Source of the DNA: Prochlorococcus sp. AG-347-I04
GTDB taxonomy: Bacteria > Cyanobacteriota > Cyanobacteriia > PCC-6307 > Cyanobiaceae
DNA length: 64,000 nt
Assembly (NCBI GenBank): GCA_003281625.1
Contig: QCBL01000008.1
Location: 1 to 64,000, forward strand
Reading direction: 5' to 3'
Shown here piece by piece: positions 1 through 64,000 of this stretch. The first letter of the stretch is position 1, and each line of letters begins with the position of its first letter. The notes beneath the pieces are model-generated. The model saw only the letters and a list, made by a program, of their open reading frames with translations. It was not told the origin of the DNA and did not search any database. A program made the translations under genes and the position numbers.

Positions 1-1160
1 CTTGTATTCTTATCAAGAATTGCTCTTTTTACAGTAGTCCCTTCACCTACTCCAAGAGGCGTTCCGCCTCCTTTCCTTAATTCAATCCTCTCTTCGGGTG
101 ATTCAAAGAAATCGGCACCCATAACAAGTGTGTCCTCAAGAACCGAATCACTTTCAATCCTACTCCTGACACCTAAAACACAATGTAAAATACTGCATGA
201 CTTCAAGATTGTACCTTCACAAACTATTGAATCAGTAATTTGAGCATCTACAAGCTTAGATGGGGGAAGAAATCTAGGTCTTGTATAAATTGGGAATTTT
301 TCATCATAAAAACTAAATGGAGGTTTTGGTTGCTCAGTTAATGCAAGGTTTGACTCAAAGAAAGCCCCAATAGTACCGATATCTTCCCAATAATCATCGA
401 ATACATAACTTTTAAGAATATCGCCCCTATTGAGAGCTTCAGGGATTATATCCTTACCAAAATCTGTATAACTAGGAAATTTGTTTAGAAGATCGAAAAG
501 AGTATTTCTGCTAAAAACGTAAATACCCATAGAAGCTAGATATGGTTTTTCGGCAGCTGACTCGTTACTTAATCCAAATTTTGAAGTATCTACTGCCATC
601 GCTTTCAACTTCTCACCAGTGGGTTTTTCACTGAATTCTCTTATATTTCCTACATCATCTGTTCTCATGAGGCCGAAACCTTCTGCTTGAGTTTCATCAA
701 CGGGCAAAGCTGCAACAGTTAAATCAGCACCATTATCTCTATGATGTTGAACAAATAAACTGTAGTCCATTCTGTAAAGTTGATCACCTGACAATATTAA
801 ATATTCATCAACATCCCATTCCTGAAATAACCATTGGTATTTTCTTACAGCATCAGCAGTACCTTCAAACCACTTTGGACTATCAGGAGTCTGCTGCGCG
901 GCTAAAACCTCCACAAATCCTTGGCCAAACGGACCATTTAAATTGTAGGTTCTTCCAATATGTCTATTTAGAGATGCACTATTGAACTGGGTCAATACGT
1001 ACATTTTTTCAATGCCTGAATTTATACAATTACTAATTGGAATATCTATTAAACGATACTTACCCGCCAATGGCACAGCAGGTTTAGCCCTCATTTTTGT
1101 TAGAGGGTAAAGTCTAGAACCTTTTCCTCCTCCGAGGATTATAGCCAACACACGCTTCAT
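1..1160 (-). CDS. glgC: Glucose-1-phosphate adenylyltransferase (ADP-glucose pyrophosphorylase), 3' end cut by window
   Basis: This enzyme makes ADP-glucose from glucose-1-phosphate and ATP, the committed step of glycogen synthesis. About 386 N-terminal residues are visible. The protein opens [17 protein letters not shown], the nucleotidyltransferase phosphate-binding loop, and continues with the family signatures for sugar-phosphate binding ([10 protein letters not shown]) and the start of the left-handed beta-helix domain ([11 protein letters not shown], then DSIVCEG). The family is about 430 residues long, so only the last 40 or so lie off the left edge. The ATG ends at 1160, and hemA lies 129 bases upstream on the same strand. 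Glycogen is the main carbon store of the cell, so this belongs with the carbon metabolism genes that follow. Confidence 0.97.
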
Positions 1161-1289
1161 TCAATCTAATGGAGGTATATATACAACTATTTAAAGTAAC
1201 TGATTATGGGCAGATTTAAAAATACAAATGGTCAGTTTACAAAGGTATTTCGATAAATCACTGGAAAAACTTAATATAAATAGAAAAAA

Positions 1290-2600
1290 TTAGTTATTTT
1301 TATCCTCCTCTACCAAAGAAAACAGTTTTTCAACAATTTTCAAAGAAACTTGTCTTTCTTCTCTTGATTGAGGACTTCTCAACTTGGTAACTGGCGTATG
1401 AAGTATTTTATTAATAATTCCTTTAGTCAGAGCTTCTACAACTTTTCTTTCTCTAGCAGAAAAATCTGGTCCCATCCTGCTAAGTGCTTTTTGCAATTCC
1501 TCTTTTCTAATCAACTCCAAATCTGATCTTAGTTTATTAATTACTGGAACCGCCTCTAAACTTGCCCACCATTCTAGAAAAATGATCCTTTCTTCTTCTA
1601 CTAAAGATTCAGCTTCCTTTGCTATTTTCTGCCTAAATTCTTGATTTCTTGAAACGACCTCTTGTAAGTCATCAACATCAAATGATTTTATAAATGCATG
1701 CTGTTTGACATCATTAGAAATATTTCTCGGTACACCAATATCAATAAATTTAAGTTTATTATTCAAATTTAGTTTTTCAATTTTAGCAAGATCAATTATT
1801 GGTTCTTCAGACGCTGTACTGGTGAAAACAAGAGAAGATATTGAAATGTTTTCATCTAATTCGTTTAACCCTCTACAAACAATCTCTAAGTCGGGAAAGT
1901 CTAGAGCAAGATTTAATGCTCTATCAATATTTCTATTTACAAGAATGAGTTTATGGCATCCTTTTGATTTTAAATGAGTGATTAAAAGCCTACTCATCCG
2001 TCCAGCTCCAACTACAAGAACGTTCTCTGATTCCAAACTAACAAGATTATCAAAACCCTTTTCTTGTCCAATTTTTAATTGGGCAAGTTCTACTGCTGCC
2101 GAACTTATTGATACTGCTCCAGTTCCTAAATTTGTTTCGGATCTTACTTTTTTACCTGTACTAACTGATTGGGTTAATAATCTATTAAGAATTGGTCCAG
2201 TTGAATGATTCTCTTGACCTAATCTCATCATTTTTTTTACCTGCGAAAGGATTTGTCCTTCCCCTAAAACGAGGCTATCGAGTCCTGCCGAGACTTTCAT
2301 TAAATGCATAACTGCTTCTTCTTGTCTAAAGCAAAAAAGATGTGGATTTAAATCTTCAAAAATAATTCCAGAATAATCTGATATAAATTCTTTAATTGAT
2401 GAGATTCCAGTGTTTTTATCCTTTACAAGCGCATAGATTTCAAGCCTATTACAAGTACTTAAAATTGACACCTCCAATACATCAGAAAAAGCTTTCAATG
2501 CTTTCAATGACTCTGATATGGATTGGTCAGGAATACTTAACTTCTCGCGCACTTCAACAGGTGCCGTGCGATGACTCAGTCCGACGACAACAATATGCAT
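1290..2600 (-). CDS. hemA: Glutamyl-tRNA reductase
   Basis: HemA reduces glutamyl-tRNA(Glu) to glutamate-1-semialdehyde with NADPH, the first committed step of tetrapyrrole synthesis (chlorophyll, heme, bilins). The protein is 436 aa, the usual length. It starts MHIVVVGLSHRTAPVEVREK and carries the active-site Cys at residue 50 in STCNRLEIY. GLDSLVLGEGQIL follows at about 105-117, then an NADPH-binding domain with VVGAGRMSR near residue 198, and a helical dimerisation domain. It lies 18 bases downstream of glpX on the same strand, so the two may be cotranscribed. It supplies the pathway used by ChlP and PcyA elsewhere in the window. Confidence 0.97.
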   Translation of the reverse strand: MHIVVVGLSHRTAPVEVREKLSIPDQSISESLKALKAFSDVLEVSILSTCNRLEIYALVKDKNTGISSIKEFISDYSGIIFEDLNPHLFCFRQEEAVMHLMKVSAGLDSLVLGEGQILSQVKKMMRLGQENHSTGPILNRLLTQSVSTGKKVRSETNLGTGAVSISSAAVELAQLKIGQEKGFDNLVSLESENVLVVGAGRMSRLLITHLKSKGCHKLILVNRNIDRALNLALDFPDLEIVCRGLNELDENISISSLVFTSTASEEPIIDLAKIEKLNLNNKLKFIDIGVPRNISNDVKQHAFIKSFDVDDLQEVVSRNQEFRQKIAKEAESLVEEERIIFLEWWASLEAVPVINKLRSDLELIRKEELQKALSRMGPDFSARERKVVEALTKGIINKILHTPVTKLRSPQSREERQVSLKIVEKLFSLVEEDKNN

Positions 2601-2618
2601 AAAATCAAATGAGACTTT

Positions 2619-3620
2619 TTAAAGGCTGATACTCTTAGCACCATCTTTAATATGGACAGTATTTGTGAATCTTGCAGTACTATCTAATGTACTAATAACT
2701 AGACTACTTGTTCTAACACAATCCCTTTCAAACTTAACTCCGTCAAATAGTAATCCATCAGTTATTCCACTTCCAGCGAAAACAACATTCTCTCCCGATG
2801 CCAACTCGTTAGCTTCATAGATTTTATCTATATCGGTTATGCCCATTTCATTAAGACGTTTTATATTTCCCTCTTTTGTGTAATCAGCCCATTCAGAAGT
2901 TTGAGCAATTGCTGGATCATAAACTAGTTGTCCTTGGAAGTGTCCGCCAAGAGCTCTCATTGCAGCAGCTGAAATAACACCCTCTGGAGCTGCACCTATA
3001 CCCATCAAGCAATGTGTCCCAGTTCCTGCAAAACCACATGCAATAGCAGCTTGCACATCACCATCGGAAATCGGTTGTACTTTTGCACCACATCCTCGAA
3101 TCTCTTTTATTAGATCTTTGTGCCTAGTTCTATCCATTACAACAACAGTAAGCTCATCAATAGAAAGACCCAAGCAATCACTAAGTACCTTAAGGTTTTC
3201 AGTAGCCGAATTTCTAATATCTACTTTACCTTTGGCCGCAGGAGGTGCCGCTAATTTATTCATGTAAAAATCAGGAGCATTGAAAAGACCGCCTGTATCA
3301 GAGGCAGCTAAAACTGCCATAGAGCCTCTTTGATTATTTGCGCAAAGATTAGTTCCTTCACAAGGATCTACTGCGAAGTCAACCCCTGGCCCACTTCCAC
3401 TACCAACCTCTTCACCTATATAAAGCATAGGTGCTTCATCTCTTTCACCTTCTCCAATAACAATTTTTCCTTTCATTTCAATTTTGCCCATTCGCAATCT
3501 CATTGCTTCCACAGCGGCAGCATCAGCTTCATCTTTTTGACCCAGTCCTGTTAGTTTTGCGGAGGCAATAGCTGCTTGTTCGACAACTTCGAGAATTTCT
3601 TGAATTAAAGTTTGATTCAC
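2619..3620 (-). CDS. glpX: Fructose-1,6-bisphosphatase / sedoheptulose-1,7-bisphosphatase, class II (GlpX type)
   Basis: This dual-function bisphosphatase of the Calvin cycle hydrolyses FBP and SBP. The protein is 333 aa, typical of cyanobacterial GlpX. Visible family features are the metal-binding [15 protein letters not shown] (about residues 56-70), [12 protein letters not shown], and the C-terminal [13 protein letters not shown]. It is divergent from rpe, another Calvin/pentose-phosphate gene, across a 186-base intergenic region that must hold both promoters. This pairing suggests shared light/dark control, which is inference. Confidence 0.96.
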
Positions 3621-3806
3621 AATTAAATTTTGAGGATTTTCTAAAAGGTTTTGAGTATGATCTCATAAAAAATATCATTTTTATGAGAATTATTATGCTA
3701 GTAAGCTTTTTTTAACTCTTTACAGCTGTTACTTTATCAGGCCGTGACTTGAAATTAGGAATAAACAACTAAATATAGTATCTTTATTAAATATTTTAAA
3801 AATTAA

Positions 3807-4565
3807 ATGACTGAGTCAAATCAAACAAATTTATCTGGTGTTGATAGACCAATTCAAATAATTCCTTCAGTTTTACCAGCAGATTGGGCAAATATGGGGG
3901 CATGTGTGAAAGAGCTAGAGGATGCTGGGGTAGATAGAATTCAATTTGATGTAATGGATGGGAATTTCGTACCAAATCTTACGTTCGGCCCTGAAATGAT
4001 TTCCGCATGCAGGAAATATTGCAATGTCCCTTTTGAAACTCAATTAATGGTGAGCCAATACAATTGTGAAACCATGCTTGAATCTTATGTAAACGCTACA
4101 AAAGGTTCAAATGGTGAACCAGGAGTAGTAATAGCTCATGCTGAAGCAAATATACATTTGCATAGAGTTCTCGGAAGAATAAGAGATCTAGGAGGATCTC
4201 CTTCTGTCGCATTAAACCCTCATACTCCTTTTGAAATGATTAAAAACATCATGGATATGGTTGATCATGTTTTGGTTATGACAGTAAATCCAGGCTTTGG
4301 AGGACAAGCTTATATACCAACAATGCTTAATAAAATCAGAGAAATTAGAAATTTTATTATCGAAAAGAACTTAAATGTCGACATTGAAGTTGATGGAGGA
4401 ATAAAAGCAAATTGGACTATTTCACAATGTGCTGATGCTGGTGCTAATTGTTTTATTGCAGGTAGTGGTATGTTTGCTTACCCAACATTAAAAGAGGGAT
4501 GCGATGACTTAAGAAAAGTAGCGCAAGAAGCTCAAAAAGGTAATGTTATTGCAGAACCTAAATAA
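3807..4565 (+). CDS. rpe: Ribulose-phosphate 3-epimerase
   Basis: Rpe interconverts ribulose-5-phosphate and xylulose-5-phosphate in the Calvin and pentose phosphate cycles. The protein is 252 aa, with a short N-terminal extension before IIPSVLPADWANMG. Its TIM-barrel metal ligands are in QFDVMDGNFVPNLTFGP, and it has the MTVNPGFGGQ phosphate loop, EVDGGI and AGSGMF. The stop lies 21 bases from that of ccsA on the other strand, so the two genes converge. The family assignment is secure. Confidence 0.97.
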   Translation: MTESNQTNLSGVDRPIQIIPSVLPADWANMGACVKELEDAGVDRIQFDVMDGNFVPNLTFGPEMISACRKYCNVPFETQLMVSQYNCETMLESYVNATKGSNGEPGVVIAHAEANIHLHRVLGRIRDLGGSPSVALNPHTPFEMIKNIMDMVDHVLVMTVNPGFGGQAYIPTMLNKIREIRNFIIEKNLNVDIEVDGGIKANWTISQCADAGANCFIAGSGMFAYPTLKEGCDDLRKVAQEAQKGNVIAEPK

Positions 4566-4586
4566 ATATTCTCGGAGATTGACAAA

Positions 4587-5516
4587 TCATCCAAATATCC
4601 AGCCATAACTGTGCAACCCTATTCCTAAGAAATTAACTCCTAAATAACACACTAAAACCACAAAAAAGCCTGTAGATGCTAATAATGCTGGTTTGCGTCC
4701 TTGCCAACCTTTGCTGATTCTCATGTGCAGATAAGCAGCATAAAACAACCATGAAATAAATGCCCATGTTTCTTTTGGATCCCAACTCCACCATGTGCCC
4801 CAAGCCTCGTTAGCCCAGACCGCTCCTGAAATTAGACCAAGCGTCAAAAGAACAAAACCTATTAATATTGAACGATAGCTTAATGTATCTAATTCTTCTG
4901 AATGAGAAAATTCGAAAGGTTCAACTAAATCATTTGAATTATAGTTATTAGAAATTTTAAACCCACCAATACCTGTAGAGCTACTTCTGATTTGAAGCGG
5001 CTTATTTTTATTAGTAAACAGAACAGAAACTGAAAGTAAAGAACCTATTATTAATGCCGCATAACTAAGCATTACGACACTAACATGCATTACTAACCAA
5101 CTAGATCTCAAAGCTGGAACCAAGTTGGACGATAATCTTAAATCGTCAGGCAACACAAAACAAGCAAAGGCCACAGTCAGTAACTCAATAGGTATGGCAA
5201 TTGAAGGAATTATTGGAAATTGGTATTCCCTTTCAACCAATAGTTGACCTAATGTGATGCCCCAAGTAAGGAAATAAAGAGATTCATACAAATTGCTAAT
5301 AGGAAAGTGCCCAGACATTGACCACCTAAAAAGTAATTGTAATGTTATTAATAAGTTCACTAAAATCGTGATGATTCTTACAGCAGCAGAGGACTTTTTT
5401 TTAAAAACTGCACCCAAAGATATTGGTAAGTTAATTAATAAAAAATAAAAAACTAGAAGACCTAAAACTGAAACCGGTTCATATATTAAATTTTTAAAAA
5501 AATTATCTAGTATCAT
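4587..5516 (-). CDS. ccsA: Cytochrome c biogenesis protein CcsA (system II heme handling)
   Basis: CcsA works with Ccs1/CcsB in system II to deliver heme across the membrane for covalent attachment to c-type cytochromes. The protein is 309 aa, with about eight hydrophobic helices and the diagnostic tryptophan-rich WWD segment WGTWWSWDPKETW around residues 238-250, followed by YLHMRISKGW. A hydrophilic, low-conservation loop lies near residues 165-205. Its likely clients are c-type cytochromes such as cytochrome f and the small cytochrome encoded at 49,740-50,093. It converges on rpe. The partner Ccs1 is not in this window. Confidence 0.95.
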   Translation of the reverse strand: MILDNFFKNLIYEPVSVLGLLVFYFLLINLPISLGAVFKKKSSAAVRIITILVNLLITLQLLFRWSMSGHFPISNLYESLYFLTWGITLGQLLVEREYQFPIIPSIAIPIELLTVAFACFVLPDDLRLSSNLVPALRSSWLVMHVSVVMLSYAALIIGSLLSVSVLFTNKNKPLQIRSSSTGIGGFKISNNYNSNDLVEPFEFSHSEELDTLSYRSILIGFVLLTLGLISGAVWANEAWGTWWSWDPKETWAFISWLFYAAYLHMRISKGWQGRKPALLASTGFFVVLVCYLGVNFLGIGLHSYGWIFG

Positions 5517-5630
5517 TTCTAGAAATTTCTCAAGTTTTAATATTCAATAACATTCAAATAATAATTAAAATCATTCTCATATGAGTAAATCTTTAATAAA
5601 AAAGTTTTAATTTATTTTAAAAAAAGCATT

Positions 5631-6359
5631 TCAAAGTTTGAAATTATCTCCTAGATAATACTTCTTAACTATTGGATTTTCAGCCAATTCACTTGATGAA
5701 CCGTTAGCTAAAATTTTTCCTTCACTTAATACATATGATTTGTTAGTAATTAGAAGAGTTTCCCTCACATTATGGTCTGTAATGAGAATTCCAACCCCAT
5801 CACAACTTAATTTTTGAATTAGTTTCTTTAGATCATTAACAGCTAGAGGATCTATCCCAGCAAAAGGTTCGTCTAGTAACAAATATTTAGGTCCTTTTCT
5901 GCCTACAGTCAGAGCCCTTGCAATTTCACACCTCCTCCTCTCTCCTCCTGAAAGTTGATAACCATAATTATCTACAAAATTATTCAAATTAAATTCATTA
6001 ATTAATTGTTCTCTTCGATTTCTTATCGCTGCTCTACTATAAGATGAATTTTGTAAAGCCAAATCTATATTATCCTTAACTGTGAGGTCTCTAAATATAC
6101 TCGCTTCCTGAGTTAAGTACCCTAACCCAAGTCTTGATCTAATTGGTAGAGGAAGATTGGTTATATTTTTCCCATTCATTAAAATTTCACCTTTATCTGG
6201 TTTTATATTCCCAACTGCAAGATTAAAAGTTGTAGTTTTCCCAGCACCATTAGGTCCCATCAAACCTACAACTTCCCCTGGATTTACAGTTATGGAAACA
6301 TCATTTACAATTAATCTTCCTTTTATTGAAAGGGATACATTATGAATATTTAGGTTCAT
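5631..6359 (-). CDS. lptB: LPS-transport ABC ATPase LptB
   Basis: LptB is the cytoplasmic ATPase of the LptBFG complex that extracts lipopolysaccharide from the inner membrane. The protein is 242 aa, with Walker A GPNGAGKTT (about residues 35-43), the signature LSGGERRRCEIA and Walker B YLLLDEPFAG. The ordering and the length match LptB rather than a generic importer ATPase. The gene lies between ccsA and a DUF309 gene. An LptA/OstA-like gene occurs far away at 49,371-49,739 and not next to lptB as in many bacteria. Confidence 0.93.
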   Translation of the reverse strand: MNLNIHNVSLSIKGRLIVNDVSITVNPGEVVGLMGPNGAGKTTTFNLAVGNIKPDKGEILMNGKNITNLPLPIRSRLGLGYLTQEASIFRDLTVKDNIDLALQNSSYSRAAIRNRREQLINEFNLNNFVDNYGYQLSGGERRRCEIARALTVGRKGPKYLLLDEPFAGIDPLAVNDLKKLIQKLSCDGVGILITDHNVRETLLITNKSYVLSEGKILANGSSSELAENPIVKKYYLGDNFKL

Positions 6360-6446
6360 TTTCCTTGAGATCGATTAGTTTTCTTACTTTCTTGAAAAAA
6401 AATTAAATACATAATAATAATTTAATTGAAGATAAAGATATATTCA

Positions 6447-6815
6447 TCAAAGAGGTTTCAAAAAAGGCTTATCGTTCTCGTTTAATAGTTCTCTATATTG
6501 TAATTTCATTAATAAATCTTCCAAACATTTGCAGAAGGATTCAAGATCAATCCCTAAATCAATCTTGGTTCTAGTTTTTATTCTGCCTAAACCCTCTCCA
6601 AGCAAAATAGTAGCTCCATTTAAATTACCTTTACTTAAGTGAAACTGAGAAACAGATACTTGTAAAATTCCTTGGATAACTTGTCTTTCGTCACCATCTA
6701 CGGAATTCCATATTTCTTCAAAAGCATCATGAGCCTCGTACCATTCATGATTGTTAAAAAGATTTAAAGCTGTAAAAAGAGAATCTTTAAAACTTTTTGC
6801 ACTTTCTTCGTTCAT
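6447..6815 (-). CDS. DUF309 family protein
   Basis: This is a 122-aa helical cytoplasmic protein. The motif NNHEWYEAHDAFEEIW near residues 21-36, followed by a QGILQVSVSQFHL helix, is the hallmark of the DUF309 family (conserved His and Glu residues in a small helical bundle). No biochemical function is known to me. It starts 11 bases after the typA stop and is on the same strand, so it is probably cotranscribed with typA. Confidence 0.88.
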   Translation of the reverse strand: MNEESAKSFKDSLFTALNLFNNHEWYEAHDAFEEIWNSVDGDERQVIQGILQVSVSQFHLSKGNLNGATILLGEGLGRIKTRTKIDLGIDLESFCKCLEDLLMKLQYRELLNENDKPFLKPL

Positions 6816-6826
6816 TAAAGCAATTA

Positions 6827-8623
6827 CTAATTTTTTTTCTTTTTATTTATTTTTCTCATTCTTATTGAATCCGGTGTTACCTCTAGCATTTCATCTGGAC
6901 CAATATATTCGAGTGCTCTTTCAAGGGTAATATCCACAGGTGACTGCAAAGTATCAAGTTCTTCTGCCCCTGCAGATCTCATATTAGTCAACTGCTTAGT
7001 TTTACATATATTCAACTCAAGATCTTGAGGTCGATTATTCTCACCAATTATCATTCCTTTATAAACTTTAACTCCAGGTTTAATGAAATATACTCCCCTA
7101 TCTTCAGCATTCTTTAAAGCATAAAATGTAGCTACACCTTCCTCAAAAGCTATAAGAACGCCATTCCTTCTGGTTTCAAAGTCTCCTGATTTAGGTTTAT
7201 ATTCATAAAACGAATGGCTCATGATACCTTCACCTCTGGTTATCCTTACAAACTCCCCGCGAAATCCAATTAATCCTCTTGATGGTACTAGAAATTCTAA
7301 TTGAGTTCTACCATCTGAGCTTGTCTGCATATTTTTCATCTCTGCCTTTCTAGATCCAAGTTTTTCGATGCAAGAACCAACAGATACTTCAGGTACATCT
7401 AAAACCAAAGTCTCTATAGGCTCACATTCAACATTATCAATTTCTCTGAAAATTACTTGAGGCTGCGAGATTTGAAACTCAAAACCCTCTCTCCTCATAG
7501 TTTCAATCAATATCCCTAGATGTAATTCTCCTCTTCCTGAAACTGAGAACCTGTCAGGAGAATCAGTTTCCTCTACTCTCAGGGCAACATTTGTTAAAAG
7601 TTCCCTCTCCAATCTATTTTTTAATTGTCTACTAGTAACAAATTTCCCTTCTTTACCCGCGAATGGTGAATCATTGACAACAAAAGTCATATTTAAAGTA
7701 GGTTCATCAACTTTGATTAATGGAAGAGGATGAGGAGAATCGGGACATGCTATGGTCTCACCAATATTGACGTCATCGAAACCAGAAACAGCAACAATAT
7801 CACCTGCAAATGCTTCATTTATATCAATTCTTTGTAATCCTTCAAATCCTAAAAGCTTACTAACCTTACCTTTAATAGTTTTTCCGTTTTCTTTAATTAA
7901 ACTAGCCTGTTGGCCATTTTTTATAGTTCCATTGTGGATCTTCCCAATTACTATTCTGCCTAAAAAATCAGAATAGTCCAAAGTAGTTATTTGTAACTGA
8001 AGAGGCTTATTAGAATCACCTACTGGAGGAGGAACGTGTCTAATAATAGCTTCAAAAAGAGGCATCATATTGTCACTATTAGATTCCATCTCTTCTTTTG
8101 CGAAACCAGATAAGCCACTCCCAAAAAGATAAGGGAAATCACATTGATCATCATCAGCACCTAACTCCAAAAACAAATCAAGGACCTTATCAATTGCTAT
8201 TTCTGGTACTACTCGTGGTCTATCAATTTTATTTACAAAGACTATAGGCCTAAGTCCTTTTTCTAATGCTTTTTTTAAAACAAATCTTGTTTGAGGCATA
8301 GGTCCCTCATTTGCATCAACAATAAGCAGACAACCATCAACCATTCCCAAAACCCTTTCAACTTCTCCTCCAAAATCAGCATGTCCAGGTGTATCTATAA
8401 TATTAATTCTGGTATCTTTGTAGTTAACTGCAGTATTTTTTGAGAGAATTGTTATCCCCCTTTCTCTTTCAAGGTCATTTGAATCCATTACACATGTAGG
8501 GATAACTTCATTGTCTCTAAATATTCCTGATTGAGATAACAATGCATCTACAAGAGTGGTCTTCCCATGATCTACGTGAGCAATAATTGCAACATTTCTA
8601 ATTTCTTTTATCGAAGATGACAT
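6827..8623 (-). CDS. typA: Ribosome-associated GTPase TypA/BipA
   Basis: This translational GTPase of the EF-G-like family binds ribosomes and is linked to stress and low-temperature ribosome assembly. The protein is 598 aa, the standard length. Its G domain has G1 AHVDHGKTT (about 15-23), the switch-II motif [11 protein letters not shown] and the G4 motif NKID. Beta-barrel and EF-G-like domains follow, then the TypA-specific C-terminal part ([12 protein letters not shown]). The downstream DUF309 gene follows at 11 bases. Confidence 0.97.
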
Positions 8624-8741
8624 TTATAAAATTTATATAAATATTAGATTGACTTTATTAAGGCTAACTCAAAGTATGCTTATTATGAGAATTTTCTCTT
8701 TAAGACTTTGAAAAATATAATTTATTGAATAGTTAAATAAA

Positions 8742-9464
8742 TCAATTAGATTTATAAATTCTATTTGAGCTTTCAAAAACTTTTAATGCTTCTATTGACC
8801 CCTCATATCTCCAATGCCATGGTTCGTAATCTATGTATTTATTATTTTTGTTAAACGATAACTTAAAGTGAAACTTAGCTGCATTTTTTATTAACCATCC
8901 AAAGGCGTCAGTATTTTCGAAGTCAGTTTCAAAGTCTGTCTCTCTTTGAGTAGCATCACCAATATCGATTGCGAAACCTGTACTATGTTCGGAATACCCA
9001 GGAGGGGCTGAAACTCTAGCTCTTTCGGCCGCTTCTTGATTTCTAATAGATTTTAAAGAATAAAAGATATCGTTTTGCAAATTTATGGATCTATAACCAC
9101 TCAAGAAGACTAAATATATCCCATCCTTTTTGGCTTCTTTTCTCATCTTTAGTAGAGAATCGCGCATATCCATATGAACTTCAATATTAGGCTCAATTAA
9201 AACTAGTTTCTCTCTAGAAATTTCCGCATAGGGTAAATGACCTAAAATTCTATGGTCGTGATTTATCTGAGCCTGAAAATTGAGATTATCAAGAGATCCT
9301 ATTTCTATATTTTTAATTAATCGCAAAGCAGCGATAGAAAAGATAAGAAAAAGAAATGGAGAAAATATTAATAGTTTTTTTAATAATGATGAATTTGGAT
9401 TATTTAGGTAAATTCTTTTGGCAAGTGGTATATCAAATTGATCGATATCTTTGTTTAGTTCCAA
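8742..9464 (-). CDS. Membrane-anchored D-alanyl-D-alanine carboxypeptidase, VanY type (M15B)
   Basis: This probable peptidoglycan carboxypeptidase is anchored in the inner membrane and acts in the periplasm. The protein is 240 aa: a cytoplasmic N-terminus, one membrane segment at about 30-50, then a zinc peptidase domain. Visible M15 residues are SGYRS (about 122-126), the zinc ligands H160 and D167 in HSTGFAIDIGD, and the catalytic Glu and third zinc ligand in EPWHWRY (E214, H217). Together with the VanX-type enzyme at 14,939 it gives this small genome two M15 peptidases for cell-wall recycling. It diverges from chlP. Confidence 0.9.
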   Translation of the reverse strand: MELNKDIDQFDIPLAKRIYLNNPNSSLLKKLLIFSPFLFLIFSIAALRLIKNIEIGSLDNLNFQAQINHDHRILGHLPYAEISREKLVLIEPNIEVHMDMRDSLLKMRKEAKKDGIYLVFLSGYRSINLQNDIFYSLKSIRNQEAAERARVSAPPGYSEHSTGFAIDIGDATQRETDFETDFENTDAFGWLIKNAAKFHFKLSFNKNNKYIDYEPWHWRYEGSIEALKVFESSNRIYKSN

Positions 9465-9576
9465 TATTTAGAAGTGAATTTGGAAAAGATATTTCGATAT
9501 TAACTATTATTTTAAGAAATGCACTTTTATAAACCAAAAAGATGTAGTTTTTATATACAGTATTATTTTTTTTCAT

Positions 9577-10917
9577 ATGTTGAGGGTAGCTGTTATTGGT
9601 GGAGGTCCAAGTGGTTCATGTGCGGCAGAAATACTTGCTAAAGCTGGAATAAAAACTTGGCTCTTCGAGAGAAAATTAGATAATGCGAAACCATGTGGAG
9701 GAGCAATTCCACTTTGCATGGTCGAAGAATTTGATTTACCTGAGTCAATTATTGATAGAAAAGTAAGGCATATGAGAATGATATCTCCATCAAATAGAGA
9801 AGTAGATATAAGTTTAGATAGAGTTTATGGGAAAAGTGATAATGAGTTTATTGGGATGTGTAGAAGAGAAGTTATGGATGCCTTTATGCGCAACAGAGCA
9901 TCAGATCTTGGTGCTACATTAATAAATGGATTAGTTACTTCTATTGATACTGGCGATAATAATCAAGGGCCATATAAGCTTTCCTACTCAGATTTTACGA
10001 ATGGAGATAAAAAAGGGGAACTAAAAGAGCTTACTGTTGACCTTTTGATCGGGGCTGATGGAGCCAATAGCAGAGTCGCAAAAGCAATGGATGCAGGTGA
10101 TTACAAAGTTGCCATAGCATTTCAGGAAAGAATTAAATTGCCTAAAGAAGAAATGAGTTACTACGAAGATCTTGCTGAAATGTATGTTGGAACTGATGTT
10201 TCTCCTGATTTTTACGGGTGGGTATTTCCTAAATATGATCATGTTGCTGTTGGCACAGGAACCATGCAAAAGAATCAGTCATTAATTAAAGGACTTCAAG
10301 AGGGTGTAAGAAATAGAGCGAAGAAAAGACTTGTTAATGGTGAAGTAATTAAGGTAGAAGCTCACCCTATTCCAGAGCATCCAAGGCCAAGAAGGGTAGT
10401 TGGGAGAATGGCATTGGTTGGTGATGCAGCTGGTTATGTTACAAAAAGTTCTGGAGAGGGTATTTATTTTGCTGCAAAAAGCGGAAGAATGTGTGCAGAA
10501 GAAATTGTTGAAGCATCAAAAAATGGTCAAGTAATTCCATCAGAAAAAGATTTAAAAAACTATCTTAAAAAATGGGATAAAAAATATGGCACAACTTATA
10601 AGGTGCTAGAAATTCTTCAAAATATTTTCTACAGAAATGATTCTGCTAGAGAAGCCTTTGTTGAGATGTGTGATGACATGGATGTTCAAAGACTTACTTT
10701 TGATAGTTACTTATATAAAAAAGTTGTCTCTATGAAACCATTACAGCAACTTAAAATTACAATGCTTACACTTGGTTCGATTTTAAGAGGGAAAGCGCTA
10801 GCGCCTCTAAAATATAAACCCGTTGATAGTGCTGTTAGGGAAAATAAAGAGGTAGAAAAAATGTTAGAAAATTATTCTATAAAGGGCGGAATTAAAGTTA
10901 AGAGTTCAAAAGTGTAA
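9577..10917 (+). CDS. chlP: Geranylgeranyl reductase
   Basis: ChlP reduces the geranylgeranyl chain to phytol for chlorophyll and tocopherol synthesis. The protein is 446 aa. It starts MLRVAVIGGGPSGSCAAE, a classic FAD-binding GxGxxG fold, and continues with CGGAIPLCMVEEFDLP and the GDAAGYVTKSSGEGI motif near residue 285 that closes over FAD. The last 20 bases overlap the 3' end of glyS on the opposite strand. Confidence 0.96.
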   Translation: MLRVAVIGGGPSGSCAAEILAKAGIKTWLFERKLDNAKPCGGAIPLCMVEEFDLPESIIDRKVRHMRMISPSNREVDISLDRVYGKSDNEFIGMCRREVMDAFMRNRASDLGATLINGLVTSIDTGDNNQGPYKLSYSDFTNGDKKGELKELTVDLLIGADGANSRVAKAMDAGDYKVAIAFQERIKLPKEEMSYYEDLAEMYVGTDVSPDFYGWVFPKYDHVAVGTGTMQKNQSLIKGLQEGVRNRAKKRLVNGEVIKVEAHPIPEHPRPRRVVGRMALVGDAAGYVTKSSGEGIYFAAKSGRMCAEEIVEASKNGQVIPSEKDLKNYLKKWDKKYGTTYKVLEILQNIFYRNDSAREAFVEMCDDMDVQRLTFDSYLYKKVVSMKPLQQLKITMLTLGSILRGKALAPLKYKPVDSAVRENKEVEKMLENYSIKGGIKVKSSKV

Positions 10918-13060
10918 AGTCGGCAATTTTTAGAGAATAATTTCTAATTAAGCTCAACAAATTGAGTCTATTATTTCTTATTTTTAAATCCTCTGACATT
11001 ATTAGAACTCCCTTTTCATTATCAAATAAATCCTCGATAGTGTTTACATTAATCTCAAACAAATTTAGGAGTTCCAAATAATTGCAATAACCTTCTGAAA
11101 AAAGTTTTTCTAATTCTCCAATAAATTCAAAAACTTTGAATTCACAATCTTTTTCAAAAAGTTTTGTGTCTACATAATCTCTTGTTGAGAGAACTTCTCT
11201 TGAAATATCACTTTTATTTGCTAATTTGCTTACCCTAGTAATTACCTTCTGGATTTCAACAAAATTATCCTTTTCGTTAAAGTTGATAATAGAATTAATC
11301 CTATTTTTAAGATCAACAATATTCAATACTCTTTTTTGAGATAATTCATTAGAAGAGCAAACAGCCTTTATTAATTCTTTACTTAGTGATATTTCTTCAA
11401 GATGACTAACAATTCTTTGAACTAAAAATTCATTTAAATCATTAAATACTGCTTCTCTCGAGAAGTTTAAATTCGGAAATACGATTTTCCAAAAATCAAT
11501 AAGTTCGTTGAATAATTTATCTAAAGGTAAATCAAGTTCATAATCCCAAATTATTTTAATCACTCCATTCAAATTTCTTCTTAAAGCATAAGGATCAGAT
11601 GATCCACTAGGACGCTTACCAGAAATAAATATACTTATTAAAGTTTCGACCTTATCTGCTATGGAAACTATTGCACCATATTTTGTTGAGGGCAAAGCAT
11701 CTTTATAAAAAGAAGGTAAATAATGTTCAGCGACAGCCAAGGAAACATCCTCACTAAATCCCTCATATTTAAGATATTTACCACCCATTATTCCTTGCAG
11801 CTCAGGAAATTCGAAAACAATTTCGCTACATAAGTCGTTTTTACAGTATTTAGCAGCTTCTATTATTTTTTTTTCTTCTAAAGACTTATCATTTAAAAAT
11901 TTAAGAATTTTTTTAGTAACTTCCTCTATCCTTTCTACCCTCTGAAATATATTTCCAAGTCCTTTTAAATATGAAACAGATTTAAGCTTTTCATTTCTTT
12001 CGATTGAAGCAACTTTTTTGTCACTTTCTACGAAAAACTTTGCATCTGAAAACCTTGCCCTTAATACTTTCTCATTACCTTTGGCAATATTATTATTTGA
12101 TTCTTCAAGACCATTTGAAATAACGCAGAACGTTGTACTAATTTTTTTTTCAGAGCTTAAATCTAGTTTAGAAAAACTTCCGTTTTTAAATAAAAGAGGA
12201 ACGTATCTTTGATGATTTTTCATGACTGTTGAGAGAACTTCTACCGGAAGATCAAGAAATTCATTACTAAATTTTCCAATAATTAATTCTGGCCATTCAA
12301 CTAAATCAGTTAGTTCATTTAGTAATCCTTCTGAAAGGTCAGGTTTCAGATTTAAAGATTTAGATGCCTGATTTATTAAACTATCAATTTTTTCTTTTCT
12401 TTCTTTTCGAATAGCTATTACTCTATTTCGTTTCAATAATTCAAAAAAATCATCAGGATTCTGAACTTCTAAAACTTCATTTATTAACCTATGACTTTTT
12501 GTTTTATTACTTATTTTGATTTTTGGATCACATTCATCAAATTCAAAATCAAGAATTTCATTATTATATATAGAGGCAATCCACCTAATTGGTCTTGAAA
12601 ATTTTATGTTCCCACCCCCCCATTTCATAAATCGAGGACCTTGAAGACTCTTTACTAATTTTGGGATAATCGAAGACAAAGAAATTTTTGTTGATAGTCC
12701 TTTCTCAATTTTCTTTCCAAATACAAAATCACCCTTTTCCGTATTTTTTATTTCTAGCTCACCTACTTCTATATCTAAGCTATTAGCAAATCCTAAAGCG
12801 GCATTAGTAGGACATCCATTTAAATAAGCTAAATTTGCTTTAGGCCCTTTTCTTTCTATTATCTTATCATCTGCATAATCAACTAAACCTTCGAGAAATA
12901 GAACTATCCGCCTTGGTGTGGAGGTAACAACTATTTGTTCGAATTTGATTAACTTTTTATTCAATTCAAATTCTATTAGAGATTTAAATTGCTCTAGAAC
13001 AGAATGAGAAAATTGTGCAGGCAACTCTTCTGTTCCTATCTCAAGTAAATATTTAGACAA
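10898..13060 (-). CDS. glyS: Glycyl-tRNA synthetase beta subunit
   Basis: This is the large subunit of the alpha2beta2 bacterial-type glycine-tRNA ligase. It provides tRNA recognition and the HD-like and DALR domains, while catalysis needs GlyQ, which is not in the window. The protein is 720 aa, the normal length. It starts MSKYLLEIGTEELPAQ, the conserved opening, and includes RFMKWGGGNIKFSRPIRWI and RPSGSSDPYALRR. The gene is divergent from sir and convergent with chlP, with a 20-base 3' overlap. Confidence 0.96.
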   Translation of the reverse strand: MSKYLLEIGTEELPAQFSHSVLEQFKSLIEFELNKKLIKFEQIVVTSTPRRIVLFLEGLVDYADDKIIERKGPKANLAYLNGCPTNAALGFANSLDIEVGELEIKNTEKGDFVFGKKIEKGLSTKISLSSIIPKLVKSLQGPRFMKWGGGNIKFSRPIRWIASIYNNEILDFEFDECDPKIKISNKTKSHRLINEVLEVQNPDDFFELLKRNRVIAIRKERKEKIDSLINQASKSLNLKPDLSEGLLNELTDLVEWPELIIGKFSNEFLDLPVEVLSTVMKNHQRYVPLLFKNGSFSKLDLSSEKKISTTFCVISNGLEESNNNIAKGNEKVLRARFSDAKFFVESDKKVASIERNEKLKSVSYLKGLGNIFQRVERIEEVTKKILKFLNDKSLEEKKIIEAAKYCKNDLCSEIVFEFPELQGIMGGKYLKYEGFSEDVSLAVAEHYLPSFYKDALPSTKYGAIVSIADKVETLISIFISGKRPSGSSDPYALRRNLNGVIKIIWDYELDLPLDKLFNELIDFWKIVFPNLNFSREAVFNDLNEFLVQRIVSHLEEISLSKELIKAVCSSNELSQKRVLNIVDLKNRINSIINFNEKDNFVEIQKVITRVSKLANKSDISREVLSTRDYVDTKLFEKDCEFKVFEFIGELEKLFSEGYCNYLELLNLFEINVNTIEDLFDNEKGVLIMSEDLKIRNNRLNLLSLIRNYSLKIADFTLLNS

Positions 13061-13147
13061 GAAAAAAATATGGCTTCACTTACTATAATTTACTACCAGT
13101 TAAATAAGCTTTTCGCTAATGTATAAAAAGAGATATGTTTTGGTCCT

Positions 13148-14935
13148 TTGATCAAGGTTGAAAAAGTAAAAAAGAAAAAAGATCCTGCAAAGGAAGAGAC
13201 TGTTTGTTTAGCAAATGGACTTGAAGTCTCTAAATTTGAAAATTTTAAAAAAAGTAGCCAATTTCTTAAGGAACCACTTGCTACAGAATTAGTCAATGAA
13301 AGTGATCATTTTACTAATGATGCAGTTCAGTTATTAAAATTTCACGGTAGTTATCAACAAGATAACAGGGAAAATAGAAGGCCGGGCAAAAGTAAAGATT
13401 GGCAAATGATGCTTAGGTTAAGAAATCCGGGCGGTGAAGTCCCTGGGAAATTATTTTTAGCATTAGATGAATTATCTGAAAAACTAGGTAATGGAACACT
13501 TAGGGCCACGACAAGACAAGCCTTTCAAATGCATGGAATCAGAAAGGAGAACCTAAAGGAAGTAATTCAAACAATAGTAAATTCAATGGGCTCCACATTA
13601 GCTGCATGTGGAGACATTAATAGAAATGTTATGGCCCCTGCAGCTCCGTTTGACTCGCCAGACTATAATATTGCAAGAGCATTGGCAAGAAAAGTTGCAG
13701 ATCTTCTCACCCCAATGGCTGGCCAAGGCACTTTTTTAGAGCTTTGGGCTGATGGAGATTTAGAATATACCATAAAGCCTGATGAAGATATTGAAGCAAT
13801 TAGGAAGCTCCAATTCAAAGATAATGTTTTTAGTGGAATAAAAGATGAGCCTCTTTATGGTTCAACTTATTTACCGAGAAAATTCAAATGTGCTGTGACA
13901 GTTCCTGGGGACAATTCTGTTGATCTTCTTACCAATGATATAGGAATAGTTGCCTTTACTTCTAAAGATGGAAACTTAGAGGGATGCAACTTCTATGTTG
14001 GAGGTGGTATGGGTCGCACACATAATAATGAGGAGACCTTTGCCAGAATTGCAGATCCACTTGGATATGTTGAAGAACCTGATGTTTATGAATTAATTCA
14101 AAGCATTGTGGCTATTCAAAGAGATTATGGTGATAGAAAATCAAGAAAAAATTCGAGAATGAAATATCTTCTTCATAGAAAAGGTATTAGATGGTTCAAA
14201 AAGATACTTTCTGATAAGTATTACAAAAAAGAAATTAAAAAAATTAGAAAAGAACCTGATAAGGTTCTCATTGATTACCTAGGTTGGCATAAACAAAATA
14301 AAACCTCCCATTTCGTAGGTTTACCATTATTATCAGGAAGATTATCTGGAGAGAAGAAGAACACTATCACAAGTATTGTTAAAAAATATAATTTAGATTT
14401 AAGACTCACACCTAATCAAGATATTTTACTTTGTAATATCCCAAATAAGAATAAAGGTGAAATTCAAAAATCTCTATCAAAAATAGGTTACGAAAATTTA
14501 GAAAACATTAATGAAATACAAAGACATGCTTTAGCTTGTCCTGCATTACCACTTTGTGGTCTCGCAATGACTGAAGCTGAAAGAATATTACCTGATGTAC
14601 TAAAAAGAATTGAAAATTTACTATTAGATCTAAAAATACAAAAGACAATATTATTCAGAATGACAGGATGTCCGAATGGATGTACCAGGCCTTATATGGC
14701 CGAATTAGCTCTTGTTGGAAGCGGGCAAAACAAATACCAATTATGGTTGGGGGGAAGTAAAAATCTACAAAGGCTTGGTAAACCTTTTTTACAAAGAATG
14801 GAACTTAAAGATTTAGAAAAAACTCTTCAACCATTATTTGATAATTGGAAGAGTAATTTGGATTTAGATTTCGGAGATTTTATAAATACTCATGATGAAA
14901 ATTATATATTAAATTTACTAAATGAAAATCAATAG
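13148..14935 (+). CDS. sir: Ferredoxin-dependent sulfite reductase
   Basis: This enzyme reduces sulfite to sulfide with ferredoxin electrons, using a siroheme and a 4Fe-4S cluster. The protein is 595 aa. The cluster-binding cysteines sit in ALACPALPLCG and MTGCPNGCTRPY (about residues 460-520). The siroheme/substrate region includes RPGKSKDWQM and LRATTRQAFQMHG. The frame closes at TAA 13124 and no ATG lies between it and the conserved N-terminus, so the start must be a non-ATG codon. TTG at 13148 is the best candidate. The stop is 3 bases from the stop of the convergent VanX-type gene. Confidence 0.95.
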   Translation: MIKVEKVKKKKDPAKEETVCLANGLEVSKFENFKKSSQFLKEPLATELVNESDHFTNDAVQLLKFHGSYQQDNRENRRPGKSKDWQMMLRLRNPGGEVPGKLFLALDELSEKLGNGTLRATTRQAFQMHGIRKENLKEVIQTIVNSMGSTLAACGDINRNVMAPAAPFDSPDYNIARALARKVADLLTPMAGQGTFLELWADGDLEYTIKPDEDIEAIRKLQFKDNVFSGIKDEPLYGSTYLPRKFKCAVTVPGDNSVDLLTNDIGIVAFTSKDGNLEGCNFYVGGGMGRTHNNEETFARIADPLGYVEEPDVYELIQSIVAIQRDYGDRKSRKNSRMKYLLHRKGIRWFKKILSDKYYKKEIKKIRKEPDKVLIDYLGWHKQNKTSHFVGLPLLSGRLSGEKKNTITSIVKKYNLDLRLTPNQDILLCNIPNKNKGEIQKSLSKIGYENLENINEIQRHALACPALPLCGLAMTEAERILPDVLKRIENLLLDLKIQKTILFRMTGCPNGCTRPYMAELALVGSGQNKYQLWLGGSKNLQRLGKPFLQRMELKDLEKTLQPLFDNWKSNLDLDFGDFINTHDENYILNLLNENQ

Positions 14936-14938
14936 AAT

Positions 14939-15622
14939 TTAAATTTTTCCATAGAGGGCATTTTCTTTTTTATTTTTCCAAGCCCATAATTGATCACCAT
15001 AACTAAAATGCCACCATTCATTAGGATGTTGAGCGAATCCGAATTTAGTCATAATTTCCCTTAATAAATTTCTTCTACTATTCCAAATAATTGCTCCTTC
15101 ATTCTTCATATTTGTATAAAAATAAGGATTTGAGGTCTCGTCCATTTGATCAACCATGCTTCCCATTTCAACGAGATTTCCGTCTTTATCTGATAAACAA
15201 ACATCCAATGCACCTCCGGTTGAATGAGGGGGAGGAAACCTAGTGTCATTAGAAGGATATGCCCAAAATTTTTCAACTTTTTTTAAGATGGATGGATAAG
15301 ATTTTATATTTTCAAAAGAAATATCAATATCAGATTTTTCACACTCTAATAAAAATGCTCTTTTAAACATAAATTCCTGGACTTCTAAAGGTCGCCAACT
15401 GTCATATATTAAAAGGTTAAAACTACTCTTTGATATCAAATAATCATTTACTTTAACTAATCTATTTACGACCTCCTCTCTTAATTTCCAAATAGAAGTT
15501 TTATCTTTATAAGGTGCTCCTAAGTGAAAGTAAGGGTGGGGATCTAAAAACTTTAGGCAGCTAGGTATAGCTATTAATTTATCTCCATTATCTTTAATTG
15601 GTATTTTATTCCAAATTTTCAA
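14939..15622 (-). CDS. D-alanyl-D-alanine dipeptidase, VanX type (M15D)
   Basis: This probable zinc dipeptidase cleaves D-Ala-D-Ala, in this setting most likely for wall recycling and not for glycopeptide resistance. The protein is 227 aa with no clear signal peptide. The family motifs are YDSWRP (about 73-78), the zinc ligands H133 and D140 in HSTGGALDV, and NEWWHFSYG with catalytic E202 and H205. It lies downstream of recG on the same strand, with a 57-base gap, and converges on sir. Confidence 0.92.
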   Translation of the reverse strand: MKIWNKIPIKDNGDKLIAIPSCLKFLDPHPYFHLGAPYKDKTSIWKLREEVVNRLVKVNDYLISKSSFNLLIYDSWRPLEVQEFMFKRAFLLECEKSDIDISFENIKSYPSILKKVEKFWAYPSNDTRFPPPHSTGGALDVCLSDKDGNLVEMGSMVDQMDETSNPYFYTNMKNEGAIIWNSRRNLLREIMTKFGFAQHPNEWWHFSYGDQLWAWKNKKENALYGKI

Positions 15623-15679
15623 TTAAAATTTGCAATTGATTTATAGTGACATATATATCAAAAATAACAATGATAGTTT

Positions 15680-18136
15680 TTAATTTAAGAAATCATGAAT
15701 GAATTTATTATCAGAATTATCAATAAGTATATTCCTTAAAACAATATTTTCTTTTAAATCAGGATCATCACTAACAATCTTAATAGCCTCTTCACGAGCC
15801 TTATCAATAAGAAATTTATTGTTAGGTAAATTGTCCAGTACAAAATCAGGCAATCCGGATTGTTTATATCCTAAAATCTGGCCTGGTCCTCTAAGTTCCA
15901 AGTCTTTTTCAGCAATATAAAAGCCATCATTAGATTTTTGCAAAACACAAAGTCGTTTATTTTCTAATCCATTTTTATCGGGGGTTACCAAATAACAAAA
16001 AGATTTTGTTGATCCTCTACCAACTCTCCCCCTTAATTGATGTAGCTGGGACAATCCAAATCTGTCCGAATTATAAATAATCATAATTGTGGCGTTAGGC
16101 ACATCAATGCCAACCTCAATTACTGTGGTTGAAACCAATATATTTATTTCATTCTTTAAAAAAGAATTAATTACTTCATTCTTTTCTTGTGAACTTAATT
16201 TGCCATGTAATAATCCAACTTTTTTGTTAAAAAAGACCTCTTCTGATAAATGTTTGAATGTTTTCTTTGCGGAGCTTAAATTCATTTTTTCTGAATCTTC
16301 TATAAGTGGCAAAATCACATAAGCTTGCTTTCCCTTATTGATCTCATCTTCAACAATCTTAAACAAGTTAGTTAAATCATCTTCTGAAATTATTTTTGTT
16401 GTTATAGGAACTCTCCCAGGAGGGAGTTCTGTAATTTGACTCACATCCAAATCACCATAAATAGAAAGCGCAAGAGTTCTTGGAATTGGTGTTGCTGTCA
16501 TTGATAACAAGTTAGTATTTTCTCCTTTATTTAGTAATCTATTTCTTTGAGTAACACCAAATCTATGTTGTTCATCAATTACAACCATGCCTAATGAATT
16601 AAAGATGACTTTATCCTCAAATAATGCATGAGTACCTACGAGGATATCAACTAATCCATTGTTCAAATTAGAGAAAATTTCTTTTCTCTTTTTTTGAGGA
16701 GTATTCCCAGTAAGTAGTTCAACAGAAACTAAAAGGGGATTCAAATACTTTAATAAATTTTTATAATGCTGTTCTGCTAATACCTCAGTTGGGACCATAA
16801 ATGCACCTTGCAGGTTTTTTTCAATGACAAGTAAAAGAGACGCTACTGCAATTATAGTTTTACCGCTTCCCACATCTCCCTGAAGCAATCTAGACATTGG
16901 TACGGGATTAGATAAATCTTTCTTAATTTCATTTAAAACTTTCTCTTGAGATTTTGTTAATTCAAAAGGAAAAGTATTTAAAAATTCTTTTAATAAAGAT
17001 TTCTTTTGAGGTAACTGTTGGGAAGTTACATTTTTATTCGTCTTTCTTTTTCTAAGTAGAAACTTTATTTGAAGAAGGAATAACTCATCAAAAACCAAAC
17101 GTTTTTTTGACTCAATAAGTGCCTGTTGAGTTGGTGGAAAATGAATATTAATCAACGACTCTCCTTTTGATAATAAAGATAATGAATCAAGTTGCTTTTT
17201 ATTTAAAATTTCTGGATATTGCTTTGCATAAATTAGAACCTTTTTCATAAGTTTTATAAAACTCATATTTGATAGAGCTTCACCTAATGAATACAAGGGT
17301 AATATTTTGCCTGAGAAATTAAAATTATCGTTGTTATCCTTAAGAATTTCAATCTGCGGATCTACAAAAGTTTTGCCATACTCTGTCAATTTAACCTTAC
17401 CAGAAATTGCTAATTTGGTTCCAGGAATATACATAGATTTTTGAGATGTGAAGAAGGAGTAAGATCTAAATCTTCTTCCTAAAAAAAATTTTATAACCTT
17501 TATTGAAGAAGTTTCATCAGAAACTACAATATTCATTATTGATAAGTTACTATTTTTTTTACTCTTATGGATATAAAATCTTTTAACGTTTGCGATGCAA
17601 GTATATAAATTCTCTGGTTTTAAATTTATTATCTTGACTCTATTCGTATAGTCTAGATATGTTCGTGGGAAATAATTAATAAGATCTTTTATATGAAATA
17701 TCCCTAATTCATTAAGCTTATTTTTATAAACTTTTCCTACATTTTTTATTAATGAAATATCTGAATCAAAAGACAAACTTGAATCAGCTTTATTCAGAAA
17801 AACATTATTAATAATATTATTAGAACTTTTTATTTCTAGAGTTTTACTTAGTTTATAAAGATTTTTTCTTGTATCTATTATTAACCTTTTTCTTTGATTT
17901 TCATCTAATTTATTATATTCATTATATTTTTTAGAAAATTCATGAAATATACCTAAATATTCTTCTGAGAGATTTAGATTGTCTAGTTTTTTTAATGATT
18001 CATGCAAATAATCATTAAAATATTTTTCTCTTCCTAAGGTATTAATAAATTTATTTTCAGTTTCAATAGTAAGAGATTTTTGAAGAGGTCTTATCCAATC
18101 TTTAATTAATTTATTATTATTCTCGCTAATAGTCAC
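15680..18136 (-). CDS. recG: ATP-dependent DNA helicase RecG
   Basis: RecG is a branch-migrating helicase that reverses stalled forks and processes recombination intermediates. The protein is 818 aa, longer than E. coli RecG because of an N-terminal extension of about 130 residues typical of cyanobacterial versions. A wedge/OB domain is followed by Walker A GDVGSGKT, DEQHRFG (motif II), SMTATPIPRT (motif III) and the C-terminal QLRGRVGRG. It is followed by the VanX gene. It adds to the repair genes at 38,473-44,236. Confidence 0.96.
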   Translation of the reverse strand: MTISENNNKLIKDWIRPLQKSLTIETENKFINTLGREKYFNDYLHESLKKLDNLNLSEEYLGIFHEFSKKYNEYNKLDENQRKRLIIDTRKNLYKLSKTLEIKSSNNIINNVFLNKADSSLSFDSDISLIKNVGKVYKNKLNELGIFHIKDLINYFPRTYLDYTNRVKIINLKPENLYTCIANVKRFYIHKSKKNSNLSIMNIVVSDETSSIKVIKFFLGRRFRSYSFFTSQKSMYIPGTKLAISGKVKLTEYGKTFVDPQIEILKDNNDNFNFSGKILPLYSLGEALSNMSFIKLMKKVLIYAKQYPEILNKKQLDSLSLLSKGESLINIHFPPTQQALIESKKRLVFDELFLLQIKFLLRKRKTNKNVTSQQLPQKKSLLKEFLNTFPFELTKSQEKVLNEIKKDLSNPVPMSRLLQGDVGSGKTIIAVASLLLVIEKNLQGAFMVPTEVLAEQHYKNLLKYLNPLLVSVELLTGNTPQKKRKEIFSNLNNGLVDILVGTHALFEDKVIFNSLGMVVIDEQHRFGVTQRNRLLNKGENTNLLSMTATPIPRTLALSIYGDLDVSQITELPPGRVPITTKIISEDDLTNLFKIVEDEINKGKQAYVILPLIEDSEKMNLSSAKKTFKHLSEEVFFNKKVGLLHGKLSSQEKNEVINSFLKNEINILVSTTVIEVGIDVPNATIMIIYNSDRFGLSQLHQLRGRVGRGSTKSFCYLVTPDKNGLENKRLCVLQKSNDGFYIAEKDLELRGPGQILGYKQSGLPDFVLDNLPNNKFLIDKAREEAIKIVSDDPDLKENIVLRNILIDNSDNKFIHDFLN

Positions 18137-18158
18137 ATTTGAAAAAAGAGTTATTTTT

Positions 18159-19244
18159 TCAACATATTTTATTCAAAGTTATTTCTTTTTGCCTCCAATA
18201 TGTCTCTTTTTTAATCAAACGCTGAAATTGATTTTTTAGCTCATTTATTTTGTTCCTTTGAATAGAAAGATTTAAATTTTTAAACTCTAACTCAACAGTA
18301 GATATATTGAAGAAAATAATGCTTTGAAAATTATTGCCAATTAATGATGACCGATTTAAGTTTAATTCGAAATTAATAACAAAAGGATATGGATGTTTTA
18401 TCATAAAATTTTTGTCTAATAAGTAATCAAAGGTATCTTTAGATATCATCTTTTTTATTAGATTTGCCTTGAATAATTCTTGATTAACATTGTATGAAAG
18501 ATTCAATAGTAAATTTTCCAATGACTTATCAATTAAATCAAAATCATTAAAAATCTGATTTTTTGGTAAATTATTCATTTGATTGATGTTGTCTTTTTCT
18601 TGATATCTTGGTTTTTCCACCTTCTCTTCTCCTATTAATTCAAGTAAGGAGGAAATAAATTGTTTTTCAACTCCTAGATTTTCAAAAATATTGTTTTTAG
18701 ATAAATAATTATTATTTTGGTTATTATCTAAATCAAGTGAAACGAATCTCTCATAATTATGAGCTTGATAATATTCAGAAGTATTTGATAAGTCTTCAGT
18801 AATCTCGAACTGAATGGGTTCTTTTAATTGAAAACCATCTTCATATTGAAATTTTTCTTTTTGATCATCCTTTATTTTTGTGGAACTATCAAAAATAGCA
18901 AAATTAATTTCCTTATTTATATTTTTTTCAATTTCATTTATTTTTAATTGTTCTACTGTTAAAAAGGGCAAATTTGTAAATATTAATTTACTTATTTTTT
19001 TTTCAAAAAGACTATAGAATTCATTTGCATTTAAGAAATTATCATTAATTGTTGGATAACTATATATTTGATTGAGGCCTTTTTCTACAGAGATGAAAAG
19101 TAGATTTCTTACTATATTAAGATAAAGATCATATTCCCTGTAGATATTTCTAGTTAATATTCTTTTTTGTATATCTGCTCTCTCTAATTGAGAATTAATT
19201 TTATCTGTATCTATGTAATTATTTAAATTATTCAAATCATTCAA
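18159..19244 (-). CDS. Conserved hypothetical protein downstream of tsf
   Basis: I do not recognise this gene. The frame is open to an ATG at 19313, but that would overlap the tsf coding region by 65 bases. TTG at 19244, five bases after the tsf stop region, is a more economical start and gives about 361 aa. The protein is rich in Asn, Ile and Lys and largely hydrophilic, with no membrane span or signal peptide. The middle, about residues 140-260, is low complexity. The C-terminal third is more ordered (PYPFVINFELNLN). Its place in the rpsB-tsf-recG strand suggests cotranscription. Function is unknown. Confidence 0.7.
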   Translation of the reverse strand: MNDLNNLNNYIDTDKINSQLERADIQKRILTRNIYREYDLYLNIVRNLLFISVEKGLNQIYSYPTINDNFLNANEFYSLFEKKISKLIFTNLPFLTVEQLKINEIEKNINKEINFAIFDSSTKIKDDQKEKFQYEDGFQLKEPIQFEITEDLSNTSEYYQAHNYERFVSLDLDNNQNNNYLSKNNIFENLGVEKQFISSLLELIGEEKVEKPRYQEKDNINQMNNLPKNQIFNDFDLIDKSLENLLLNLSYNVNQELFKANLIKKMISKDTFDYLLDKNFMIKHPYPFVINFELNLNRSSLIGNNFQSIIFFNISTVELEFKNLNLSIQRNKINELKNQFQRLIKKETYWRQKEITLNKIC

Positions 19245-19248
19245 GTGA

Positions 19249-19905
19249 CTAGTTTGTTTGCATTGATGCGACCTCTTCAGCAAAGTCCATCTGATTTTTT
19301 TCGATACCTTCACCCAATGTATATCTTGTAAAGCGTCTTACTTTGATATTTTCCCCAATTTTTGCAGCTGCTTGCTTGACAAGATCCTCAACTGTTAAAG
19401 AGCTATCTTTAATGTAAGGTTGTGAAAGCAAAACAAGCTCATTAAGTCTTTTTGCTATTCTCCCTTCAACTATTTTTTCTTTAATTTGTTCTGGTTTTCC
19501 CGATAAATCATCCCTACCCATTTCAATCTGCTTTTCTTTTTCAACAACATCTTCAGGTATTTCATCAATTGATACATACTCAACATTTGGGCATGCTGCT
19601 ACTTGCATTGAGACATCCTTCAACAGAGATTGAAATATATCACCTCTAGCAACGAAATCAGTTTCACAATTTAACTCTAGTAAAACTCCTACTCTTGATC
19701 CTGTATGTATATAACTACCAATTGACCCTTCGGCCGCTACTCTTCCCGATTTCTTTTCAGCACTAGCTATGCCTTTCTTTCTTAACCATTCCAAAGCTTT
19801 ATCTACATTCCCATCAGTTTCGTTAAGTGCTTTTTTGCAGTCCATCATTCCTGCGCCAGTCTTGTCTCTAAGATCTTTTACAAGTTTTGCTGTAATGTTT
19901 CCCAT
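19249..19905 (-). CDS. tsf: Translation elongation factor Ts
   Basis: EF-Ts is the nucleotide exchange factor for EF-Tu. The protein is 218 aa from the ATG at 19905. The frame extends 28 codons further upstream, but the conserved protein begins [20 protein letters not shown]. It contains the UBA-like domain, [20 protein letters not shown], and the EF-Tu-contact segment [12 protein letters not shown]. It is 43 bases downstream of rpsB on the same strand, the usual rpsB-tsf operon. Confidence 0.97.
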
Positions 19906-19948
19906 TTGAAGTAATAAAAATAGTGAATAGTAAGATTTAAATTGGTAT

Positions 19949-20653
19949 TTAATTTTTTCTTTCGGCATTAGAGCCTTTTCTTCCCTCATTTATGGCATCT
20001 GCAAGTCTTCCTAAAATAAGTTGCACAGATCGAACGGCATCATCGTTACAAGGAATTGGAACTTCACACAAGTCCGGATCGCAATTTGTATCCAACATTG
20101 ATACTAATGAGATATCTAACTTTCTAGCTTCTAATACTGCATTAGATTCTCTTCTCTGATCAACCAATACAACTACATCTGGTAATCTTCTCATACCCTT
20201 GAGACCACCTAAGTATTTTTGTAATCTTTCAAGTTCTCTCCTTAATACTGCAGCTTCTTTTTTAGGCCTCATCGCTATTGAACCACTACTTTCCATTCTT
20301 TCAAGATCCTTTAATCTTTCAATCCTAGCTTTCATTGTTGTCCAATTAGTCAACATCCCCCCAAGCCATCTTTGATTTACATACGCAGCTCCACAGCGTG
20401 TAGCTTCCTGAGCTACTACATCTGATGCTTGTTTTTTTGTACCGACAAATAGAAAACGTTTCCCGCTTTTTGCAGCGTTTCGAGTCCATTTATATGCATT
20501 GTTCATACACAATGCTGTTTTTACGAGATCAATAATATGCACTCCATTTCTCGCGCAATATATATACTTAGACATCTTGGGATTCCAACGTCTAGTTTGA
20601 TGCCCAAAGTGAGCACCAGCTTCCATCATTTCTGATAGTGATACGACAGCCAT
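19949..20653 (-). CDS. rpsB: 30S ribosomal protein S2
   Basis: This structural protein of the small subunit is 234 aa, a normal length. Diagnostic segments are [40 protein letters not shown] and the C-terminal [11 protein letters not shown]. It begins the rpsB-tsf operon and is preceded by a structured 5' leader (see 20664-20732). Confidence 0.98.
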
Positions 20654-20663
20654 AATTTAAAAA

Positions 20664-20732
20664 GGGTTTCGGGTTAGCCTCCATCTGACGGGGAATTAAT
20701 ATTAATAATTCACCCGAAACTGTCAGATGTGT
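20664..20732 (-). promoter_or_regulatory. rpsB 5' leader with a potential pseudoknot (putative S2 autoregulatory element)
   Basis: Read on the minus strand, two perfect 8-base complementary pairs cross each other. CATCTGAC (20729-20722) pairs with GTCAGATG (20689-20682), and TTTCGGGT (20719-20712) pairs with ACCCGAAA (20674-20667). A third pair, GAATTA (20711-20706) with TAATTC (20698-20693), forms a nested hairpin. The crossing order is that of an H-type pseudoknot. The element ends about 13 bases before the rpsB ATG. Leaders bound by S2 are known upstream of rpsB in other bacteria. That this one is such an element is inference from position and pairing. Confidence 0.7.
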
Positions 20733-20782
20733 GAAATTTACTTCAAATATTCTAGCAAGTGGTGTGTATTTCTAAAAGTTTT

Positions 20783-21694
20783 TTATCTTGATTTGGTTAA
20801 CTCTTTAATGTATATCATATTTAAAGGGATCCTAAGTATCTCAAGTGCAAGTCTATTTCTTCTTATATTTACTAGGAATCTTAATAAAGGAAGGATTCTA
20901 TCAACACTGATTAGTCCTCCCAAGCAAAGAATTTGCCAAAGTAAATTATGGATAGGAGTAAATTGAATCATAAATCTAACCCTTAAATTTGGGTGTTTCT
21001 TATAAAACACTAAAGCCATTTTTGCTCTCTCTTTTTCTTGAGCTATTAATGAATCTATTTGTTCGCAATTAAATGGCGGATGCCAATGAAAACCTACTGC
21101 ATTTGGGCATTTAATTAATTTTGTCCCAATTTTTTTTAATCTTTCTCCAAGTTCTAAATCCTCCCAACCGTAAAGACTAAAAGAAGTATCAAATAATCCC
21201 ACACTTACAATCAATTCTTTTGATATCGCTACATTCCCAGTAGCAAAGTATGCAAAAGATGTGTCCATTATTTTATGTTTTTCACTCTGAGGATTTAGAA
21301 AATTAGATGTATTGACTACCGAGCCATAGGTAAAACATTTTTTATCATTTTTCCTCCAAGAGGCGAGTAATTTTTCTACGTGGCAATTTATAAAATTGTC
21401 TAAAACAATAAGGTCACTATCAATGAATATAATAGTTTCATATTTTGCTTTAATTACTCCCAGATTTCTTCCAAGTGCAGGCCCACCATGTTCTTGCTGA
21501 AATAGAATAACGTGTGGGAGATTAGCTTTGTTTTTATTTATCCATGAAGTTGTCCCATCAGTTGATCCATCATCAACTACTACTACTTCATAATTACTGA
21601 TATTTGCATTTAATTTTTGATTCTCAAGCGCAAATAGACATTTCTCTAATATGGGTAATCTATTGTAAGTCGGTATAACAATACTTACATTCAT
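20783..21694 (-). CDS. Family 2 glycosyltransferase
   Basis: This GT-A fold glycosyltransferase, probably for cell-surface polysaccharide, is 303 aa. It starts MNVSIVIPTYNRLPILEKC, has VVDDGSTDGT near 40-49 for UDP-sugar binding and the DxD-type FIDSDL near 90-95. The acceptor-side motif GWEDLELGERL is near 176-186. The C-terminal 60 residues are hydrophobic and amphipathic and may touch the membrane. It is the last gene of the strand that carries pcyA-devBCA. Substrate is unknown. Confidence 0.9.
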   Translation of the reverse strand: MNVSIVIPTYNRLPILEKCLFALENQKLNANISNYEVVVVDDGSTDGTTSWINKNKANLPHVILFQQEHGGPALGRNLGVIKAKYETIIFIDSDLIVLDNFINCHVEKLLASWRKNDKKCFTYGSVVNTSNFLNPQSEKHKIMDTSFAYFATGNVAISKELIVSVGLFDTSFSLYGWEDLELGERLKKIGTKLIKCPNAVGFHWHPPFNCEQIDSLIAQEKERAKMALVFYKKHPNLRVRFMIQFTPIHNLLWQILCLGGLISVDRILPLLRFLVNIRRNRLALEILRIPLNMIYIKELTKSR

Positions 21695-21755
21695 GATTAT
21701 GACTTAAATGTGCATGATATATTAAACTCCAAAAGATAAAAAAATAAGATATGCC

Positions 21756-21905
21756 CTAATCAGCTGCACCGCCATTATTTGCTGTGCCTGTAACGTTTCC
21801 ACCATCAGGTCTTCCATCAGTTCTTAATTTCCTTTTTTTGAACTTTCTAGCATAGGCTCTATTACGTTCCTGCTTTTCTTTTTTTAGATTCCTTCTCTTA
21901 GACAT
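21756..21905 (-). CDS. Small basic conserved protein, 49 aa
   Basis: I do not recognise a function. The reading frame runs from ATG at 21905 to TAG at 21756. The N-terminal 30 residues are very basic (MSKRRNLKKEKQERNRAYAR then KFKKRKLR), and the C-terminal tail is Gly/Asn-rich (GRPDGGNVTGTANNGGAAD). The charge pattern suggests nucleic-acid or ribosome binding, which is inference. It sits 18 bases after devA on the same strand. Confidence 0.65.
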   Translation of the reverse strand: MSKRRNLKKEKQERNRAYARKFKKRKLRTDGRPDGGNVTGTANNGGAAD

Positions 21906-21923
21906 AAAATTTTTAACTTTTAA

Positions 21924-22652
21924 TTATATTAGCTCACTATGAGCACTATATATTTTACCATCTTCCATATTTAATATCCTATCAGCCATATCAGAAATTC
22001 TTGGATCATGCGTCACCATAAGTACAGAACAATTTTGCTCTTTTGCTAGTCTCCTTAATAGGGTTACTATTTCTCTTCCTGTGACACTATCTAAAGCAGA
22101 AGTCGGCTCATCAGCTAATAAAAGTTTTGGATTAGCAGATAAAGCTCGAGCAATTGCTACTCTCTGTTTCTGACCACCAGATAAGTCATTTGGCAACTTT
22201 TTATGATGTTCTTCTAATCCTACAGCTGACAACCAATTCCGTGCTATTTCACGTCTTTGCAAATACGTTAAACCTTTTATTAAATCGGCGCCCATCTGGA
22301 CATTTTGTTCTGCTGTTAAACATCTCAGAAGATTGTGACCTTGAAAAATCATTCCAATACTTCTTCTAAGAATCTGACGAGTTTTCCTTGATGCTCCATT
22401 TAACTGGTTATTTAATACAGTTAAATCACCACTTTGACAGGTTCTCAAGGCACCAATTAATGTTAAGAGAGTCGTTTTACCACATCCAGAAGGTCCTTTC
22501 AAAAGAACCAACTCTCCTTTATCAATATTTAAATTAACGTCATTAAGAACTTGTTTTTTATTCTCATTTTTTCCATAAAAGTGACTCAAATTATTAATTG
22601 AGACTGTTTTAAGGTTTTTAACATTATTTTTTGATTTATAAGCTTTAACCAT
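21924..22652 (-). CDS. devA: DevA-type ABC exporter ATPase
   Basis: This is the ATPase of a DevBCA exporter. The protein is 242 aa, with Walker A GPSGCGKTT (about 54-62), signature LSGGQKQRVAIA and Walker B LLLADEPTSALD. It is most similar in layout to the MacB/DevA/LolD group. It is 13 bases downstream of devC and completes the devB-devC-devA order. In filamentous cyanobacteria DevBCA exports heterocyst glycolipids. The cargo in a unicellular non-nitrogen-fixer is unknown. Confidence 0.88.
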   Translation of the reverse strand: MVKAYKSKNNVKNLKTVSINNLSHFYGKNENKKQVLNDVNLNIDKGELVLLKGPSGCGKTTLLTLIGALRTCQSGDLTVLNNQLNGASRKTRQILRRSIGMIFQGHNLLRCLTAEQNVQMGADLIKGLTYLQRREIARNWLSAVGLEEHHKKLPNDLSGGQKQRVAIARALSANPKLLLADEPTSALDSVTGREIVTLLRRLAKEQNCSVLMVTHDPRISDMADRILNMEDGKIYSAHSELI

Positions 22653-22665
22653 TTATCTTCAATTA

Positions 22666-23838
22666 TTAAAAAATTTCGGCAGGATCAGCGTCAACTAATT
22701 TACGCATCGCAACAGCGGCGGACCCCATACACATAACTAAAACTAATACGAAAATTAAAATAGTTTTGTTTGCGTCCATTATTATTGGGAGTTTAGTAGA
22801 ACTTCTTATAACTGAATAAAGTATTTGACCAGAGAAATAAGCAGGTAAATAACCAAACAATGCCAACAAAAACCCCTCTCTAGCTACCACAAAGAAAAGG
22901 GACTTAAGTCTATAACCCATTGCCAATAAGGTGGCGTACTCTGGGAGGTGATCTGTAACGTCACTATAAAGAATTTGATAAACAACCACACACCCTACAA
23001 CGAAACCCATCAATGCTCCCAAACTAAATATAAAACCTATTGCAGTACTATTTTTCCAATAATTCTTTTCAAATTCTATAAATTGATTTTTTGTAAGAAC
23101 TCTAACATCATTTGGGAGTGAGTTATTTAATATCCTTGAAATCAATTCAGGATTAGATCCTTTTTTTAGCTTTACCAAACCAATTTCTATACTGCCAGGA
23201 GGGTTAGCAGGAAAAAGTCTTAAGAAGGTTTCTCGACTAGTTATCAAATTACCATCTGCGCCAAAAGATGGTCCCAACTCCACAAGGCCCTGAACAATTA
23301 CTCTTTTACCGGCAACCTCAGTCTCAACTTTTTTTTCAGATAAGAACCATTCTTCAATCGGTCCAAATTCAGGTCTAGATAGTTTGTCAAAAAGAACTCT
23401 TGATGGATTTCTCAATTTATAAGCTTTTTTTGAGAATCCCTCATCTAAAAGAAGTGAATCGGAGGGATTAAAACCTAATGCAAGTATTGATCTAGTTTTA
23501 AGATTTTCAGGATTTCTCCAAAGTAAATAATTTAGATTAACGGGAGCAGTTTTTTCAACATCCTCTACTGCGAGAGTTTGAATTAATCTTCTTTTTGGGA
23601 ATCCACTCATGCTTATAGAACTTTTTGATCTGGGACTTATCAAGACAAGATCGGCATCTAGAAGTTTATGAATAGTTACGCTCGTGTCAAATAAACCATC
23701 TCTAAAACCTAATTGCATAAACATCAAAATCCCTGCAAAACTGATTCCAGCTATGGCAACTGCTAACCTTAATGGTTGCCTAGTTAATAACAACCAAGCT
23801 AATGGTATTTTTCTAAATTTTAAAAAAGAAAAACTCAT
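22666..23838 (-). CDS. devC: DevC-type ABC exporter permease
   Basis: This inner-membrane permease of the DevBCA exporter is 390 aa. It has one N-terminal helix (about 14-41), a large periplasmic domain and three C-terminal helices, the FtsX/MacB topology. DevC-like features are the opening KIPLAWLLLTRQPLRLAVAI and YATLLAMGYR. Its start overlaps the devB stop by one base, showing tight coupling. The exported substrate is not evident from sequence. Confidence 0.88.
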   Translation of the reverse strand: MSFSFLKFRKIPLAWLLLTRQPLRLAVAIAGISFAGILMFMQLGFRDGLFDTSVTIHKLLDADLVLISPRSKSSISMSGFPKRRLIQTLAVEDVEKTAPVNLNYLLWRNPENLKTRSILALGFNPSDSLLLDEGFSKKAYKLRNPSRVLFDKLSRPEFGPIEEWFLSEKKVETEVAGKRVIVQGLVELGPSFGADGNLITSRETFLRLFPANPPGSIEIGLVKLKKGSNPELISRILNNSLPNDVRVLTKNQFIEFEKNYWKNSTAIGFIFSLGALMGFVVGCVVVYQILYSDVTDHLPEYATLLAMGYRLKSLFFVVAREGFLLALFGYLPAYFSGQILYSVIRSSTKLPIIMDANKTILIFVLVLVMCMGSAAVAMRKLVDADPAEIF

Positions 23839-24751
23839 CAGGGAATAAATTTTGCAATCACTTTCATTCCTGCATAGTTTTGAACGATATCTATAGAATC
23901 TTGATCTAGTTTTACTAGTACCTCGATAATTCGTGAATCAGCATCCCCTGTTGGATCAGTCGATAGAACTTTTCTTTGTTTTACCTGAGGACTAATCCTA
24001 ATCACCTTTCCCTTAAGATTTTTTTGAAAACCTCCATTCTCACTGCTCAATTCAACATTCTGAGAGATAAAGACCCTATCGATGTCAGATTCATAAACCT
24101 CTATCAAAGCTTCCATTTTTTGACTAGAACCAATATCCAAAATCCCTTCATTTTGTGGCCTTTCACCAACTCTCGCGTTTATTCCAAGGATAAAACCATC
24201 GATTGGACTCCTTAGTTTTGAATTAAATATATCTATCTTGATGTTTTTTTGATCCCCGATAAGGTTAATTCTCTGTTTTTGCAATTTTAATAATTCATCT
24301 TTTCTCTGTGAAAACTCTACAAAAGAATATACATCTTTGTTCAAAGCCAACTCATACCTTTGAATTTGATCTTTCTTTAGCGTAATTTCTTCGTTAATAG
24401 TATTAATTAGATTTTCGTTTCTTTCAAGATCAGCGATTAATTTTTCTCCATTTTCAAAGATTGCGAGGATATCACCTTTTTTTACGAAATCCCCTTCATC
24501 TACTAAAATTTCAACAATTCGGGGGGAAGAGCCAAACTGACTTATTGGAGCTGCCAATTGTCTAATCTCTCCCGAAGGAGAAAGTTTCCCAAGTGCTGCA
24601 ACGGCTGTAATAGGAGGTATGAAATCTGAAGTTATTTCCTCTTTAAATTTTGAACTAGATTTATTATTTCCAGAACAGGAAATAACACCAAGAGATATTG
24701 GTGTAAATAATAAAAAATAAATAAATAATTTTTTTAATATTTTTAATTTCA

Positions 24752-24752
<1 letters not shown>
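23838..24752 (-). CDS. devB: DevB-type membrane fusion protein, probably lipid-anchored
   Basis: This HlyD-family periplasmic adaptor is 304 aa. The N-terminal signal ends in LGVISC, a plausible lipobox with Cys at about residue 26. A biotinyl-lipoyl-like half (VDEGDFVKKGDILAIFENG) follows, then a coiled-coil hairpin at about 110-160 and the second half SPIDGFILGINARVGE. The coiled coil is short, which suggests a compact adaptor. Its start abuts the pcyA stop and its end overlaps devC. Confidence 0.88.
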
Positions 24753-25501
<749 letters not shown>

Positions 25502-25518
25502 TTAAAGAGAGAACCGAA

Positions 25519-26769
25519 ATGAAAGTAGGAGATGTTAACTACTACATCCATTCAAGCAAAACTAGATGCGTGTTTGTGGACAATAAAGAATCGCCGCTTA
25601 TAAGCATTGATATTTGGTGCAAAGCAGGTTCTTCATTTGAGGATGTTGATAAAAATGGCACTGCTCATTTTCTAGAACATATGATTTTTAAAGGATCTAA
25701 CAAAATAATGCCTGGTGAGTTTGACCATAAAATTGAATCACTAGGCGGAGTAAGTAACGCTTCAACTGGTTATGATGATGTACATTACCATGTCTTAGTT
25801 CCACCCAATAACTTTAAAGAATCACTTGCTCTTTTGACAAATATTGTCGTTGCTCCAGATTTTAATCCTGATGAATTTATAAAAGAAAAAGGGGTAGTTA
25901 TTGATGAAATAAAACAACAAAATGATCAGCCTGAAGAGAGACTATTTAATTATTTTTTAAAAAGGGTTTGGTTAAGTCCTAATTATGCCAATTCGATCTT
26001 GGGAACTGAACATAGTATTAAAAACTTAGAGATAAATGACCTTGTGAAATTTCATAGCAAACATTACACTACCGATAAAATTTGTATTGCAATTGCGGGG
26101 AATCTCTCCGAAGAAATTTATAAAATTTTTGAAAAAAGTGATCTATCTGGTATAAAAGAAAGTCCAAATTTAACAAATCTAATAAATAAACCTTCTTTAA
26201 AAATAAGGAATGGTAGAGAGTCAGTTAAGTTTGATAATTTAGAGTTTTCAAGAATATTTATGGCTTGGTTTATCCCAAACCTAAATGATCAAAAAAATAT
26301 TATTGGACTTGAGATATTAGCATCCATACTCTCTGTTGGAAGAAACAGCAGATTAGTTAAAATTTTAAAAGAAGATAGTAATCTTGTTGAATCGGTATAT
26401 GTAGATGTAAATGCTGGAGAATTAGGAGGATTATTTATAATGGAAGCAAGTTGTGAGTCCAAAGATATTGATTTAGTAGAAAAGAAAATTAATAAAACAA
26501 TAGATGAGATCTCAAATTGTAAAGTCCTGGCTTTGGATGAAATAAAAAAAGCAATAAATATTGTTAAAAGCAATTATATCTTTAATTTAGAGACATCTAC
26601 ACAACTCTCTTCATTCTTTGGAAATGAACTGCTTTGGGGGAGAAAATCTTCAATAAATAATTTAGAGAGATACTTAAAATATTGGAATGACTTGGATAAC
26701 TTCAAAGAGATCACAGAATATATCCGTGGAGAGAAATTTACATTAGTTGCATCCCCTGGTAAATGTTAA
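25519..26769 (+). CDS. M16 zinc peptidase, catalytic-type subunit
   Basis: This processing-protease-like M16B peptidase is 416 aa. It has the inverted zinc motif HFLEH at residues 50-54 after NGTA, and the downstream acidic helix FIKEKGVVIDEIKQQ (the third zinc ligand Glu). This is the active-looking member of a tandem pair. Its stop overlaps the start of the next gene by seven bases, which suggests a heterodimer made in equal amounts, as in mitochondrial processing peptidase. Substrates are unknown. Confidence 0.92.
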   Translation: MKVGDVNYYIHSSKTRCVFVDNKESPLISIDIWCKAGSSFEDVDKNGTAHFLEHMIFKGSNKIMPGEFDHKIESLGGVSNASTGYDDVHYHVLVPPNNFKESLALLTNIVVAPDFNPDEFIKEKGVVIDEIKQQNDQPEERLFNYFLKRVWLSPNYANSILGTEHSIKNLEINDLVKFHSKHYTTDKICIAIAGNLSEEIYKIFEKSDLSGIKESPNLTNLINKPSLKIRNGRESVKFDNLEFSRIFMAWFIPNLNDQKNIIGLEILASILSVGRNSRLVKILKEDSNLVESVYVDVNAGELGGLFIMEASCESKDIDLVEKKINKTIDEISNCKVLALDEIKKAINIVKSNYIFNLETSTQLSSFFGNELLWGRKSSINNLERYLKYWNDLDNFKEITEYIRGEKFTLVASPGKC

Positions 26770-27980
26770 AAAGATATTTTTTAAATAATAAAAAAAGAAA
26801 TTTTTCAACTGCTTCAATTTGGATTAAAGGGGGGAGTGATAGGGATAGTATTGGCAAAAAAGGGATAAACAAGATCCTTTGTTCATTACTTACCAGAGGA
26901 TGTGAAGGTTTTAACAATTTCACTCTCTCTGAATATATTGAGTCCTATGGAGCAGAATTAAATCAAGAAATATTTGAAGATGGTATTTCAATAAGCATTA
27001 AATCCCTAAATGAACATTTCAGCAAATTATTCCCTTTATTAGACTTAATTATTAATAAGCCTACCCTATCGGAAACTGAATTTAAAAAAGTAAAAAAATC
27101 TTCTATTGATCACATTAAAAAAGATAAAGAAAATCCATTCAATATTTGTTTTGAAAAATGGAGAAAAATTGTTTACTCAAATCATCCTTATGCATTTAAC
27201 ACAGTAGGCAATGCTAATGATGTCTCAAAGATTACCTATGAAGATGTTTTGCTTGAGTTTAAAAATTTAAAAAATAGAGAAAAGTATTTAATTTCAAATA
27301 ATCCCCAAATAAATGGAGAAAATTTTAGAACACTTGAAAGAAATATCTTAAAAGAAAAATCAGATCCTTTAAATCATAATTTAAATACTACGAATAGATT
27401 TGATTACATTAATAATGATTCAAATCAAACAATAATAATGTTTGGGGACCAAACTTGCTCGCGAAGTAGTAGTGAATATTTTCCTCTTAAGGTTTTGGAG
27501 TCATATTTATCTTATGGAATGAGCGCTGCTTTATTTAAACTTTTTAGAGAAAAACATGGCATAACTTACGATTTAGGAGTTTATTATCCTATCAGGAGTG
27601 GAAATGCCCCATTTTTAATTTATTTATCCGTATCTAATGATCAAGCACTTTTTGCTTTTGAACTTTTATCAACACTATGGAAAAATTTACTTTTAAATCC
27701 GTTGACTGATGCTGAAATATTTTTAGCAAAAGAAAAACTAAAAGGTTCTTTTTTATTAGGAAGTCAATCACTAGATGAAATTTTACAGAGAAAGATACAG
27801 TTAGTTAGTTATGGTATTTCACCAATTTCTGAGAACGATTTAAATTCAAAAATAGAGGAAATTTCCTCGTTGGATATTTTGAAATTAACTAAAAAGTTTT
27901 TTTCAAAACCTTTTCTGAGTATTTCTGGAAATAAAAATATATGTTTAGAAATTTCTAATAGGTGGAATAAAAACTTTTAG
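26763..27980 (+). CDS. M16 peptidase homologue lacking the zinc motif
   Basis: This is the second M16 family protein, 405 aa. It aligns by pattern with the first gene (WIKGGSDRD at the N-terminus), but where HxxEH should be it reads KGINKILCSLLTRG, so the zinc site is missing. It does keep the substrate-binding Arg/Tyr segment LFREKHGITYDLGVYY near 255-275, which the upstream partner lacks. The two genes therefore look like complementary halves. The start at 26763 overlaps the end of the preceding gene. The stop is one base from the stop of the convergent SipA-like gene. Confidence 0.9.
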   Translation: MLKRYFLNNKKRNFSTASIWIKGGSDRDSIGKKGINKILCSLLTRGCEGFNNFTLSEYIESYGAELNQEIFEDGISISIKSLNEHFSKLFPLLDLIINKPTLSETEFKKVKKSSIDHIKKDKENPFNICFEKWRKIVYSNHPYAFNTVGNANDVSKITYEDVLLEFKNLKNREKYLISNNPQINGENFRTLERNILKEKSDPLNHNLNTTNRFDYINNDSNQTIIMFGDQTCSRSSSEYFPLKVLESYLSYGMSAALFKLFREKHGITYDLGVYYPIRSGNAPFLIYLSVSNDQALFAFELLSTLWKNLLLNPLTDAEIFLAKEKLKGSFLLGSQSLDEILQRKIQLVSYGISPISENDLNSKIEEISSLDILKLTKKFFSKPFLSISGNKNICLEISNRWNKNF

Positions 27981-27981
27981 A

Positions 27982-28191
27982 TTAGTTTTTCTCAATCTTA
28001 TCAATATCTATTAAAAACGAACCTCTCCTAAACTTTACTTCAACAGTATCTGGAGATTTAATTGAAAGGATTTCCCCAATTTCATCGATTGCCACTAGAT
28101 CAGGTGGTCTTAACATCGGCATATTATCTGAAGTCTTTAAGTAAGAGACTGGCGCAATCAACTTAACCTTATCTTTGATCTCAAATTTCAT
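27982..28191 (-). CDS. SipA-like small protein (DUF3148 family)
   Basis: This is a 69-aa cytoplasmic beta-rich protein. The segment PVSYLKTSDNMPMLRPPDLV (about 15-34) is the hallmark of the DUF3148 family, whose Synechococcus member SipA binds the histidine kinase NblS that controls high-light and nutrient responses. The later GEILSIKSPDTVEVKFRRGSF fits an SH3-like barrel. The link to NblS is from family knowledge only. Confidence 0.75.
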   Translation of the reverse strand: MKFEIKDKVKLIAPVSYLKTSDNMPMLRPPDLVAIDEIGEILSIKSPDTVEVKFRRGSFLIDIDKIEKN

Positions 28192-28298
28192 TTATAAATT
28201 AGATACATTTAAAAGTAGTATAAGCATAAAGTTAGAGAAAATATCAACGAAATGCACTGTTTCAGTCTAGAATCCTAGAATTGACTTTATGCAAATTA

Positions 28299-30212
28299 AT
28301 GAATCAAAAATTTAAAACATTAATTTTATGGGCTTTACCTATACTTTTAGTAATAGCACTTTCTTACCAGTTTTTATCTTCAAGCAACGTTGATTCGCTT
28401 AAATCTAATGGCACTACTGTTGCACCAAGAAATTCAGCGGTAGCAAGAGTTAGTTACGGCAGATTTTTAGATTACATTAATTCGGGAAGGGTTACATCTG
28501 TTGATATTTTTGAGGGAGGCAGAAATGCAGTCATAGAGACAATTGATTCGGATTTAGATAATAAAGTTCAAAGGTTGCGTGTAGATCTTCCCGGCTTAAC
28601 ACCAGAACTTATAAATATTTTAAAAAATGAGGGAATTAGTTTTGATGTTCATCCAATAAAAACAGCTCCTCCTGCATTAGGAATTTTAGGTAATTTACTC
28701 TTCCCAGCTATCTTAATTGGAGGTTTAATTTTGTTAGCGAGGAGGTCAAATGGAATGCCTGGAGGACCTGGCCAAGCAATGCAGTTTGGAAAAACCAAAG
28801 CAAGATTTGCAATGGAAGCTGAAACAGGAGTTGTATTCGATGATGTTGCAGGCGTTAATGAAGCTAAACAGGATTTGCAAGAAGTTGTCACTTTTCTGAA
28901 AAAACCAGAAAAATTTACTTCTGTAGGAGCAAGAATTCCAAAAGGGGTTCTATTGGTAGGACCTCCTGGAACTGGTAAAACCCTTTTAGCTAAAGCAATT
29001 GCAGGTGAAGCTGGGGTACCATTCTTCTCATTATCAGGTTCTGAATTTGTTGAAATGTTTGTCGGTGTTGGCGCTAGTAGAGTTAGAGACCTCTTCAAAA
29101 GAGCTAAAGAGAATAGTCCCTGTTTAATTTTTATTGATGAAATCGATGCAGTCGGAAGGCAAAGAGGTGCAGGTATTGGTGGAGGTAATGATGAGAGAGA
29201 ACAAACTCTCAATCAATTACTTACTGAAATGGATGGTTTCGAAGGTAATAGTGGCATAATAATAATTGCAGCCACAAATAGACCCGATGTTCTAGACTCA
29301 GCGCTAATGAGACCGGGCAGATTTGATAGACAGGTAACTGTAGATGCACCTGATATCAAGGGCAGACTATCAATATTGGAAGTTCATGCAAGGAATAAGA
29401 AACTTCAAGAGGATTTAACGCTTGAAAGCATTGCAAGAAGAACTCCAGGTTTTACTGGAGCAGATTTAGCAAACTTATTAAATGAGGCTGCTATATTAAC
29501 TGCCAGGAGGAGAAAAGACTCTATAAGTATCTCAGAAATTGATGACTCTGTAGATAGGATTGTCGCAGGAATGGAAGGTTCTCCATTAACAGATGGTAGA
29601 AGCAAAAGACTAATTGCTTACCATGAAGTTGGCCATGCTCTAATAGGATCACTTGTCAAAGCCCATGATCCTGTTCAAAAAGTGACCGTCATTCCAAGAG
29701 GTCAAGCTAAAGGATTAACTTGGTTTACCCCAGATGATGAACAAACCCTTGTTAGCAGGGCGCAATTAAAAGCTAGGATAATGGGTGCTTTAGGAGGAAG
29801 AGCTGCTGAAGATGTAGTTTTTGGAGAAGGTGAGATTACAACAGGAGCTGGAGGTGATTTCCAACAAGTTGCTTCAATGGCGCGCCAAATGGTTACTAGA
29901 TTTGGAATGAGTAATTTAGGTCCGATAGCTTTAGAAAGTGGCAATCAAGAAGTATTTGTTGGTAGAGACTTAATGACTAGAAGTGAAGTTTCTGATTCAA
30001 TCTCAAAACAAATAGATGAAAGTGTAAGAATAATGGTTAAAGAATGTTATAAAGAAACCTACGATATAGTAAGTGAAAATAGAGAAGCTATGGATAAGAT
30101 AGTTGACTTATTAATCGAAAAAGAAACATTAGATGGTGATGAATTTGTAGGTATACTCTCCAAATTCACCAAAATTCCTGAGAAAGAGAGAACACCTCAA
30201 TTATTAAGCTAA
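28299..30212 (+). CDS. ftsH: ATP-dependent zinc metalloprotease FtsH
   Basis: This is a membrane AAA+ protease; cyanobacterial homologues degrade damaged photosystem II D1 protein. From the ATG at 28299 it is 637 aa; the frame extends to a TTG at 28281, but [17 protein letters not shown] is the typical start. It has a membrane helix at about 5-24 and another near 135-152, Walker A GPPGTGKT (about 221-228), the SRH region ATNRPDVLD, and zinc motif HEVGH at 445-449. Psb29/Thf1, encoded nearby at 30,877, is known in other cyanobacteria to support FtsH accumulation. The ftsH and clpP stop codons overlap. Confidence 0.97.
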
Positions 30213-30796
30213 ACTTTAATTGGTTTCTTATCTAACACCAAATCAATTAAACCATACTCAACTGCTTCGTTTGGGGACATATAAAAATCTCTATCAGTAT
30301 CTTCTTTGATAGTGTCATAATCCTTTCCAGTTCTTTCTGATAATTCAGTATTTAGTCGTTCTTTTAAGAACAAAATTTCATCTGCTTGAATTCTTATATC
30401 ACTGGCTTGCCCTCTAGCGCCTCCAAGTGGTTGATGAATCATTATTCTTGAATGTCTAAGGCTGCTTCTTTTACCTTTAGTACCTGCTGCAAGCAAAAAT
30501 GCGCCCATACTAGCTGCTAAGCCAACACAAACTGTATGAATGTCAGGCTTAACATGTTGCATTGTGTCAAAGATACCCAATCCGTCATATACGGATCCGC
30601 CAGGTGAATTTATGTACATATAAATGTCCTTATCTGGATCCTCTGCCTCGAGGAACAATAATTGAGCAACAATTCTATTAGCAGTTTCACTAGTAACTTG
30701 TTCTCCCAAAAAGATTATTCTCTCTCTTAATAGTCTCGAATAAATATCAAAGACTCTTTCACTACCGCCCGATTCTTCTAAAACTAAAGGGATCAT
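30209..30796 (-). CDS. clpP: ATP-dependent Clp protease proteolytic subunit
   Basis: ClpP is a serine peptidase subunit of the Clp complex. The protein is 195 aa. Catalytic Ser96 lies in [14 protein letters not shown], His121 in MIHQPLGG, and the Asp in the DRDFYMS region near 170. It is one of several ClpP/R paralogues expected in cyanobacteria and has an intact catalytic triad, so it is ClpP and not ClpR. It converges on ftsH with a four-base overlap and diverges from psb29. Confidence 0.95.
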
Positions 30797-30876
30797 AATA
30801 ATATTTATCTGTTTATTAGATATTAACGATATTGAGTCAACATACGCTAACCTTATTAAGGTTTACATATAAAAAA

Positions 30877-31488
30877 TTGAAAGAAAAATTGACTGTTTCA
30901 GATAGCAAAAAGTTATTTCATGAAAAATTTCCTTACGTCATTCCAGGTTTATATAAAAGAATAGTTGATGAAATGCTTGTCGAACTTAATCTTTTGAACC
31001 ATCAAAATGAATTTACGCAAGATTATCTCTTTTGTGTCGGGCTCACCGAAACATTCAAAGCATTAATGAAAGGATATCAACCTGAAAAACACTTGGATCT
31101 ACTTTTTGAATCTTTATGCAGTTCTACAAAATTTGAGGCGAAGGAAATTAATACAATTTCTCAAAAATCTCAAAAGGAATTCAAGAATAAAACATCCAAA
31201 GATATTTTGAAATTATTAATAGAAAAAAGCAATTCTAAACTTTATCCTTCACGGATTTTGAACTTAGGAATATATATATTAATTTCAAACTCCCAAGATC
31301 TCAAAGAGAAAAATGAATCAATTACAAATAAGATGACCTCTGATATTTTTGAGAAGTTAAACTTATCTGCTAATAAAGCGGAAAAAGATATTGGGATTTA
31401 TAAAAGCAGCATATCAAAAATGGAACAAGCAAAAGAATTGATTGAAGAGCTCAGAATTAAAGATAAGAAAAAGAACCAAAAACAATAA
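30877..31488 (+). CDS. psb29: Photosystem II biogenesis protein Psb29 / Thf1
   Basis: This thylakoid formation / PSII repair protein of the Thf1 family is known to influence FtsH levels and PSII repair. Family features are TVSDSKKLFHEKFPYVIPGLYKR-type spacing, VDEMLVELNLL and the FKALMKGYQPE helix, followed by a C-terminal coiled coil (KAEKDIGIYKSSISKMEQAKELI). The frame is open from TTG 30832, but that leaves only 35 bases to the divergent clpP. TTG at 30877 or 30889 fits the family start (TVSD) better. No ATG is available at the N-terminus. Length is about 200 aa. Confidence 0.85.
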   Translation: MKEKLTVSDSKKLFHEKFPYVIPGLYKRIVDEMLVELNLLNHQNEFTQDYLFCVGLTETFKALMKGYQPEKHLDLLFESLCSSTKFEAKEINTISQKSQKEFKNKTSKDILKLLIEKSNSKLYPSRILNLGIYILISNSQDLKEKNESITNKMTSDIFEKLNLSANKAEKDIGIYKSSISKMEQAKELIEELRIKDKKKNQKQ

Positions 31489-31491
31489 TAT

Positions 31492-31632
31492 CTATTTTTT
31501 TAATCTTTTTTTATCTTTCCAGGAAATATAGGAAATATAAATTACAGCGAACGTTATGAATATTAGTAAAATAAACGATGTTAAGATAAGAAATTTACTT
31601 AAATAGACTTCATAAGTTAAAAATGAAATCAT
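31492..31632 (-). CDS. 46-aa single-helix membrane peptide overlapping petN
   Basis: This is an ATG-started frame whose start codon shares the bases ATGA with the petN stop, the classical arrangement for translational coupling. The product has a short N-terminus ([14 protein letters not shown]), one strongly hydrophobic helix (about 14-34) and a basic tail ([10 protein letters not shown]), so it is probably inserted with the C-terminus in the cytoplasm. I do not recognise it. It could be a small cytochrome b6f or thylakoid accessory peptide, which is inference from the coupling only. Confidence 0.55.
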
Positions 31633-31730
31633 ATATCAATGGATCCGTCACCATTTCTTCCCCAAACAACCATGGCAATTGAAAATGTAAAAATTGCAGC
31701 CAAAGCTGCCCAGCCTATTTGAAAGATCAT
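31629..31730 (-). CDS. petN: Cytochrome b6f complex subunit PetN
   Basis: PetN is the smallest subunit of the cytochrome b6f complex, a single thylakoid membrane helix. The 33-aa product begins [19 protein letters not shown] and ends [14 protein letters not shown], nearly the canonical PetN sequence. It runs from ATG at 31730 to TGA at 31629. The following 46-aa frame overlaps it by four bases. Confidence 0.95.
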
Positions 31731-31847
31731 TGAAAATTAATAGTTTTTATAAATATAACAGAACTTCAAAATTTTTTATTCATTTAAGAGATAAATTTTA
31801 TTTCTCAGAAACAAAATTTTATCAATAGAATAATAATAAATTAAAAA

Positions 31848-32126
31848 TTGGGTAGGCTAGTTTTAAACCATAGTACTAATATTGAAGGTCTAATCCCAAT
31901 ACTTCAAAGGTTAGCACTAAACATAAATATTAAGACGATAACTCCAGCGGTTATATCAAGAGCCAGAGGAAAATCCTCTAAATTGATAATTAGATTGTCA
32001 GTGAAAACTATAAACGGATATAAAGCAATAGCAAGAAAAGGCAAAACAGCCCAAGAAGTTTTTATTTCAACAGATTTAAGTAAAGATGAATTAAAAGAAA
32101 TTATAGATACTTATAATGTAAAGTAA
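31848..32126 (+). CDS. DUF2103-like small protein
   Basis: This is a 92-aa soluble protein starting at TTG with MGRLVLNHSTNIEGLIPILQ. The sequence GLIPIL and ITPAVISRARGKSSKLIIRLSV resembles the cyanobacterial DUF2103 family, sometimes labelled metal-binding. I see no obvious metal-ligand cluster beyond one His. The function is unknown. It diverges from petN and marks the left edge of the small-gene region. Confidence 0.7.
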   Translation: MGRLVLNHSTNIEGLIPILQRLALNINIKTITPAVISRARGKSSKLIIRLSVKTINGYKAIARKGKTAQEVFISTDLSKDELKEIIDTYNVK

Positions 32127-32168
32127 TCAAAATTTAAAAATAACTAGCAAATAGTCAAAGAATAAACA

Positions 32169-32375
32169 ATGAAATTGGTATTAAATTTATCAATGTTTTT
32201 ATTGGCATTTTTTTTATTAAGTAATGAATCATTCCCACTTACTGATTACCAAATAAAAAGAATTTGCGCAAAGAAAAAAAGAATAACCTCATGTATAAAC
32301 AATTTACAAGAGAAAAGATTTGATCTCCAAAAAGGTAAGCGAATTGAAATCCCAGTAAAACCTTTTAAAAGGTAA
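32169..32375 (+). CDS. Small exported hypothetical protein, 68 aa
   Basis: Not recognised. The N-terminus is a good signal peptide or single helix (MKLVLNLSMFLLAFFLLSNESFP), followed by about 45 basic residues with two Cys (ICAKKKRITSCINN), which could form a disulfide in the periplasm. It sits 42 bases after the DUF2103-like gene on the same strand. Confidence 0.6.
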   Translation: MKLVLNLSMFLLAFFLLSNESFPLTDYQIKRICAKKKRITSCINNLQEKRFDLQKGKRIEIPVKPFKR

Positions 32376-32389
32376 TTCAAAATTGAATT

Positions 32390-32659
32390 TTAAATTTCAA
32401 ATTCTAGTTCGAAAAGATTAAAAGCATTTTTATAGTTTGTGAAAAGTTCTTCTGAATTTTCAGTAAATCCTTGTTGTTCATAATCTTCTTTTAATTCATC
32501 ATATAAGCAAACCACTCTGTTAAAAGCGCTCATATATTCTTTTTGTATTTCTTCATCATCGATATCATAAATTTTTGCCAATACTAATTCGACATTTTTT
32601 TTGGATGAATATATTTTTCTCTCAAAATCTTTATTTAACTTCCTTCTTTTTTTTGCCAT
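32390..32659 (-). CDS. Hypothetical acidic helical protein, 89 aa
   Basis: Not recognised. It has a very basic N-terminus (MAKKRRKLNKDFERK), then a largely acidic, helical body (DIDDEEIQKEYMSAF, ELKEDYEQQGFTENSEELF). No membrane segment is present. It converges with the preceding gene. Codon and amino-acid use match the neighbourhood, so it is probably a genuine gene. Confidence 0.6.
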   Translation of the reverse strand: MAKKRRKLNKDFERKIYSSKKNVELVLAKIYDIDDEEIQKEYMSAFNRVVCLYDELKEDYEQQGFTENSEELFTNYKNAFNLFELEFEI

Positions 32660-32787
32660 TTAAAAATCTTAAATACAGATTAACAATACTCAAATTCATA
32701 GATAAATTAAATTAAAACTTATAAAATAAAAATATAGTTTCCAAATCAAAATAAAACCTCTACATTCCATTTAAATCATTTGATGAT

Positions 32788-33225
32788 ATGAATAAAAAAG
32801 AAACAACTAATTCTAAAGAGGTTAGAACCCAAAATTATGAAGCCAAGAAAATGAATACTTCCGAAAATTTAAAGAAAAAGAAAGACAAGGATCTTCCATG
32901 GTGGGTGGAGTTATTATTTGTTCAGATAGGTTTACCAGATAAATTACTAGTAAAAATATTAAAAGCAAAAAAAACTTCAAAAGAATTTATTAAAAATGAT
33001 AAGAGATCATTAATAACATTTTTGTTTGTAATTGCTACATTAGCCTATTTTTATCCAGTTATTAAACATGCAAAAAATATATTAGATTGCGAATCGATTG
33101 CCAAAAATTATATTATTAGAAATAAAAATATAATTGGAATTAATAATAAGGAAGTAAAAATGTTATCTACAAATTTTTGTTATGGTGGCGAAGAAATCTA
33201 TGAAATAGAAAATTTAAGAAATTAA
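32788..33225 (+). CDS. Hypothetical single-span membrane protein, 145 aa
   Basis: Not recognised. A Lys-rich N-terminal region (residues 1-32) is followed by an amphipathic stretch (LPWWVELLFVQIGLPDKLLVKIL) and one membrane helix (about 74-91). A short extracytoplasmic domain comes after it, with Cys residues near 101 and 133. The segment FYPVIKHAKNILDC resembles LSPVVKEAKYKNQC in the protein at 61,524-61,781, so the two may be distant paralogues. Confidence 0.6.
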   Translation: MNKKETTNSKEVRTQNYEAKKMNTSENLKKKKDKDLPWWVELLFVQIGLPDKLLVKILKAKKTSKEFIKNDKRSLITFLFVIATLAYFYPVIKHAKNILDCESIAKNYIIRNKNIIGINNKEVKMLSTNFCYGGEEIYEIENLRN

Positions 33226-33306
33226 ATATTTAATTATTTTCTATTAATAGCCGTTCCAATATTATAATAGTAACTTTAAGTTAAATAAAGTTTGTATTTT
33301 TATACT

Positions 33307-33483
33307 ATGACTGATATAAAACAAAAAAAAGAAAACGTAAAAATGCATTTAAAAGATTTAAGACAAAACTTAAAGAAAATGCATTTAGAAGTTACTGAAG
33401 AATTAATATTACCAAATCCAGATGATGTAAAAAAATTGATGAATAAAATGGATAAACTATTAAAAATAATAGAATTAAAATAA
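33307..33483 (+). CDS. Small helical protein, 58 aa, paralogue of the gene at 34,729
   Basis: Not recognised functionally. It is an all-helical, charged protein. The pattern LRQNLKKMHLEV...LILPNPDDVKKLMNKMDKLL matches LRLELREMHQML...LLPDLNEAKEVHAQLDALL in the reverse-strand gene at 34,729-34,926, with the same spacing of helix, proline turn and second helix. The frame is open from 33292, but MTDIKQKK at 33307 is the more plausible start. Confidence 0.6.
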   Translation: MTDIKQKKENVKMHLKDLRQNLKKMHLEVTEELILPNPDDVKKLMNKMDKLLKIIELK

Positions 33484-33524
33484 ACTATAATTTAAATAAT
33501 TTGGGATCATCAAAAGTAAAGAAA

Positions 33525-33875
33525 ATGTACATAATAAAACAATTTTCACAAATAATACTAATCGCAATTTTCTTAAGTTCTTGTAAGACATCAATTAATA
33601 AAGAGTATCCCTTGAAAAATTTGGAAAAAAATATTAATGAAAATCGTAATTCGGAAAAGAAGAGTATGGAAATAAGGTTTTCCTGTGAAGAGGATGGTAT
33701 TTCAGAATACTTAGATGATGGATGGAAAATCTTAAAAGAAGATTCTCAAGAAAAAGTTTGTACCTGGAAATCTGTTCCTGCTACGAAAGATTGTAATATG
33801 GAAAAAGATAAAGGATGCAAAATAACAAAGCCAGATAAAATAGGTGAAGAGAAAATTTACTTGTTAGAAAAATAA
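33525..33875 (+). CDS. Small predicted lipoprotein, 116 aa
   Basis: Not recognised beyond its export signal. From ATG 33525 it has a lipoprotein signal (MYIIKQFSQIILIAIFLSSC) with lipobox LSSC and Cys at residue 20. The mature part has four further Cys, which could form two disulfides (FSCEEDG, KVCTWK, KDCNMEKDKGCK). The frame opens at 33501, but only the 33525 start gives a clean signal peptide. Confidence 0.65.
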   Translation: MYIIKQFSQIILIAIFLSSCKTSINKEYPLKNLEKNINENRNSEKKSMEIRFSCEEDGISEYLDDGWKILKEDSQEKVCTWKSVPATKDCNMEKDKGCKITKPDKIGEEKIYLLEK

Positions 33876-33884
33876 ACTAAATAT

Positions 33885-34013
33885 ATGACTACAAAACCAG
33901 AGCATTTAATTAAGTTAATATTTAAGAAATTAACAGCCTATAAGAGTAAAAAAATATTCTTAGAAAAAGAAAATCTGAATAAATTTATTCTTTCTCTTTT
34001 CAAAGAAAACTGA
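33885..34013 (+). CDS. Possible 42-aa basic peptide
   Basis: This short ATG-to-TGA frame lies nine bases after the lipoprotein gene. The product is basic and amphipathic (MTTKPEHLIKLIFKKLTAYK, ending SLFKEN) with no clear membrane span. The only support is position and typical amino-acid use, so it may not be translated. Confidence 0.35.
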   Translation: MTTKPEHLIKLIFKKLTAYKSKKIFLEKENLNKFILSLFKEN

Positions 34014-34072
34014 ATAAGAGACTTATTAAATTTTATTGCTATATTTGATTTAATATTTTTAAAGATATAGAT

Positions 34073-34168
34073 ATGGATAATTTTTCTTCATTGACTATTA
34101 CCTTAGTAATTATTTTTATAGCAAGTCTTTATTTTTTATTAAGGGTTACTTCAAATACAAAGAACTAG
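34073..34168 (+). CDS. 31-aa single-helix membrane peptide
   Basis: This ATG-started frame encodes MDNFSSLTITLVIIFIASLY followed by a short polar tail ending SNTKN. Nearly the whole peptide is one membrane helix, like small photosystem subunits, but I cannot match it to any known Psb/Psa/Pet peptide. It is one of many such peptides in this window. Confidence 0.45.
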   Translation: MDNFSSLTITLVIIFIASLYFLLRVTSNTKN

Positions 34169-34184
34169 AAATTATTTTATATTT

Positions 34185-34367
34185 CTAGATGATCGGATCA
34201 TCTCTAATCAGTAAAACTGTATGCTTGTTTAAACCATCGTTAATCCATTCTTTATACTCTTCTAGTACGCACTTTTTATCAGAATTATCTAGTAGATTAA
34301 TTCTTTTTTTTGCATTATCTAAAGCTAATTTAATACAGTATTTATAATCATTATTATTCTCTTTCAT
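34185..34367 (-). CDS. Hypothetical protein, 60 aa
   Basis: Not recognised. It is a hydrophilic, helical product (YCIKLALDNAKKRINLLD, then CVLEEYKEWINDGL) with a C-terminal strand HTVLLIRDDPII. Two Cys are present. It converges with the 31-aa peptide gene. Confidence 0.5.
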   Translation of the reverse strand: MKENNNDYKYCIKLALDNAKKRINLLDNSDKKCVLEEYKEWINDGLNKHTVLLIRDDPII

Positions 34368-34509
34368 AAGTTTTTATTAAATATTAGTAAAAATTATTAC
34401 TAATTCTGTATTGAAAATTACAATAAAAAGCGTTGAATTGATAAGAGTATCAAACAATACTGAAGAAATTTTAATATATTTGAGATAATAAAGTTTTTAT
34501 AGAAATCTC

Positions 34510-34704
34510 ATGTCATACGAAGCAGGAAGCAAAGAATGTAGACATTTAATTGAAGCCAAGGAAAGCCTCCTATCAGCATTAGATGCGTTAAGCAATATAA
34601 ATTCGACAGATCTAATACAAATCCAAATTAAAGAAATTTACAATAAATTAGAACTGATGCATGACAATCGAAAAAAAATAGAATCAGCTACAAATTATCT
34701 ATAA
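34510..34704 (+). CDS. Hypothetical helical protein, 64 aa
   Basis: Not recognised. It is predicted all-helical (CRHLIEAKESLLSALDALSN then IQIQIKEIYNKLELMHDNRK), probably a two-helix hairpin. It has no membrane segment. It converges with the 65-aa gene at 34,729, which is also helical. Confidence 0.5.
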   Translation: MSYEAGSKECRHLIEAKESLLSALDALSNINSTDLIQIQIKEIYNKLELMHDNRKKIESATNYL

Positions 34705-34728
34705 TTTATTTAAATTAAATTGAAGAGT

Positions 34729-34926
34729 TCAAAATTGGCTTTTTATCTTATTTACTTTGTTTTCTGACAATAAATCCAATAAAGCATCAAGTTGAGCATG
34801 AACTTCCTTAGCTTCATTAAGATCTGGCAACAAATCTTCTTTGATAAGCATTTGATGCATCTCTCTAAGCTCTAACCTTATATATCTAAGGTGAGAACAA
34901 ACTTCCTCTCTCTTAGTTGCACTCAT
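34729..34926 (-). CDS. Small helical protein, 65 aa, paralogue of the gene at 33,307
   Basis: Not recognised functionally. It begins MSATKREEVCSHLRYIRLEL and shares with the gene at 33,307 the motif LRxxLxxMHxxL, a Leu-Pro turn about ten residues on, and a terminal LDxLL helix. The two are 1.2 kb apart on opposite strands. Confidence 0.6.
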   Translation of the reverse strand: MSATKREEVCSHLRYIRLELREMHQMLIKEDLLPDLNEAKEVHAQLDALLDLLSENKVNKIKSQF

Positions 34927-35062
34927 ATTTGCTTTATAGTCCTAATATTATACAATACAGTCTTTTTTGATCCCCATATTAGTTTTTTTAAATTTAAAAA
35001 TTATTTTAAAACCCATAAAATATAAAAATCTTTTAAATTCGTGTTGTAGTAATATATCCTTC

Positions 35063-35236
35063 ATGAAAAAGAAAAAATCAAAAAAGAATCAATCTAATTC
35101 AAATTTAAAAGATCAAAAAATAGGGCCGACGAAAAATTCTGCAAAATTAGTTCTTTTTGTATTTGGAATAGGTCCAATTATTGGCATATTAGTATTTTTA
35201 TACAGTAAGGGATTTTTTAATTCACCAACTATTTAA
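35063..35236 (+). CDS. Small membrane protein, 57 aa
   Basis: Not recognised. From ATG 35063 it has a basic N-terminus (MKKKKSKKNQSNSNL) and one membrane helix (about 29-49, LVLFVFGIGPIIGILVFLYS). The open frame starts at 34967, but the upstream part is AT-rich and hydrophobic in a way that fits untranslated DNA, so the later start is preferred. Widespread small proteins of this shape occur in picocyanobacteria. Confidence 0.6.
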   Translation: MKKKKSKKNQSNSNLKDQKIGPTKNSAKLVLFVFGIGPIIGILVFLYSKGFFNSPTI

Positions 35237-35306
35237 ATCTCAGGCACTTAAATTTAAATTTCATTATTAATTCTAAATGATTAATCTTTATAAAATTTAA
35301 AAATAA

Positions 35307-35510
35307 TTATTTAAATTTTTTTAATGAAAATATCCTAAATTCTGCCATTTTTCTGGCATCTTCTGGATTAGATATTAAAAAAGGGTGATCTGATAAAAGT
35401 TCAAATACCTTATCTATCTTTAAACGTATATCATCACAATCAATATTTTCCCATTCCTCATCAAATGACATTGCAAAGCTATCAGCATTATCGTATAGTT
35501 TATTTTTCAT
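35307..35510 (-). CDS. Hypothetical acidic protein, 67 aa
   Basis: Not recognised. It has an acidic N-terminal half (FDEEWENIDCDDIRLKIDKV), then FELLSDHPFLISNPEDARKM and a basic end (FSLKKFK). It is soluble, mostly helical, with no motif that I can name. Confidence 0.5.
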   Translation of the reverse strand: MKNKLYDNADSFAMSFDEEWENIDCDDIRLKIDKVFELLSDHPFLISNPEDARKMAEFRIFSLKKFK

Positions 35511-35729
35511 AATATTTGGAATTTAAATAAAGAAAATTTCAGAAATCCTACCTAGTCTAAAATAGTAATTATAAGAAGCAGATAAAAATATCCTCAGGAC
35601 TATTTGAGAAATGATTTTGTATGAATGTTCTTTAAAATTATACTTTAAATCTTATTATTTAAATTTACACAAAAATACTATTAATCAAAAATCTGATTTT
35701 ATTTGACAGAAGTGTTACAATACTGACAT

Positions 35730-36110
35730 ATGGAAAGACTTATGGAAAATAAAGTCAAAAGAATAGGATATCTTCCTAGAAAAAGAGTACTTGAAATTAT
35801 TGATGAAATATCCAAGAGCGAGTCTATAAGTAGATCTAAGGTGGTTGGAATATTAGTTGAGGAAGCGTTAGATGCAAGAGGAATCGCGAATTTTGGATAT
35901 AGTAATATCAGTAAGTCAAATACATACAAGTCGGATAATTTAAAAGATCTCCAAAATGAAAATGCACACTTAAAAGATGCTGAAGACGAATTTGTTGATG
36001 ATAGTGGTTACACGGTTTCATCTCACAAAACTTTAGACCGCTCAATATCTTCTGCAGATATTGAATTAGCAAATAAGATAAATATTCTTAAGAAATCAGG
36101 ATTAATATGA
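35730..36110 (+). CDS. Possible ribbon-helix-helix DNA-binding protein, 126 aa
   Basis: The N-terminal 50 residues have a layout that could be a ribbon-helix-helix (CopG/Arc-like) fold: a short strand (KRIGYLPRK), helix A (VLEIIDEISKSES) and helix B after ISRSKVVGILVEEALDARG. The rest (55-126) is polar and low complexity. If correct, it would be a small repressor, perhaps of itself or of the DUF2130 gene 131 bases downstream. There is no antitoxin-toxin partner in overlap. The assignment is tentative. Confidence 0.5.
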   Translation: MERLMENKVKRIGYLPRKRVLEIIDEISKSESISRSKVVGILVEEALDARGIANFGYSNISKSNTYKSDNLKDLQNENAHLKDAEDEFVDDSGYTVSSHKTLDRSISSADIELANKINILKKSGLI

Positions 36111-36241
36111 CTTTTATTGAGTAATTATTTTATTTATTAATGCATAAAATTGAATCATTGTTTATTCTTAGTCAAGAATAATATTCTTTTTACATAATTC
36201 GAATATTAAATCCTTTCTAATATTAATTTTGTAATTAAAAA

Positions 36242-37561
36242 ATGAAAGATATTAAATGTCCTTCATGCGGCAAAACTTTCCGAATTGATCCCAGCAGCTT
36301 TGAAGAAATACTTCTTCAGATAAAAGACGAAGAATTTAACAAACAAATTAAAGAGAGACTTATTTTGGCTGAAGAAGATAATAAAAAATCTTTGGAAATT
36401 TTAAAACGTGAGTTAAAAATAAAGTTAATAGAGCAAAATCGCATTAAAGAGTCGGAGATCCAAACTCTTGAATCTAAATTAAAAATATCTGAAGAGAAGA
36501 AAACAAATGCTCTAAATGATTTAAAAAATCAAGCAACAAATAAAATTAATTCGTTGAATAATGAATTAATCAAGTTGAAGGATGAAATTAAAAACCAGTC
36601 TTTAATTTCAGAATTATCTTTAAAAAACAAAGTTAGTGAAGCTGTTACTAATTTAGAAAAAGAAAACTCATCGCTAACAAATTCCATTGAAAAGATGAGA
36701 CTTGAACATTCAATTAATGAAAAATTAATTGAAGAAAAGTTTAAAAACAAAATTAGTGAAAGGGACTTGACTATTCAGGAGTTAAGAGAAATGAAATCTA
36801 GATTATCTACAAAGATGATAGGAGAAACTTTAGAAATTCATTGCGAAACACAATTTAATCTGAATCGTGCCTCTGCATTTAAAAACTCTTATTTCGAAAA
36901 GGATAATGATGCCACTTCAGGAAGTAAAGGTGACTATATATTTAGAGAATTTGATGAAAATAAAACTGAAGTCGTATCTATAATGTTTGAGATGAAGAAT
37001 GAAAGTTTAAATGGAACTAATAAAAGAAAAAACGAAGATTTTTTAAAAGAATTAGATAAAGATAGAAGACAAAAATCTTGTGAATATGCAGTTCTCGTAT
37101 CGCTTTTAGAACCAGATAGTGAACTATATAATGCTGGCATAGTAGATGTTTCTCATAGATTCCCAAAAATGTATGTCATAAGACCTCAATTTTTCTTGCC
37201 CATTATTTCTCTGCTAAGAAATGCCTCTATGGAAACTTTAAAATACAAATCACAAATTGATTTAATGAAACGTGAGAATTTTGACATAACTAATTTTGAA
37301 AGTACTCTTGAGCAATTCAAAAATGCAGTTGGTAAAAATGTTTCACTTGCCCAAGATAGATTTAATGATGCAATTTCAGAAATTGATAAATCAATAACTC
37401 ATTTACAAAAAACTAAAGAGGCTTTAGTTCTCTCAAAAAAACATCTTTTATCTGCTGACAGCAAATCTCAAGATTTGACAGTAAAGAAATTAACTAGAAA
37501 TAACCCTACCATGAAGAAAAAGTTTAATGATTTAAATAATTTCGAAGATGAAGTAGCCTAA
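36242..37561 (+). CDS. DUF2130 domain protein with zinc finger and coiled coil
   Basis: The protein is 439 aa. An N-terminal CxxC (KCPSCGKTF, Cys6 and Cys9) is followed by a long coiled coil (about 25-190). A DUF2130 domain (about 190-335) has the conserved GETLEIHCETQFN, SGSKGDYIFREFD and VSIMFEMKNE. The latter acidic/Lys pattern resembles a restriction-endonuclease-like core. A second coiled coil lies near the C-terminus. Function is unproven. The architecture suggests a DNA-associated nuclease or scaffold, and its place next to a repair module is suggestive only. Confidence 0.8.
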   Translation: MKDIKCPSCGKTFRIDPSSFEEILLQIKDEEFNKQIKERLILAEEDNKKSLEILKRELKIKLIEQNRIKESEIQTLESKLKISEEKKTNALNDLKNQATNKINSLNNELIKLKDEIKNQSLISELSLKNKVSEAVTNLEKENSSLTNSIEKMRLEHSINEKLIEEKFKNKISERDLTIQELREMKSRLSTKMIGETLEIHCETQFNLNRASAFKNSYFEKDNDATSGSKGDYIFREFDENKTEVVSIMFEMKNESLNGTNKRKNEDFLKELDKDRRQKSCEYAVLVSLLEPDSELYNAGIVDVSHRFPKMYVIRPQFFLPIISLLRNASMETLKYKSQIDLMKRENFDITNFESTLEQFKNAVGKNVSLAQDRFNDAISEIDKSITHLQKTKEALVLSKKHLLSADSKSQDLTVKKLTRNNPTMKKKFNDLNNFEDEVA

Positions 37562-37657
37562 TAAAAAAGTTTTCGAAATTAATAATAGTTTAAAAATATA
37601 TTTAATTTCTAATTTATAAATATACTATAAATAACAAATTACATAGTAAAGAAAATA

Positions 37658-37939
37658 ATGTCTATCAACATTCCTATTTTTAGTATTGCCAAAGATCTTA
37701 ATGTTGAGAGTAATAGAATATTACTAGCCTGCAAGAAACTTGGAATAAATGCAAAAGGTGCGGCAAAAAGATTAAATGAAGAAGAATTAGAAAAAATTAA
37801 AAGTTATTTTGAAATGGGCAAAAATGTATCAGATGAAGTGATCAATTTAAATAAAGTTAAAACCAAAAGCAGTTCTAAAAAAATTGCAGAAAAGATTAAG
37901 ATAAAATATTTTGCAAACAGACTTATTCGTAAATCTTAA
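37658..37939 (+). CDS. Stand-alone IF2_N-like domain protein, 93 aa
   Basis: The first half resembles the small helical domain found at the N-terminus of translation initiation factor IF-2: IPIFSIAKDLNVESNRILLACKKLG-type spacing, then INAKGAAKRLNEEELEKIKSYF. The second half is basic and unstructured, ending KIKYFANRLIRKS. It has no GTPase part. IF2_N-like domains also occur outside IF-2 as RNA- or ribosome-binding modules, so a role in RNA binding is possible. Confidence 0.65.
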   Translation: MSINIPIFSIAKDLNVESNRILLACKKLGINAKGAAKRLNEEELEKIKSYFEMGKNVSDEVINLNKVKTKSSSKKIAEKIKIKYFANRLIRKS

Positions 37940-38023
37940 ATAAAAATAATTTTTCCTAATTAATTTAAGGAATAAGCCACAGAAGAAAAAAAAAATAACT
38001 TATCATAAGTAAAAATACTTAAG

Positions 38024-38437
38024 ATGAGCATAAGTAAAATTTTAAATTCTCTTGAAAAATCGTGGGAAAGAGATGATATCCTTTTAAATTTAAAGAAGGG
38101 ATCAGGAACAGATGAGATAGTTAATGAATTTCTTATGAAAAACGAAAGGCAAATTAAAGAATTAAACTCTTTATTAAGACCAAAAGATATTGATTTATTA
38201 AATCAAGTTGAACAACTCTCAACTTGCGAATCTAAATTAATAAATGAGATTAAAAATTTAAATTACTTAAAAAATAATGAAAATCATCACATTCTGAATC
38301 AGAAAAATATTGTGCCATCTAATAGAGTTTTTTTTAACAAAATCAGTTCATTCATGATTAATTGGAGTAACAAATTTGTAGTTATTGCTTTAATAACAAT
38401 TTCAGCCGTAGCTTTATCAAAACAAGCGTGGACATAA
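38024..38437 (+). CDS. Hypothetical membrane-anchored protein, 137 aa
   Basis: Not recognised. It has a soluble helical N-terminal region of about 110 residues (EIVNEFLMKNERQIKELNSLL, LLNQVEQLSTCESKLINEI), then a C-terminal membrane helix (about 115-132, KFVVIALITISAVALS). It is thus a tail-anchored type. It is 35 bases upstream of the exonuclease gene and may be in the same transcript. Confidence 0.6.
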   Translation: MSISKILNSLEKSWERDDILLNLKKGSGTDEIVNEFLMKNERQIKELNSLLRPKDIDLLNQVEQLSTCESKLINEIKNLNYLKNNENHHILNQKNIVPSNRVFFNKISSFMINWSNKFVVIALITISAVALSKQAWT

Positions 38438-38472
38438 TTAGCTAAATTAACTTCATTGTAAGAGATGTAGTT

Positions 38473-39459
38473 TTGAAAACTCAACAAGAATATTTAATTA
38501 GATATAAAGATGGAAATCTTTATTGTGAACTTGCTGATATTTGGATTGATCCAAGCAAGCCAGTAAAAAAGGCATTAATAACTCATGCTCATTTTGATCA
38601 CTTTACATTTGGCTGTGAAGAATACATTTCTACTAAGGAAACTGCGATACTTCTAAAAGAAAGAGTTGGAGAAAATATCAAAATTAAGACTTATGAATTT
38701 GAAGAACAATTTAAGATAAATGGCATTAATATTTCTTTTCATCCATCCGGTCACATCCTTGGATCTAGTCAAATAAGGTTTATTTTTGCTGAAGAAAAAT
38801 GGTTAATTTCCGGTGACTTTAAGCTTCAAAAAGATGAGACTTGCAAACAATATGAAATAGTAAAAACTGATTATTTAATAAGCGAATGTACTTTTGGTTT
38901 GCCAATATTTAAGTGGGATGAATCAAAGAAGATAGCAAATGATATTTCAAAATGGATAACTAATTCACCAGAAAAAACTTCTTTACTTTTCTGTTATTCA
39001 CTTGGAAAAGCTCAGAGATTATTAAACGAAATTAGTCAAACAAATTTTAAAGGCAATATTTATTCCCATGGCAGTATTCATAGAATGAATAATATTTATA
39101 AAAAACTTGGAATTAATATTAAAGATTCTATAAAAATAGAAAATAAAAAAAAGATTGATGAACTTAAAGGAAGTCTAATATTATTGCCGCCATCTTTAAG
39201 TAAGGGCCCTTATCTAAAAAATTTCAAAAATATTCAAACAGCTTTTGCAAGTGGATGGATGTCAATAAGAGCTCTAAGAAAAAGGTCAGGTTATGACAAG
39301 GGATTTCCAATCTCGGATCATGCAGATTGGGATGGAATACTGGAAGTAGTAAAAAAGTCTGAAGCAAAAAATGTTTTTTTTCATCATGGAGATAGTGAAG
39401 CTTTAAGTAAATTTTTAGTTGAGAAGGAATTAATAAATGTTCTTTTCTTCGGTAAATAA
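38473..39459 (+). CDS. Ligase-associated DNA damage response exonuclease (metallo-beta-lactamase fold)
   Basis: This is the exonuclease of the four-gene ligase-associated repair module. The protein is 328 aa. The beta-lactamase/beta-CASP metal site HAHFDH is at residues 38-43 (H38, H40, D42, H43), with SGHILGSSQ near 95, SGDFK, SECTFG, the C-terminal SDHADWDG and FHHGD. It begins at TTG 38473 and ends two bases before the ligase start. In other bacteria this family member is co-encoded with an ATP-dependent ligase, an Lhr-like helicase and a phosphoesterase. All four are present here in that set. Confidence 0.92.
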   Translation: MKTQQEYLIRYKDGNLYCELADIWIDPSKPVKKALITHAHFDHFTFGCEEYISTKETAILLKERVGENIKIKTYEFEEQFKINGINISFHPSGHILGSSQIRFIFAEEKWLISGDFKLQKDETCKQYEIVKTDYLISECTFGLPIFKWDESKKIANDISKWITNSPEKTSLLFCYSLGKAQRLLNEISQTNFKGNIYSHGSIHRMNNIYKKLGINIKDSIKIENKKKIDELKGSLILLPPSLSKGPYLKNFKNIQTAFASGWMSIRALRKRSGYDKGFPISDHADWDGILEVVKKSEAKNVFFHHGDSEALSKFLVEKELINVLFFGK

Positions 39460-39461
39460 AT

Positions 39462-41102
39462 ATGAGCTTAAAAAATTTTTCAGAATTATTTGTAGATTTA
39501 GATTCAAGTAACAGTACAAATAATAAAATTGAAGTTTTAAAGAATTATTTTTTATCTAATGATCCAATAGAAAATTCATGGGCAATATATTTACTGACTG
39601 GAAAAAGTAATAAGAGATTTATTAGTGGAAGATATTTAAAAAATCTTTTTTCTCAAATATATGAATATCCTGAATGGTTAATTGATACATGCTATTTAAA
39701 AGTTGGTGATTCTGCTGAAGTAATAACGTTATTACTTAAAAATAAAAGTACTTCCAGAAAAAAGAAATTATCAAATATAAGTCTCAATGAATTACTAAGC
39801 AAAACAATTCCTGATTTATCAAAACTTAATGAGGAGGAGAAAAATTTTAAAATTAAAAATATATGGGAAACATTACCTGAAGATAACCATCTAATTTTCA
39901 ATAAAATTCTTACAGGAACTTTTAGAGTAGGAGTCTCTATCGGATTAGTAACAAAATCAATATCAAAACTAACTAATATTGATGAAGAGATTATTTCCCA
40001 TAGATTGATGGGAAAATTTGAGCCTTCAATTGATTCATATGAATTTTTAATTAACAAGAATATCAATCTTCAAGAGTTAAATTCCAAACCATTTCCATTT
40101 CTTCTAGCGAATACTATTGAAGATAAAATATTCAAACATTCAATAAATGATTTTCAATTTGAATGGAAATATGACGGTATAAGAATGCAATTAATAAAAA
40201 GATCAGGAAATGTTTCGTTATGGACAAGAGGGCAAGAATTAGTAAATGAATCTTTCCCAGAATTAGTAGAGAAAATGTCGCATATAAAAGATGATTTTGT
40301 TCTTGATGGGGAATTATTACTTTGGAATTTTAAAGAACAAATTGCCTTTGATTTTTCTTTACTTCAAAAGAGAATAAATAGAAAATCTCCTACTAGATCA
40401 ATCCAAAAAAAATATCCAATTATTTTTATTGCTTATGATCTTTTGGAGATTAATGGAAGAGATATAAGAGAAATTAAATTAGAAAATAGAAGAATTGAAT
40501 TAGAAAAATATTTTTCAAAATGGCAAATTAAAACTGAGAATAAAATCTCTGATTTTTTCAAAATATGTGATTTAATCTTTCCTAAAGATTGGTCTGATGC
40601 TTTAACTTATAAAGAAAAATCTCGAGAAAACAATACTGAAGGATTAATAATTAAGAAAAAGACTTCTGTATACTCCTCTGGTAGAAAAAAAGGTATTTGG
40701 TGGAAATATAAAGTTGATCCAATGCAACTGGATGCAGTTCTTATTTACGCTAAGGGCGGCAGCGGTAGAAGAGCTGGTCTGTATACTGACTACAGTTTTG
40801 CATTGTGGAAAGACCAAGAATTAATTAAATTTGCAAGTGCATATTCTGGTTTAACGAATATTGAGATTAAAGAGCTTGATAAATGGATAAGGAAAAATAC
40901 AATAGAAAAATTTGGTCCTGTTCGATCGTTAAAACCAGAAATGGTATTCGAAATATCTTTTGAGAAAATACAAATTTCAAAACGTCACAAGTCTGGCATA
41001 GCAGTAAGATTTCCAAGAATAACAAAATGGAGAAAAGATAAAAAAATCAATGATGCAGATAGTCTAGAGAATGCTTATGAACTGATGAAAAAAATATCAT
41101 GA
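39462..41102 (+). CDS. ATP-dependent DNA ligase (ligase-associated repair module)
   Basis: The protein is 546 aa. An N-terminal DNA-binding domain precedes the adenylation motif I EWKYDGIRMQ with the nucleophilic Lys at about residue 236. LDGELLLW (motif III), EGLIIKK (motif IV) and WWKYKVDP (motif V) follow, then an OB-fold domain with GRRAGLYTDY and the motif VI region RFPRITKWRKDK. This is a second, non-replicative ligase, since replication in bacteria uses NAD-dependent LigA. Its stop overlaps the helicase start by four bases. Confidence 0.95.
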   Translation: MSLKNFSELFVDLDSSNSTNNKIEVLKNYFLSNDPIENSWAIYLLTGKSNKRFISGRYLKNLFSQIYEYPEWLIDTCYLKVGDSAEVITLLLKNKSTSRKKKLSNISLNELLSKTIPDLSKLNEEEKNFKIKNIWETLPEDNHLIFNKILTGTFRVGVSIGLVTKSISKLTNIDEEIISHRLMGKFEPSIDSYEFLINKNINLQELNSKPFPFLLANTIEDKIFKHSINDFQFEWKYDGIRMQLIKRSGNVSLWTRGQELVNESFPELVEKMSHIKDDFVLDGELLLWNFKEQIAFDFSLLQKRINRKSPTRSIQKKYPIIFIAYDLLEINGRDIREIKLENRRIELEKYFSKWQIKTENKISDFFKICDLIFPKDWSDALTYKEKSRENNTEGLIIKKKTSVYSSGRKKGIWWKYKVDPMQLDAVLIYAKGGSGRRAGLYTDYSFALWKDQELIKFASAYSGLTNIEIKELDKWIRKNTIEKFGPVRSLKPEMVFEISFEKIQISKRHKSGIAVRFPRITKWRKDKKINDADSLENAYELMKKIS

Positions 41103-43585
41103 AAAATATTACGCAAAATAGAAAGCAAAATTATTTAATTTCCAAAATTAAACAGTTTTTCTTCTCAAATGGATGGGAGCCATTACCCTACCAAGTAGAA
41201 TCTTGGAAAGCATTTTTAAATGGGGAAAACGGAATAATTCAAGTTCCTACTGGATGCGGCAAAACTTACGCTGCATTAATGGGACCTTTATCACAGATAG
41301 AACATCCCAAAAATAATAAAAGTGTGCAAATATTATTAATAACCCCTTTGAAAGCACTAAGTAGAGATTTAAAAAATTCCATACAATTAGCAGCTTTACA
41401 TTTTAATAAAGAAATCACTGTTGAAATTAGGAATGGGGATACAACCCCATATGAAAAGAAAAAGCAACTAGCTAAACCTCCTAATATTCTTATTACCACT
41501 CCAGAGTCTTTATCTCTTTTACTTTCTAATAAAAAATCTAATAATCTTTTCAAGGAGTTGTCATCAATAATTATTGACGAATGGCATGAATTGATGGGTA
41601 GTAAAAGAGGAAATCAGTGCGAGTTATCTTTAAGTTGGTTAAGAGGTAATATAAAAAATTTACAAATTTGGGCAATGTCTGCAACTATTGGAAATATTGA
41701 ACAAGCAGCAAGAGCAATAGTTGGTATGAGCGCTATCAAACCCAAAATTATAAGTACAAATATTCAAAAAGACATAGAAATTATAAGCGTTTTGCCAGAG
41801 GAGGAAACTACCTTCCCATGGAGTGGCCATCTAGGAATCAGAAGCCATTCTTCACTTTTAAAAATTCTAGATAAAAATCAAAGCACCTTATTATTCACCA
41901 ATACAAGAAACCAATCTGAAAGATGGTATCAATGTCTTAAATTTTTTCTGCCAGAGATGGAAGACAAAATCGCACTTCATCACGGCTCCCTCGATAAAGA
42001 AGATAGAAAAAGAGTTGAAGAAGGGGTTAAAGACGGATTAATAAAATGGGTAGTCTGCACTAGCTCGTTAGATTTGGGAGTTGACTTCCAACCTGTAGAT
42101 CAAATAGTTCAAATTGGTAGTGCAAAGAATTTAGCTAGACTTATCCAAAGAGCAGGAAGAAGTGCTCACAGACCAGGCGGGAAATCAAAAATAATTTTTA
42201 TGCCTACTAATTCTTTGGAGTTATTAGAAATTAGTGCAATGAGAAGAATAATAAAAAGTGGTGTATCTGAAGAAATTAGACTTCCTGAATTATCTTATGA
42301 TGTGCTTCTACAACATCTGATAAGTTTGGCATGCGGAAATGGCTTTGATCCGAAAATTGAGAAAGAAAGAATTAAAAATTGTTGGAGTTATAGAAACTTA
42401 AAAGATCAAGATTGGAATTGGTGTCTTGACTTTTTAGAATATGGAGGAAAATGTCTTAAAGCATACCCAAAATATAAAAAGATAGTTAAAGAAGAATCAC
42501 AAAATAATAATGAAAACTTTAAATATTTTGTAAAAGACAAATCTTTAATAAGAATGCATAAGTTCAATATTGGGACAATTACAAGTGACAAATTTGTGAA
42601 TGTTAAATATATGAAAGGGCAATCCTTGGGAAATTTAGAAGAGAATTTTGCTTCAAAATTAAATCCTGGAGATACCTTTTACTTTGCAGGTAAAATGCTT
42701 CAATTTGTAAGAATCAGAGATATGATTTTATACGTTAAAAAATCAACAAAAAAAAGTTCTCTAATTCCTGCATGGGTTGGAGGTCAAATGGCAATTTCTG
42801 ATCTACTTTGTGAAAGTTTGAGAAAAGAAATAGATATATGCAATGAATCAGAAAATTATGGTTATTTGAATCCTGAACTCAATTCATTACGCCCAATATT
42901 GAAGAAACAACAGGTTCTTTCAAATATTCCAAAGAAAGATGAATTCCTTATAGAAATATATAAAACCAAGGATTTATCAAATATTTTTGTTTTTACACTT
43001 GATGGCAAATTTGTAAATGAAGGAATTGCATTTCTATGGGCTTTAAGATTTGCAAAATTAAAACAATCTACATTTAGTATTACTGCTAATGATTTTGGAT
43101 TCAGCTTAACTACATCAGAAGACTATGATTTTTCCATAATTAAAAAAGAAGCTGATTATTTTTTGGATAACAAAAAATTAGAGGAAGATCTTGAAAATGC
43201 AATTAATTTTTCAGAATTAACAAAACGTAGATTTAAAAATATTGCCCAGATAAGTGGACTAGTAAATCAAAATAATCCAACCAAAACAAAAACTTCTTCT
43301 CAACTTCAAATAAGTTCAAGTCTTTTCTACGATGTCTTTACTAAATATGAAGAGGGCCACCTTTTGATAAAACAATCGCATCAAGAAGTTAAAGAATATC
43401 AATTAGAAAATAAAAGAATATCTAGATCATTAGAAAGATTAAAAAATTTAAAAATGCTACTAAACGAGATAAAAACTCCAACCCCTTTTGCTTTCCCTTT
43501 ATTAGTTGAGAGACTTAAAAATACTTTAAGCAATGAACCAATAGAAAAAAGAGTAGAAAAACTTATAAAAAAATATAGTGATTAA
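41099..43585 (+). CDS. Ligase-associated DEXH-box helicase (Lhr-like)
   Basis: The protein is 828 aa. Walker A QVPTGCGKT is at about 48-56, DEWH box in IIDEWHELMGS at about 157-167, motif III MSATIG, and QRAGRSAHRPGG (motif VI), typical of Lhr-core 3'-5' helicases. A winged-helix and Lhr C-terminal domain follow. It overlaps the ligase stop and directly precedes the phosphoesterase gene (next base after its stop), so the four genes form one operon. Confidence 0.93.
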   Translation: MKNITQNRKQNYLISKIKQFFFSNGWEPLPYQVESWKAFLNGENGIIQVPTGCGKTYAALMGPLSQIEHPKNNKSVQILLITPLKALSRDLKNSIQLAALHFNKEITVEIRNGDTTPYEKKKQLAKPPNILITTPESLSLLLSNKKSNNLFKELSSIIIDEWHELMGSKRGNQCELSLSWLRGNIKNLQIWAMSATIGNIEQAARAIVGMSAIKPKIISTNIQKDIEIISVLPEEETTFPWSGHLGIRSHSSLLKILDKNQSTLLFTNTRNQSERWYQCLKFFLPEMEDKIALHHGSLDKEDRKRVEEGVKDGLIKWVVCTSSLDLGVDFQPVDQIVQIGSAKNLARLIQRAGRSAHRPGGKSKIIFMPTNSLELLEISAMRRIIKSGVSEEIRLPELSYDVLLQHLISLACGNGFDPKIEKERIKNCWSYRNLKDQDWNWCLDFLEYGGKCLKAYPKYKKIVKEESQNNNENFKYFVKDKSLIRMHKFNIGTITSDKFVNVKYMKGQSLGNLEENFASKLNPGDTFYFAGKMLQFVRIRDMILYVKKSTKKSSLIPAWVGGQMAISDLLCESLRKEIDICNESENYGYLNPELNSLRPILKKQQVLSNIPKKDEFLIEIYKTKDLSNIFVFTLDGKFVNEGIAFLWALRFAKLKQSTFSITANDFGFSLTTSEDYDFSIIKKEADYFLDNKKLEEDLENAINFSELTKRRFKNIAQISGLVNQNNPTKTKTSSQLQISSSLFYDVFTKYEEGHLLIKQSHQEVKEYQLENKRISRSLERLKNLKMLLNEIKTPTPFAFPLLVERLKNTLSNEPIEKRVEKLIKKYSD

Positions 43586-44236
43586 ATGAAAAAAAGTTCT
43601 TTTAAATTTTATTGGGAAGATACATTGTTAGAGATGCTTCCTTCAAGAGCCTTATTTCTTCCTGAAACAAAAGAGTTGTTAATATGCGATATTCATCTTG
43701 GCAAAGCTGAGTATTTTCAGCAAAATGGAATACCTCTTACTAATGATTCAGATAAAAATAATTTCGCAAGAATAAAAAATATAGTGAAAAAATATAGTCC
43801 TGAAAAGTTAATAATATTGGGAGATTTATTCCACAGCAAATATTCAATAGATAAAACTCTTCAAAAAAAAGTTGAGGATCTTCCTGAACTACTAAAAATT
43901 AATGTTGAACTAATCCTCGGAAATCATGATGTAGATTGTGCTATTAAAAATATAAAAATTTTTGACATTAGAAAATCCAAAAACATTACATTTAGCCATG
44001 AGCCAGTTAATTTAGAAAACAATAAAACCTTGAATATTTGTGGACATTATCATCCAAAAATCTATTTAAAAAATAATGGAGATAAATTATCTTTAAGGTG
44101 TTTTGCAATGGATAAGAATAAAAATACTTTATTTTTGCCTGCATTTGGAGACTTAACAGGAGGATATCCCTGCAAAAAGTCATTTAAAAAATGGGCAATT
44201 TTATCTGAAGAAGAAATTATCGAAATAAAATCTTAA
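43586..44236 (+). CDS. pdeM: Ligase-associated metallophosphoesterase, PdeM type
   Basis: The protein is 216 aa, a calcineurin-like phosphoesterase. Metal motifs are DIHLGKAE (about 35-42), GDLFHSK, GNHD, SHEP and GHYHP in the expected order. It starts on the base after the helicase stop. In characterised relatives it is a DNA phosphodiesterase/endonuclease co-encoded with the Lhr helicase, ligase and exonuclease. This closes the four-gene repair module. Confidence 0.92.
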   Translation: MKKSSFKFYWEDTLLEMLPSRALFLPETKELLICDIHLGKAEYFQQNGIPLTNDSDKNNFARIKNIVKKYSPEKLIILGDLFHSKYSIDKTLQKKVEDLPELLKINVELILGNHDVDCAIKNIKIFDIRKSKNITFSHEPVNLENNKTLNICGHYHPKIYLKNNGDKLSLRCFAMDKNKNTLFLPAFGDLTGGYPCKKSFKKWAILSEEEIIEIKS

Positions 44237-44290
44237 GAAAAATCCAATGAAAGCGGCTTAAATTTTTCATTTAGATATACAAATTTATAC

Positions 44291-44413
44291 TTAAAAGTCT
44301 CGTTTAGTTTTTTTATCAATTAATTTAACCCTAATAAATCCATTTTCTGCTAGTGAAAAAAGATAATAAAAAATATATAAAGCTAATGACCCTTTCTTTA
44401 GCAGCCAATCCAC
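44291..44413 (-). CDS. Possible 40-aa peptide (GTG start)
   Basis: This short frame from GTG at 44413 has a product MDWLLKKGSLALYIFYYLFS with a basic, amphipathic tail ending KLIDKKTKRDF. It is divergent from the exported protein at 44,445 across only 31 bases. The frame runs on upstream inside that gene, which is shadow. Only this 3' part is a reasonable candidate. Evidence is weak. Confidence 0.25.
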   Translation of the reverse strand: MDWLLKKGSLALYIFYYLFSLAENGFIRVKLIDKKTKRDF

Positions 44414-44444
44414 GTTATAAAAAAAATAAACACATTTTATAGAA

Positions 44445-44747
44445 ATGAAAAAATTAATAGCCTTGTTTTTATTTCCATTTCTTGTCATCCCATTTGTGGC
44501 AAAAGCAAATGATAATTTTTCAGTTGAGATAGAAGCACTTACACTAGTAATGGAGCAATATAAGGAAGAAACTGAATCAAGTGTTGAATTAGACATAAAA
44601 GACAAAAAGCCAAGTTACATGGCTCTTAAACAAGACGAATGCAATGCAACTGTTCAAGTTACCGAAAAAACAGGATTAGAGGTTGTAAATACTGAATCTT
44701 TCGATGTAAATGTCTGTTTGAAAGAAATCTATAAAGTAATCAACTAA
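44445..44747 (+). CDS. Small exported hypothetical protein, 100 aa
   Basis: Not recognised. It has a clear N-terminal signal peptide (MKKLIALFLFPFLVIPFVAKA, cleavage after AKA), then an acidic mature domain of about 79 residues with two Cys (DECNATVQV and DVNVCLKEI) that may pair in the periplasm. It is a stand-alone gene after the repair module, but outside the tight operon spacing. Confidence 0.65.
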   Translation: MKKLIALFLFPFLVIPFVAKANDNFSVEIEALTLVMEQYKEETESSVELDIKDKKPSYMALKQDECNATVQVTEKTGLEVVNTESFDVNVCLKEIYKVIN

Positions 44748-44789
44748 ATAAGTAGGTTGTAAGAATATAATAGAAACAAGCAAATTAAA

Positions 44790-44886
44790 GAGGTCTTTTA
44801 CTTAAAGAAGGTAAGACCTCGAGACCTAACAGAAAACTTTGGAACGGGTTCTGCATACTCAATTAATAACTACAATGAAATTGTAG
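44790..44886. other. Hairpin-rich intergenic segment, possible small RNA
   Basis: In the 181-base gap between two small genes there are three inverted repeats: GAGGTCTT (44790-44797) with AAGACCTC (44813-44820), a small GAACGGGTTC palindrome near 44842, and CTACAAT (44870-44876) with ATTGTAG (44880-44886). None is followed by a convincing T-run on either strand. This density is higher than in most gaps of the window, so a non-coding RNA is possible. I cannot assign strand or family. Confidence 0.35.
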
Positions 44887-44928
44887 AGGTGTAATTAAAA
44901 GTACAAAACCTAAAATAATTTTTAATAA

Positions 44929-45075
44929 TTATTTCTTCTTCGATAATGTTTGTGATTCTTCTCTAGACATTAAAGCTTCAATTTGAGCAAGAACTTTTTG
45001 AAGTTCATCCGTTTTTGTAAGAGATGCTTCTGCTACTTCTCTTAATTTTTCTAACTGTTCTTTAGTTTTATCCAT
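44929..45075 (-). CDS. Small coiled-coil protein, 48 aa
   Basis: Not recognised. The frame runs ATG 45075 to TAA 44929. The product is one long charged helix (MDKTKEQLEKLREVAEASLT, LQKVLAQIEALMSREE) ending in SKKK, with a heptad-like hydrophobic spacing, probably a dimeric coiled coil. It is soluble. Its conservation cannot be checked here. Confidence 0.55.
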   Translation of the reverse strand: MDKTKEQLEKLREVAEASLTKTDELQKVLAQIEALMSREESQTLSKKK

Positions 45076-45270
45076 GATAAATAAATTAGAAATTAACCAC
45101 TTTTAAAAATGGTTTGAATACAGATTTTTACTCCCACACAGATTCATATTCTCTCTTTTTTTTATAAAGTCAAATAAATTTCCCTTTATTAGGGTTTTAT
45201 GAGGACTTCCAATTAATTCTTTATTTATTATTGAAACCATAAGATTACCTGAAATAGAAATACTCTTAAA

Positions 45271-45381
45271 TTATGAAGTAAATACAGGCAATCCTATTGT
45301 GGCAGTAGTTATTAGGGCCCCTGCAAAAATTAAGAAAGGTAGAAAAGGATAGTTTTTCAAAGCTAAACTTACTAATTCCAA
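45271..45381 (-). CDS. Possible 36-aa membrane peptide downstream of pstB
   Basis: The frame starts at TTG 45381 and stops at 45271. The product has one hydrophobic helix (NYPFLPFLIFAGALITTATI) and a short end (GLPVFTS). It is on the pst strand, 86 bases after pstB. No ATG is available, so translation is uncertain. The composition is more like a real membrane peptide than random AT-rich DNA. Confidence 0.35.
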   Translation of the reverse strand: MELVSLALKNYPFLPFLIFAGALITTATIGLPVFTS

Positions 45382-45467
45382 ATAACTATATAGGTATTTA
45401 TACTGTTTGTCTACCCCTTACCTGTCTTGAGGGTAAAATTTCTTCTCTTAAAAGTAAAAATTTAACA

Positions 45468-46277
45468 TCAACCAAATTTACCTGATATGTATTCCTGAGT
45501 GGTTTTTTCTTTTGGAGAATTAAAAATTTTCTTAGTGGAATTAAATTCTGCAAGATAACCAACCTTTCCTCCATCACCATCTTCATACTCAATTGCATTA
45601 AAAAATGCAGTCATATCACTAACTCTTAATGCCTGTTGCATATTATGAGTAACGATAATTATTGTGTAATTCTTCTTAAGTTCATGCATCGTCTCTTCTA
45701 TCTTCAAGGTAGAGATTGGATCTAAAGCTGAGCATGGCTCATCCATTAGAATTATTTCAGGCTCAATAGCAATGGTTCTTGCAATACATAATCTTTGTTG
45801 TTGTCCACCAGATAATGAGTAACCACTATCATTCAATTTATCCTTACATTCGTCCCATAATGCAGCCTTTCTTAATGAACTTTCGACCAATTCTTCCATA
45901 TCTCCCGTAAATCCATTAATTCTTGCCCCAAATGCAATATTTTCATAGATAGATTTAGGAAAAGGATTAGGCTGTTGAAAAACCATTCCGATTCTTCGTC
46001 TTACTTCTACTGGATCTACTCTTTTATCGTAAATATTAGTTCCATCAAACAGGACTGTTCCTTTCAAAGAACAATTAGGAATTAAATCGTTCATCCTATT
46101 TAATGATCTAAGAACAGTTGATTTGCCACAACCGGAGGGGCCAATAAGGGAAGTTATATTTCCTTTTTTAAAATTACAAAAAACATTTCTTACTGCTTCA
46201 AAAGTTCCATAGCTAATAGAAACATTCTCAAGAGACAAAATGATATTCTTTGGTATTTTTTTATTAGTTTTAATCAT
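45468..46277 (-). CDS. pstB: Phosphate ABC transporter ATPase PstB
   Basis: This is the ATPase of the high-affinity phosphate importer. The protein is 269 aa, with Walker [10 protein letters not shown] (about 43-51), the Pst-typical [14 protein letters not shown], signature [12 protein letters not shown] and Walker [13 protein letters not shown]. The C-terminal EYISGKFG is the family ending. It starts one base after pstA ends, in the order pstS-pstC-pstA-pstB. Confidence 0.97.
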
Positions 46278-47171
46278 TTATACTCTCTTAGTTTTCTCTG
46301 TAAAAGCGGCCAATATCCTTGAAAATATATTTACTGATAGTATCGACAAAACAAGAATAAAGGAAGCTGCCCAGGCTAATTTATTTTGAGCATCATAAGG
46401 TTCAAGGGCAAAGTTATATATCAATACAGCCAAGGAACCCATCTCATAAAACAAGTCCCCAAAGCCTGTTATGTAGTAGTAAGAAAATAAAGCCGTAAAT
46501 ATCAAAGGTGCAGTTTCACCTGCAGCTCTTGCGATACCAAGTACAACGCCAGTAGCAATAGACCTAAAGGCAGAGGGCAAAGTAACTTTCAATATGGTTG
46601 TATACATACTTGCTCCAACACCAAGAGACGCATATCTTAATTCGTTAGGAACTAACTTTAAACCTTCATCAGTCGTCTTTATCACAGTAGGCAACATCAA
46701 TATTGAAAGAGCCATCCCTCCAGCCAAGCCGCTGTACATACTCCCAAACAAGATCTTTGTAGAAACAATTAAGGCATAAATAAAGACACCGGCAATAATT
46801 GAAGGGACTCCAGCTAAAACATTTACCCCAAATCTGATAAATCTTGAAAAAGCTCCACCTTTAGAGTATTCAGCTAAATATATTCCACCACCAACCCCTA
46901 CTGGAATGGCGATAATTGAAGCAATGGTAGTTATTATTAATGTTCCGATCAATGCAGGATTAATACCTCCTGCATCTAAATCATCTCCAGGAGGATTTGG
47001 TTCTAAAGTAAATAGTTCTGGTGTAATTTGAGATCCACCTTTGTAAAGGATATAAGTCACTAGAAAAATCAAAGGAAGTATTGCTATCAATGCACAAATT
47101 ACTGATAAAGAAGTAAAGAATTTATCTCCTATATTTCTTGATAATCTTTTCTGGTAATAGAGTGAATTCAT
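46278..47171 (-). CDS. pstA: Phosphate ABC transporter permease PstA
   Basis: This inner-membrane permease is 297 aa with six hydrophobic segments. It has the binding-protein-dependent transport loop ALGVGASMYTTILKVTLPSA and the PstA-type IARAAGETAPLIFTALF. It abuts pstB with no gap and lies six bases after pstC. Confidence 0.96.
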   Translation of the reverse strand: MNSLYYQKRLSRNIGDKFFTSLSVICALIAILPLIFLVTYILYKGGSQITPELFTLEPNPPGDDLDAGGINPALIGTLIITTIASIIAIPVGVGGGIYLAEYSKGGAFSRFIRFGVNVLAGVPSIIAGVFIYALIVSTKILFGSMYSGLAGGMALSILMLPTVIKTTDEGLKLVPNELRYASLGVGASMYTTILKVTLPSAFRSIATGVVLGIARAAGETAPLIFTALFSYYYITGFGDLFYEMGSLAVLIYNFALEPYDAQNKLAWAASFILVLSILSVNIFSRILAAFTEKTKRV

Positions 47172-47177
47172 AATTAT

Positions 47178-48125
47178 CTAATATTTGAGACTAAATTTCT
47201 TAACAAGCCATTGAGCAAAGATATTGACCACTAAAGAAAGGATCATAAGTACAAAAGCTGCATAAAAAAGTGATGAAACCTGACTTCCATCAGCTTCACC
47301 AAACTGGTTTGCGAGCATTGAGGAAATGGTATATCCAGGAGATAATAGAGACCAACTAAATGCATTGGAATTACCAATAATCATTGTGACAGCCATTGTT
47401 TCTCCCATTGCCCTGCCTAAAGCCAATAGAACTCCTGCCATGATTCCTGATAACGCTGCTGGCAAGATTACTGAAAATATTGTTTTCCATCTACTTGCTC
47501 CAATTCCATAGGCTGCATTTCTTAACTTTTTAGGAACTTGATTAAGAGAATCTCTTGCTATAGCAGTCACTATTGGCAAAAGCATAACTACTAAAATCAA
47601 TATTGCTAACAAAGAATTCCTGCCTGTAGGTTCTGTACTGAATAAAGGTATCCAACCAAAGAAATTATGTAAAAAGACAAAAAAGGCTCTGAAAAAAGGT
47701 TCCATTACAAATATTGCCCAAAGCCCTAAGACAACTGATGGAATAGCCGCTAATAATTCAACAAAAGAACCTAATATTTCTCTAAAAACTTTCGGGACGA
47801 AGTCCTCGGTAATAAATATTGCAGTTCCAACGCCCAAAGGAATAGTTATTAATAACGAAAGAAATGAAGTTACTAATGTTCCATATATTGCAGTAAAAGC
47901 TCCGTATTCATCTTTTACAGGATTCCATTCAGAGGTTACTAGAAACTTCAAGCCATACCTTGAAAAGGATTCAAATGACTGAAAAAAGACTACTAAAATA
48001 ATTCCTAAAAGTATTATTGCTACGAAACTAGACAAGACTAGGGCAGTATTCTTGAAGATAATATCTATATTTTTTTCGATACCGAATCTTTTACGATTCT
48101 TGAAAAGAGTTAATTTCTCTTCCAT
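47178..48125 (-). CDS. pstC: Phosphate ABC transporter permease PstC
   Basis: The second permease is 315 aa with six membrane segments. It has the Pst signature LALGRAMGETMAVTMIIGN and the EAA-like loop AAYGIGASRWKTIFSVILPAA. It is separated from pstS by 107 bases, so pstCAB may have a promoter of its own or be read through from pstS. Confidence 0.96.
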   Translation of the reverse strand: MEEKLTLFKNRKRFGIEKNIDIIFKNTALVLSSFVAIILLGIILVVFFQSFESFSRYGLKFLVTSEWNPVKDEYGAFTAIYGTLVTSFLSLLITIPLGVGTAIFITEDFVPKVFREILGSFVELLAAIPSVVLGLWAIFVMEPFFRAFFVFLHNFFGWIPLFSTEPTGRNSLLAILILVVMLLPIVTAIARDSLNQVPKKLRNAAYGIGASRWKTIFSVILPAALSGIMAGVLLALGRAMGETMAVTMIIGNSNAFSWSLLSPGYTISSMLANQFGEADGSQVSSLFYAAFVLMILSLVVNIFAQWLVKKFSLKY

Positions 48126-48232
48126 TAAAAAAAGAATATCTCTATAAATTTACTACTAAATGTTGTAAAAGACTTTTAAGAGGGGTTAAAGGTATATGAA
48201 AGTTATGATAATTTGACATCTATTAAAAAATT

Positions 48233-49204
48233 TCAACTACCTATTTTTTCAACGGAAGCTCTTGATTTCAAAAGGATATTCCCTTTTAAGGGGATAAATC
48301 CAAGGGATGAGGCCTTATCTTGATACTCATCACTTAACAATTTATTAAAGGCTTGTTTGATTGCTTTAGTGTTTCTACCATTACCTTTTTCGTAAGCAAG
48401 TATCCATGTCAATGAAGCGATAGGGTACGCTCCTTTTGCTGTTGGATTAGGATTTTTACCCGCAAGATTTTCATCTAAAGTAATACCATTAAGAGCCTTA
48501 GCTCCTGCTTCTGCAGATGGTTTTAGAAACTCCCCTGAAAGATTTTGGAGTGCAGCAGCTTTAACATTACCTTTAATATATGACTGATTTACATAACCAA
48601 TTGCACCTGGAGTGTTTTGAATTACACCTGCAACACCAGAATTACCTTTTGCTCCAACGCCTGCTGGCCACTTAACTGATTTACCAGTTCCTAAAGTCCA
48701 TGTAGGTGAAAATGATTCCATAGAGTTTGTGAAAGCCTTAGTAGTTCCTGAACCATCAGAACGATGTGTCCAAGTTAACTTTCCTGATTTACAGCCTAAT
48801 TCTTTCCAGTTTTTAACCATACCCATTGCAATTCGTACTGCCTGCTCTTGAGTAAGTTTCAAATCGCAATCATAGTTATAACCAAAAGCAATAGTTCCTC
48901 CAACCATAGGAATCTGTACTAAACCTCTTGATACCTTTGCTATATCTTTAGCCTTCATAGGTTCATCTGATGCACCAAAATTTACAGTTTCGTCTATGAA
49001 AGCTTTTCTTCCAGAGCCCGAACCAACTGCTTGGTAATTAACCCTTGGTCCACCTGATTTGGCTAAATCAAAAAACCACCTAGTATAAATTTTTGAGGGA
49101 AATGTAGCACCTGCTCCGCTCAGTCTTTTTGAAGCAATCGCTTCTTGAGAGAGAACTAATGAGATAACAGAAGAAAAAATAAGGACTTTTTTGAAAATGC
49201 CCAC
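48233..49204 (-). CDS. pstS: Periplasmic phosphate-binding protein PstS
   Basis: This is the solute receptor of the Pst importer. The protein is 323 aa from GTG 49204. The signal peptide ends about EAIAS near residue 25. Phosphate-binding segments are LSGAGATFPSKIY, GSGSGRKAF, GASDEPMK and HRSDGSGTTKAF. I looked for an array of Pho boxes in the 166 bases upstream and saw no convincing one. No phoB/phoR lies in the window. Confidence 0.97.
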   Translation of the reverse strand: MGIFKKVLIFSSVISLVLSQEAIASKRLSGAGATFPSKIYTRWFFDLAKSGGPRVNYQAVGSGSGRKAFIDETVNFGASDEPMKAKDIAKVSRGLVQIPMVGGTIAFGYNYDCDLKLTQEQAVRIAMGMVKNWKELGCKSGKLTWTHRSDGSGTTKAFTNSMESFSPTWTLGTGKSVKWPAGVGAKGNSGVAGVIQNTPGAIGYVNQSYIKGNVKAAALQNLSGEFLKPSAEAGAKALNGITLDENLAGKNPNPTAKGAYPIASLTWILAYEKGNGRNTKAIKQAFNKLLSDEYQDKASSLGFIPLKGNILLKSRASVEKIGS

Positions 49205-49370
49205 TTTGTGATGAGAATAAGTCTTTTAAATATAAATTACAGCCAAAAGGTAATTTAAAAATTTAAAGATATACAAATCAAATTATTTTGATATAAAAAA
49301 TAATTATGAATAGATAGGTATTAAGAGCTCAGCTAGCAATTTAAATTTCAATAAAATATCAACTCTTTAT

Positions 49371-49739
49371 TTAGAATTTAATTATTGTTGTTACTCTGTT
49401 TTTATTTTGGGATTTGAATTCAAAAATTCCCGTATCAGTAAATATGGTCAACTCATCTCCAGATGTTTCTTCAATTGCTATTCCATCAGACTCTAAATTT
49501 TTTACATATACATTACCAATAAGTTTTAGAGATTTATCATCCTTGTCAAAAGAAAGCTTGTCCGAATAAGCCTCAAAATTACCACTATTACTCTTAATGA
49601 CTACATTTCCTTTAGCCTCTAAATCTCCTTCTAAAGTATTTATTTGAGAATCAGATGTAATTGTGTAATTAGTTAATTCCTCAGCAAAAGAAAATTCAGC
49701 TAATAGAAATAAAAACGATGCAAGAAATACGCTTTTCAT
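49371..49739 (-). CDS. LptA/OstA-like periplasmic protein, 122 aa
   Basis: This small LPS-transport-like protein has an N-terminal signal peptide (MKSVFLASFLFLLAEFSFA, cleavage near residue 19). A run of beta-jellyroll segments characteristic of OstA/LptA follows (TITSDSQINTLEGDLEAKGN, LSFDKDDKSLKLIGNVYVKN, TIFTDTGIFEFK). It starts one base after the cytochrome stop on the same strand. It probably bridges LPS between the membranes with LptB (5,631). The partner genes are not adjacent. Confidence 0.75.
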   Translation of the reverse strand: MKSVFLASFLFLLAEFSFAEELTNYTITSDSQINTLEGDLEAKGNVVIKSNSGNFEAYSDKLSFDKDDKSLKLIGNVYVKNLESDGIAIEETSGDELTIFTDTGIFEFKSQNKNRVTTIIKF

Positions 49740-50093
49740 TTATTCCCAACCCTTTTCTGCATTTTGAATAATCCATTGTGCAAGAACCTTATCCTCTCCA
49801 TCCCTCAATTTATTTTTATAACCCTTCATAAAACCAATCCCATCATTAGCAATTATTTGTATTGAATTTACATCTGCTATTCCTCTTTTTTCAAGGTCGG
49901 AAAGTTTTAATGATATGGATCCTTTAAGAACGTCTGATCCACCTCTTACATGGCAACCTGCACAAACATTTCTAAAAATTGTTTCTCCATCTCTAATATC
50001 AGAAGCTATTAGATATCTGTTTTGCAGAGAGGTTTGAAAAATAATTATTAAAGTTATTACAGGAATTTTAAATAGAAATTTAAATATTTTCAT
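49740..50093 (-). CDS. Small c-type cytochrome (cytochrome c6-like)
   Basis: This soluble lumenal monoheme cytochrome has a signal peptide (MKIFKFLFKIPVITLIIIF), heme motif CAGCH in FRNVCAGCHVRGG, and a probable axial Met in GIGFMKGYKNKL. The ATG at 50093 gives the signal peptide. The longer frame from GTG 50111 adds six unneeded residues. Its length, about 117 aa with signal, is that of the c6 family, but the loops are divergent from PetJ, so it may be a c6-like variant (for example c6B/C). Heme would be attached by the CcsA system encoded at 4,587. Confidence 0.85.
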   Translation of the reverse strand: MKIFKFLFKIPVITLIIIFQTSLQNRYLIASDIRDGETIFRNVCAGCHVRGGSDVLKGSISLKLSDLEKRGIADVNSIQIIANDGIGFMKGYKNKLRDGEDKVLAQWIIQNAEKGWE

Positions 50094-50147
50094 TTGATTT
50101 ATTCCACCCACAATAAAGTTAGCAAATAATTCTGTATCTCAATCTAT

Positions 50148-51203
50148 CTATTTTAATAACTCTACTGCTACTACAAGATTGCCCAACAACCCGTTCAAAA
50201 TATTTAGCTGTTCTTTACTGCCAAATGCTATTAATACCTGACCTGGTTGAAGTATAAAATTACCGCCAGGATTAGTGAACAACTTTTCATTTTCTTTAAT
50301 CGCTAAAATTTTTGCACCGCTTTTTCTACCTATTCCAAGTTCAGAAAGTGATCTTTTCTCTGCAGTTTCAAAAAGACTAATATCATTACTTAATTCAAAT
50401 TCTTCAATTTCACATTCACTTCCTGCTAATAGATCTAGAAAGTCAATAGCAATTGGTCTTAAGGCCATTGATGCCATAGCTCTTCCTGCAGCTATATAAG
50501 GGCTTACGACTATACTTGCTCCAGCTAATCTCAATTTACTTGCGGCTTCTTCAGTTCCAGCTCTTGCAATTACTCTTATAGAACTTCTTATCCCTTTAGC
50601 ACTCAAAACTACATATAAATTTGCAGCATCGTTAGGTAAGGTAACGACCAAACTTTTGCATTTTTCTAATCCTGCCAATTTTAAAGTCTCATCAAGAGTG
50701 GCATCAGCACAAAGAACTTCTAAACCATTTTCTTCAGCAATCTTTTTTCTATCTTCATCACTCTCAACTACGATAATAGGAATATTTTGTGTTTTTATCT
50801 GATTAGATATTTCCTGACCGACCCTCCCATATCCACACAAAATTACATGATTTTCCATTTTTCTAAGAATTCTTTTAAAACGTAATTCATTTACTCTTTG
50901 AAAATAGCCGGATTCGAATAATCTAACAGCTTTTTGAAAGGTAAATTGAATAAAGATCAATCCGCCTACGATTACTAAAACAGTTACTATCCTGCCTTCA
51001 GGGCTTAAAGGTTGAACTTCACCAAAACCAATAGTGGTTATTGTGATCAGAACCATCCATAAGCAATCACTCCATTCCCATCCCTCTGTTATTCGATAGC
51101 CAATTGCACCTAAAAAAAACAGAAAGAATAAAGAATAAATAAGACCAAACCAAGGCCTTAAATAGTCTTTAATAAAATAGAACTCAAATAATCTAAGCTT
51201 CAT
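50148..51203 (-). CDS. Potassium channel with RCK (TrkA-N/C) regulatory domains
   Basis: The protein is 351 aa. Two membrane helices flank a pore with selectivity filter TTIGFGE at about residues 56-62, a TVGYG-type variant. A TrkA-N Rossmann domain begins at about 112 (VILCGYGRVGQEIS), and a TrkA-C domain lies at the end. This is the architecture of ligand-gated K+ channels of the MthK type. It lies 54 bases upstream of the cytochrome on the same strand. Confidence 0.9.
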   Translation of the reverse strand: MKLRLFEFYFIKDYLRPWFGLIYSLFFLFFLGAIGYRITEGWEWSDCLWMVLITITTIGFGEVQPLSPEGRIVTVLVIVGGLIFIQFTFQKAVRLFESGYFQRVNELRFKRILRKMENHVILCGYGRVGQEISNQIKTQNIPIIVVESDEDRKKIAEENGLEVLCADATLDETLKLAGLEKCKSLVVTLPNDAANLYVVLSAKGIRSSIRVIARAGTEEAASKLRLAGASIVVSPYIAAGRAMASMALRPIAIDFLDLLAGSECEIEEFELSNDISLFETAEKRSLSELGIGRKSGAKILAIKENEKLFTNPGGNFILQPGQVLIAFGSKEQLNILNGLLGNLVVAVELLK

Positions 51204-51386
51204 ATCCCTTATTATCGTTAACTATTCAAAAATTTCAAAAAAATTTTCTATTATGTTCCTAAAACTATTTATTTGTTTAAGTGAAATATATATTAAGCAG
51301 GATAATAATATTTATTTTCGTAGCTATATGCATTAAACAAATGATTACTGTCTCAGGTCTTTTTTAATACTTCATTAAAAATTAAT

Positions 51387-51518
51387 TCAAGGTTTTACTT
51401 GTACTGATTCAATAAGAAAATCAGAAGCTGCTTTTAACCAATCAGCGACTGTAAGACGAAGGTCAGGTTGAGAATATACAAGCGCGACAATTATTCCAAC
51501 TAAGATTATCTTTACCAT
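51387..51518 (-). CDS. Small exported or membrane peptide, 43 aa
   Basis: The ATG-to-TGA frame encodes MVKIILVGIIVALVYSQPDL, a hydrophobic helix or signal, and then LRLTVADWLKAASDFLIESV, a predicted amphipathic helix. Not recognised. The balanced amino-acid composition and clean frame argue for a real gene, separated by 77 bases from the DUF1499 gene upstream on the same strand. Confidence 0.6.
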   Translation of the reverse strand: MVKIILVGIIVALVYSQPDLRLTVADWLKAASDFLIESVQVKP

Positions 51519-51595
51519 GGCAATTCAAATATTCTTATGAATTAAAGCACAACTATTTAGTAAAAAGAACCTTAAATTTATAAAAAACAGATTAA

Positions 51596-51988
51596 TTAAA
51601 ATTTCTCTAATTGATTAAACAAGTATTCCACTCTTCTTAGATTAACGCCTAAATCTGATTGACCTAATCTTGCTGCAGATCTTATTTGAATGATTCCTTT
51701 TGATCTATCTACATAACTTCTTACATCAAGCTTTAAAATTTCAAGGTCATCAGGAAATCTAAAAATTAAGCTTCTACAAACACCTCTCCAATAATTCCTT
51801 CCACTTTCGATGACTTCTGTACGAGGTAATCCTTCTGCTAGAGAGACAAGTTGAATGAACTTTTGATCAACATTTATTAGTTTCTTTTCTATTAAGACAC
51901 TATTTAATGGATTAGTTATTGGAGCAAGACCTTGAATGGAGGAAACCATATTTTTTAAAAACGATATAGATGTTCTAACCGATTTCAT
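51596..51988 (-). CDS. DUF1499 family protein
   Basis: The protein is about 130 aa from ATG 51988 (the frame starts two codons earlier). The C-terminal RSKGIIQIRSAARLGQSDLG followed by VNLRRVEYL is the DUF1499 hallmark, with a preceding predicted strand VCRSLIFRFPDDLEI. Function of the family is unknown. No signal peptide is evident, in contrast to many family members. Confidence 0.8.
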   Translation of the reverse strand: MKSVRTSISFLKNMVSSIQGLAPITNPLNSVLIEKKLINVDQKFIQLVSLAEGLPRTEVIESGRNYWRGVCRSLIFRFPDDLEILKLDVRSYVDRSKGIIQIRSAARLGQSDLGVNLRRVEYLFNQLEKF

Positions 51989-52071
51989 ACACAAAGTGAG
52001 AGGGGAAAAGTAAAGAATTTTCCCATAAATTTGATCTCTTTATAAAGATTTCTTATTTTGTGATCAAAATT

Positions 52072-52209
52072 CTAAAATTTGAGATTTTTAATTGTTTTTT
52101 TTGATAGAGATGGTTGCCTACCTTCTTTACTAGTTAGTTTCCTAACCCATAAAAAAACACCTACAAACAAAAATATTTCAACAATAATTCCAACCGATAT
52201 TAGACTCAT
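52072..52209 (-). CDS. 45-aa single-helix membrane peptide
   Basis: ATG 52209 to TAG 52072. The product has one N-terminal helix (MSLISVGIIVEIFLFVGVFL) and a basic tail (RKLTSKEGRQPSLSKKTIKN). The start overlaps the stop of the upstream 30-aa ORF by four bases. Not recognised. It is the last of three same-strand small genes. Confidence 0.5.
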   Translation of the reverse strand: MSLISVGIIVEIFLFVGVFLWVRKLTSKEGRQPSLSKKTIKNLKF

Positions 52210-52298
52210 TTTTTATCCTCTTTTTTCTTGTTGGTGCCCTCAATGTATGGCACAAGAATATCTAATAACCACTTTTTAAATGAATTTAACGATTTCAT
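52206..52298 (-). CDS. 30-aa charged peptide, coupled to the next ORF
   Basis: ATG 52298 to TGA 52206. The product MKSLNSFKKWLLDILVPYIE then GTNKKKEDKK is amphipathic with a charged C-terminus. It begins seven bases after the 127-aa gene stops and overlaps the next start by ATGA. Such regular spacing favours a real three-gene operon, though each tiny product is unproven. Confidence 0.4.
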   Translation of the reverse strand: MKSLNSFKKWLLDILVPYIEGTNKKKEDKK

Positions 52299-52305
52299 AA
52301 TCTAT

Positions 52306-52689
52306 TTACTTGCCTTTTCTCCACAAACTCCTCCCTTTAATGAGATCCTCTATATTTGGCCAAGCTGCTATTAATTCTTTAAGTGCCTTTCTATTAGGAG
52401 TATAGAAGACACATGACAATGCACTTATTACATAAAGTATGAACCATAACTTACTTTCTGAATAAGCTAAAAACAAAGAGAAAAGAAAACTTCCAATAAA
52501 GAAAAAGAAAAATGACCTATTTAATATTTCTAATGGAGTTCTTTTGAGTCTGTAGAATTTAATCTTTTTAATATCTTCTTCAGTATCTTTCTGAAATTTA
52601 CTTTCGTACGAATTAATTATTTCTTCTTCTAGAACTTTTTCATACTCTAAATTATCAATTGGATCACTTTGATCCTTTTTATTTATCAT
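52306..52689 (-). CDS. Hypothetical membrane protein, 127 aa
   Basis: Not recognised. An acidic N-terminal region (about 1-45) is followed by two membrane helices (about 58-78 and 81-95, a tight hairpin) and a basic C-terminus (TPNRKALKELIAAWPNIEDL). It leads the small operon at 52,072-52,689. Confidence 0.6.
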   Translation of the reverse strand: MINKKDQSDPIDNLEYEKVLEEEIINSYESKFQKDTEEDIKKIKFYRLKRTPLEILNRSFFFFFIGSFLFSLFLAYSESKLWFILYVISALSCVFYTPNRKALKELIAAWPNIEDLIKGRSLWRKGK

Positions 52690-52972
52690 TGGTATCTATA
52701 AAGTACGAATATGGTAACTAATTTAAGGTATTTTTAAAAGTATCAAATTTTCTCTGATAACTGGAGCTATACAAACAGATCATGGTTTTGAAAATACTTC
52801 AAAATTGTCTTATTTATAAAAGATAAATTAGTCAAAATATTCTTTTTAATTTTCCCAAATCTTTCGGCCATTTAAAAACAATCACTTTTATAAACTTCAT
52901 AGCATTAATTAAATTGGGAGGCAATATTTAAATCTAGAGTTAAAATAGTTTAAAGATTTTAATAATATCTAT

Positions 52973-53284
52973 ATGCAAAGGTATTTAATTTCCTACGAAT
53001 TTACAGATGGCGAGGATCAAGAAGAAGGGGCAGAAATGCTAATTAATTGGTACGAATCAGGTGGTCCCCAAAACAGACCTGAAAACTATGAGGTTCATTC
53101 TTGGATTTTTATGGTTCAAAATGGGATTGGACATTCTGTAGTAAGTGCAGATTCTCTTGAGACAATTTGGAAGCAATGGCATCCCTGGAGAAGGTTAATG
53201 GATATAAGTATTCAGCCTTGTATGGATCTTGATGAGACAGTCGGATTATTCAAAAAACAAAAAATGAATACAAGGATAGTCTAA
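52973..53284 (+). CDS. DUF3303-like small protein, 103 aa
   Basis: This soluble protein starts MQRYLISYEFTDGEDQEEGA. The strand-helix-strand pattern and the later WYESGGPQNRPENYEVHSWI and HPWRRLMDISIQP resemble DUF3303-type alpha/beta barrel proteins. No catalytic motif is evident. It stands alone on the plus strand. Confidence 0.65.
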   Translation: MQRYLISYEFTDGEDQEEGAEMLINWYESGGPQNRPENYEVHSWIFMVQNGIGHSVVSADSLETIWKQWHPWRRLMDISIQPCMDLDETVGLFKKQKMNTRIV

Positions 53285-53377
53285 AAGTATTTGAATTCCA
53301 AATATAAATATCTTTTTAGTAGCACCTAATACTACATACATATCTCACTGCGTTAAAAAGGGTAAGATTAATTTTCC

Positions 53378-53572
53378 ATGATGAATGATTCTTATCACAT
53401 TTACTTCAAAGGAGAAATTCTTTTCAAGAATTTAAGTAAAGATGAATTTGAATTTGTTTGGGGAAAACTTTATACATCTTATATAAATGCCCTAAATAAC
53501 GAGCTAACCTACGAATTAATTAGCGAAAACAATATTATGGAGCCGGCCTTTAACCTTGAGCCATCTTACTAA
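53378..53572 (+). CDS. Conserved-looking hypothetical protein, 64 aa
   Basis: Not recognised. It is an acidic soluble product (HIYFKGEILFKNLSKDEFEF, then VWGKLYTSYINALNNELTY), probably an alpha/beta mini-domain. Two possible Met starts lie one codon apart. It converges with the reverse-strand gene at 53,593. Confidence 0.55.
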   Translation: MMNDSYHIYFKGEILFKNLSKDEFEFVWGKLYTSYINALNNELTYELISENNIMEPAFNLEPSY

Positions 53573-53592
53573 ATCAAGAACTAAATCCTAGA

Positions 53593-53835
53593 TTATGAAT
53601 AAAACAAGAAAAGCTGTCTCTCTTTTATTTTGAGGTACTCTTTTTCTTCTTTAGTTATGTCTAAAGCAATTTTATTTGCCTCAATTTCAACATTCGAACT
53701 ATAAGTTTCAAAGTTTTCCTCTCTTTTAAATAGGGCAACAATGCCAATATCTGTTATGAACCAAATAAAATGATCAGTTTCTCCAATTGGCTCTTCTTTT
53801 AAAGAATCAATAATCAAATCACAGGTTGAATCCAT
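53593..53835 (-). CDS. Hypothetical acidic protein, 80 aa
   Basis: Not recognised. It is soluble, Glu-rich, with a beta-rich N-terminal half (DHFIWFITDIGIVALFK) and a helical C-terminal part (IALDITKEEKEYLKIKERQL). It is 21 bases downstream of the 78-aa membrane protein on the same strand and may be cotranscribed. Confidence 0.5.
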   Translation of the reverse strand: MDSTCDLIIDSLKEEPIGETDHFIWFITDIGIVALFKREENFETYSSNVEIEANKIALDITKEEKEYLKIKERQLFLFYS

Positions 53836-53856
53836 TAAATTGTTCTGTGAGGAATT

Positions 53857-54093
53857 TTAATTGCCCCCATTGCAATACCTTACTGCCTCAGAATTGGTGC
53901 CACCATCTTCAATAATTTCAGTAACACATTTATTAAAAAGTTTAGATTCTTTTTTTACTGAACAGAATCCAAAAGCGATTGCAGCTAAAGCTATTGCCGA
54001 TACGAAACTAGAACCCAGTTGTATAAAACCATAGGCAAACATAATGTTTTTCTTTCCAGAACATTTTTTTGAATCCTTTTTTTCTTCTTTCAT
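53857..54093 (-). CDS. Single-span membrane protein with C-terminal Cys pair, 78 aa
   Basis: Not recognised. It has a charged N-terminus with one Cys (MKEEKKDSKKCSGKK), a membrane helix (about 19-44), and a short outer domain with KCVTEIIEDGG and AVRYCNGGN, a Cys-x15-Cys spacing suggestive of a disulfide. The terminal CNGG motif looks like a family signature. Confidence 0.6.
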   Translation of the reverse strand: MKEEKKDSKKCSGKKNIMFAYGFIQLGSSFVSAIALAAIAFGFCSVKKESKLFNKCVTEIIEDGGTNSEAVRYCNGGN

Positions 54094-54625
54094 TATAAAT
54101 ATTTAACTCATACAAACTTATTTGATTAATCTTGCGTTTGGGAAGTGTTGCCATAGAGAAAACCGAATTAAAGTTCTTTTGACCAACTAAGACAAAAATT
54201 AAAAATTTCAAGTTTAGATTGATTTTTCTTCACTTTAATTTTCAATTTGATACATCATGAAGAAAAAACTTTTTAAATTTTATATCAACATTAGCTTCTG
54301 ATATAGAAAATTTATCTTTTTTAAAAAGTAATGATCCCACTGTTATAACAAGAGATTATGTTACTTTTTAAACTATATTTTATTTTTTTTGATGAAGTAT
54401 TAATACTTAAAAATTTTTCCAGAAAAGCTTGTTTTGATAATGCTCCCGAAGAGTTATCCACTTTTTAAGCGTTTTTCAACAGGGTTTTCCACAATATGTT
54501 GATTAAATTTGAATTTCTATGTGCAAAATAAAATATTATCTTCTTTTAAGAAAAAACTATCCACAATTTTTTTTTGGGATCACTATGATTTGAAATGTCT
54601 TTAAATAATTTTGAGTAGAAATCTT
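54094..54625. other. 532-base gene-free stretch with DnaA-box-like sites
   Basis: No convincing gene lies here; the longest ATG frame I tested (from 54257) is only 14 codons. It holds a perfect 14-base palindrome AAGTATTAATACTT at 54395-54408. Four DnaA-box-like nonamers on the plus strand follow within 112 bases (listed separately), set in very AT-rich flanks. It is the largest gap in the window. Confidence 0.6.
54454..54565 (+). promoter_or_regulatory. Cluster of four DnaA-box-like nonamers
   Basis: On the plus strand are TTATCCACT at 54454-54462, TTTTCAACA at 54473-54481, TTTTCCACA at 54485-54493 and CTATCCACA at 54557-54565. They share one orientation. TTTTCCACA is the form reported for cyanobacterial DnaA boxes, and the others differ from TTATCCACA or TTTTCCACA by one base. 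AT-rich DNA adjoins. This could be a DnaA-binding site, a titration site, or an origin-like element. No dnaA or dnaN lies in the window. Confidence 0.55.
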
Positions 54626-54751
54626 ATGAATCTAAAAGAGACAAATAAGGATTTAAATCCCGAAATCAAAAAAGAGTTGGAAAAATCCAAGCTCGAAGTT
54701 CTTACTAATGAAAATGATTTTTTGGTAAAAAACCTCAAAAAGGCTGGATAA
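54626..54751 (+). CDS. Small charged helical protein, 41 aa
   Basis: ATG 54626 to TAA 54751. The product has a polar N-terminus and a motif KSKLEVLTNENDFLVKNLKK then AG. That motif matches the C-terminal part of the gene at 58,564 (KSALENLKTENERLVNSLKKSG), indicating a small paralogous family. Function is unknown. Confidence 0.5.
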   Translation: MNLKETNKDLNPEIKKELEKSKLEVLTNENDFLVKNLKKAG

Positions 54752-55040
54752 TTTATTGGAGATAAAACTTTTTAAACAACAAAATTTCAAAAATACCTTT
54801 CTAGAACGAAATAATGATCTCTTGAATGATTACCCAATAAAGTTTAGGTTTATCAATTATAAAATTTTTATTAAATATACAAAGTAATACGTCTGATACT
54901 AAACATAAACAGCAAATCTTGGTTATATTATCCAAATCTCAGTAAGAGATCAGATTAGAAATATCAACAGGAAATTTAAAGTTCTTAAAACTATTTAAAA
55001 ATTTAGTTTTTCCTGTATTCGCATCATAGTCCCTAAAAAG

Positions 55041-55292
55041 ATGAATATCCAAGAACTTAAAGTCAACTACAAAAAGCTTTTAAACAAAGCTGCCAAAGCA
55101 AACGGTCGCAAAGAAACTGTTTCTTACTTAAATCGTGCTGCTAAAATTAAATCAAAAATCTATTCAAACACTAAAGTAAATTGCTTTAGATGTAATGGGG
55201 CAGGTTTTCTAAGAATTTCATTAGATGAGACTAAAACATGTCTATCTTGTTATGGGAAGGGTTTTTTAATTAAAGAAATTCAGCAGGTTTAA
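55041..55292 (+). CDS. Small zinc-ribbon protein, 83 aa
   Basis: The C-terminal half has two CxxC-type motifs, CFRCNGAGF and CLSCYGKGF, about 19 residues apart. The CxxCxGxG-like pattern is that of DnaJ-type zinc ribbons. The N-terminal half is helical and basic (LKVNYKKLLNKAAKANGRKE). It probably binds zinc, and possibly acts as a chaperone-like accessory. The target is unknown. The following 51-aa membrane peptide is 16 bases downstream. Confidence 0.7.
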   Translation: MNIQELKVNYKKLLNKAAKANGRKETVSYLNRAAKIKSKIYSNTKVNCFRCNGAGFLRISLDETKTCLSCYGKGFLIKEIQQV

Positions 55293-55308
55293 AAATTTTT
55301 GATTGTTC

Positions 55309-55464
55309 ATGAAAGATCTCATTCAAACTCACAAAAAATTGATTAAAACAGTTAAAGAACAAATGGGATTTTCTGATTATGGGATGTATTGGTTAGCTTT
55401 CCTGGAAGGGGGTCTAACTATATGGCTGCTGGATAGAATATTTTTCCACTGGTTAAAATTTTAA
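55309..55464 (+). CDS. 51-aa membrane-associated peptide
   Basis: ATG 55309 to TAA 55464. The N-terminal half is basic (MKDLIQTHKKLIKTVKEQMG), then come GFSDYGMYWLAFLEG and a hydrophobic helix GLTIWLLDRIFFHWL. Not recognised. It lies 16 bases after the zinc-ribbon gene, likely cotranscribed. Confidence 0.5.
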   Translation: MKDLIQTHKKLIKTVKEQMGFSDYGMYWLAFLEGGLTIWLLDRIFFHWLKF

Positions 55465-55554
55465 TTTTTATTTAAGTCAAAAAACTTCTGCAGGTATTAA
55501 ATAAATTAATTTATCGAAACCATTTGAAAAGTTGTAGGATGGTAAGAAACTAAT

Positions 55555-55782
55555 ATGCAATTACTGGGATTAATTCTTCTTCTAGCTAGTAGCTGGTATT
55601 TATGGAAATTAACATCAAACTTTCTTGATGAACCAACAAAAAAAGAACTGACTAATAGTTTAAATAACCTCAAAAATAAATTCTCTGAGGGAAAACAAAA
55701 TTTCTCTAAAGCAAAAATAAGCGAAGCTTGGGAAAAATACAAAGAAGAAGGTGGTGCTTTATCTAATAAAGAAAAAAGCTAG
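55555..55782 (+). CDS. Hypothetical protein with N-terminal helix, 75 aa
   Basis: Not recognised. The N-terminal helix is hydrophobic (MQLLGLILLLASSWYLW), then a soluble charged region (FLDEPTKKELTNSLNNLKNK, KISEAWEKYKEEG). Its TAG stop shares one base with the GTG start of the next gene, as in translationally coupled genes. Confidence 0.55.
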   Translation: MQLLGLILLLASSWYLWKLTSNFLDEPTKKELTNSLNNLKNKFSEGKQNFSKAKISEAWEKYKEEGGALSNKEKS

Positions 55783-56036
55783 TGGACTTTTTTATTATTA
55801 CAAGTCTCACTAAAGATTTTTCTAGAATTGATCTAATTGGTATTTTGTTTGGTCATATAATTTTTGGTGTTGCATTGACACAGCTTTTAGATTGGACATG
55901 GTTAAAGAACCTTATGAGTGAAGAAGAAAAAACAAGGATGCTTAAAAGTTATACATGGAAAGACTTATTAGTAGATGGAGCAATTGTCACGGTAGTTCTA
56001 GGAATAATCTTTTTGATAATTAGCATTTTTCTATAA
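55782..56036 (+). CDS. Two-helix membrane protein, 84 aa
   Basis: Not recognised. It begins at GTG 55782, overlapping the preceding stop. It has two predicted membrane helices (about 19-42 and 62-84) joined by an acidic loop (KNLMSEEEKTRMLKSYTWKD). It is directly followed by a tiny membrane ORF that starts on the next base. Confidence 0.6.
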   Translation: MDFFIITSLTKDFSRIDLIGILFGHIIFGVALTQLLDWTWLKNLMSEEEKTRMLKSYTWKDLLVDGAIVTVVLGIIFLIISIFL

Positions 56037-56126
56037 ATGAATGTAACTTACATCCTTTTAGTTTTTTTAATGATATCAATTGTGATTTTCACTCAAATAA
56101 TCAATTCCTCCGATAAATCAAAATAA
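56037..56126 (+). CDS. 29-aa single-helix peptide
   Basis: ATG 56037 immediately follows the preceding TAA. The product is MNVTYILLVFLMISIVIFTQ with a short polar tail (IINSSDKSK). Its stop is followed at once by the next ATG. Such back-to-back packing argues that these short frames are real. No family is recognised. Confidence 0.5.
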   Translation: MNVTYILLVFLMISIVIFTQIINSSDKSK

Positions 56127-56228
56127 ATGACAGAGGTAACTAGCAACTCCTCAACTGGATGGTACTTAATCGCTTTGGTAAGCACTTTATCTTTTTTAGC
56201 CTTAATTTACTTTGGCCAAAAAAGATAG
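56127..56228 (+). CDS. 33-aa single-helix peptide
   Basis: ATG 56127 begins on the base after the previous stop. The product is MTEVTSNSSTGWYLIALVST with a helix continuing through LSFLALIYFG and a basic end (QKR). It is the last gene of the chain. A hairpin terminator starts 34 bases downstream. Confidence 0.5.
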   Translation: MTEVTSNSSTGWYLIALVSTLSFLALIYFGQKR

Positions 56229-56261
56229 AGTAAATTTTGAAAGACTATTTAAATTCATAAA

Positions 56262-56296
56262 AAAAGCTCTGCTACTTCTTGAGATGCAGAGCTTTT
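56262..56296. terminator. Hairpin terminator, usable on both strands
   Basis: An 11-bp perfect stem AAAAGCTCTGC (56262-56272) / GCAGAGCTTTT (56286-56296) with a 13-base loop. A short T-run is part of either end. It sits between the plus-strand chain of small genes and a minus-strand small ORF, so it may end both transcripts. Confidence 0.75.
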
Positions 56297-56314
56297 AATT
56301 ATTAAGTAACTGAT

Positions 56315-56437
56315 TTATATAAATCTATTGATTATAAAACCTTTTTTCTTAATCAAAGAAAAAGAGACCGATGAATGTGATGAAGATACTGAATTCACGG
56401 CCCCTTTGATAACCGCATTTTTCGGTAGATACGACAA
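56315..56437 (-). CDS. Possible 40-aa peptide with a very strong Shine-Dalgarno
   Basis: TTG at 56437 is preceded by AAAGGAGGTGATTCA, which matches the 3' end of 16S rRNA over about 11 bases, an unusual strength for this genome. The frame runs to TAA at 56315, the product being MSYLPKNAVIKGAVNSVSSS and then a Ser-rich and basic segment (HSSVSFSLIKKKGFIINRFI). It has no membrane span. The hairpin at 56262-56296 then ends the transcript. It might be a peptide or a leader with a decoy SD. It is not recognised. Confidence 0.45.
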   Translation of the reverse strand: MSYLPKNAVIKGAVNSVSSSHSSVSFSLIKKKGFIINRFI

Positions 56438-56569
56438 TGAATCACCTCCTTTACTAATGTTTTTTTTAAGATAACTAAAAGAATTAAACAAGGAAAGTAA
56501 TTCGTTAAAAATTTAAAAGTTTTTTAACAAATTAACAATATAAATCTCTTAAAAAAAAAAATATAGATA

Positions 56570-57235
56570 TTACCAAGGCAAAACCTCTCCGTTGGCATGC
56601 CAAAACGTACCCGAGTTATTTTTATTTAAAGAATCAATACGTTTCAAAAGGCCATTTGCTGATTCTTCAGGACTAATTCCATTTCTTGTAAAGCCAGTCA
56701 TTCTTGTACTCACTAAACCAGGATGCAAAATAGCTACATAAATATCATCTCTTGATAAATCTATAGAAATTGATTTTGCTGCCATTGACAAAGCTACCTT
56801 AGACATCCTGTAACCATAAGAACTTCCAGATGAATTATCTTCAATAGATCCCATTCTACTTGTGATAAAAGCAACTTTAGAAGATCTTTTTAAAAGGTGT
56901 TTAAGTGATTGGGTCATACATATTGGGCTCAATGCATTAACTTCAAATTGCCGCAAAATACTTTTTTTATCTAAGTTTTCTAAAGAATTAAATTCATAAA
57001 TTCCTGCATTATGAATTAAGCAATCTAAATTAACTCCAGATAGTTTTTTACACAAATTTGTTATCGACTCATCAGAAGAAATTTCTATATTCTCTTCAAT
57101 TCTCACTCCTAAATCTCTAAGTTCTTTTGAAGCTTTTCTACACGTTGCAATTACATTATCTCCCCTCTTATGAATTTGCCTACATAGTTCTAATCCAATA
57201 CCCCTATTTGATCCTGTAATTAGATAAGTAGACAT
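56570..57235 (-). CDS. Short-chain dehydrogenase/reductase
   Basis: This NAD(P)-dependent oxidoreductase of the SDR family is 221 aa. It has the cofactor motif TGSNRGIG at 7-14, HNAG near 80, catalytic Ser in ITSRMGS, and YxxxK in YGYRMSKVA. The C-terminal GTFWHANGEVLPW resembles C-factor-like SDRs. Substrate is unknown. It stands alone on the minus strand between small genes. Confidence 0.9.
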   Translation of the reverse strand: MSTYLITGSNRGIGLELCRQIHKRGDNVIATCRKASKELRDLGVRIEENIEISSDESITNLCKKLSGVNLDCLIHNAGIYEFNSLENLDKKSILRQFEVNALSPICMTQSLKHLLKRSSKVAFITSRMGSIEDNSSGSSYGYRMSKVALSMAAKSISIDLSRDDIYVAILHPGLVSTRMTGFTRNGISPEESANGLLKRIDSLNKNNSGTFWHANGEVLPW

Positions 57236-57409
57236 CTCTAAACTAAAAAATAAAAAATTAATCTAAATCCAAATATAAAAGAAAACAAACTAGAAAAAGA
57301 AAAAATTTATAAAATTCCTTATTAGATTTTTTAAGGTTATGATGGGTTAGGAATCTTAAAAAATTTTATAAAAGAAAGCAAAGATATTTTTATCATCAAA
57401 ATTTAATGT

Positions 57410-57616
57410 ATGGAAATTTTCAATCAAGAATTTATACAAGAGATTATTAGGTTAACTTGGAGAAATCCTGCTTTCATGGCTATAGCTATTGCTTTAATTT
57501 GGCTTATCCCACAATTATTTATCAGGAAAATAATGGCAAAAAAATATGAAAGAAGAAAAATAGAAATTCAGAAAAATAAAATTCAGAAGCTTTACCCAAC
57601 TAATAATCCTAAATAA
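57410..57616 (+). CDS. Single-span membrane protein, 68 aa
   Basis: Not recognised. The N-terminal part is amphipathic (FNQEFIQEIIRLTWRNPAF), then a membrane helix (AFMAIAIALIWLIPQLFI) and a basic tail rich in Lys/Arg (KYERRKIEIQKNKIQKLYP). It precedes a pair of overlapping small genes. Confidence 0.55.
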   Translation: MEIFNQEFIQEIIRLTWRNPAFMAIAIALIWLIPQLFIRKIMAKKYERRKIEIQKNKIQKLYPTNNPK

Positions 57617-57678
57617 GATTTTTATTTATAAGATGAACTAATTAATCAAAAAAAATGCTTTTTGCATCTAAGTAAAAT

Positions 57679-57870
57679 ATGACGTACAAAATAATTAGAA
57701 TTGATGGAAAAGAAGACGAATTAACAGCTCAAAGTTTTGATAAGTATGCAGATGCGTACGATTTGTTAGAGGAACTATATGGAGATTTATGTTGTTCAGA
57801 TGCTGATTATGGAGACATAACCTATTACGATATTGTAGAAAATAATTTAAAAAATATTAATGGAGAATAA
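57679..57870 (+). CDS. Acidic hypothetical protein, 63 aa
   Basis: Not recognised. It is a strongly acidic soluble protein (DKYADAYDLLEELYGDLCCS, DADYGDITYYDIVE) with two adjacent Cys. Its 3' end overlaps the next gene by 11 bases. Confidence 0.55.
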   Translation: MTYKIIRIDGKEDELTAQSFDKYADAYDLLEELYGDLCCSDADYGDITYYDIVENNLKNINGE

Positions 57871-58069
57871 TAAATGGGCTCCCTCCCAAGAAGATAATTT
57901 AGGGGTAATAACGAGTGTATATAAATTCATTAAAGAAGAACTTTCAGAACTTCAAAAAAAAACTGGATGTCCCGATTCATTTATTTATGATTTTATTGGA
58001 AAAATTCAGAATGAATGGCATCCTGAATCTTGCCACTCCATAGTTAGAAATAAAAAAAAGAAAAATTAG
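57860..58069 (+). CDS. Hypothetical soluble protein, 69 aa
   Basis: Not recognised. The product begins MENNKWAPSQEDNLGVITSV and has a helix YKFIKEELSELQKKTG, then CPDSFIYDFIGKIQNEWHPE and a basic tail. It overlaps the preceding gene by 11 bases, suggesting cotranslation. Confidence 0.5.
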   Translation: MENNKWAPSQEDNLGVITSVYKFIKEELSELQKKTGCPDSFIYDFIGKIQNEWHPESCHSIVRNKKKKN

Positions 58070-58139
58070 AAAATATTAAATCTTCAACGCAAATTTATAA
58101 AATTTCTCTAATATAGCCTGAATTTAAAAATATTAAATC

Positions 58140-58226
58140 ATGATTATTAGAATACTAGGAATCATACTTATCCTTGGTACGATTGCATATTATGGTTTAG
58201 TGTTAACTGGGCAAAGCAACCTTTAG
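58140..58226 (+). CDS. 28-aa single-helix peptide
   Basis: ATG 58140 to TAG 58226. The product MIIRILGIILILGTIAYYGL then VLTGQSNL is one membrane helix, like the smallest photosystem subunits, but matches none that I know. It is 70 bases after the preceding gene. Confidence 0.4.
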   Translation: MIIRILGIILILGTIAYYGLVLTGQSNL

Positions 58227-58251
58227 TTTTTTTAAGTTTTAAAAATTTCTC

Positions 58252-58464
58252 ATGAAATGGCCTCCTACTTTGTGTTGGACAGCACCAAAAACAATTAATG
58301 GTAATAGGCATTTTCAAGTTAAAGCTTATGGTGGGAAAAATGAAGATAGATGGGTTGATATTTTTCCTACCAAAAATAAGAAAGATATTAAAAGAATCTC
58401 ATGGGCAAAACTTAAATCAGAATGGACTACTGGATGGTTAAGGCTCCCAAAAGATAAAGATTAA
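58252..58464 (+). CDS. Hypothetical protein, 70 aa
   Basis: Not recognised. It is Trp- and Lys-rich (MKWPPTLCWTAPKTINGNRH, FQVKAYGGKNEDRWVDIFP, SEWTTGWLRLPKDKD), a probable small beta-domain. No metal motif is present. Confidence 0.55.
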   Translation: MKWPPTLCWTAPKTINGNRHFQVKAYGGKNEDRWVDIFPTKNKKDIKRISWAKLKSEWTTGWLRLPKDKD

Positions 58465-58563
58465 TTTGTCTATGTAAACAAATATTATTAACCAGAAAAA
58501 TGTAAAAAATAATACCTAACTCAAAAAAAATAACTTTTAAAATTTTTTAAATTGCTGTTTAAT

Positions 58564-58737
58564 ATGAAGTCAGAACCGAAGAAAAAACTCCCTAATAAAA
58601 AAGTTATAAGTTCAGCAAAATTTGAGGCTAAAGAACAATTCACAAAATCTGCATTAGAAAATTTAAAAACAGAAAATGAAAGACTTGTTAATTCACTAAA
58701 AAAATCTGGGGAGATTAAAGAATCAAAAGGAAAATAG
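58564..58737 (+). CDS. Small charged helical protein, 57 aa
   Basis: Not recognised functionally. From ATG 58564 (frame opens at 58552). It is Lys/Glu-rich, with a basic N-terminal half (MKSEPKKKLPNKKVISSAKF) and the motif KSALENLKTENERLVNSLKK then SG. That motif matches the gene at 54,626-54,751. The pair suggests a small paralogous family scattered over this region. Confidence 0.5.
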   Translation: MKSEPKKKLPNKKVISSAKFEAKEQFTKSALENLKTENERLVNSLKKSGEIKESKGK

Positions 58738-58788
58738 ACTTTCAGTACTTAAAAAATTTGATTATTATAGAAATTTATAGATTGAGAA

Positions 58789-58908
58789 ATGATTGAAAAA
58801 ATCTCTCTAGCAAACTCTCACCTACCTCAACTTATTGGGTTCGTAATGATGTCAATTGGTTACACATTAGGCAATAAATTCTACCTTCCTGAAATCAAAC
58901 AAAAATAA
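58789..58908 (+). CDS. 39-aa membrane peptide
   Basis: ATG 58789 to TAA 58908. The product is MIEKISLANSHLPQLIGFVM followed by MSIGYTLGNKFYLPEIKQK. It has one weak hydrophobic helix in the middle. Not recognised. Confidence 0.4.
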   Translation: MIEKISLANSHLPQLIGFVMMSIGYTLGNKFYLPEIKQK

Positions 58909-59261
58909 TAATTTCTAGTTATTAACAATATCTTAAATAAATAACATTGAAAATATACTCCTTAAAAAATTTTTCAATATTTTATCTGATTTAAAGTAAA
59001 AACTTTAAAGCTAATTCTGTAATCCAATTAAGACTAGTCCTGAGATGCAACTGACACATAAATGTAACAGTTAAGTACTATAAAATGTGAAATCCAAAGA
59101 AAAAGTAAGAATTCATACTAATTTTTTTAAAATATGTTACATTCTTTAATAATTCAAATTAAGATTTCCTCTGTTAATAAAGCAGAAATGAGGGAATGTT
59201 TGATGTGTACAAATGTCATTTACTCTTTGGCTTACTAATTGATCACATATGAAATCTAAAA
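58909..59261. other. 353-base gap upstream of the Hli gene, no gene recognised
   Basis: It is very AT-rich and presumably contains the Hli promoter. TACTATAAAATG near 59086 offers a -10-like sequence, but I see no paired -35. A 16-codon frame with a CxxC pattern at 59188-59238 (MRECLMCTNVIYSLAY) is too short to annotate as a gene, though a leader peptide cannot be excluded. I see no stable hairpin or repeat. Confidence 0.4.
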
Positions 59262-59516
59262 ATGGATGCACTTACTAGTTTTATAGTTGTTGTCATAGCA
59301 ATTACAATTCAATTCTCTTTATACGCCATCAAAAGGTTGCAGGAACCTTTAGAGCCAAATTATTTGATAGATAAAAATTCGAAAAAAAATAAAAACTATA
59401 TGGGTAAATTTTGGAAAAATGCCGAAATAACAAATGGGAGATTAGCTATGATTGGTTTTTTAGCATTGATAATAAATTACGGTTTTTTTGGGTGGATAAT
59501 ACCTGGTTTTATTTAA
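59262..59516 (+). CDS. High-light-inducible chlorophyll-binding protein (Hli) with extra N-terminal helix
   Basis: This small chlorophyll-binding stress protein is 84 aa. The C-terminal half carries the Hli motif AEITNGRLAMIGFLALI with chlorophyll-ligand Glu and Asn/Arg around residues 55-62, and one membrane helix. Unusually, the N-terminus has a second hydrophobic helix (MDALTSFIVVVIAITIQFSL), so the protein may span the thylakoid twice. Hli proteins protect photosystems under excess light. The gene is a single cistron. Confidence 0.85.
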   Translation: MDALTSFIVVVIAITIQFSLYAIKRLQEPLEPNYLIDKNSKKNKNYMGKFWKNAEITNGRLAMIGFLALIINYGFFGWIIPGFI

Positions 59517-59614
59517 ATTATCAATAAATTAAAGTCTTAAAGAAAAAATAAATCTCTCGTTCAAAACAAACTCTCCTTTTAAAAAAAAAATTTTTATTAT
59601 AAGTAAAAAAGCAA

Positions 59615-59812
59615 TTGAGTAATTCTGATTTTGATAAAAATGGATTGGACAGCTATGGGATACATTGGCTTCAATATGCTGCTTTTGCTGTCTCTGGTTT
59701 TGCTATATTTACAACTTGGGCATTTTTTTATGATGAAAGATTCCACAACTTTGTAATGAATATTTTCAGGGTTATTAACTGCAGTGGGTTCAACTGTAAT
59801 GGAGCATTTTAA
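59615..59812 (+). CDS. Small membrane protein, 65 aa
   Basis: Not recognised. From TTG 59615 it has a polar N-terminus (MSNSDFDKNGLDSYGIHW), one membrane helix (LQYAAFAVSGFAIFTTWAFF), and a short C-terminal tail with two Cys (INCSGFNCNGAF). It is six bases upstream of the next gene, so the two are probably cotranscribed. Confidence 0.5.
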   Translation: MSNSDFDKNGLDSYGIHWLQYAAFAVSGFAIFTTWAFFYDERFHNFVMNIFRVINCSGFNCNGAF

Positions 59813-59818
59813 AATTCT

Positions 59819-60001
59819 ATGGCTAATCCAGATCAAAAAACAATATTAATTGATAATGCTTTTGAGGAAATAAAAAACATTTGTATAAATCTTCAAAAAG
59901 ATACTGATGCTTCGAATTCAGAACTTAAAAGTTTACTAAAACTAATTATTAATGAATGGGAAGAAAAAGAAGAACAAAAACCTGGTTTTGGATTCAGGTA
60001 A
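59819..60001 (+). CDS. Hypothetical acidic protein, 60 aa
   Basis: Not recognised. It is soluble and helical (MANPDQKTILIDNAFEEIKN, ELKSLLKLIINEWEEKEEQK), ending KPGFGFR. It is six bases after the preceding gene. Confidence 0.5.
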   Translation: MANPDQKTILIDNAFEEIKNICINLQKDTDASNSELKSLLKLIINEWEEKEEQKPGFGFR

Positions 60002-60115
60002 AGTTATCTACTATCTAAGAAGGGACTTAGGTCTCAAATTATTTTTGATATGAATTGATTTTTTACTTTAAAATTTAATATTTATTGTTTTCATTTTTTA
60101 GAAAGAAATTAAAAA

Positions 60116-60145
60116 GGAATGAATCTCAAATAGAAGATTCATTCC
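60116..60145 (-). terminator. Perfect hairpin, probable terminator for a tiny minus-strand ORF
   Basis: Perfect 11-bp stem GGAATGAATCT (60116-60126) / AGATTCATTCC (60135-60145) with an 8-base loop. On the minus strand it is followed by a T-rich stretch (TTTTTAATTTC), so it probably ends the transcript with the 13-codon ORF at 60,172-60,213. Confidence 0.55.
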
Positions 60146-60171
60146 AGATTTAGCATTAGTTTTATCTAGAT

Positions 60172-60213
60172 TTAAATTTTATAATTTAACTCCTCTGGTG
60201 GACTGTCAATCAT
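60172..60213 (-). CDS. Possible 13-aa peptide with strong Shine-Dalgarno
   Basis: ATG at 60213 is preceded by AGGAGGGATCTA. The product is MIDSPPEELNYKI. It is acidic and far too short to judge by composition. It resembles the unit at 56,315-56,437 in layout: tiny minus-strand ORF, very strong SD, then hairpin. It may be a leader or a regulatory RNA with a decoy SD. Confidence 0.3.
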   Translation of the reverse strand: MIDSPPEELNYKI

Positions 60214-60295
60214 TAGATCCCTCCTATTCAACAAGTTAAACCTACGCCTTACTTATTAAGAAAGTAAATCAGTAAAAATGCTGATTTATTATTTT

Positions 60296-60397
60296 CTAAA
60301 ATGTTTGAATTAGAGATGCCAATTCTGGTGCATCTAATAAAAGTGCAAAAAATGTAAGCACAACTAATAAAAATATGGAAAAGTAGAATTGAACCAT
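60296..60397 (-). CDS. 33-aa single-helix peptide
   Basis: ATG 60397 to TAG 60296. The product MVQFYFSIFLLVVLTFFALL then LDAPELASLIQTF is one helix plus a short amphipathic tail. It lies upstream of the 13-aa ORF on the same strand. Not recognised. Confidence 0.4.
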   Translation of the reverse strand: MVQFYFSIFLLVVLTFFALLLDAPELASLIQTF

Positions 60398-60497
60398 TCT
60401 TCAAAATTACTTAAAAAGAATTTTTTAAGTTGTATAAAATAATGCTTTGTTTACATAATTAAATATCTCTACCTAGAGAAGTTTAATAAGAGAATAA

Positions 60498-60731
60498 TTA
60501 AGACGCTTCGGGAGAAAATATCGTCATATTTTTTTGCCAATACTCACAGCCTTTAAGTAAATGATCACCCTGTGGTATGCGTTTTTCGTATTTTGGACAG
60601 ATCAAGATAGTAGCAAAAGTTTCTGTAGTGCTGTAGCGAAAGTGATTGCAAGTAATGCAAATCTTTGTTCGTTTTCGTTTTAGGGTAGATTCTTTTAGAT
60701 ATTCCCATTTTGACGGATTTACCTTGATCAT
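60498..60731 (-). CDS. Small zinc-finger-like protein, 77 aa
   Basis: Not recognised. Four Cys occur with a CxxC pair (CITCNHFRY) and then CPKYEKR and GCEYWQK, a plausible zinc site of type CxxC-C-C. It is basic in the first half. The gene starts two bases before the stop of the upstream paralogue gene (60,734-61,024) and thus forms a two-gene unit with it. Confidence 0.6.
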   Translation of the reverse strand: MIKVNPSKWEYLKESTLKRKRTKICITCNHFRYSTTETFATILICPKYEKRIPQGDHLLKGCEYWQKNMTIFSPEAS

Positions 60732-60733
60732 GA

Positions 60734-61024
60734 TTACTGGAATTTATTAGTAACAATTTGCCAATCCCCTGAAATTAATTCATTCCATGTTTCACAAGCA
60801 CACTCAATAGAATGAAGTCTTGAATTTTTAATTTGGGCTGGTTCACCTAATTCATTTGCATAGAAAAGATGAGTATATACTTTTAAGTTATTAGATACAG
60901 ATTTCTTATAACTCTCAAAAAAAATTAATAAACCACTTTTTTTGTTAAACAACCAGCCAGTTGGGGGGTCAATAAGGCTGCCACAATAAAAATAAGTCCG
61001 AACATTAGCGACTCCTGAAGTCAT
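60734..61024 (-). CDS. Paralogue A of a small unknown family, 96 aa
   Basis: Not recognised, but clearly homologous to the gene at 63,184-63,483. Shared features are the start MTxGxANVxTxFxYG, PxGWLxxxxSxLIxF, HxxYANxLGEPxxIK and a terminal W-rich helix, so it has the same fold. It has two Cys near the end (ECACETWNEL). It is preceded by a well-formed promoter (61,048-61,076) shared with the paralogue. It is followed by the zinc-finger-like gene. Confidence 0.7.
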   Translation of the reverse strand: MTSGVANVRTYFYCGSLIDPPTGWLFNKKSGLLIFFESYKKSVSNNLKVYTHLFYANELGEPAQIKNSRLHSIECACETWNELISGDWQIVTNKFQ

Positions 61025-61047
61025 AAAGATAATACAGTTGTACTATT

Positions 61048-61076
61048 AATATAAATGTACTACTAGCAGACGTCAA
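61048..61076 (-). promoter_or_regulatory. Promoter of paralogue A
   Basis: On the minus strand TTGACG (61076-61071) and TATATT (61053-61048) are separated by 17 bases, with the ATG 24 bases further. The block AATACTTGACG and the -10 region with its following AGTACA are also present before the gene at 63,184. Two copies of GTACTAYTA (61040-61048 and 61057-61065) lie in this promoter, a possible operator. Confidence 0.7.
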
Positions 61077-61144
61077 GTATTCCTCTGGTAATTTTTTAAA
61101 TAATAAAATTACGTTCCAGAAATAATCAGCCGTTAACTTCTTAT

Positions 61145-61453
61145 TTGGTAATAGTGAATACAAGTAACTCCTTGAAAAGGAAAATATCATTTAAAGAGTA
61201 TCTCCTAAAGAATGCAATGTATCGAAATCCCTTCTATTTAGGATGGAACAAAGGTTGGTCTTTTTTATTTTTTTTAGAGGGTGGCACTGCAAAAATTGAA
61301 GCAAAAGGTTTTGGTATTTCTATTACAACAAAAGTTGAGAAAGGAGAATCACCTCTAGAATCTGCGGATAGATTAGTCTCGAAAGAGCAAAGGATCAGAA
61401 AATCAAGATATTATTCTTGGGTTAAATCTATTAATGAAAAAACAATAAATTAA
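61145..61453 (+). CDS. Hypothetical basic protein, up to 102 aa
   Basis: Not recognised. It is open from TTG 61145; GTG 61154 or ATG 61217 are also possible starts. It has a hydrophobic/aromatic segment (MYRNPFYLGWNKGWSFLFFL) then a beta-like part (TAKIEAKGFGISITTKVEKG) and a basic tail. It might be a peripheral membrane protein. Confidence 0.5.
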   Translation: MVIVNTSNSLKRKISFKEYLLKNAMYRNPFYLGWNKGWSFLFFLEGGTAKIEAKGFGISITTKVEKGESPLESADRLVSKEQRIRKSRYYSWVKSINEKTIN

Positions 61454-61523
61454 CCAATCTTTTAATTTCTAAAGTAATTTGTTGACAGTCAATTTAAAAT
61501 AGAAAAAAACTCATTTATTTTTC

Positions 61524-61781
61524 GTGTCCAATAAATTTTATGAATGGTGGAAAAACCATAGAAAAGTCATAACCTACGGGGCTTTTATCATCTTGTTTGG
61601 TTTTTATTTATCTCCTGTTGTTAAAGAAGCAAAATACAAAAACCAATGTATTAAGTACTCTACTAAAGGAGCTTTAACTAAATTTAATAAGGACGATATT
61701 GGAGAAACTTTACTAGAAGAAACCGGTTTGAATATTGATGAACTAGCAAAGATTGAAGGTTATAAGAATTGCATTAATTAA
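61524..61781 (+). CDS. Single-span membrane protein, 85 aa
   Basis: Not recognised. From GTG 61524, residues 1-15 are polar, then one helix (YGAFIILFGFYLSPVV) and an outer acidic domain with two Cys (KNQCIKYSTKG, IEGYKNCIN). The PVxKxAK...C motif after the helix resembles that of the 145-aa protein at 32,788, a possible distant paralogue. Confidence 0.55.
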   Translation: MSNKFYEWWKNHRKVITYGAFIILFGFYLSPVVKEAKYKNQCIKYSTKGALTKFNKDDIGETLLEETGLNIDELAKIEGYKNCIN

Positions 61782-61812
61782 AAAGTTCGCAAAAATTTCG
61801 CTGAGTTTTTAA

Positions 61813-62031
61813 ATGTTTAAAAGTTTGTTTAAAATTGTTTTATTAATATTATTATTTGGATTTATATCAATAAGTCCAAAAACAAGATATTTGGTTGGCA
61901 TAACTCTAAAAGAAATTTCTTCATTTCTTTTATGGACTGTTAAATATGAAGAAAGAGAAAAATGGATTATAGATAAACCAAGTTGGATGCCTAGTTGGAT
62001 ACCTAGCCGAAAACTTAAGCCATCGTATTAA
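61813..62031 (+). CDS. Hypothetical membrane-associated protein, 72 aa
   Basis: Not recognised. It has an N-terminal hydrophobic helix (MFKSLFKIVLLILLFGFISI), then a Trp-rich region (EKWIIDKPSWMPSWIPSRKL). Its stop is immediately followed by the start of the ligase-like gene, so the two are probably one transcript. Confidence 0.55.
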   Translation: MFKSLFKIVLLILLFGFISISPKTRYLVGITLKEISSFLLWTVKYEEREKWIIDKPSWMPSWIPSRKLKPSY

Positions 62032-62781
62032 ATGAAGACTTATTTAGAAGAACGAATTGAATGGTATGAGGATAATTATAGACATGGTAATGCTTTAATC
62101 TCTGATAAGCAGTTCGACCAACTTGAAAAAAATTTATTAAGAACAAACCCTAATTGTGATTACTTTAAAAAGAAAAATAAACTAGTTTTACCTTCATTAG
62201 AAAAGGATTCAATAGATGAATTTTTGAAAGGATTATTAGTAGATACCAGATTATTAATTGAACCAAAAATTGATGGTTGTGCTGTTGCTTTGCAATATAG
62301 GGATGGAACCTTGGAGAAAGCAATTTCAAGAAAAGGGGTAGACGTTACTAGTAAACTTACCAAAGTCCAAGACATCCCCAATAATCTCCCTTTACGAGGA
62401 GTTCTTCAAGTTAGAGGTGAATTATATGCACCCAACCAAAGTCCAAATATCTCCCAGAGAATCGCTTCTGGATTTCTAAGAGCTAAAGAAGGATTTTCTG
62501 AGAGTCTTAGCTTCTGCGCATTTCAAATACTTAATTCAACGCTTAACCAATATGAGTCCAAAAAGAGTCTTTCAAAGCTTGGTTTCACGATCCCTCAGGA
62601 TATTTCATGCAACTTTACGAGCCAAGTTGAAGTATTTAGAAAACAATGGCTTGAAGGGAAGCTTTTTAGTAAATATCCAACAGATGGAATAGTAGTAAAA
62701 ATAAATTCTAGAAAATTACAATTGATTAGAGAAAAATCAAATCTAGATTATCCTTATTGGCAAGTGGCAATAAAACGTTAA
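62032..62781 (+). CDS. Stand-alone NAD-dependent DNA ligase-like adenylation domain, 249 aa
   Basis: The protein covers the ligase Ia-like segment (RHGNALISDKQFDQLEKNL) and the nucleotidyltransferase domain of LigA. Adenylation motif I KIDGCAVAL has Lys at about residue 79, motif III LQVRGELY has Glu near 130, motif IV is TDGIVVKIN, and motif V WQVAIKR sits at the very end. It lacks the OB fold, zinc finger, helix-hairpin-helix and BRCT parts that normally add another 350 residues. The stop at 62,781 is a clean TAA inside the motif V region and overlaps the next ATG, so this looks like an evolved truncation, not sequence loss. Confidence 0.85.
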   Translation: MKTYLEERIEWYEDNYRHGNALISDKQFDQLEKNLLRTNPNCDYFKKKNKLVLPSLEKDSIDEFLKGLLVDTRLLIEPKIDGCAVALQYRDGTLEKAISRKGVDVTSKLTKVQDIPNNLPLRGVLQVRGELYAPNQSPNISQRIASGFLRAKEGFSESLSFCAFQILNSTLNQYESKKSLSKLGFTIPQDISCNFTSQVEVFRKQWLEGKLFSKYPTDGIVVKINSRKLQLIREKSNLDYPYWQVAIKR

Positions 62782-62894
62782 TGGAATTAATACACCAGAT
62801 TTTTCCTACTTGGCACATTTACTTGGATATGTTTTTGGTTGGCTTTGCAACTTACGGTTTTCTGAGAATTAAGAAAAAAATAAAAACTAAATAA
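62781..62894 (+). CDS. 37-aa single-helix peptide coupled to the ligase-like gene
   Basis: ATG 62781 shares a base with the TAA of the ligase-like gene (TAATG). The product MELIHQIFPTWHIYLDMFLV continues GFATYGFLRI and has a basic tail (KKKIKTK): one membrane helix. It is not recognised. Coupling to a ligase-like gene suggests membrane tethering or simple operon crowding. Confidence 0.5.
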   Translation: MELIHQIFPTWHIYLDMFLVGFATYGFLRIKKKIKTK

Positions 62895-62904
62895 AGTTTT
62901 TAAA

Positions 62905-63057
62905 TCATCCTTGGTCCTTAAGCATGGATTTAAGTTGTTCGGTATCTAATTGTTCAAGATAATTTCTCATTGCCAACCAAGATCTTCTGCTTTCTAACTT
63001 TCCGCTTTGTTTAAATAAATTTGCGGAAACTTGATCTATCAATTCTTTATGAGTCAT
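62905..63057 (-). CDS. Hypothetical helical protein, 50 aa
   Basis: Not recognised. From ATG 63057 (frame open to 63093). It is a single charged helical domain (MTHKELIDQVSANLFKQSGK, SRRSWLAMRNYLEQLDTEQL) with a short tail. It overlaps the preceding 46-aa gene by 11 bases and is the last of three overlapping genes with paralogue B. Confidence 0.5.
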   Translation of the reverse strand: MTHKELIDQVSANLFKQSGKLESRRSWLAMRNYLEQLDTEQLKSMLKDQG

Positions 63058-63187
63058 ACTTATATTCTTCATCAAGTTCAATGACAACACCATTAAAAAA
63101 TTCTGCTAATAATTTTGATGGGTCTTGCATAGATATCTTTCTATCTACTTTTGATAATTTCTTTTTGATTGGATTTAAGTTAGTCAT
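63047..63187 (-). CDS. Hypothetical protein, 46 aa
   Basis: ATG 63187 to TAA 63047. It has a basic N-terminal part (MTNLNPIKKKLSKVDRKISM) and then PSKLLAEFFNGVVIELDEEY. Its start overlaps the paralogue B stop by four bases (ATGA). It resembles a small beta-alpha module, but I cannot assign it. Confidence 0.5.
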   Translation of the reverse strand: MTNLNPIKKKLSKVDRKISMQDPSKLLAEFFNGVVIELDEEYKYDS

Positions 63188-63483
63188 ACAGATTCAGGTA
63201 ATTCAAGTTCTTCAAAAGTCCAACCTTCTAATTGAAGGTCATGCCATTTATCCCAAGCATTATCCAAATACATTTGAGTGGACGATTTAATTGCCATTGG
63301 CTCACCAAGATCATTTGCATAATATGTATGAGCAAAAATTCTCAAACTATTTCTTGGAGATTTTTTATTCCTTATAAATAAAATTAATCTGCTGCGGTCT
63401 GGGCTAAGCAACCAACCACTTGGGGACTCATTACGATAACCGTAAGAAAAATTAGTCCAAACATTAGCTCCTCCTAAAGTCAT
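63184..63483 (-). CDS. Paralogue B of a small unknown family, 99 aa
   Basis: It is homologous to the gene at 60,734-61,024 (shared ANVxTxFxYG, SPSGWLxSPDRSRLILF, HTYYANDLGEP, IK, terminal W-rich helix). It has no Cys, unlike paralogue A. It is the first of three translationally coupled genes and is driven by a promoter near identical to that of paralogue A. Function is unknown. Confidence 0.7.
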   Translation of the reverse strand: MTLGGANVWTNFSYGYRNESPSGWLLSPDRSRLILFIRNKKSPRNSLRIFAHTYYANDLGEPMAIKSSTQMYLDNAWDKWHDLQLEGWTFEELELPESV

Positions 63484-63508
63484 TACTTAGTAATACATGT
63501 GTACTACT

Positions 63509-63538
63509 AATATAAATACATTAGAAATGGATCGTCAA
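63509..63538 (-). promoter_or_regulatory. Promoter of paralogue B
   Basis: On the minus strand TTGACG (63538-63533) and TATATT (63514-63509) are 18 bases apart, and the ATG is 26 bases further. The sequence AATACTTGACG and the block TTTATATTAGTAGTACA closely match those before paralogue A. The spacer between differs, so the conserved parts are presumably functional. Confidence 0.7.
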
Positions 63539-63596
63539 GTATTTTGGCAAATAAATTATTTACACTTATAGAGAATAAAAACAGTTCAGTTATCCC

Positions 63597-63643
63597 AAAA
63601 AAAAAAATACCCATCAAAAGCTTGTTTTAGCAAGCATTTTGAT
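63597..63643 (-). terminator. Rho-independent terminator of the 6S-like RNA
   Basis: On the minus strand ATCAAAATGCTTG pairs with CAAGCTTTTGAT around a six-base loop (63613-63643), one bulged base. An 11-base T-run (63607-63597) follows after GGGTA. This is the clearest terminator in the window and points to a minus-strand transcript. Confidence 0.85.
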
Positions 63644-63644
63644 A

Positions 63645-63830
63645 GGTAACACCGGATCCCCGTCAGTTCTCTGCTGCATCGACCTGGAAATGCCAGAAGA
63701 GGATTCAAAGTGGGCTTTCGTTTCCGATTACAAGATCGGTTTACTACCGCATCACGACAGTTTCCTCATGTCGAAAGAGAGTCAGATCAGAGCACATAAA
63801 GAAGAACTTAACCAAAGATCCAGTGATCTA
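63645..63830 (-). ncRNA. ssrS: Structured RNA, probably 6S RNA
   Basis: This roughly 185-base segment is visibly GC-richer than the surroundings. On the minus strand its ends pair: CACTGGATC (63825-63817) with GATCCGGTG (63658-63650), one G-U, and GTTC with GAAC further in. The inside has several local hairpins (CGACA/TGTCG, CGAT/ATCG). This long closing stem with an open centre is the shape of 6S RNA, the regulator that sequesters RNA polymerase. Its position next to purK agrees with the cyanobacterial 6S locus as I recall it. The ends are approximate. Confidence 0.7.
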
Positions 63831-63846
63831 ACTCTAACTTATTTTT

Positions 63847-64000
63847 TTATGCATTTGGAGATGGCCAAATGTCTCTTACCATAGTTAATAAAATTTGAGC
63901 TTCATCATATCTTTCTGAATGCGTTTTACCATTTAATAAAAATGTGATGTGAGCCATTTTTCTTCCTACAATTTCGCGAGATTTGCCATAACAATGAATA
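63847..64000 (-). CDS. purK: N5-carboxyaminoimidazole ribonucleotide synthase, C-terminal fragment at window edge
   Basis: The last 50 residues of PurK are present. The segment CYGKSREIVGRKMAHITFL resembles the family end with its conserved YGK and GRKMGH-type motif, then FLLNGKTHSERYDEAQILL and the terminal IWPSPNA. The N-terminus lies beyond the right edge. PurK carboxylates AIR in purine synthesis using ATP and bicarbonate. The 6S-like RNA follows the stop after only about 20 bases, so they may be cotranscribed. Confidence 0.8.
   Translation of the reverse strand, partial: IHCYGKSREIVGRKMAHITFLLNGKTHSERYDEAQILLTMVRDIWPSPNA

Follow-up and report, generated by a model that had tools for sequence, protein, structure and literature searches.

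An OB-less NAD-ligase adenylation protein of Prochlorococcus belongs to a clade shared with marine virus contigs, and most mobile copies in its genus overlap site-specific recombinase genes

The Prochlorococcus DNA analyzed here (a stretch of 64,000 nt, hereafter the window) carries a gene for a stand-alone NAD-ligase adenylation protein of 249 amino acids (Table 1). This open reading frame is real, intact and under selection. Judged from sequence comparisons, its product is a member of an OB-less adenylation clade that is shared with marine virus contigs. The preliminary description of this DNA had singled out the coupling of the gene to a 37-amino acid peptide; the telling partnership of the family is instead with site-specific recombinases at mobile loci. 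The explanation that we prefer, tentatively and at somewhat less than even confidence, is that this is an OB-less adenylation family of mobile DNA, whose NAD+-charged adenylyltransferase may serve mobile-element recombination and would need a partner for joining.

Table 1 Coordinates of the stand-alone adenylation gene, its neighbors and the two ATP-dependent ligase genes of the same genome
Feature	Position	Strand	Basis or remark
Stand-alone NAD-ligase adenylation protein, 249 aa (domain Ia + nucleotidyltransferase domain, no OB)	62032..62781	+	Pfam, TIGR, alignment, model
Domain Ia, residues 1-50	62032..62181	+	Alignment to E. coli LigA
Motif I KIDG, residues 79-82, predicted AMP acceptor Lys79	62266..62277	+	
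Motif III RGEL, residues 128-131	62413..62424	+	
Motif IV DGIVVK, residues 218-223	62683..62700	+	
Motif V Lys248	62773..62775	+	Protein stops at residue 249
37-aa hydrophobic peptide ORF	62781..62894	+	No Pfam/NCBIfam match; one-helix reading by eye
72-aa hydrophobic ORF, ends directly before the ligase ATG	61813..62031	+	Relative in 15/15 locus-1 loci (14 genomes)
85-aa ORF, marker of locus 1	61524..61781	+	
DUF1651 gene flanking locus 1	60734..61024	-	
DUF1651 gene flanking locus 1, other side	63184..63483	-	
TIGR04120 ATP-dependent ligase, damage-response cluster, separate system	39462..41102	+	Over cut-off
Pmar-Lig gene, own genome	L247:9123-10451, contig C12		Compared with L077, L248, L249, L250 and L262

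The 249-aa protein matches the DNA_ligase_aden model (PF01653; 2.6e-19, 70.2 bits against a curated cut-off of 27) and falls far below the cut-off of the LigA model (TIGR00575; 71.5 against 444 bits), to which its residues 71-248 align at model positions 95-301 of 652. It resembles LigA (E. coli NC_000913 b2411) in domain Ia, the nucleotidyltransferase domain, motifs I, III, IV and V, and fold (Z ~21-22), but it has 249 rather than ~670 residues, and the OB, zinc finger, HhH and BRCT domains belong to LigA alone. In the alignment with the E. coli enzyme, K115, D117, E173, D285, K290 and K314 correspond to Lys79, Asp81, Glu130, Asp218, Lys223 and Lys248, motif I retains K79, D81 and G82, and the C-terminus lies one residue past motif V. 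The earlier reading that the four motifs stand in order and that the protein ends at the last of them was thus confirmed, as was the lack of the four C-terminal domains from the chain; no OB follows downstream, and the OB model PF03120 found no match in the protein's own genome. Domain Ia, absent from the preliminary description, is present as well (approximately residues 1-50): Y16, R17, D25, F28 and D29 align with E. coli Y22, H23, D32, Y35 and D36, residues that have a role in NMN binding. There are several departures from LigA: H23 is replaced by Arg, and Y35 and Y225 by Phe; E143 has no counterpart; and in the shortened loop around R200 this residue has become Gln, with an Arg one residue on. 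A structure model built from 52 sequences (pLDDT 89.6, pTM 0.76) aligned over residues 51-249, the part used for fold comparison, with LigA adenylation domains at a Z of 22.0 (194 residues, 2.3 Å); an earlier one, based on 11 sequences, was of low quality (pLDDT 61.4) and was not used. The same assembly (G000; 92.87% complete, 34 contigs) carries a second stand-alone copy at C1:75045 that is 51% identical. The nearest matches with a name were from Prochlorococcus, strains MIT 9401 and MIT 9314 included.

Nearly all genomes in the genus of the window genome (g1) contain a relative of this gene. A query with the single protein found matches in 68 of 73 g1 genomes, the five without a match being 52-81% complete, and a query with alignment A1 in genomes at least 90% complete (E 1e-30) found them in 66 of 66 g1 genomes and in 20 others (g57, g62 and g65). 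The 249-aa gene itself is not universal, since several genomes have a locus-2 copy only (see below) and the sole match in G347 is interrupted by eight stops. In genomes that have the gene, a frame length of 249 aa has few exceptions, and orthologues stop at motif V. Across 291 genomes of the phylum, short frames were seen, among the matches listed, only in g1, g65 (G150) and g57 (G142), the others being full-length LigA of ~650-730 aa. The claim that the gene is not a frameshift remnant held up: the 249-aa frame is intact, and none of the homologues examined was full length with the missing domains in a shifted frame. Among the window copy and the 29 orthologues nearest to it of those fetched, dN/dS was 0.162, against 0.994 and 1.494 in the shifted frames of the same DNA, which argues that the reading frame is more than chance.

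Residue conservation was read from 52 aligned relatives with identities down to 29%. The motif I lysine has not been lost from relatives (K79, 52/52), and D81 (50/52), E130 (50/52), D218 (48/52), K223 (50/52) and K248 (47/52) are likewise retained by most. In domain Ia, D25 is kept in 50/52 and D29 in 49/52, and Y16 in all 50 relatives with a residue there. The place of E. coli H23 is taken by Arg in 50 of the 50 with a residue there, and that of Y35 by Phe in most.

Relatives of the protein were found at 43 loci in IMG/VR. They comprise 34 proteins whose C-termini lie 0-10 residues past the aligned region of motif V, seven of T5-like form, in which the OB adds a tail of ~97 residues, a single full-length enzyme and another protein of 342 aa; every stand-alone protein read in the low-light genera also ends within those 0-10 residues. 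In a maximum-likelihood tree of 88 sequences, in which branches are long, the OB-less proteins formed one group (bootstrap 90, or 98 without L205) that was sister to the T5-like ligases (99) and outside cellular LigA. The Prochlorococcus proteins were nested among virus ones (nodes 98, 95 and 100), and one virus contig (L174) was nested in the g1 group (node 81). The window protein, which ends within ~10 residues of motif V, grouped with the virus stand-alones.

The virus contigs with the stand-alone gene carry primase-helicase, SF2 helicase and nuclease genes; a PDDEXK nuclease gene is present in L296 and a RusA gene in L174. Terminase (PF03237) was found in 0 of the 34 virus records. A match to the minor tail protein family phrog_1924 occurs at all 34 OB-less virus loci (L174-L205, L208 and L214), usually just upstream; the gene has no Pfam match and sits among replication genes. 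In isolated phages, two virus stand-alones found relatives (E 1e-12) in 2 and 6 records, of which the three examined (H41, H42 and H45) are full length. Three of 500 phage records, mostly T5-like by listing, were examined: T5 and TS3 encode adenylation plus OB domains, and BONAISHI a full-length enzyme. A fold search of BFVD retrieved G8EY44 of Synechococcus phage S-CAM8 (193 aa) and A0A1L7N0Y9 of Ralstonia phage RP12 (235 aa), which share the compact, nucleotidyltransferase-only ligase fold and a similar size with the window protein, but are only 20% and 13% identical to it, uncharacterised and outside the 88-sequence tree. These two proteins may represent additional OB-less types among isolated phages. 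A previous report (PMC11357015) describes, in its accessible part, an NAD-ligase virus family confined to certain low-light strains, which is a partial sign of the same pattern.

Copies in the genus were sorted by their neighbor genes. Locus 1, marked by the 85-aa ORF, comprises the window copy and 15 loci from 14 genomes, and locus 2, marked by a 309-aa SDR gene and in several cases tRNA-Val, comprises 17 loci. Five copies (L058, L074, L310, L311 and L318) share a site that has tRNA-Ser and an rsuA-like gene, and 17 lie elsewhere (L064, L065, L066, L067, L068, L071, L073, L075, L076, L260, L263, L264, L265, L307, L308, L312 and L323). In 12 of these last 17, from 12 genomes, the ATG of the adenylation gene begins one base before the stop of a recombinase gene, giving a 4-bp overlap. 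The recombinase is of the tyrosine type in eight (L065, L067, which is a fragment, L068, L075, L260, L264, L265 and L307) and a large serine recombinase in four (L071, L073, in which the adenylation gene itself is broken, L076 and L263); an identical overlap occurs in genus g65 (L255b). As close relatives are among them (L076/L263 and L065/L265), the twelve overlaps are not twelve independent events. The five copies without the overlap are L064, L066, L308, L312, which has less than 400 nt of DNA upstream, and L323, a truncated copy directly 3' of a tyrosine recombinase with a one-base overlap.

The serine recombinases exceed the Pfam cut-offs of both the Resolvase and Recombinase models. Among the tyrosine type the cut-off of PF00589 (Phage_integrase) is passed by L068 only and the others fall below it, with no Pfam match for L260, which was recognized only with a profile that includes its own sequence; the phrog_1 integrase family supports L068 and L075. 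With two family profiles, no recombinase match was found beside any locus-1 copy (the window and 14 other genomes) or at the 17 locus-2 loci. The window copy thus lacks the recombinase overlap that is found in its relatives, and no tRNA was found in the window. One mobile locus (L075) combines tRNA-Ser with a tyrosine recombinase, and L074 is also beside tRNA-Ser. In their recombinase genes and this tRNA-Ser, such loci are like tycheposons, the tRNA-anchored mobile elements of Prochlorococcus. Behind the recombinase/adenylation pair at L075 (locus G049:C8) lies what, judged by eye, resembles a gene for a type I restriction methyltransferase (L075:808-2263 relative to the gene).

Selection and motif retention were also compared between these places. 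All 11 intact recombinase-linked copies keep motif I, the motif IV Asp and the motif V Lys, and dN/dS was 0.154 for 13 copies, recombinase-linked and other, as calculated from the 68 of 78 pairs that could be used and with dS close to saturation. Among the 17 locus-2 copies, the motif V Lys is lost in 10, the domain Ia Asp at the place of E. coli D36 in 10 and the motif IV Asp in 8, and motif I is altered in L306; dN/dS was 0.38 in the eight most decayed and 0.30 in all 17.

The 37-aa peptide is tied to the window gene as had been described: the stop TAA (62779-62781) and the peptide's ATG (62781-62783) have one base in common, at 62781. The peptide accompanies 30 of the 30 closest orthologues, and its dN/dS of 0.128 points to purifying selection. 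Of the other locus-1 genomes 11 of 14 have it (15 loci, two of them in one genome), and it was not found at the deeper loci whose junctions were read, with the exception of a 70% relative somewhere in L058. The coupling is therefore real as an overlap but is not supported as a defining partnership: the peptide is a lineage-specific companion, and a role as general partner was rejected, as it is not constant across loci. For the 72-aa ORF on the other side, the dN/dS of 1.57 is a misalignment artefact (the frame fitted in 5 of 30) and not an estimate of selection. The two DUF1651 genes that bracket the ligase gene are a duplicated pair. Two RNAs score over their gathering thresholds in the window, 6S RNA (RF00013; 63645-63829, minus strand) and Yfr17 (RF02365; 54338-54592, minus strand).

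Our preferred explanation, a charged adenylyltransferase that would serve mobile-element recombination, draws on the residues kept in the 52 relatives, the model fold, the dN/dS values, the recombinase overlaps, the motifs of the linked copies, the virus neighbors and a truncated ligase, LigN. In marine virus contigs the gene lies within recombination and replication gene blocks; in mobile elements of Prochlorococcus it forms a pair with a site-specific recombinase gene, which comes first. Domain Ia would bind the NMN half of NAD+, and Lys79 would take the AMP as NMN leaves, as the conserved residues and the fold suggest. The charged protein may then act at a strand break or recombination intermediate held by a partner, at mobile loci the recombinase, that would replace the OB fold and the C-terminal clamp; AMP would be passed to a 5' phosphate, or an already adenylated nick closed. 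Self-adenylation, DNA as the target and a physical partnership are what we infer. The present use of the window copy is a further step removed, since it is a settled locus-1 relative with no adjacent recombinase.

Domain Ia and the adenylation domain alone should suffice for charging. LigN deprived of its zinc finger, HhH and BRCT domains, with Ia, adenylation and OB domains kept, was charged by NAD+ equally to the full enzyme but did not ligate, according to the part of the report available to us (PMC1684257). If the 249-aa protein behaves analogously, it should become charged unaided but depend on a helper for any later step, and the recombinase coupling suggests which protein that may be. 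Several observations count against this explanation. The truncated LigN retained its OB, E143 and R200 of LigA are not matched, H23, Y35 and Y225 are substituted, five of the 17 mobile copies have no overlap, the window copy, the 14 other locus-1 genomes and the 17 locus-2 loci have no adjacent recombinase, and the neighbor that the virus contigs share is a tail-protein-like gene. Moreover, site-specific recombinases close the strands that they cut and can do without a ligase. A bolder proposal, which we consider rather unlikely, is that ocean mobile elements carry an integration module of two genes, one for a recombinase of either chemistry and one for an NAD+-charged OB-less adenylyltransferase. 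The second gene would repair or adenylate integration breaks, or gate them by NAD+ state; NAD+ would be an integration cofactor, and settled copies would be near-core in the most abundant phototroph.

The strongest rival is a regulator that uses NAD+ and has no part in DNA joining. Its adenylylation target would be the recombinase, some other protein or a small molecule; alternatively, it would act as a gauge of NAD+ by which excision and integration are gated. The adenylation residues are kept, yet OB and DNA-clamp domains are lacking from the protein, from the genus and from the 34 virus records, and pairing with two unrelated recombinase classes would be expected of a regulator to which the chemistry of recombination does not matter. 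However, the lysines of motifs IV and V, which ligases need for AMP handling and later steps, are kept as well, and nothing points to a protein or small-molecule acceptor. We regard a non-joining role as unlikely, though a serious contender.

Split and phage-borne NAD ligases are known, and the 249-aa protein could be one subunit of such an enzyme, with OB and C-terminal domains supplied in trans. Precedents are phage T5, with two genes (dnlj1 and dnlj2), and phage PR1, whose heterodimeric NAD ligase is in the PDB (9hu3 and 9i5i). The T5-type subunit is also phage-borne and ends before the C-terminal domains, and its clade is the sister of the OB-less one. Yet the T5 split is a different one, since T5 keeps the adenylation domain and OB together in one chain and it is the second chain that matches zinc finger, HhH and BRCT, whereas neither an OB nor a second subunit gene is in sight for the 249-aa family, and the window protein has no OB match and falls outside the T5 clade. 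PF03120, a search that would miss a diverged or unrelated OB, exceeded its cut-off in only 2 of 81 g1 genomes at least 90% complete (G346 and G364, both with LigA; G347 gave E 0.18, below the cut-off), and in 0 of 34 virus records with the stand-alone gene, which may be fragments, as against 3 of 3 T5-like ones. The other matches to TIGR00575 in the window's own genome are weak and cover the helix-hairpin-helix part only; a diverged second subunit could escape such a search. A T5-style split, weakened by the missing OB, is therefore improbable.

The losses at locus 2, with dN/dS of 0.30 to 0.38, would suit a ligase-shaped binding protein without catalysis that is kept for structure or regulation, but the very residues concerned are retained in the window copy as well as in all 11 recombinase-linked copies that are intact, and we find this reading improbable. 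The idea of a remnant of the host's lost LigA has almost nothing in its favor beyond the genus having lost LigA and kept adenylation domains, with both in the same genomes, and it was rejected because the ligA place lies elsewhere and is filled by an ATP ligase, full LigA coexists with the family in g62, g65, g57 and G346, the tree groups the family with virus proteins, and dN/dS is 0.16.

The fate of LigA itself in this genus is a second finding. TIGR00575 exceeds its cut-off in 183 of 250 genomes of the family, but a full-length LigA score was obtained in only 1 of 66 g1 genomes (G346) and is missing in 65, the window's own included. PF01068 was matched in 64 of the 66, G346 and G352 being without. 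Besides the TIGR04120 ligase, the window's genome encodes a 442-aa ATP ligase that is Pmar-Lig by sequence (6RAU, 1.6e-283). Its gene occupies the place that ligA has in G346, G364 (in broken frames), g65, g62 and g55, flanked by the same neighbors. Orthologues occur in 75 of 81 g1 genomes, and both flanking genes were present at 30 of the 30 loci checked of these 75; the genomes without one are G346 and G364, both with LigA, and G034, G352, G353 and G361, which are 91-94% complete. In this Prochlorococcus genus, LigA has thus been displaced in situ by the ATP ligase Pmar-Lig. The part of the Pmar-Lig report available to us calls this ligase additional to the replicative NAD enzyme (PMC6698739), which the g1 genomes do not bear out, and an ATP ligase is listed among early losses in Prochlorococcus in the accessible text of another (PMC3940434), although a TIGR04120 gene is seen here. 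No description of the LigA swap was found in the PubMed Central open subset.

Pmar-Lig (6RAU and 6RCE) occurs in the same genomes as the 249-aa protein and shares its nucleotidyltransferase fold (Z ~14.7), but it is ATP-dependent, includes DNA-binding and OB domains of its own, and is encoded separately, at the former ligA locus. The preliminary description had noted the coexistence of the stand-alone gene with a full ATP ligase at 39,462; that ligase is indeed above the TIGR04120 cut-off, although the one that replaces LigA at its locus is another, elsewhere in the genome. Positions 38473-44236 form a complete damage-response cluster, with the TIGR04122 exonuclease, TIGR04120 ATP ligase, TIGR04121 DEXH helicase and TIGR04123 endonuclease PdeM all over their cut-offs.

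A catalytically conserved, OB-less clade coupled to two unrelated recombinase classes was not found in those texts of the PubMed Central open subset that were available to us, though the paper that defined tycheposons may list the gene. Site-specific recombination is regarded as a reaction that needs no external energy. If our preferred explanation of an NAD+-charged adenylyltransferase is true, a cofactor-using partner would be added to this process, and a natural adenylation domain without an OB would make the minimum required for each ligation step testable. The displacement of LigA at its own locus by Pmar-Lig, an ATP ligase whose structure with DNA is already solved, matters equally. The value of LigA as an antibacterial target lies in the supposed dependence of bacteria on this enzyme, and here is a free-living lineage that is apparently independent of it.
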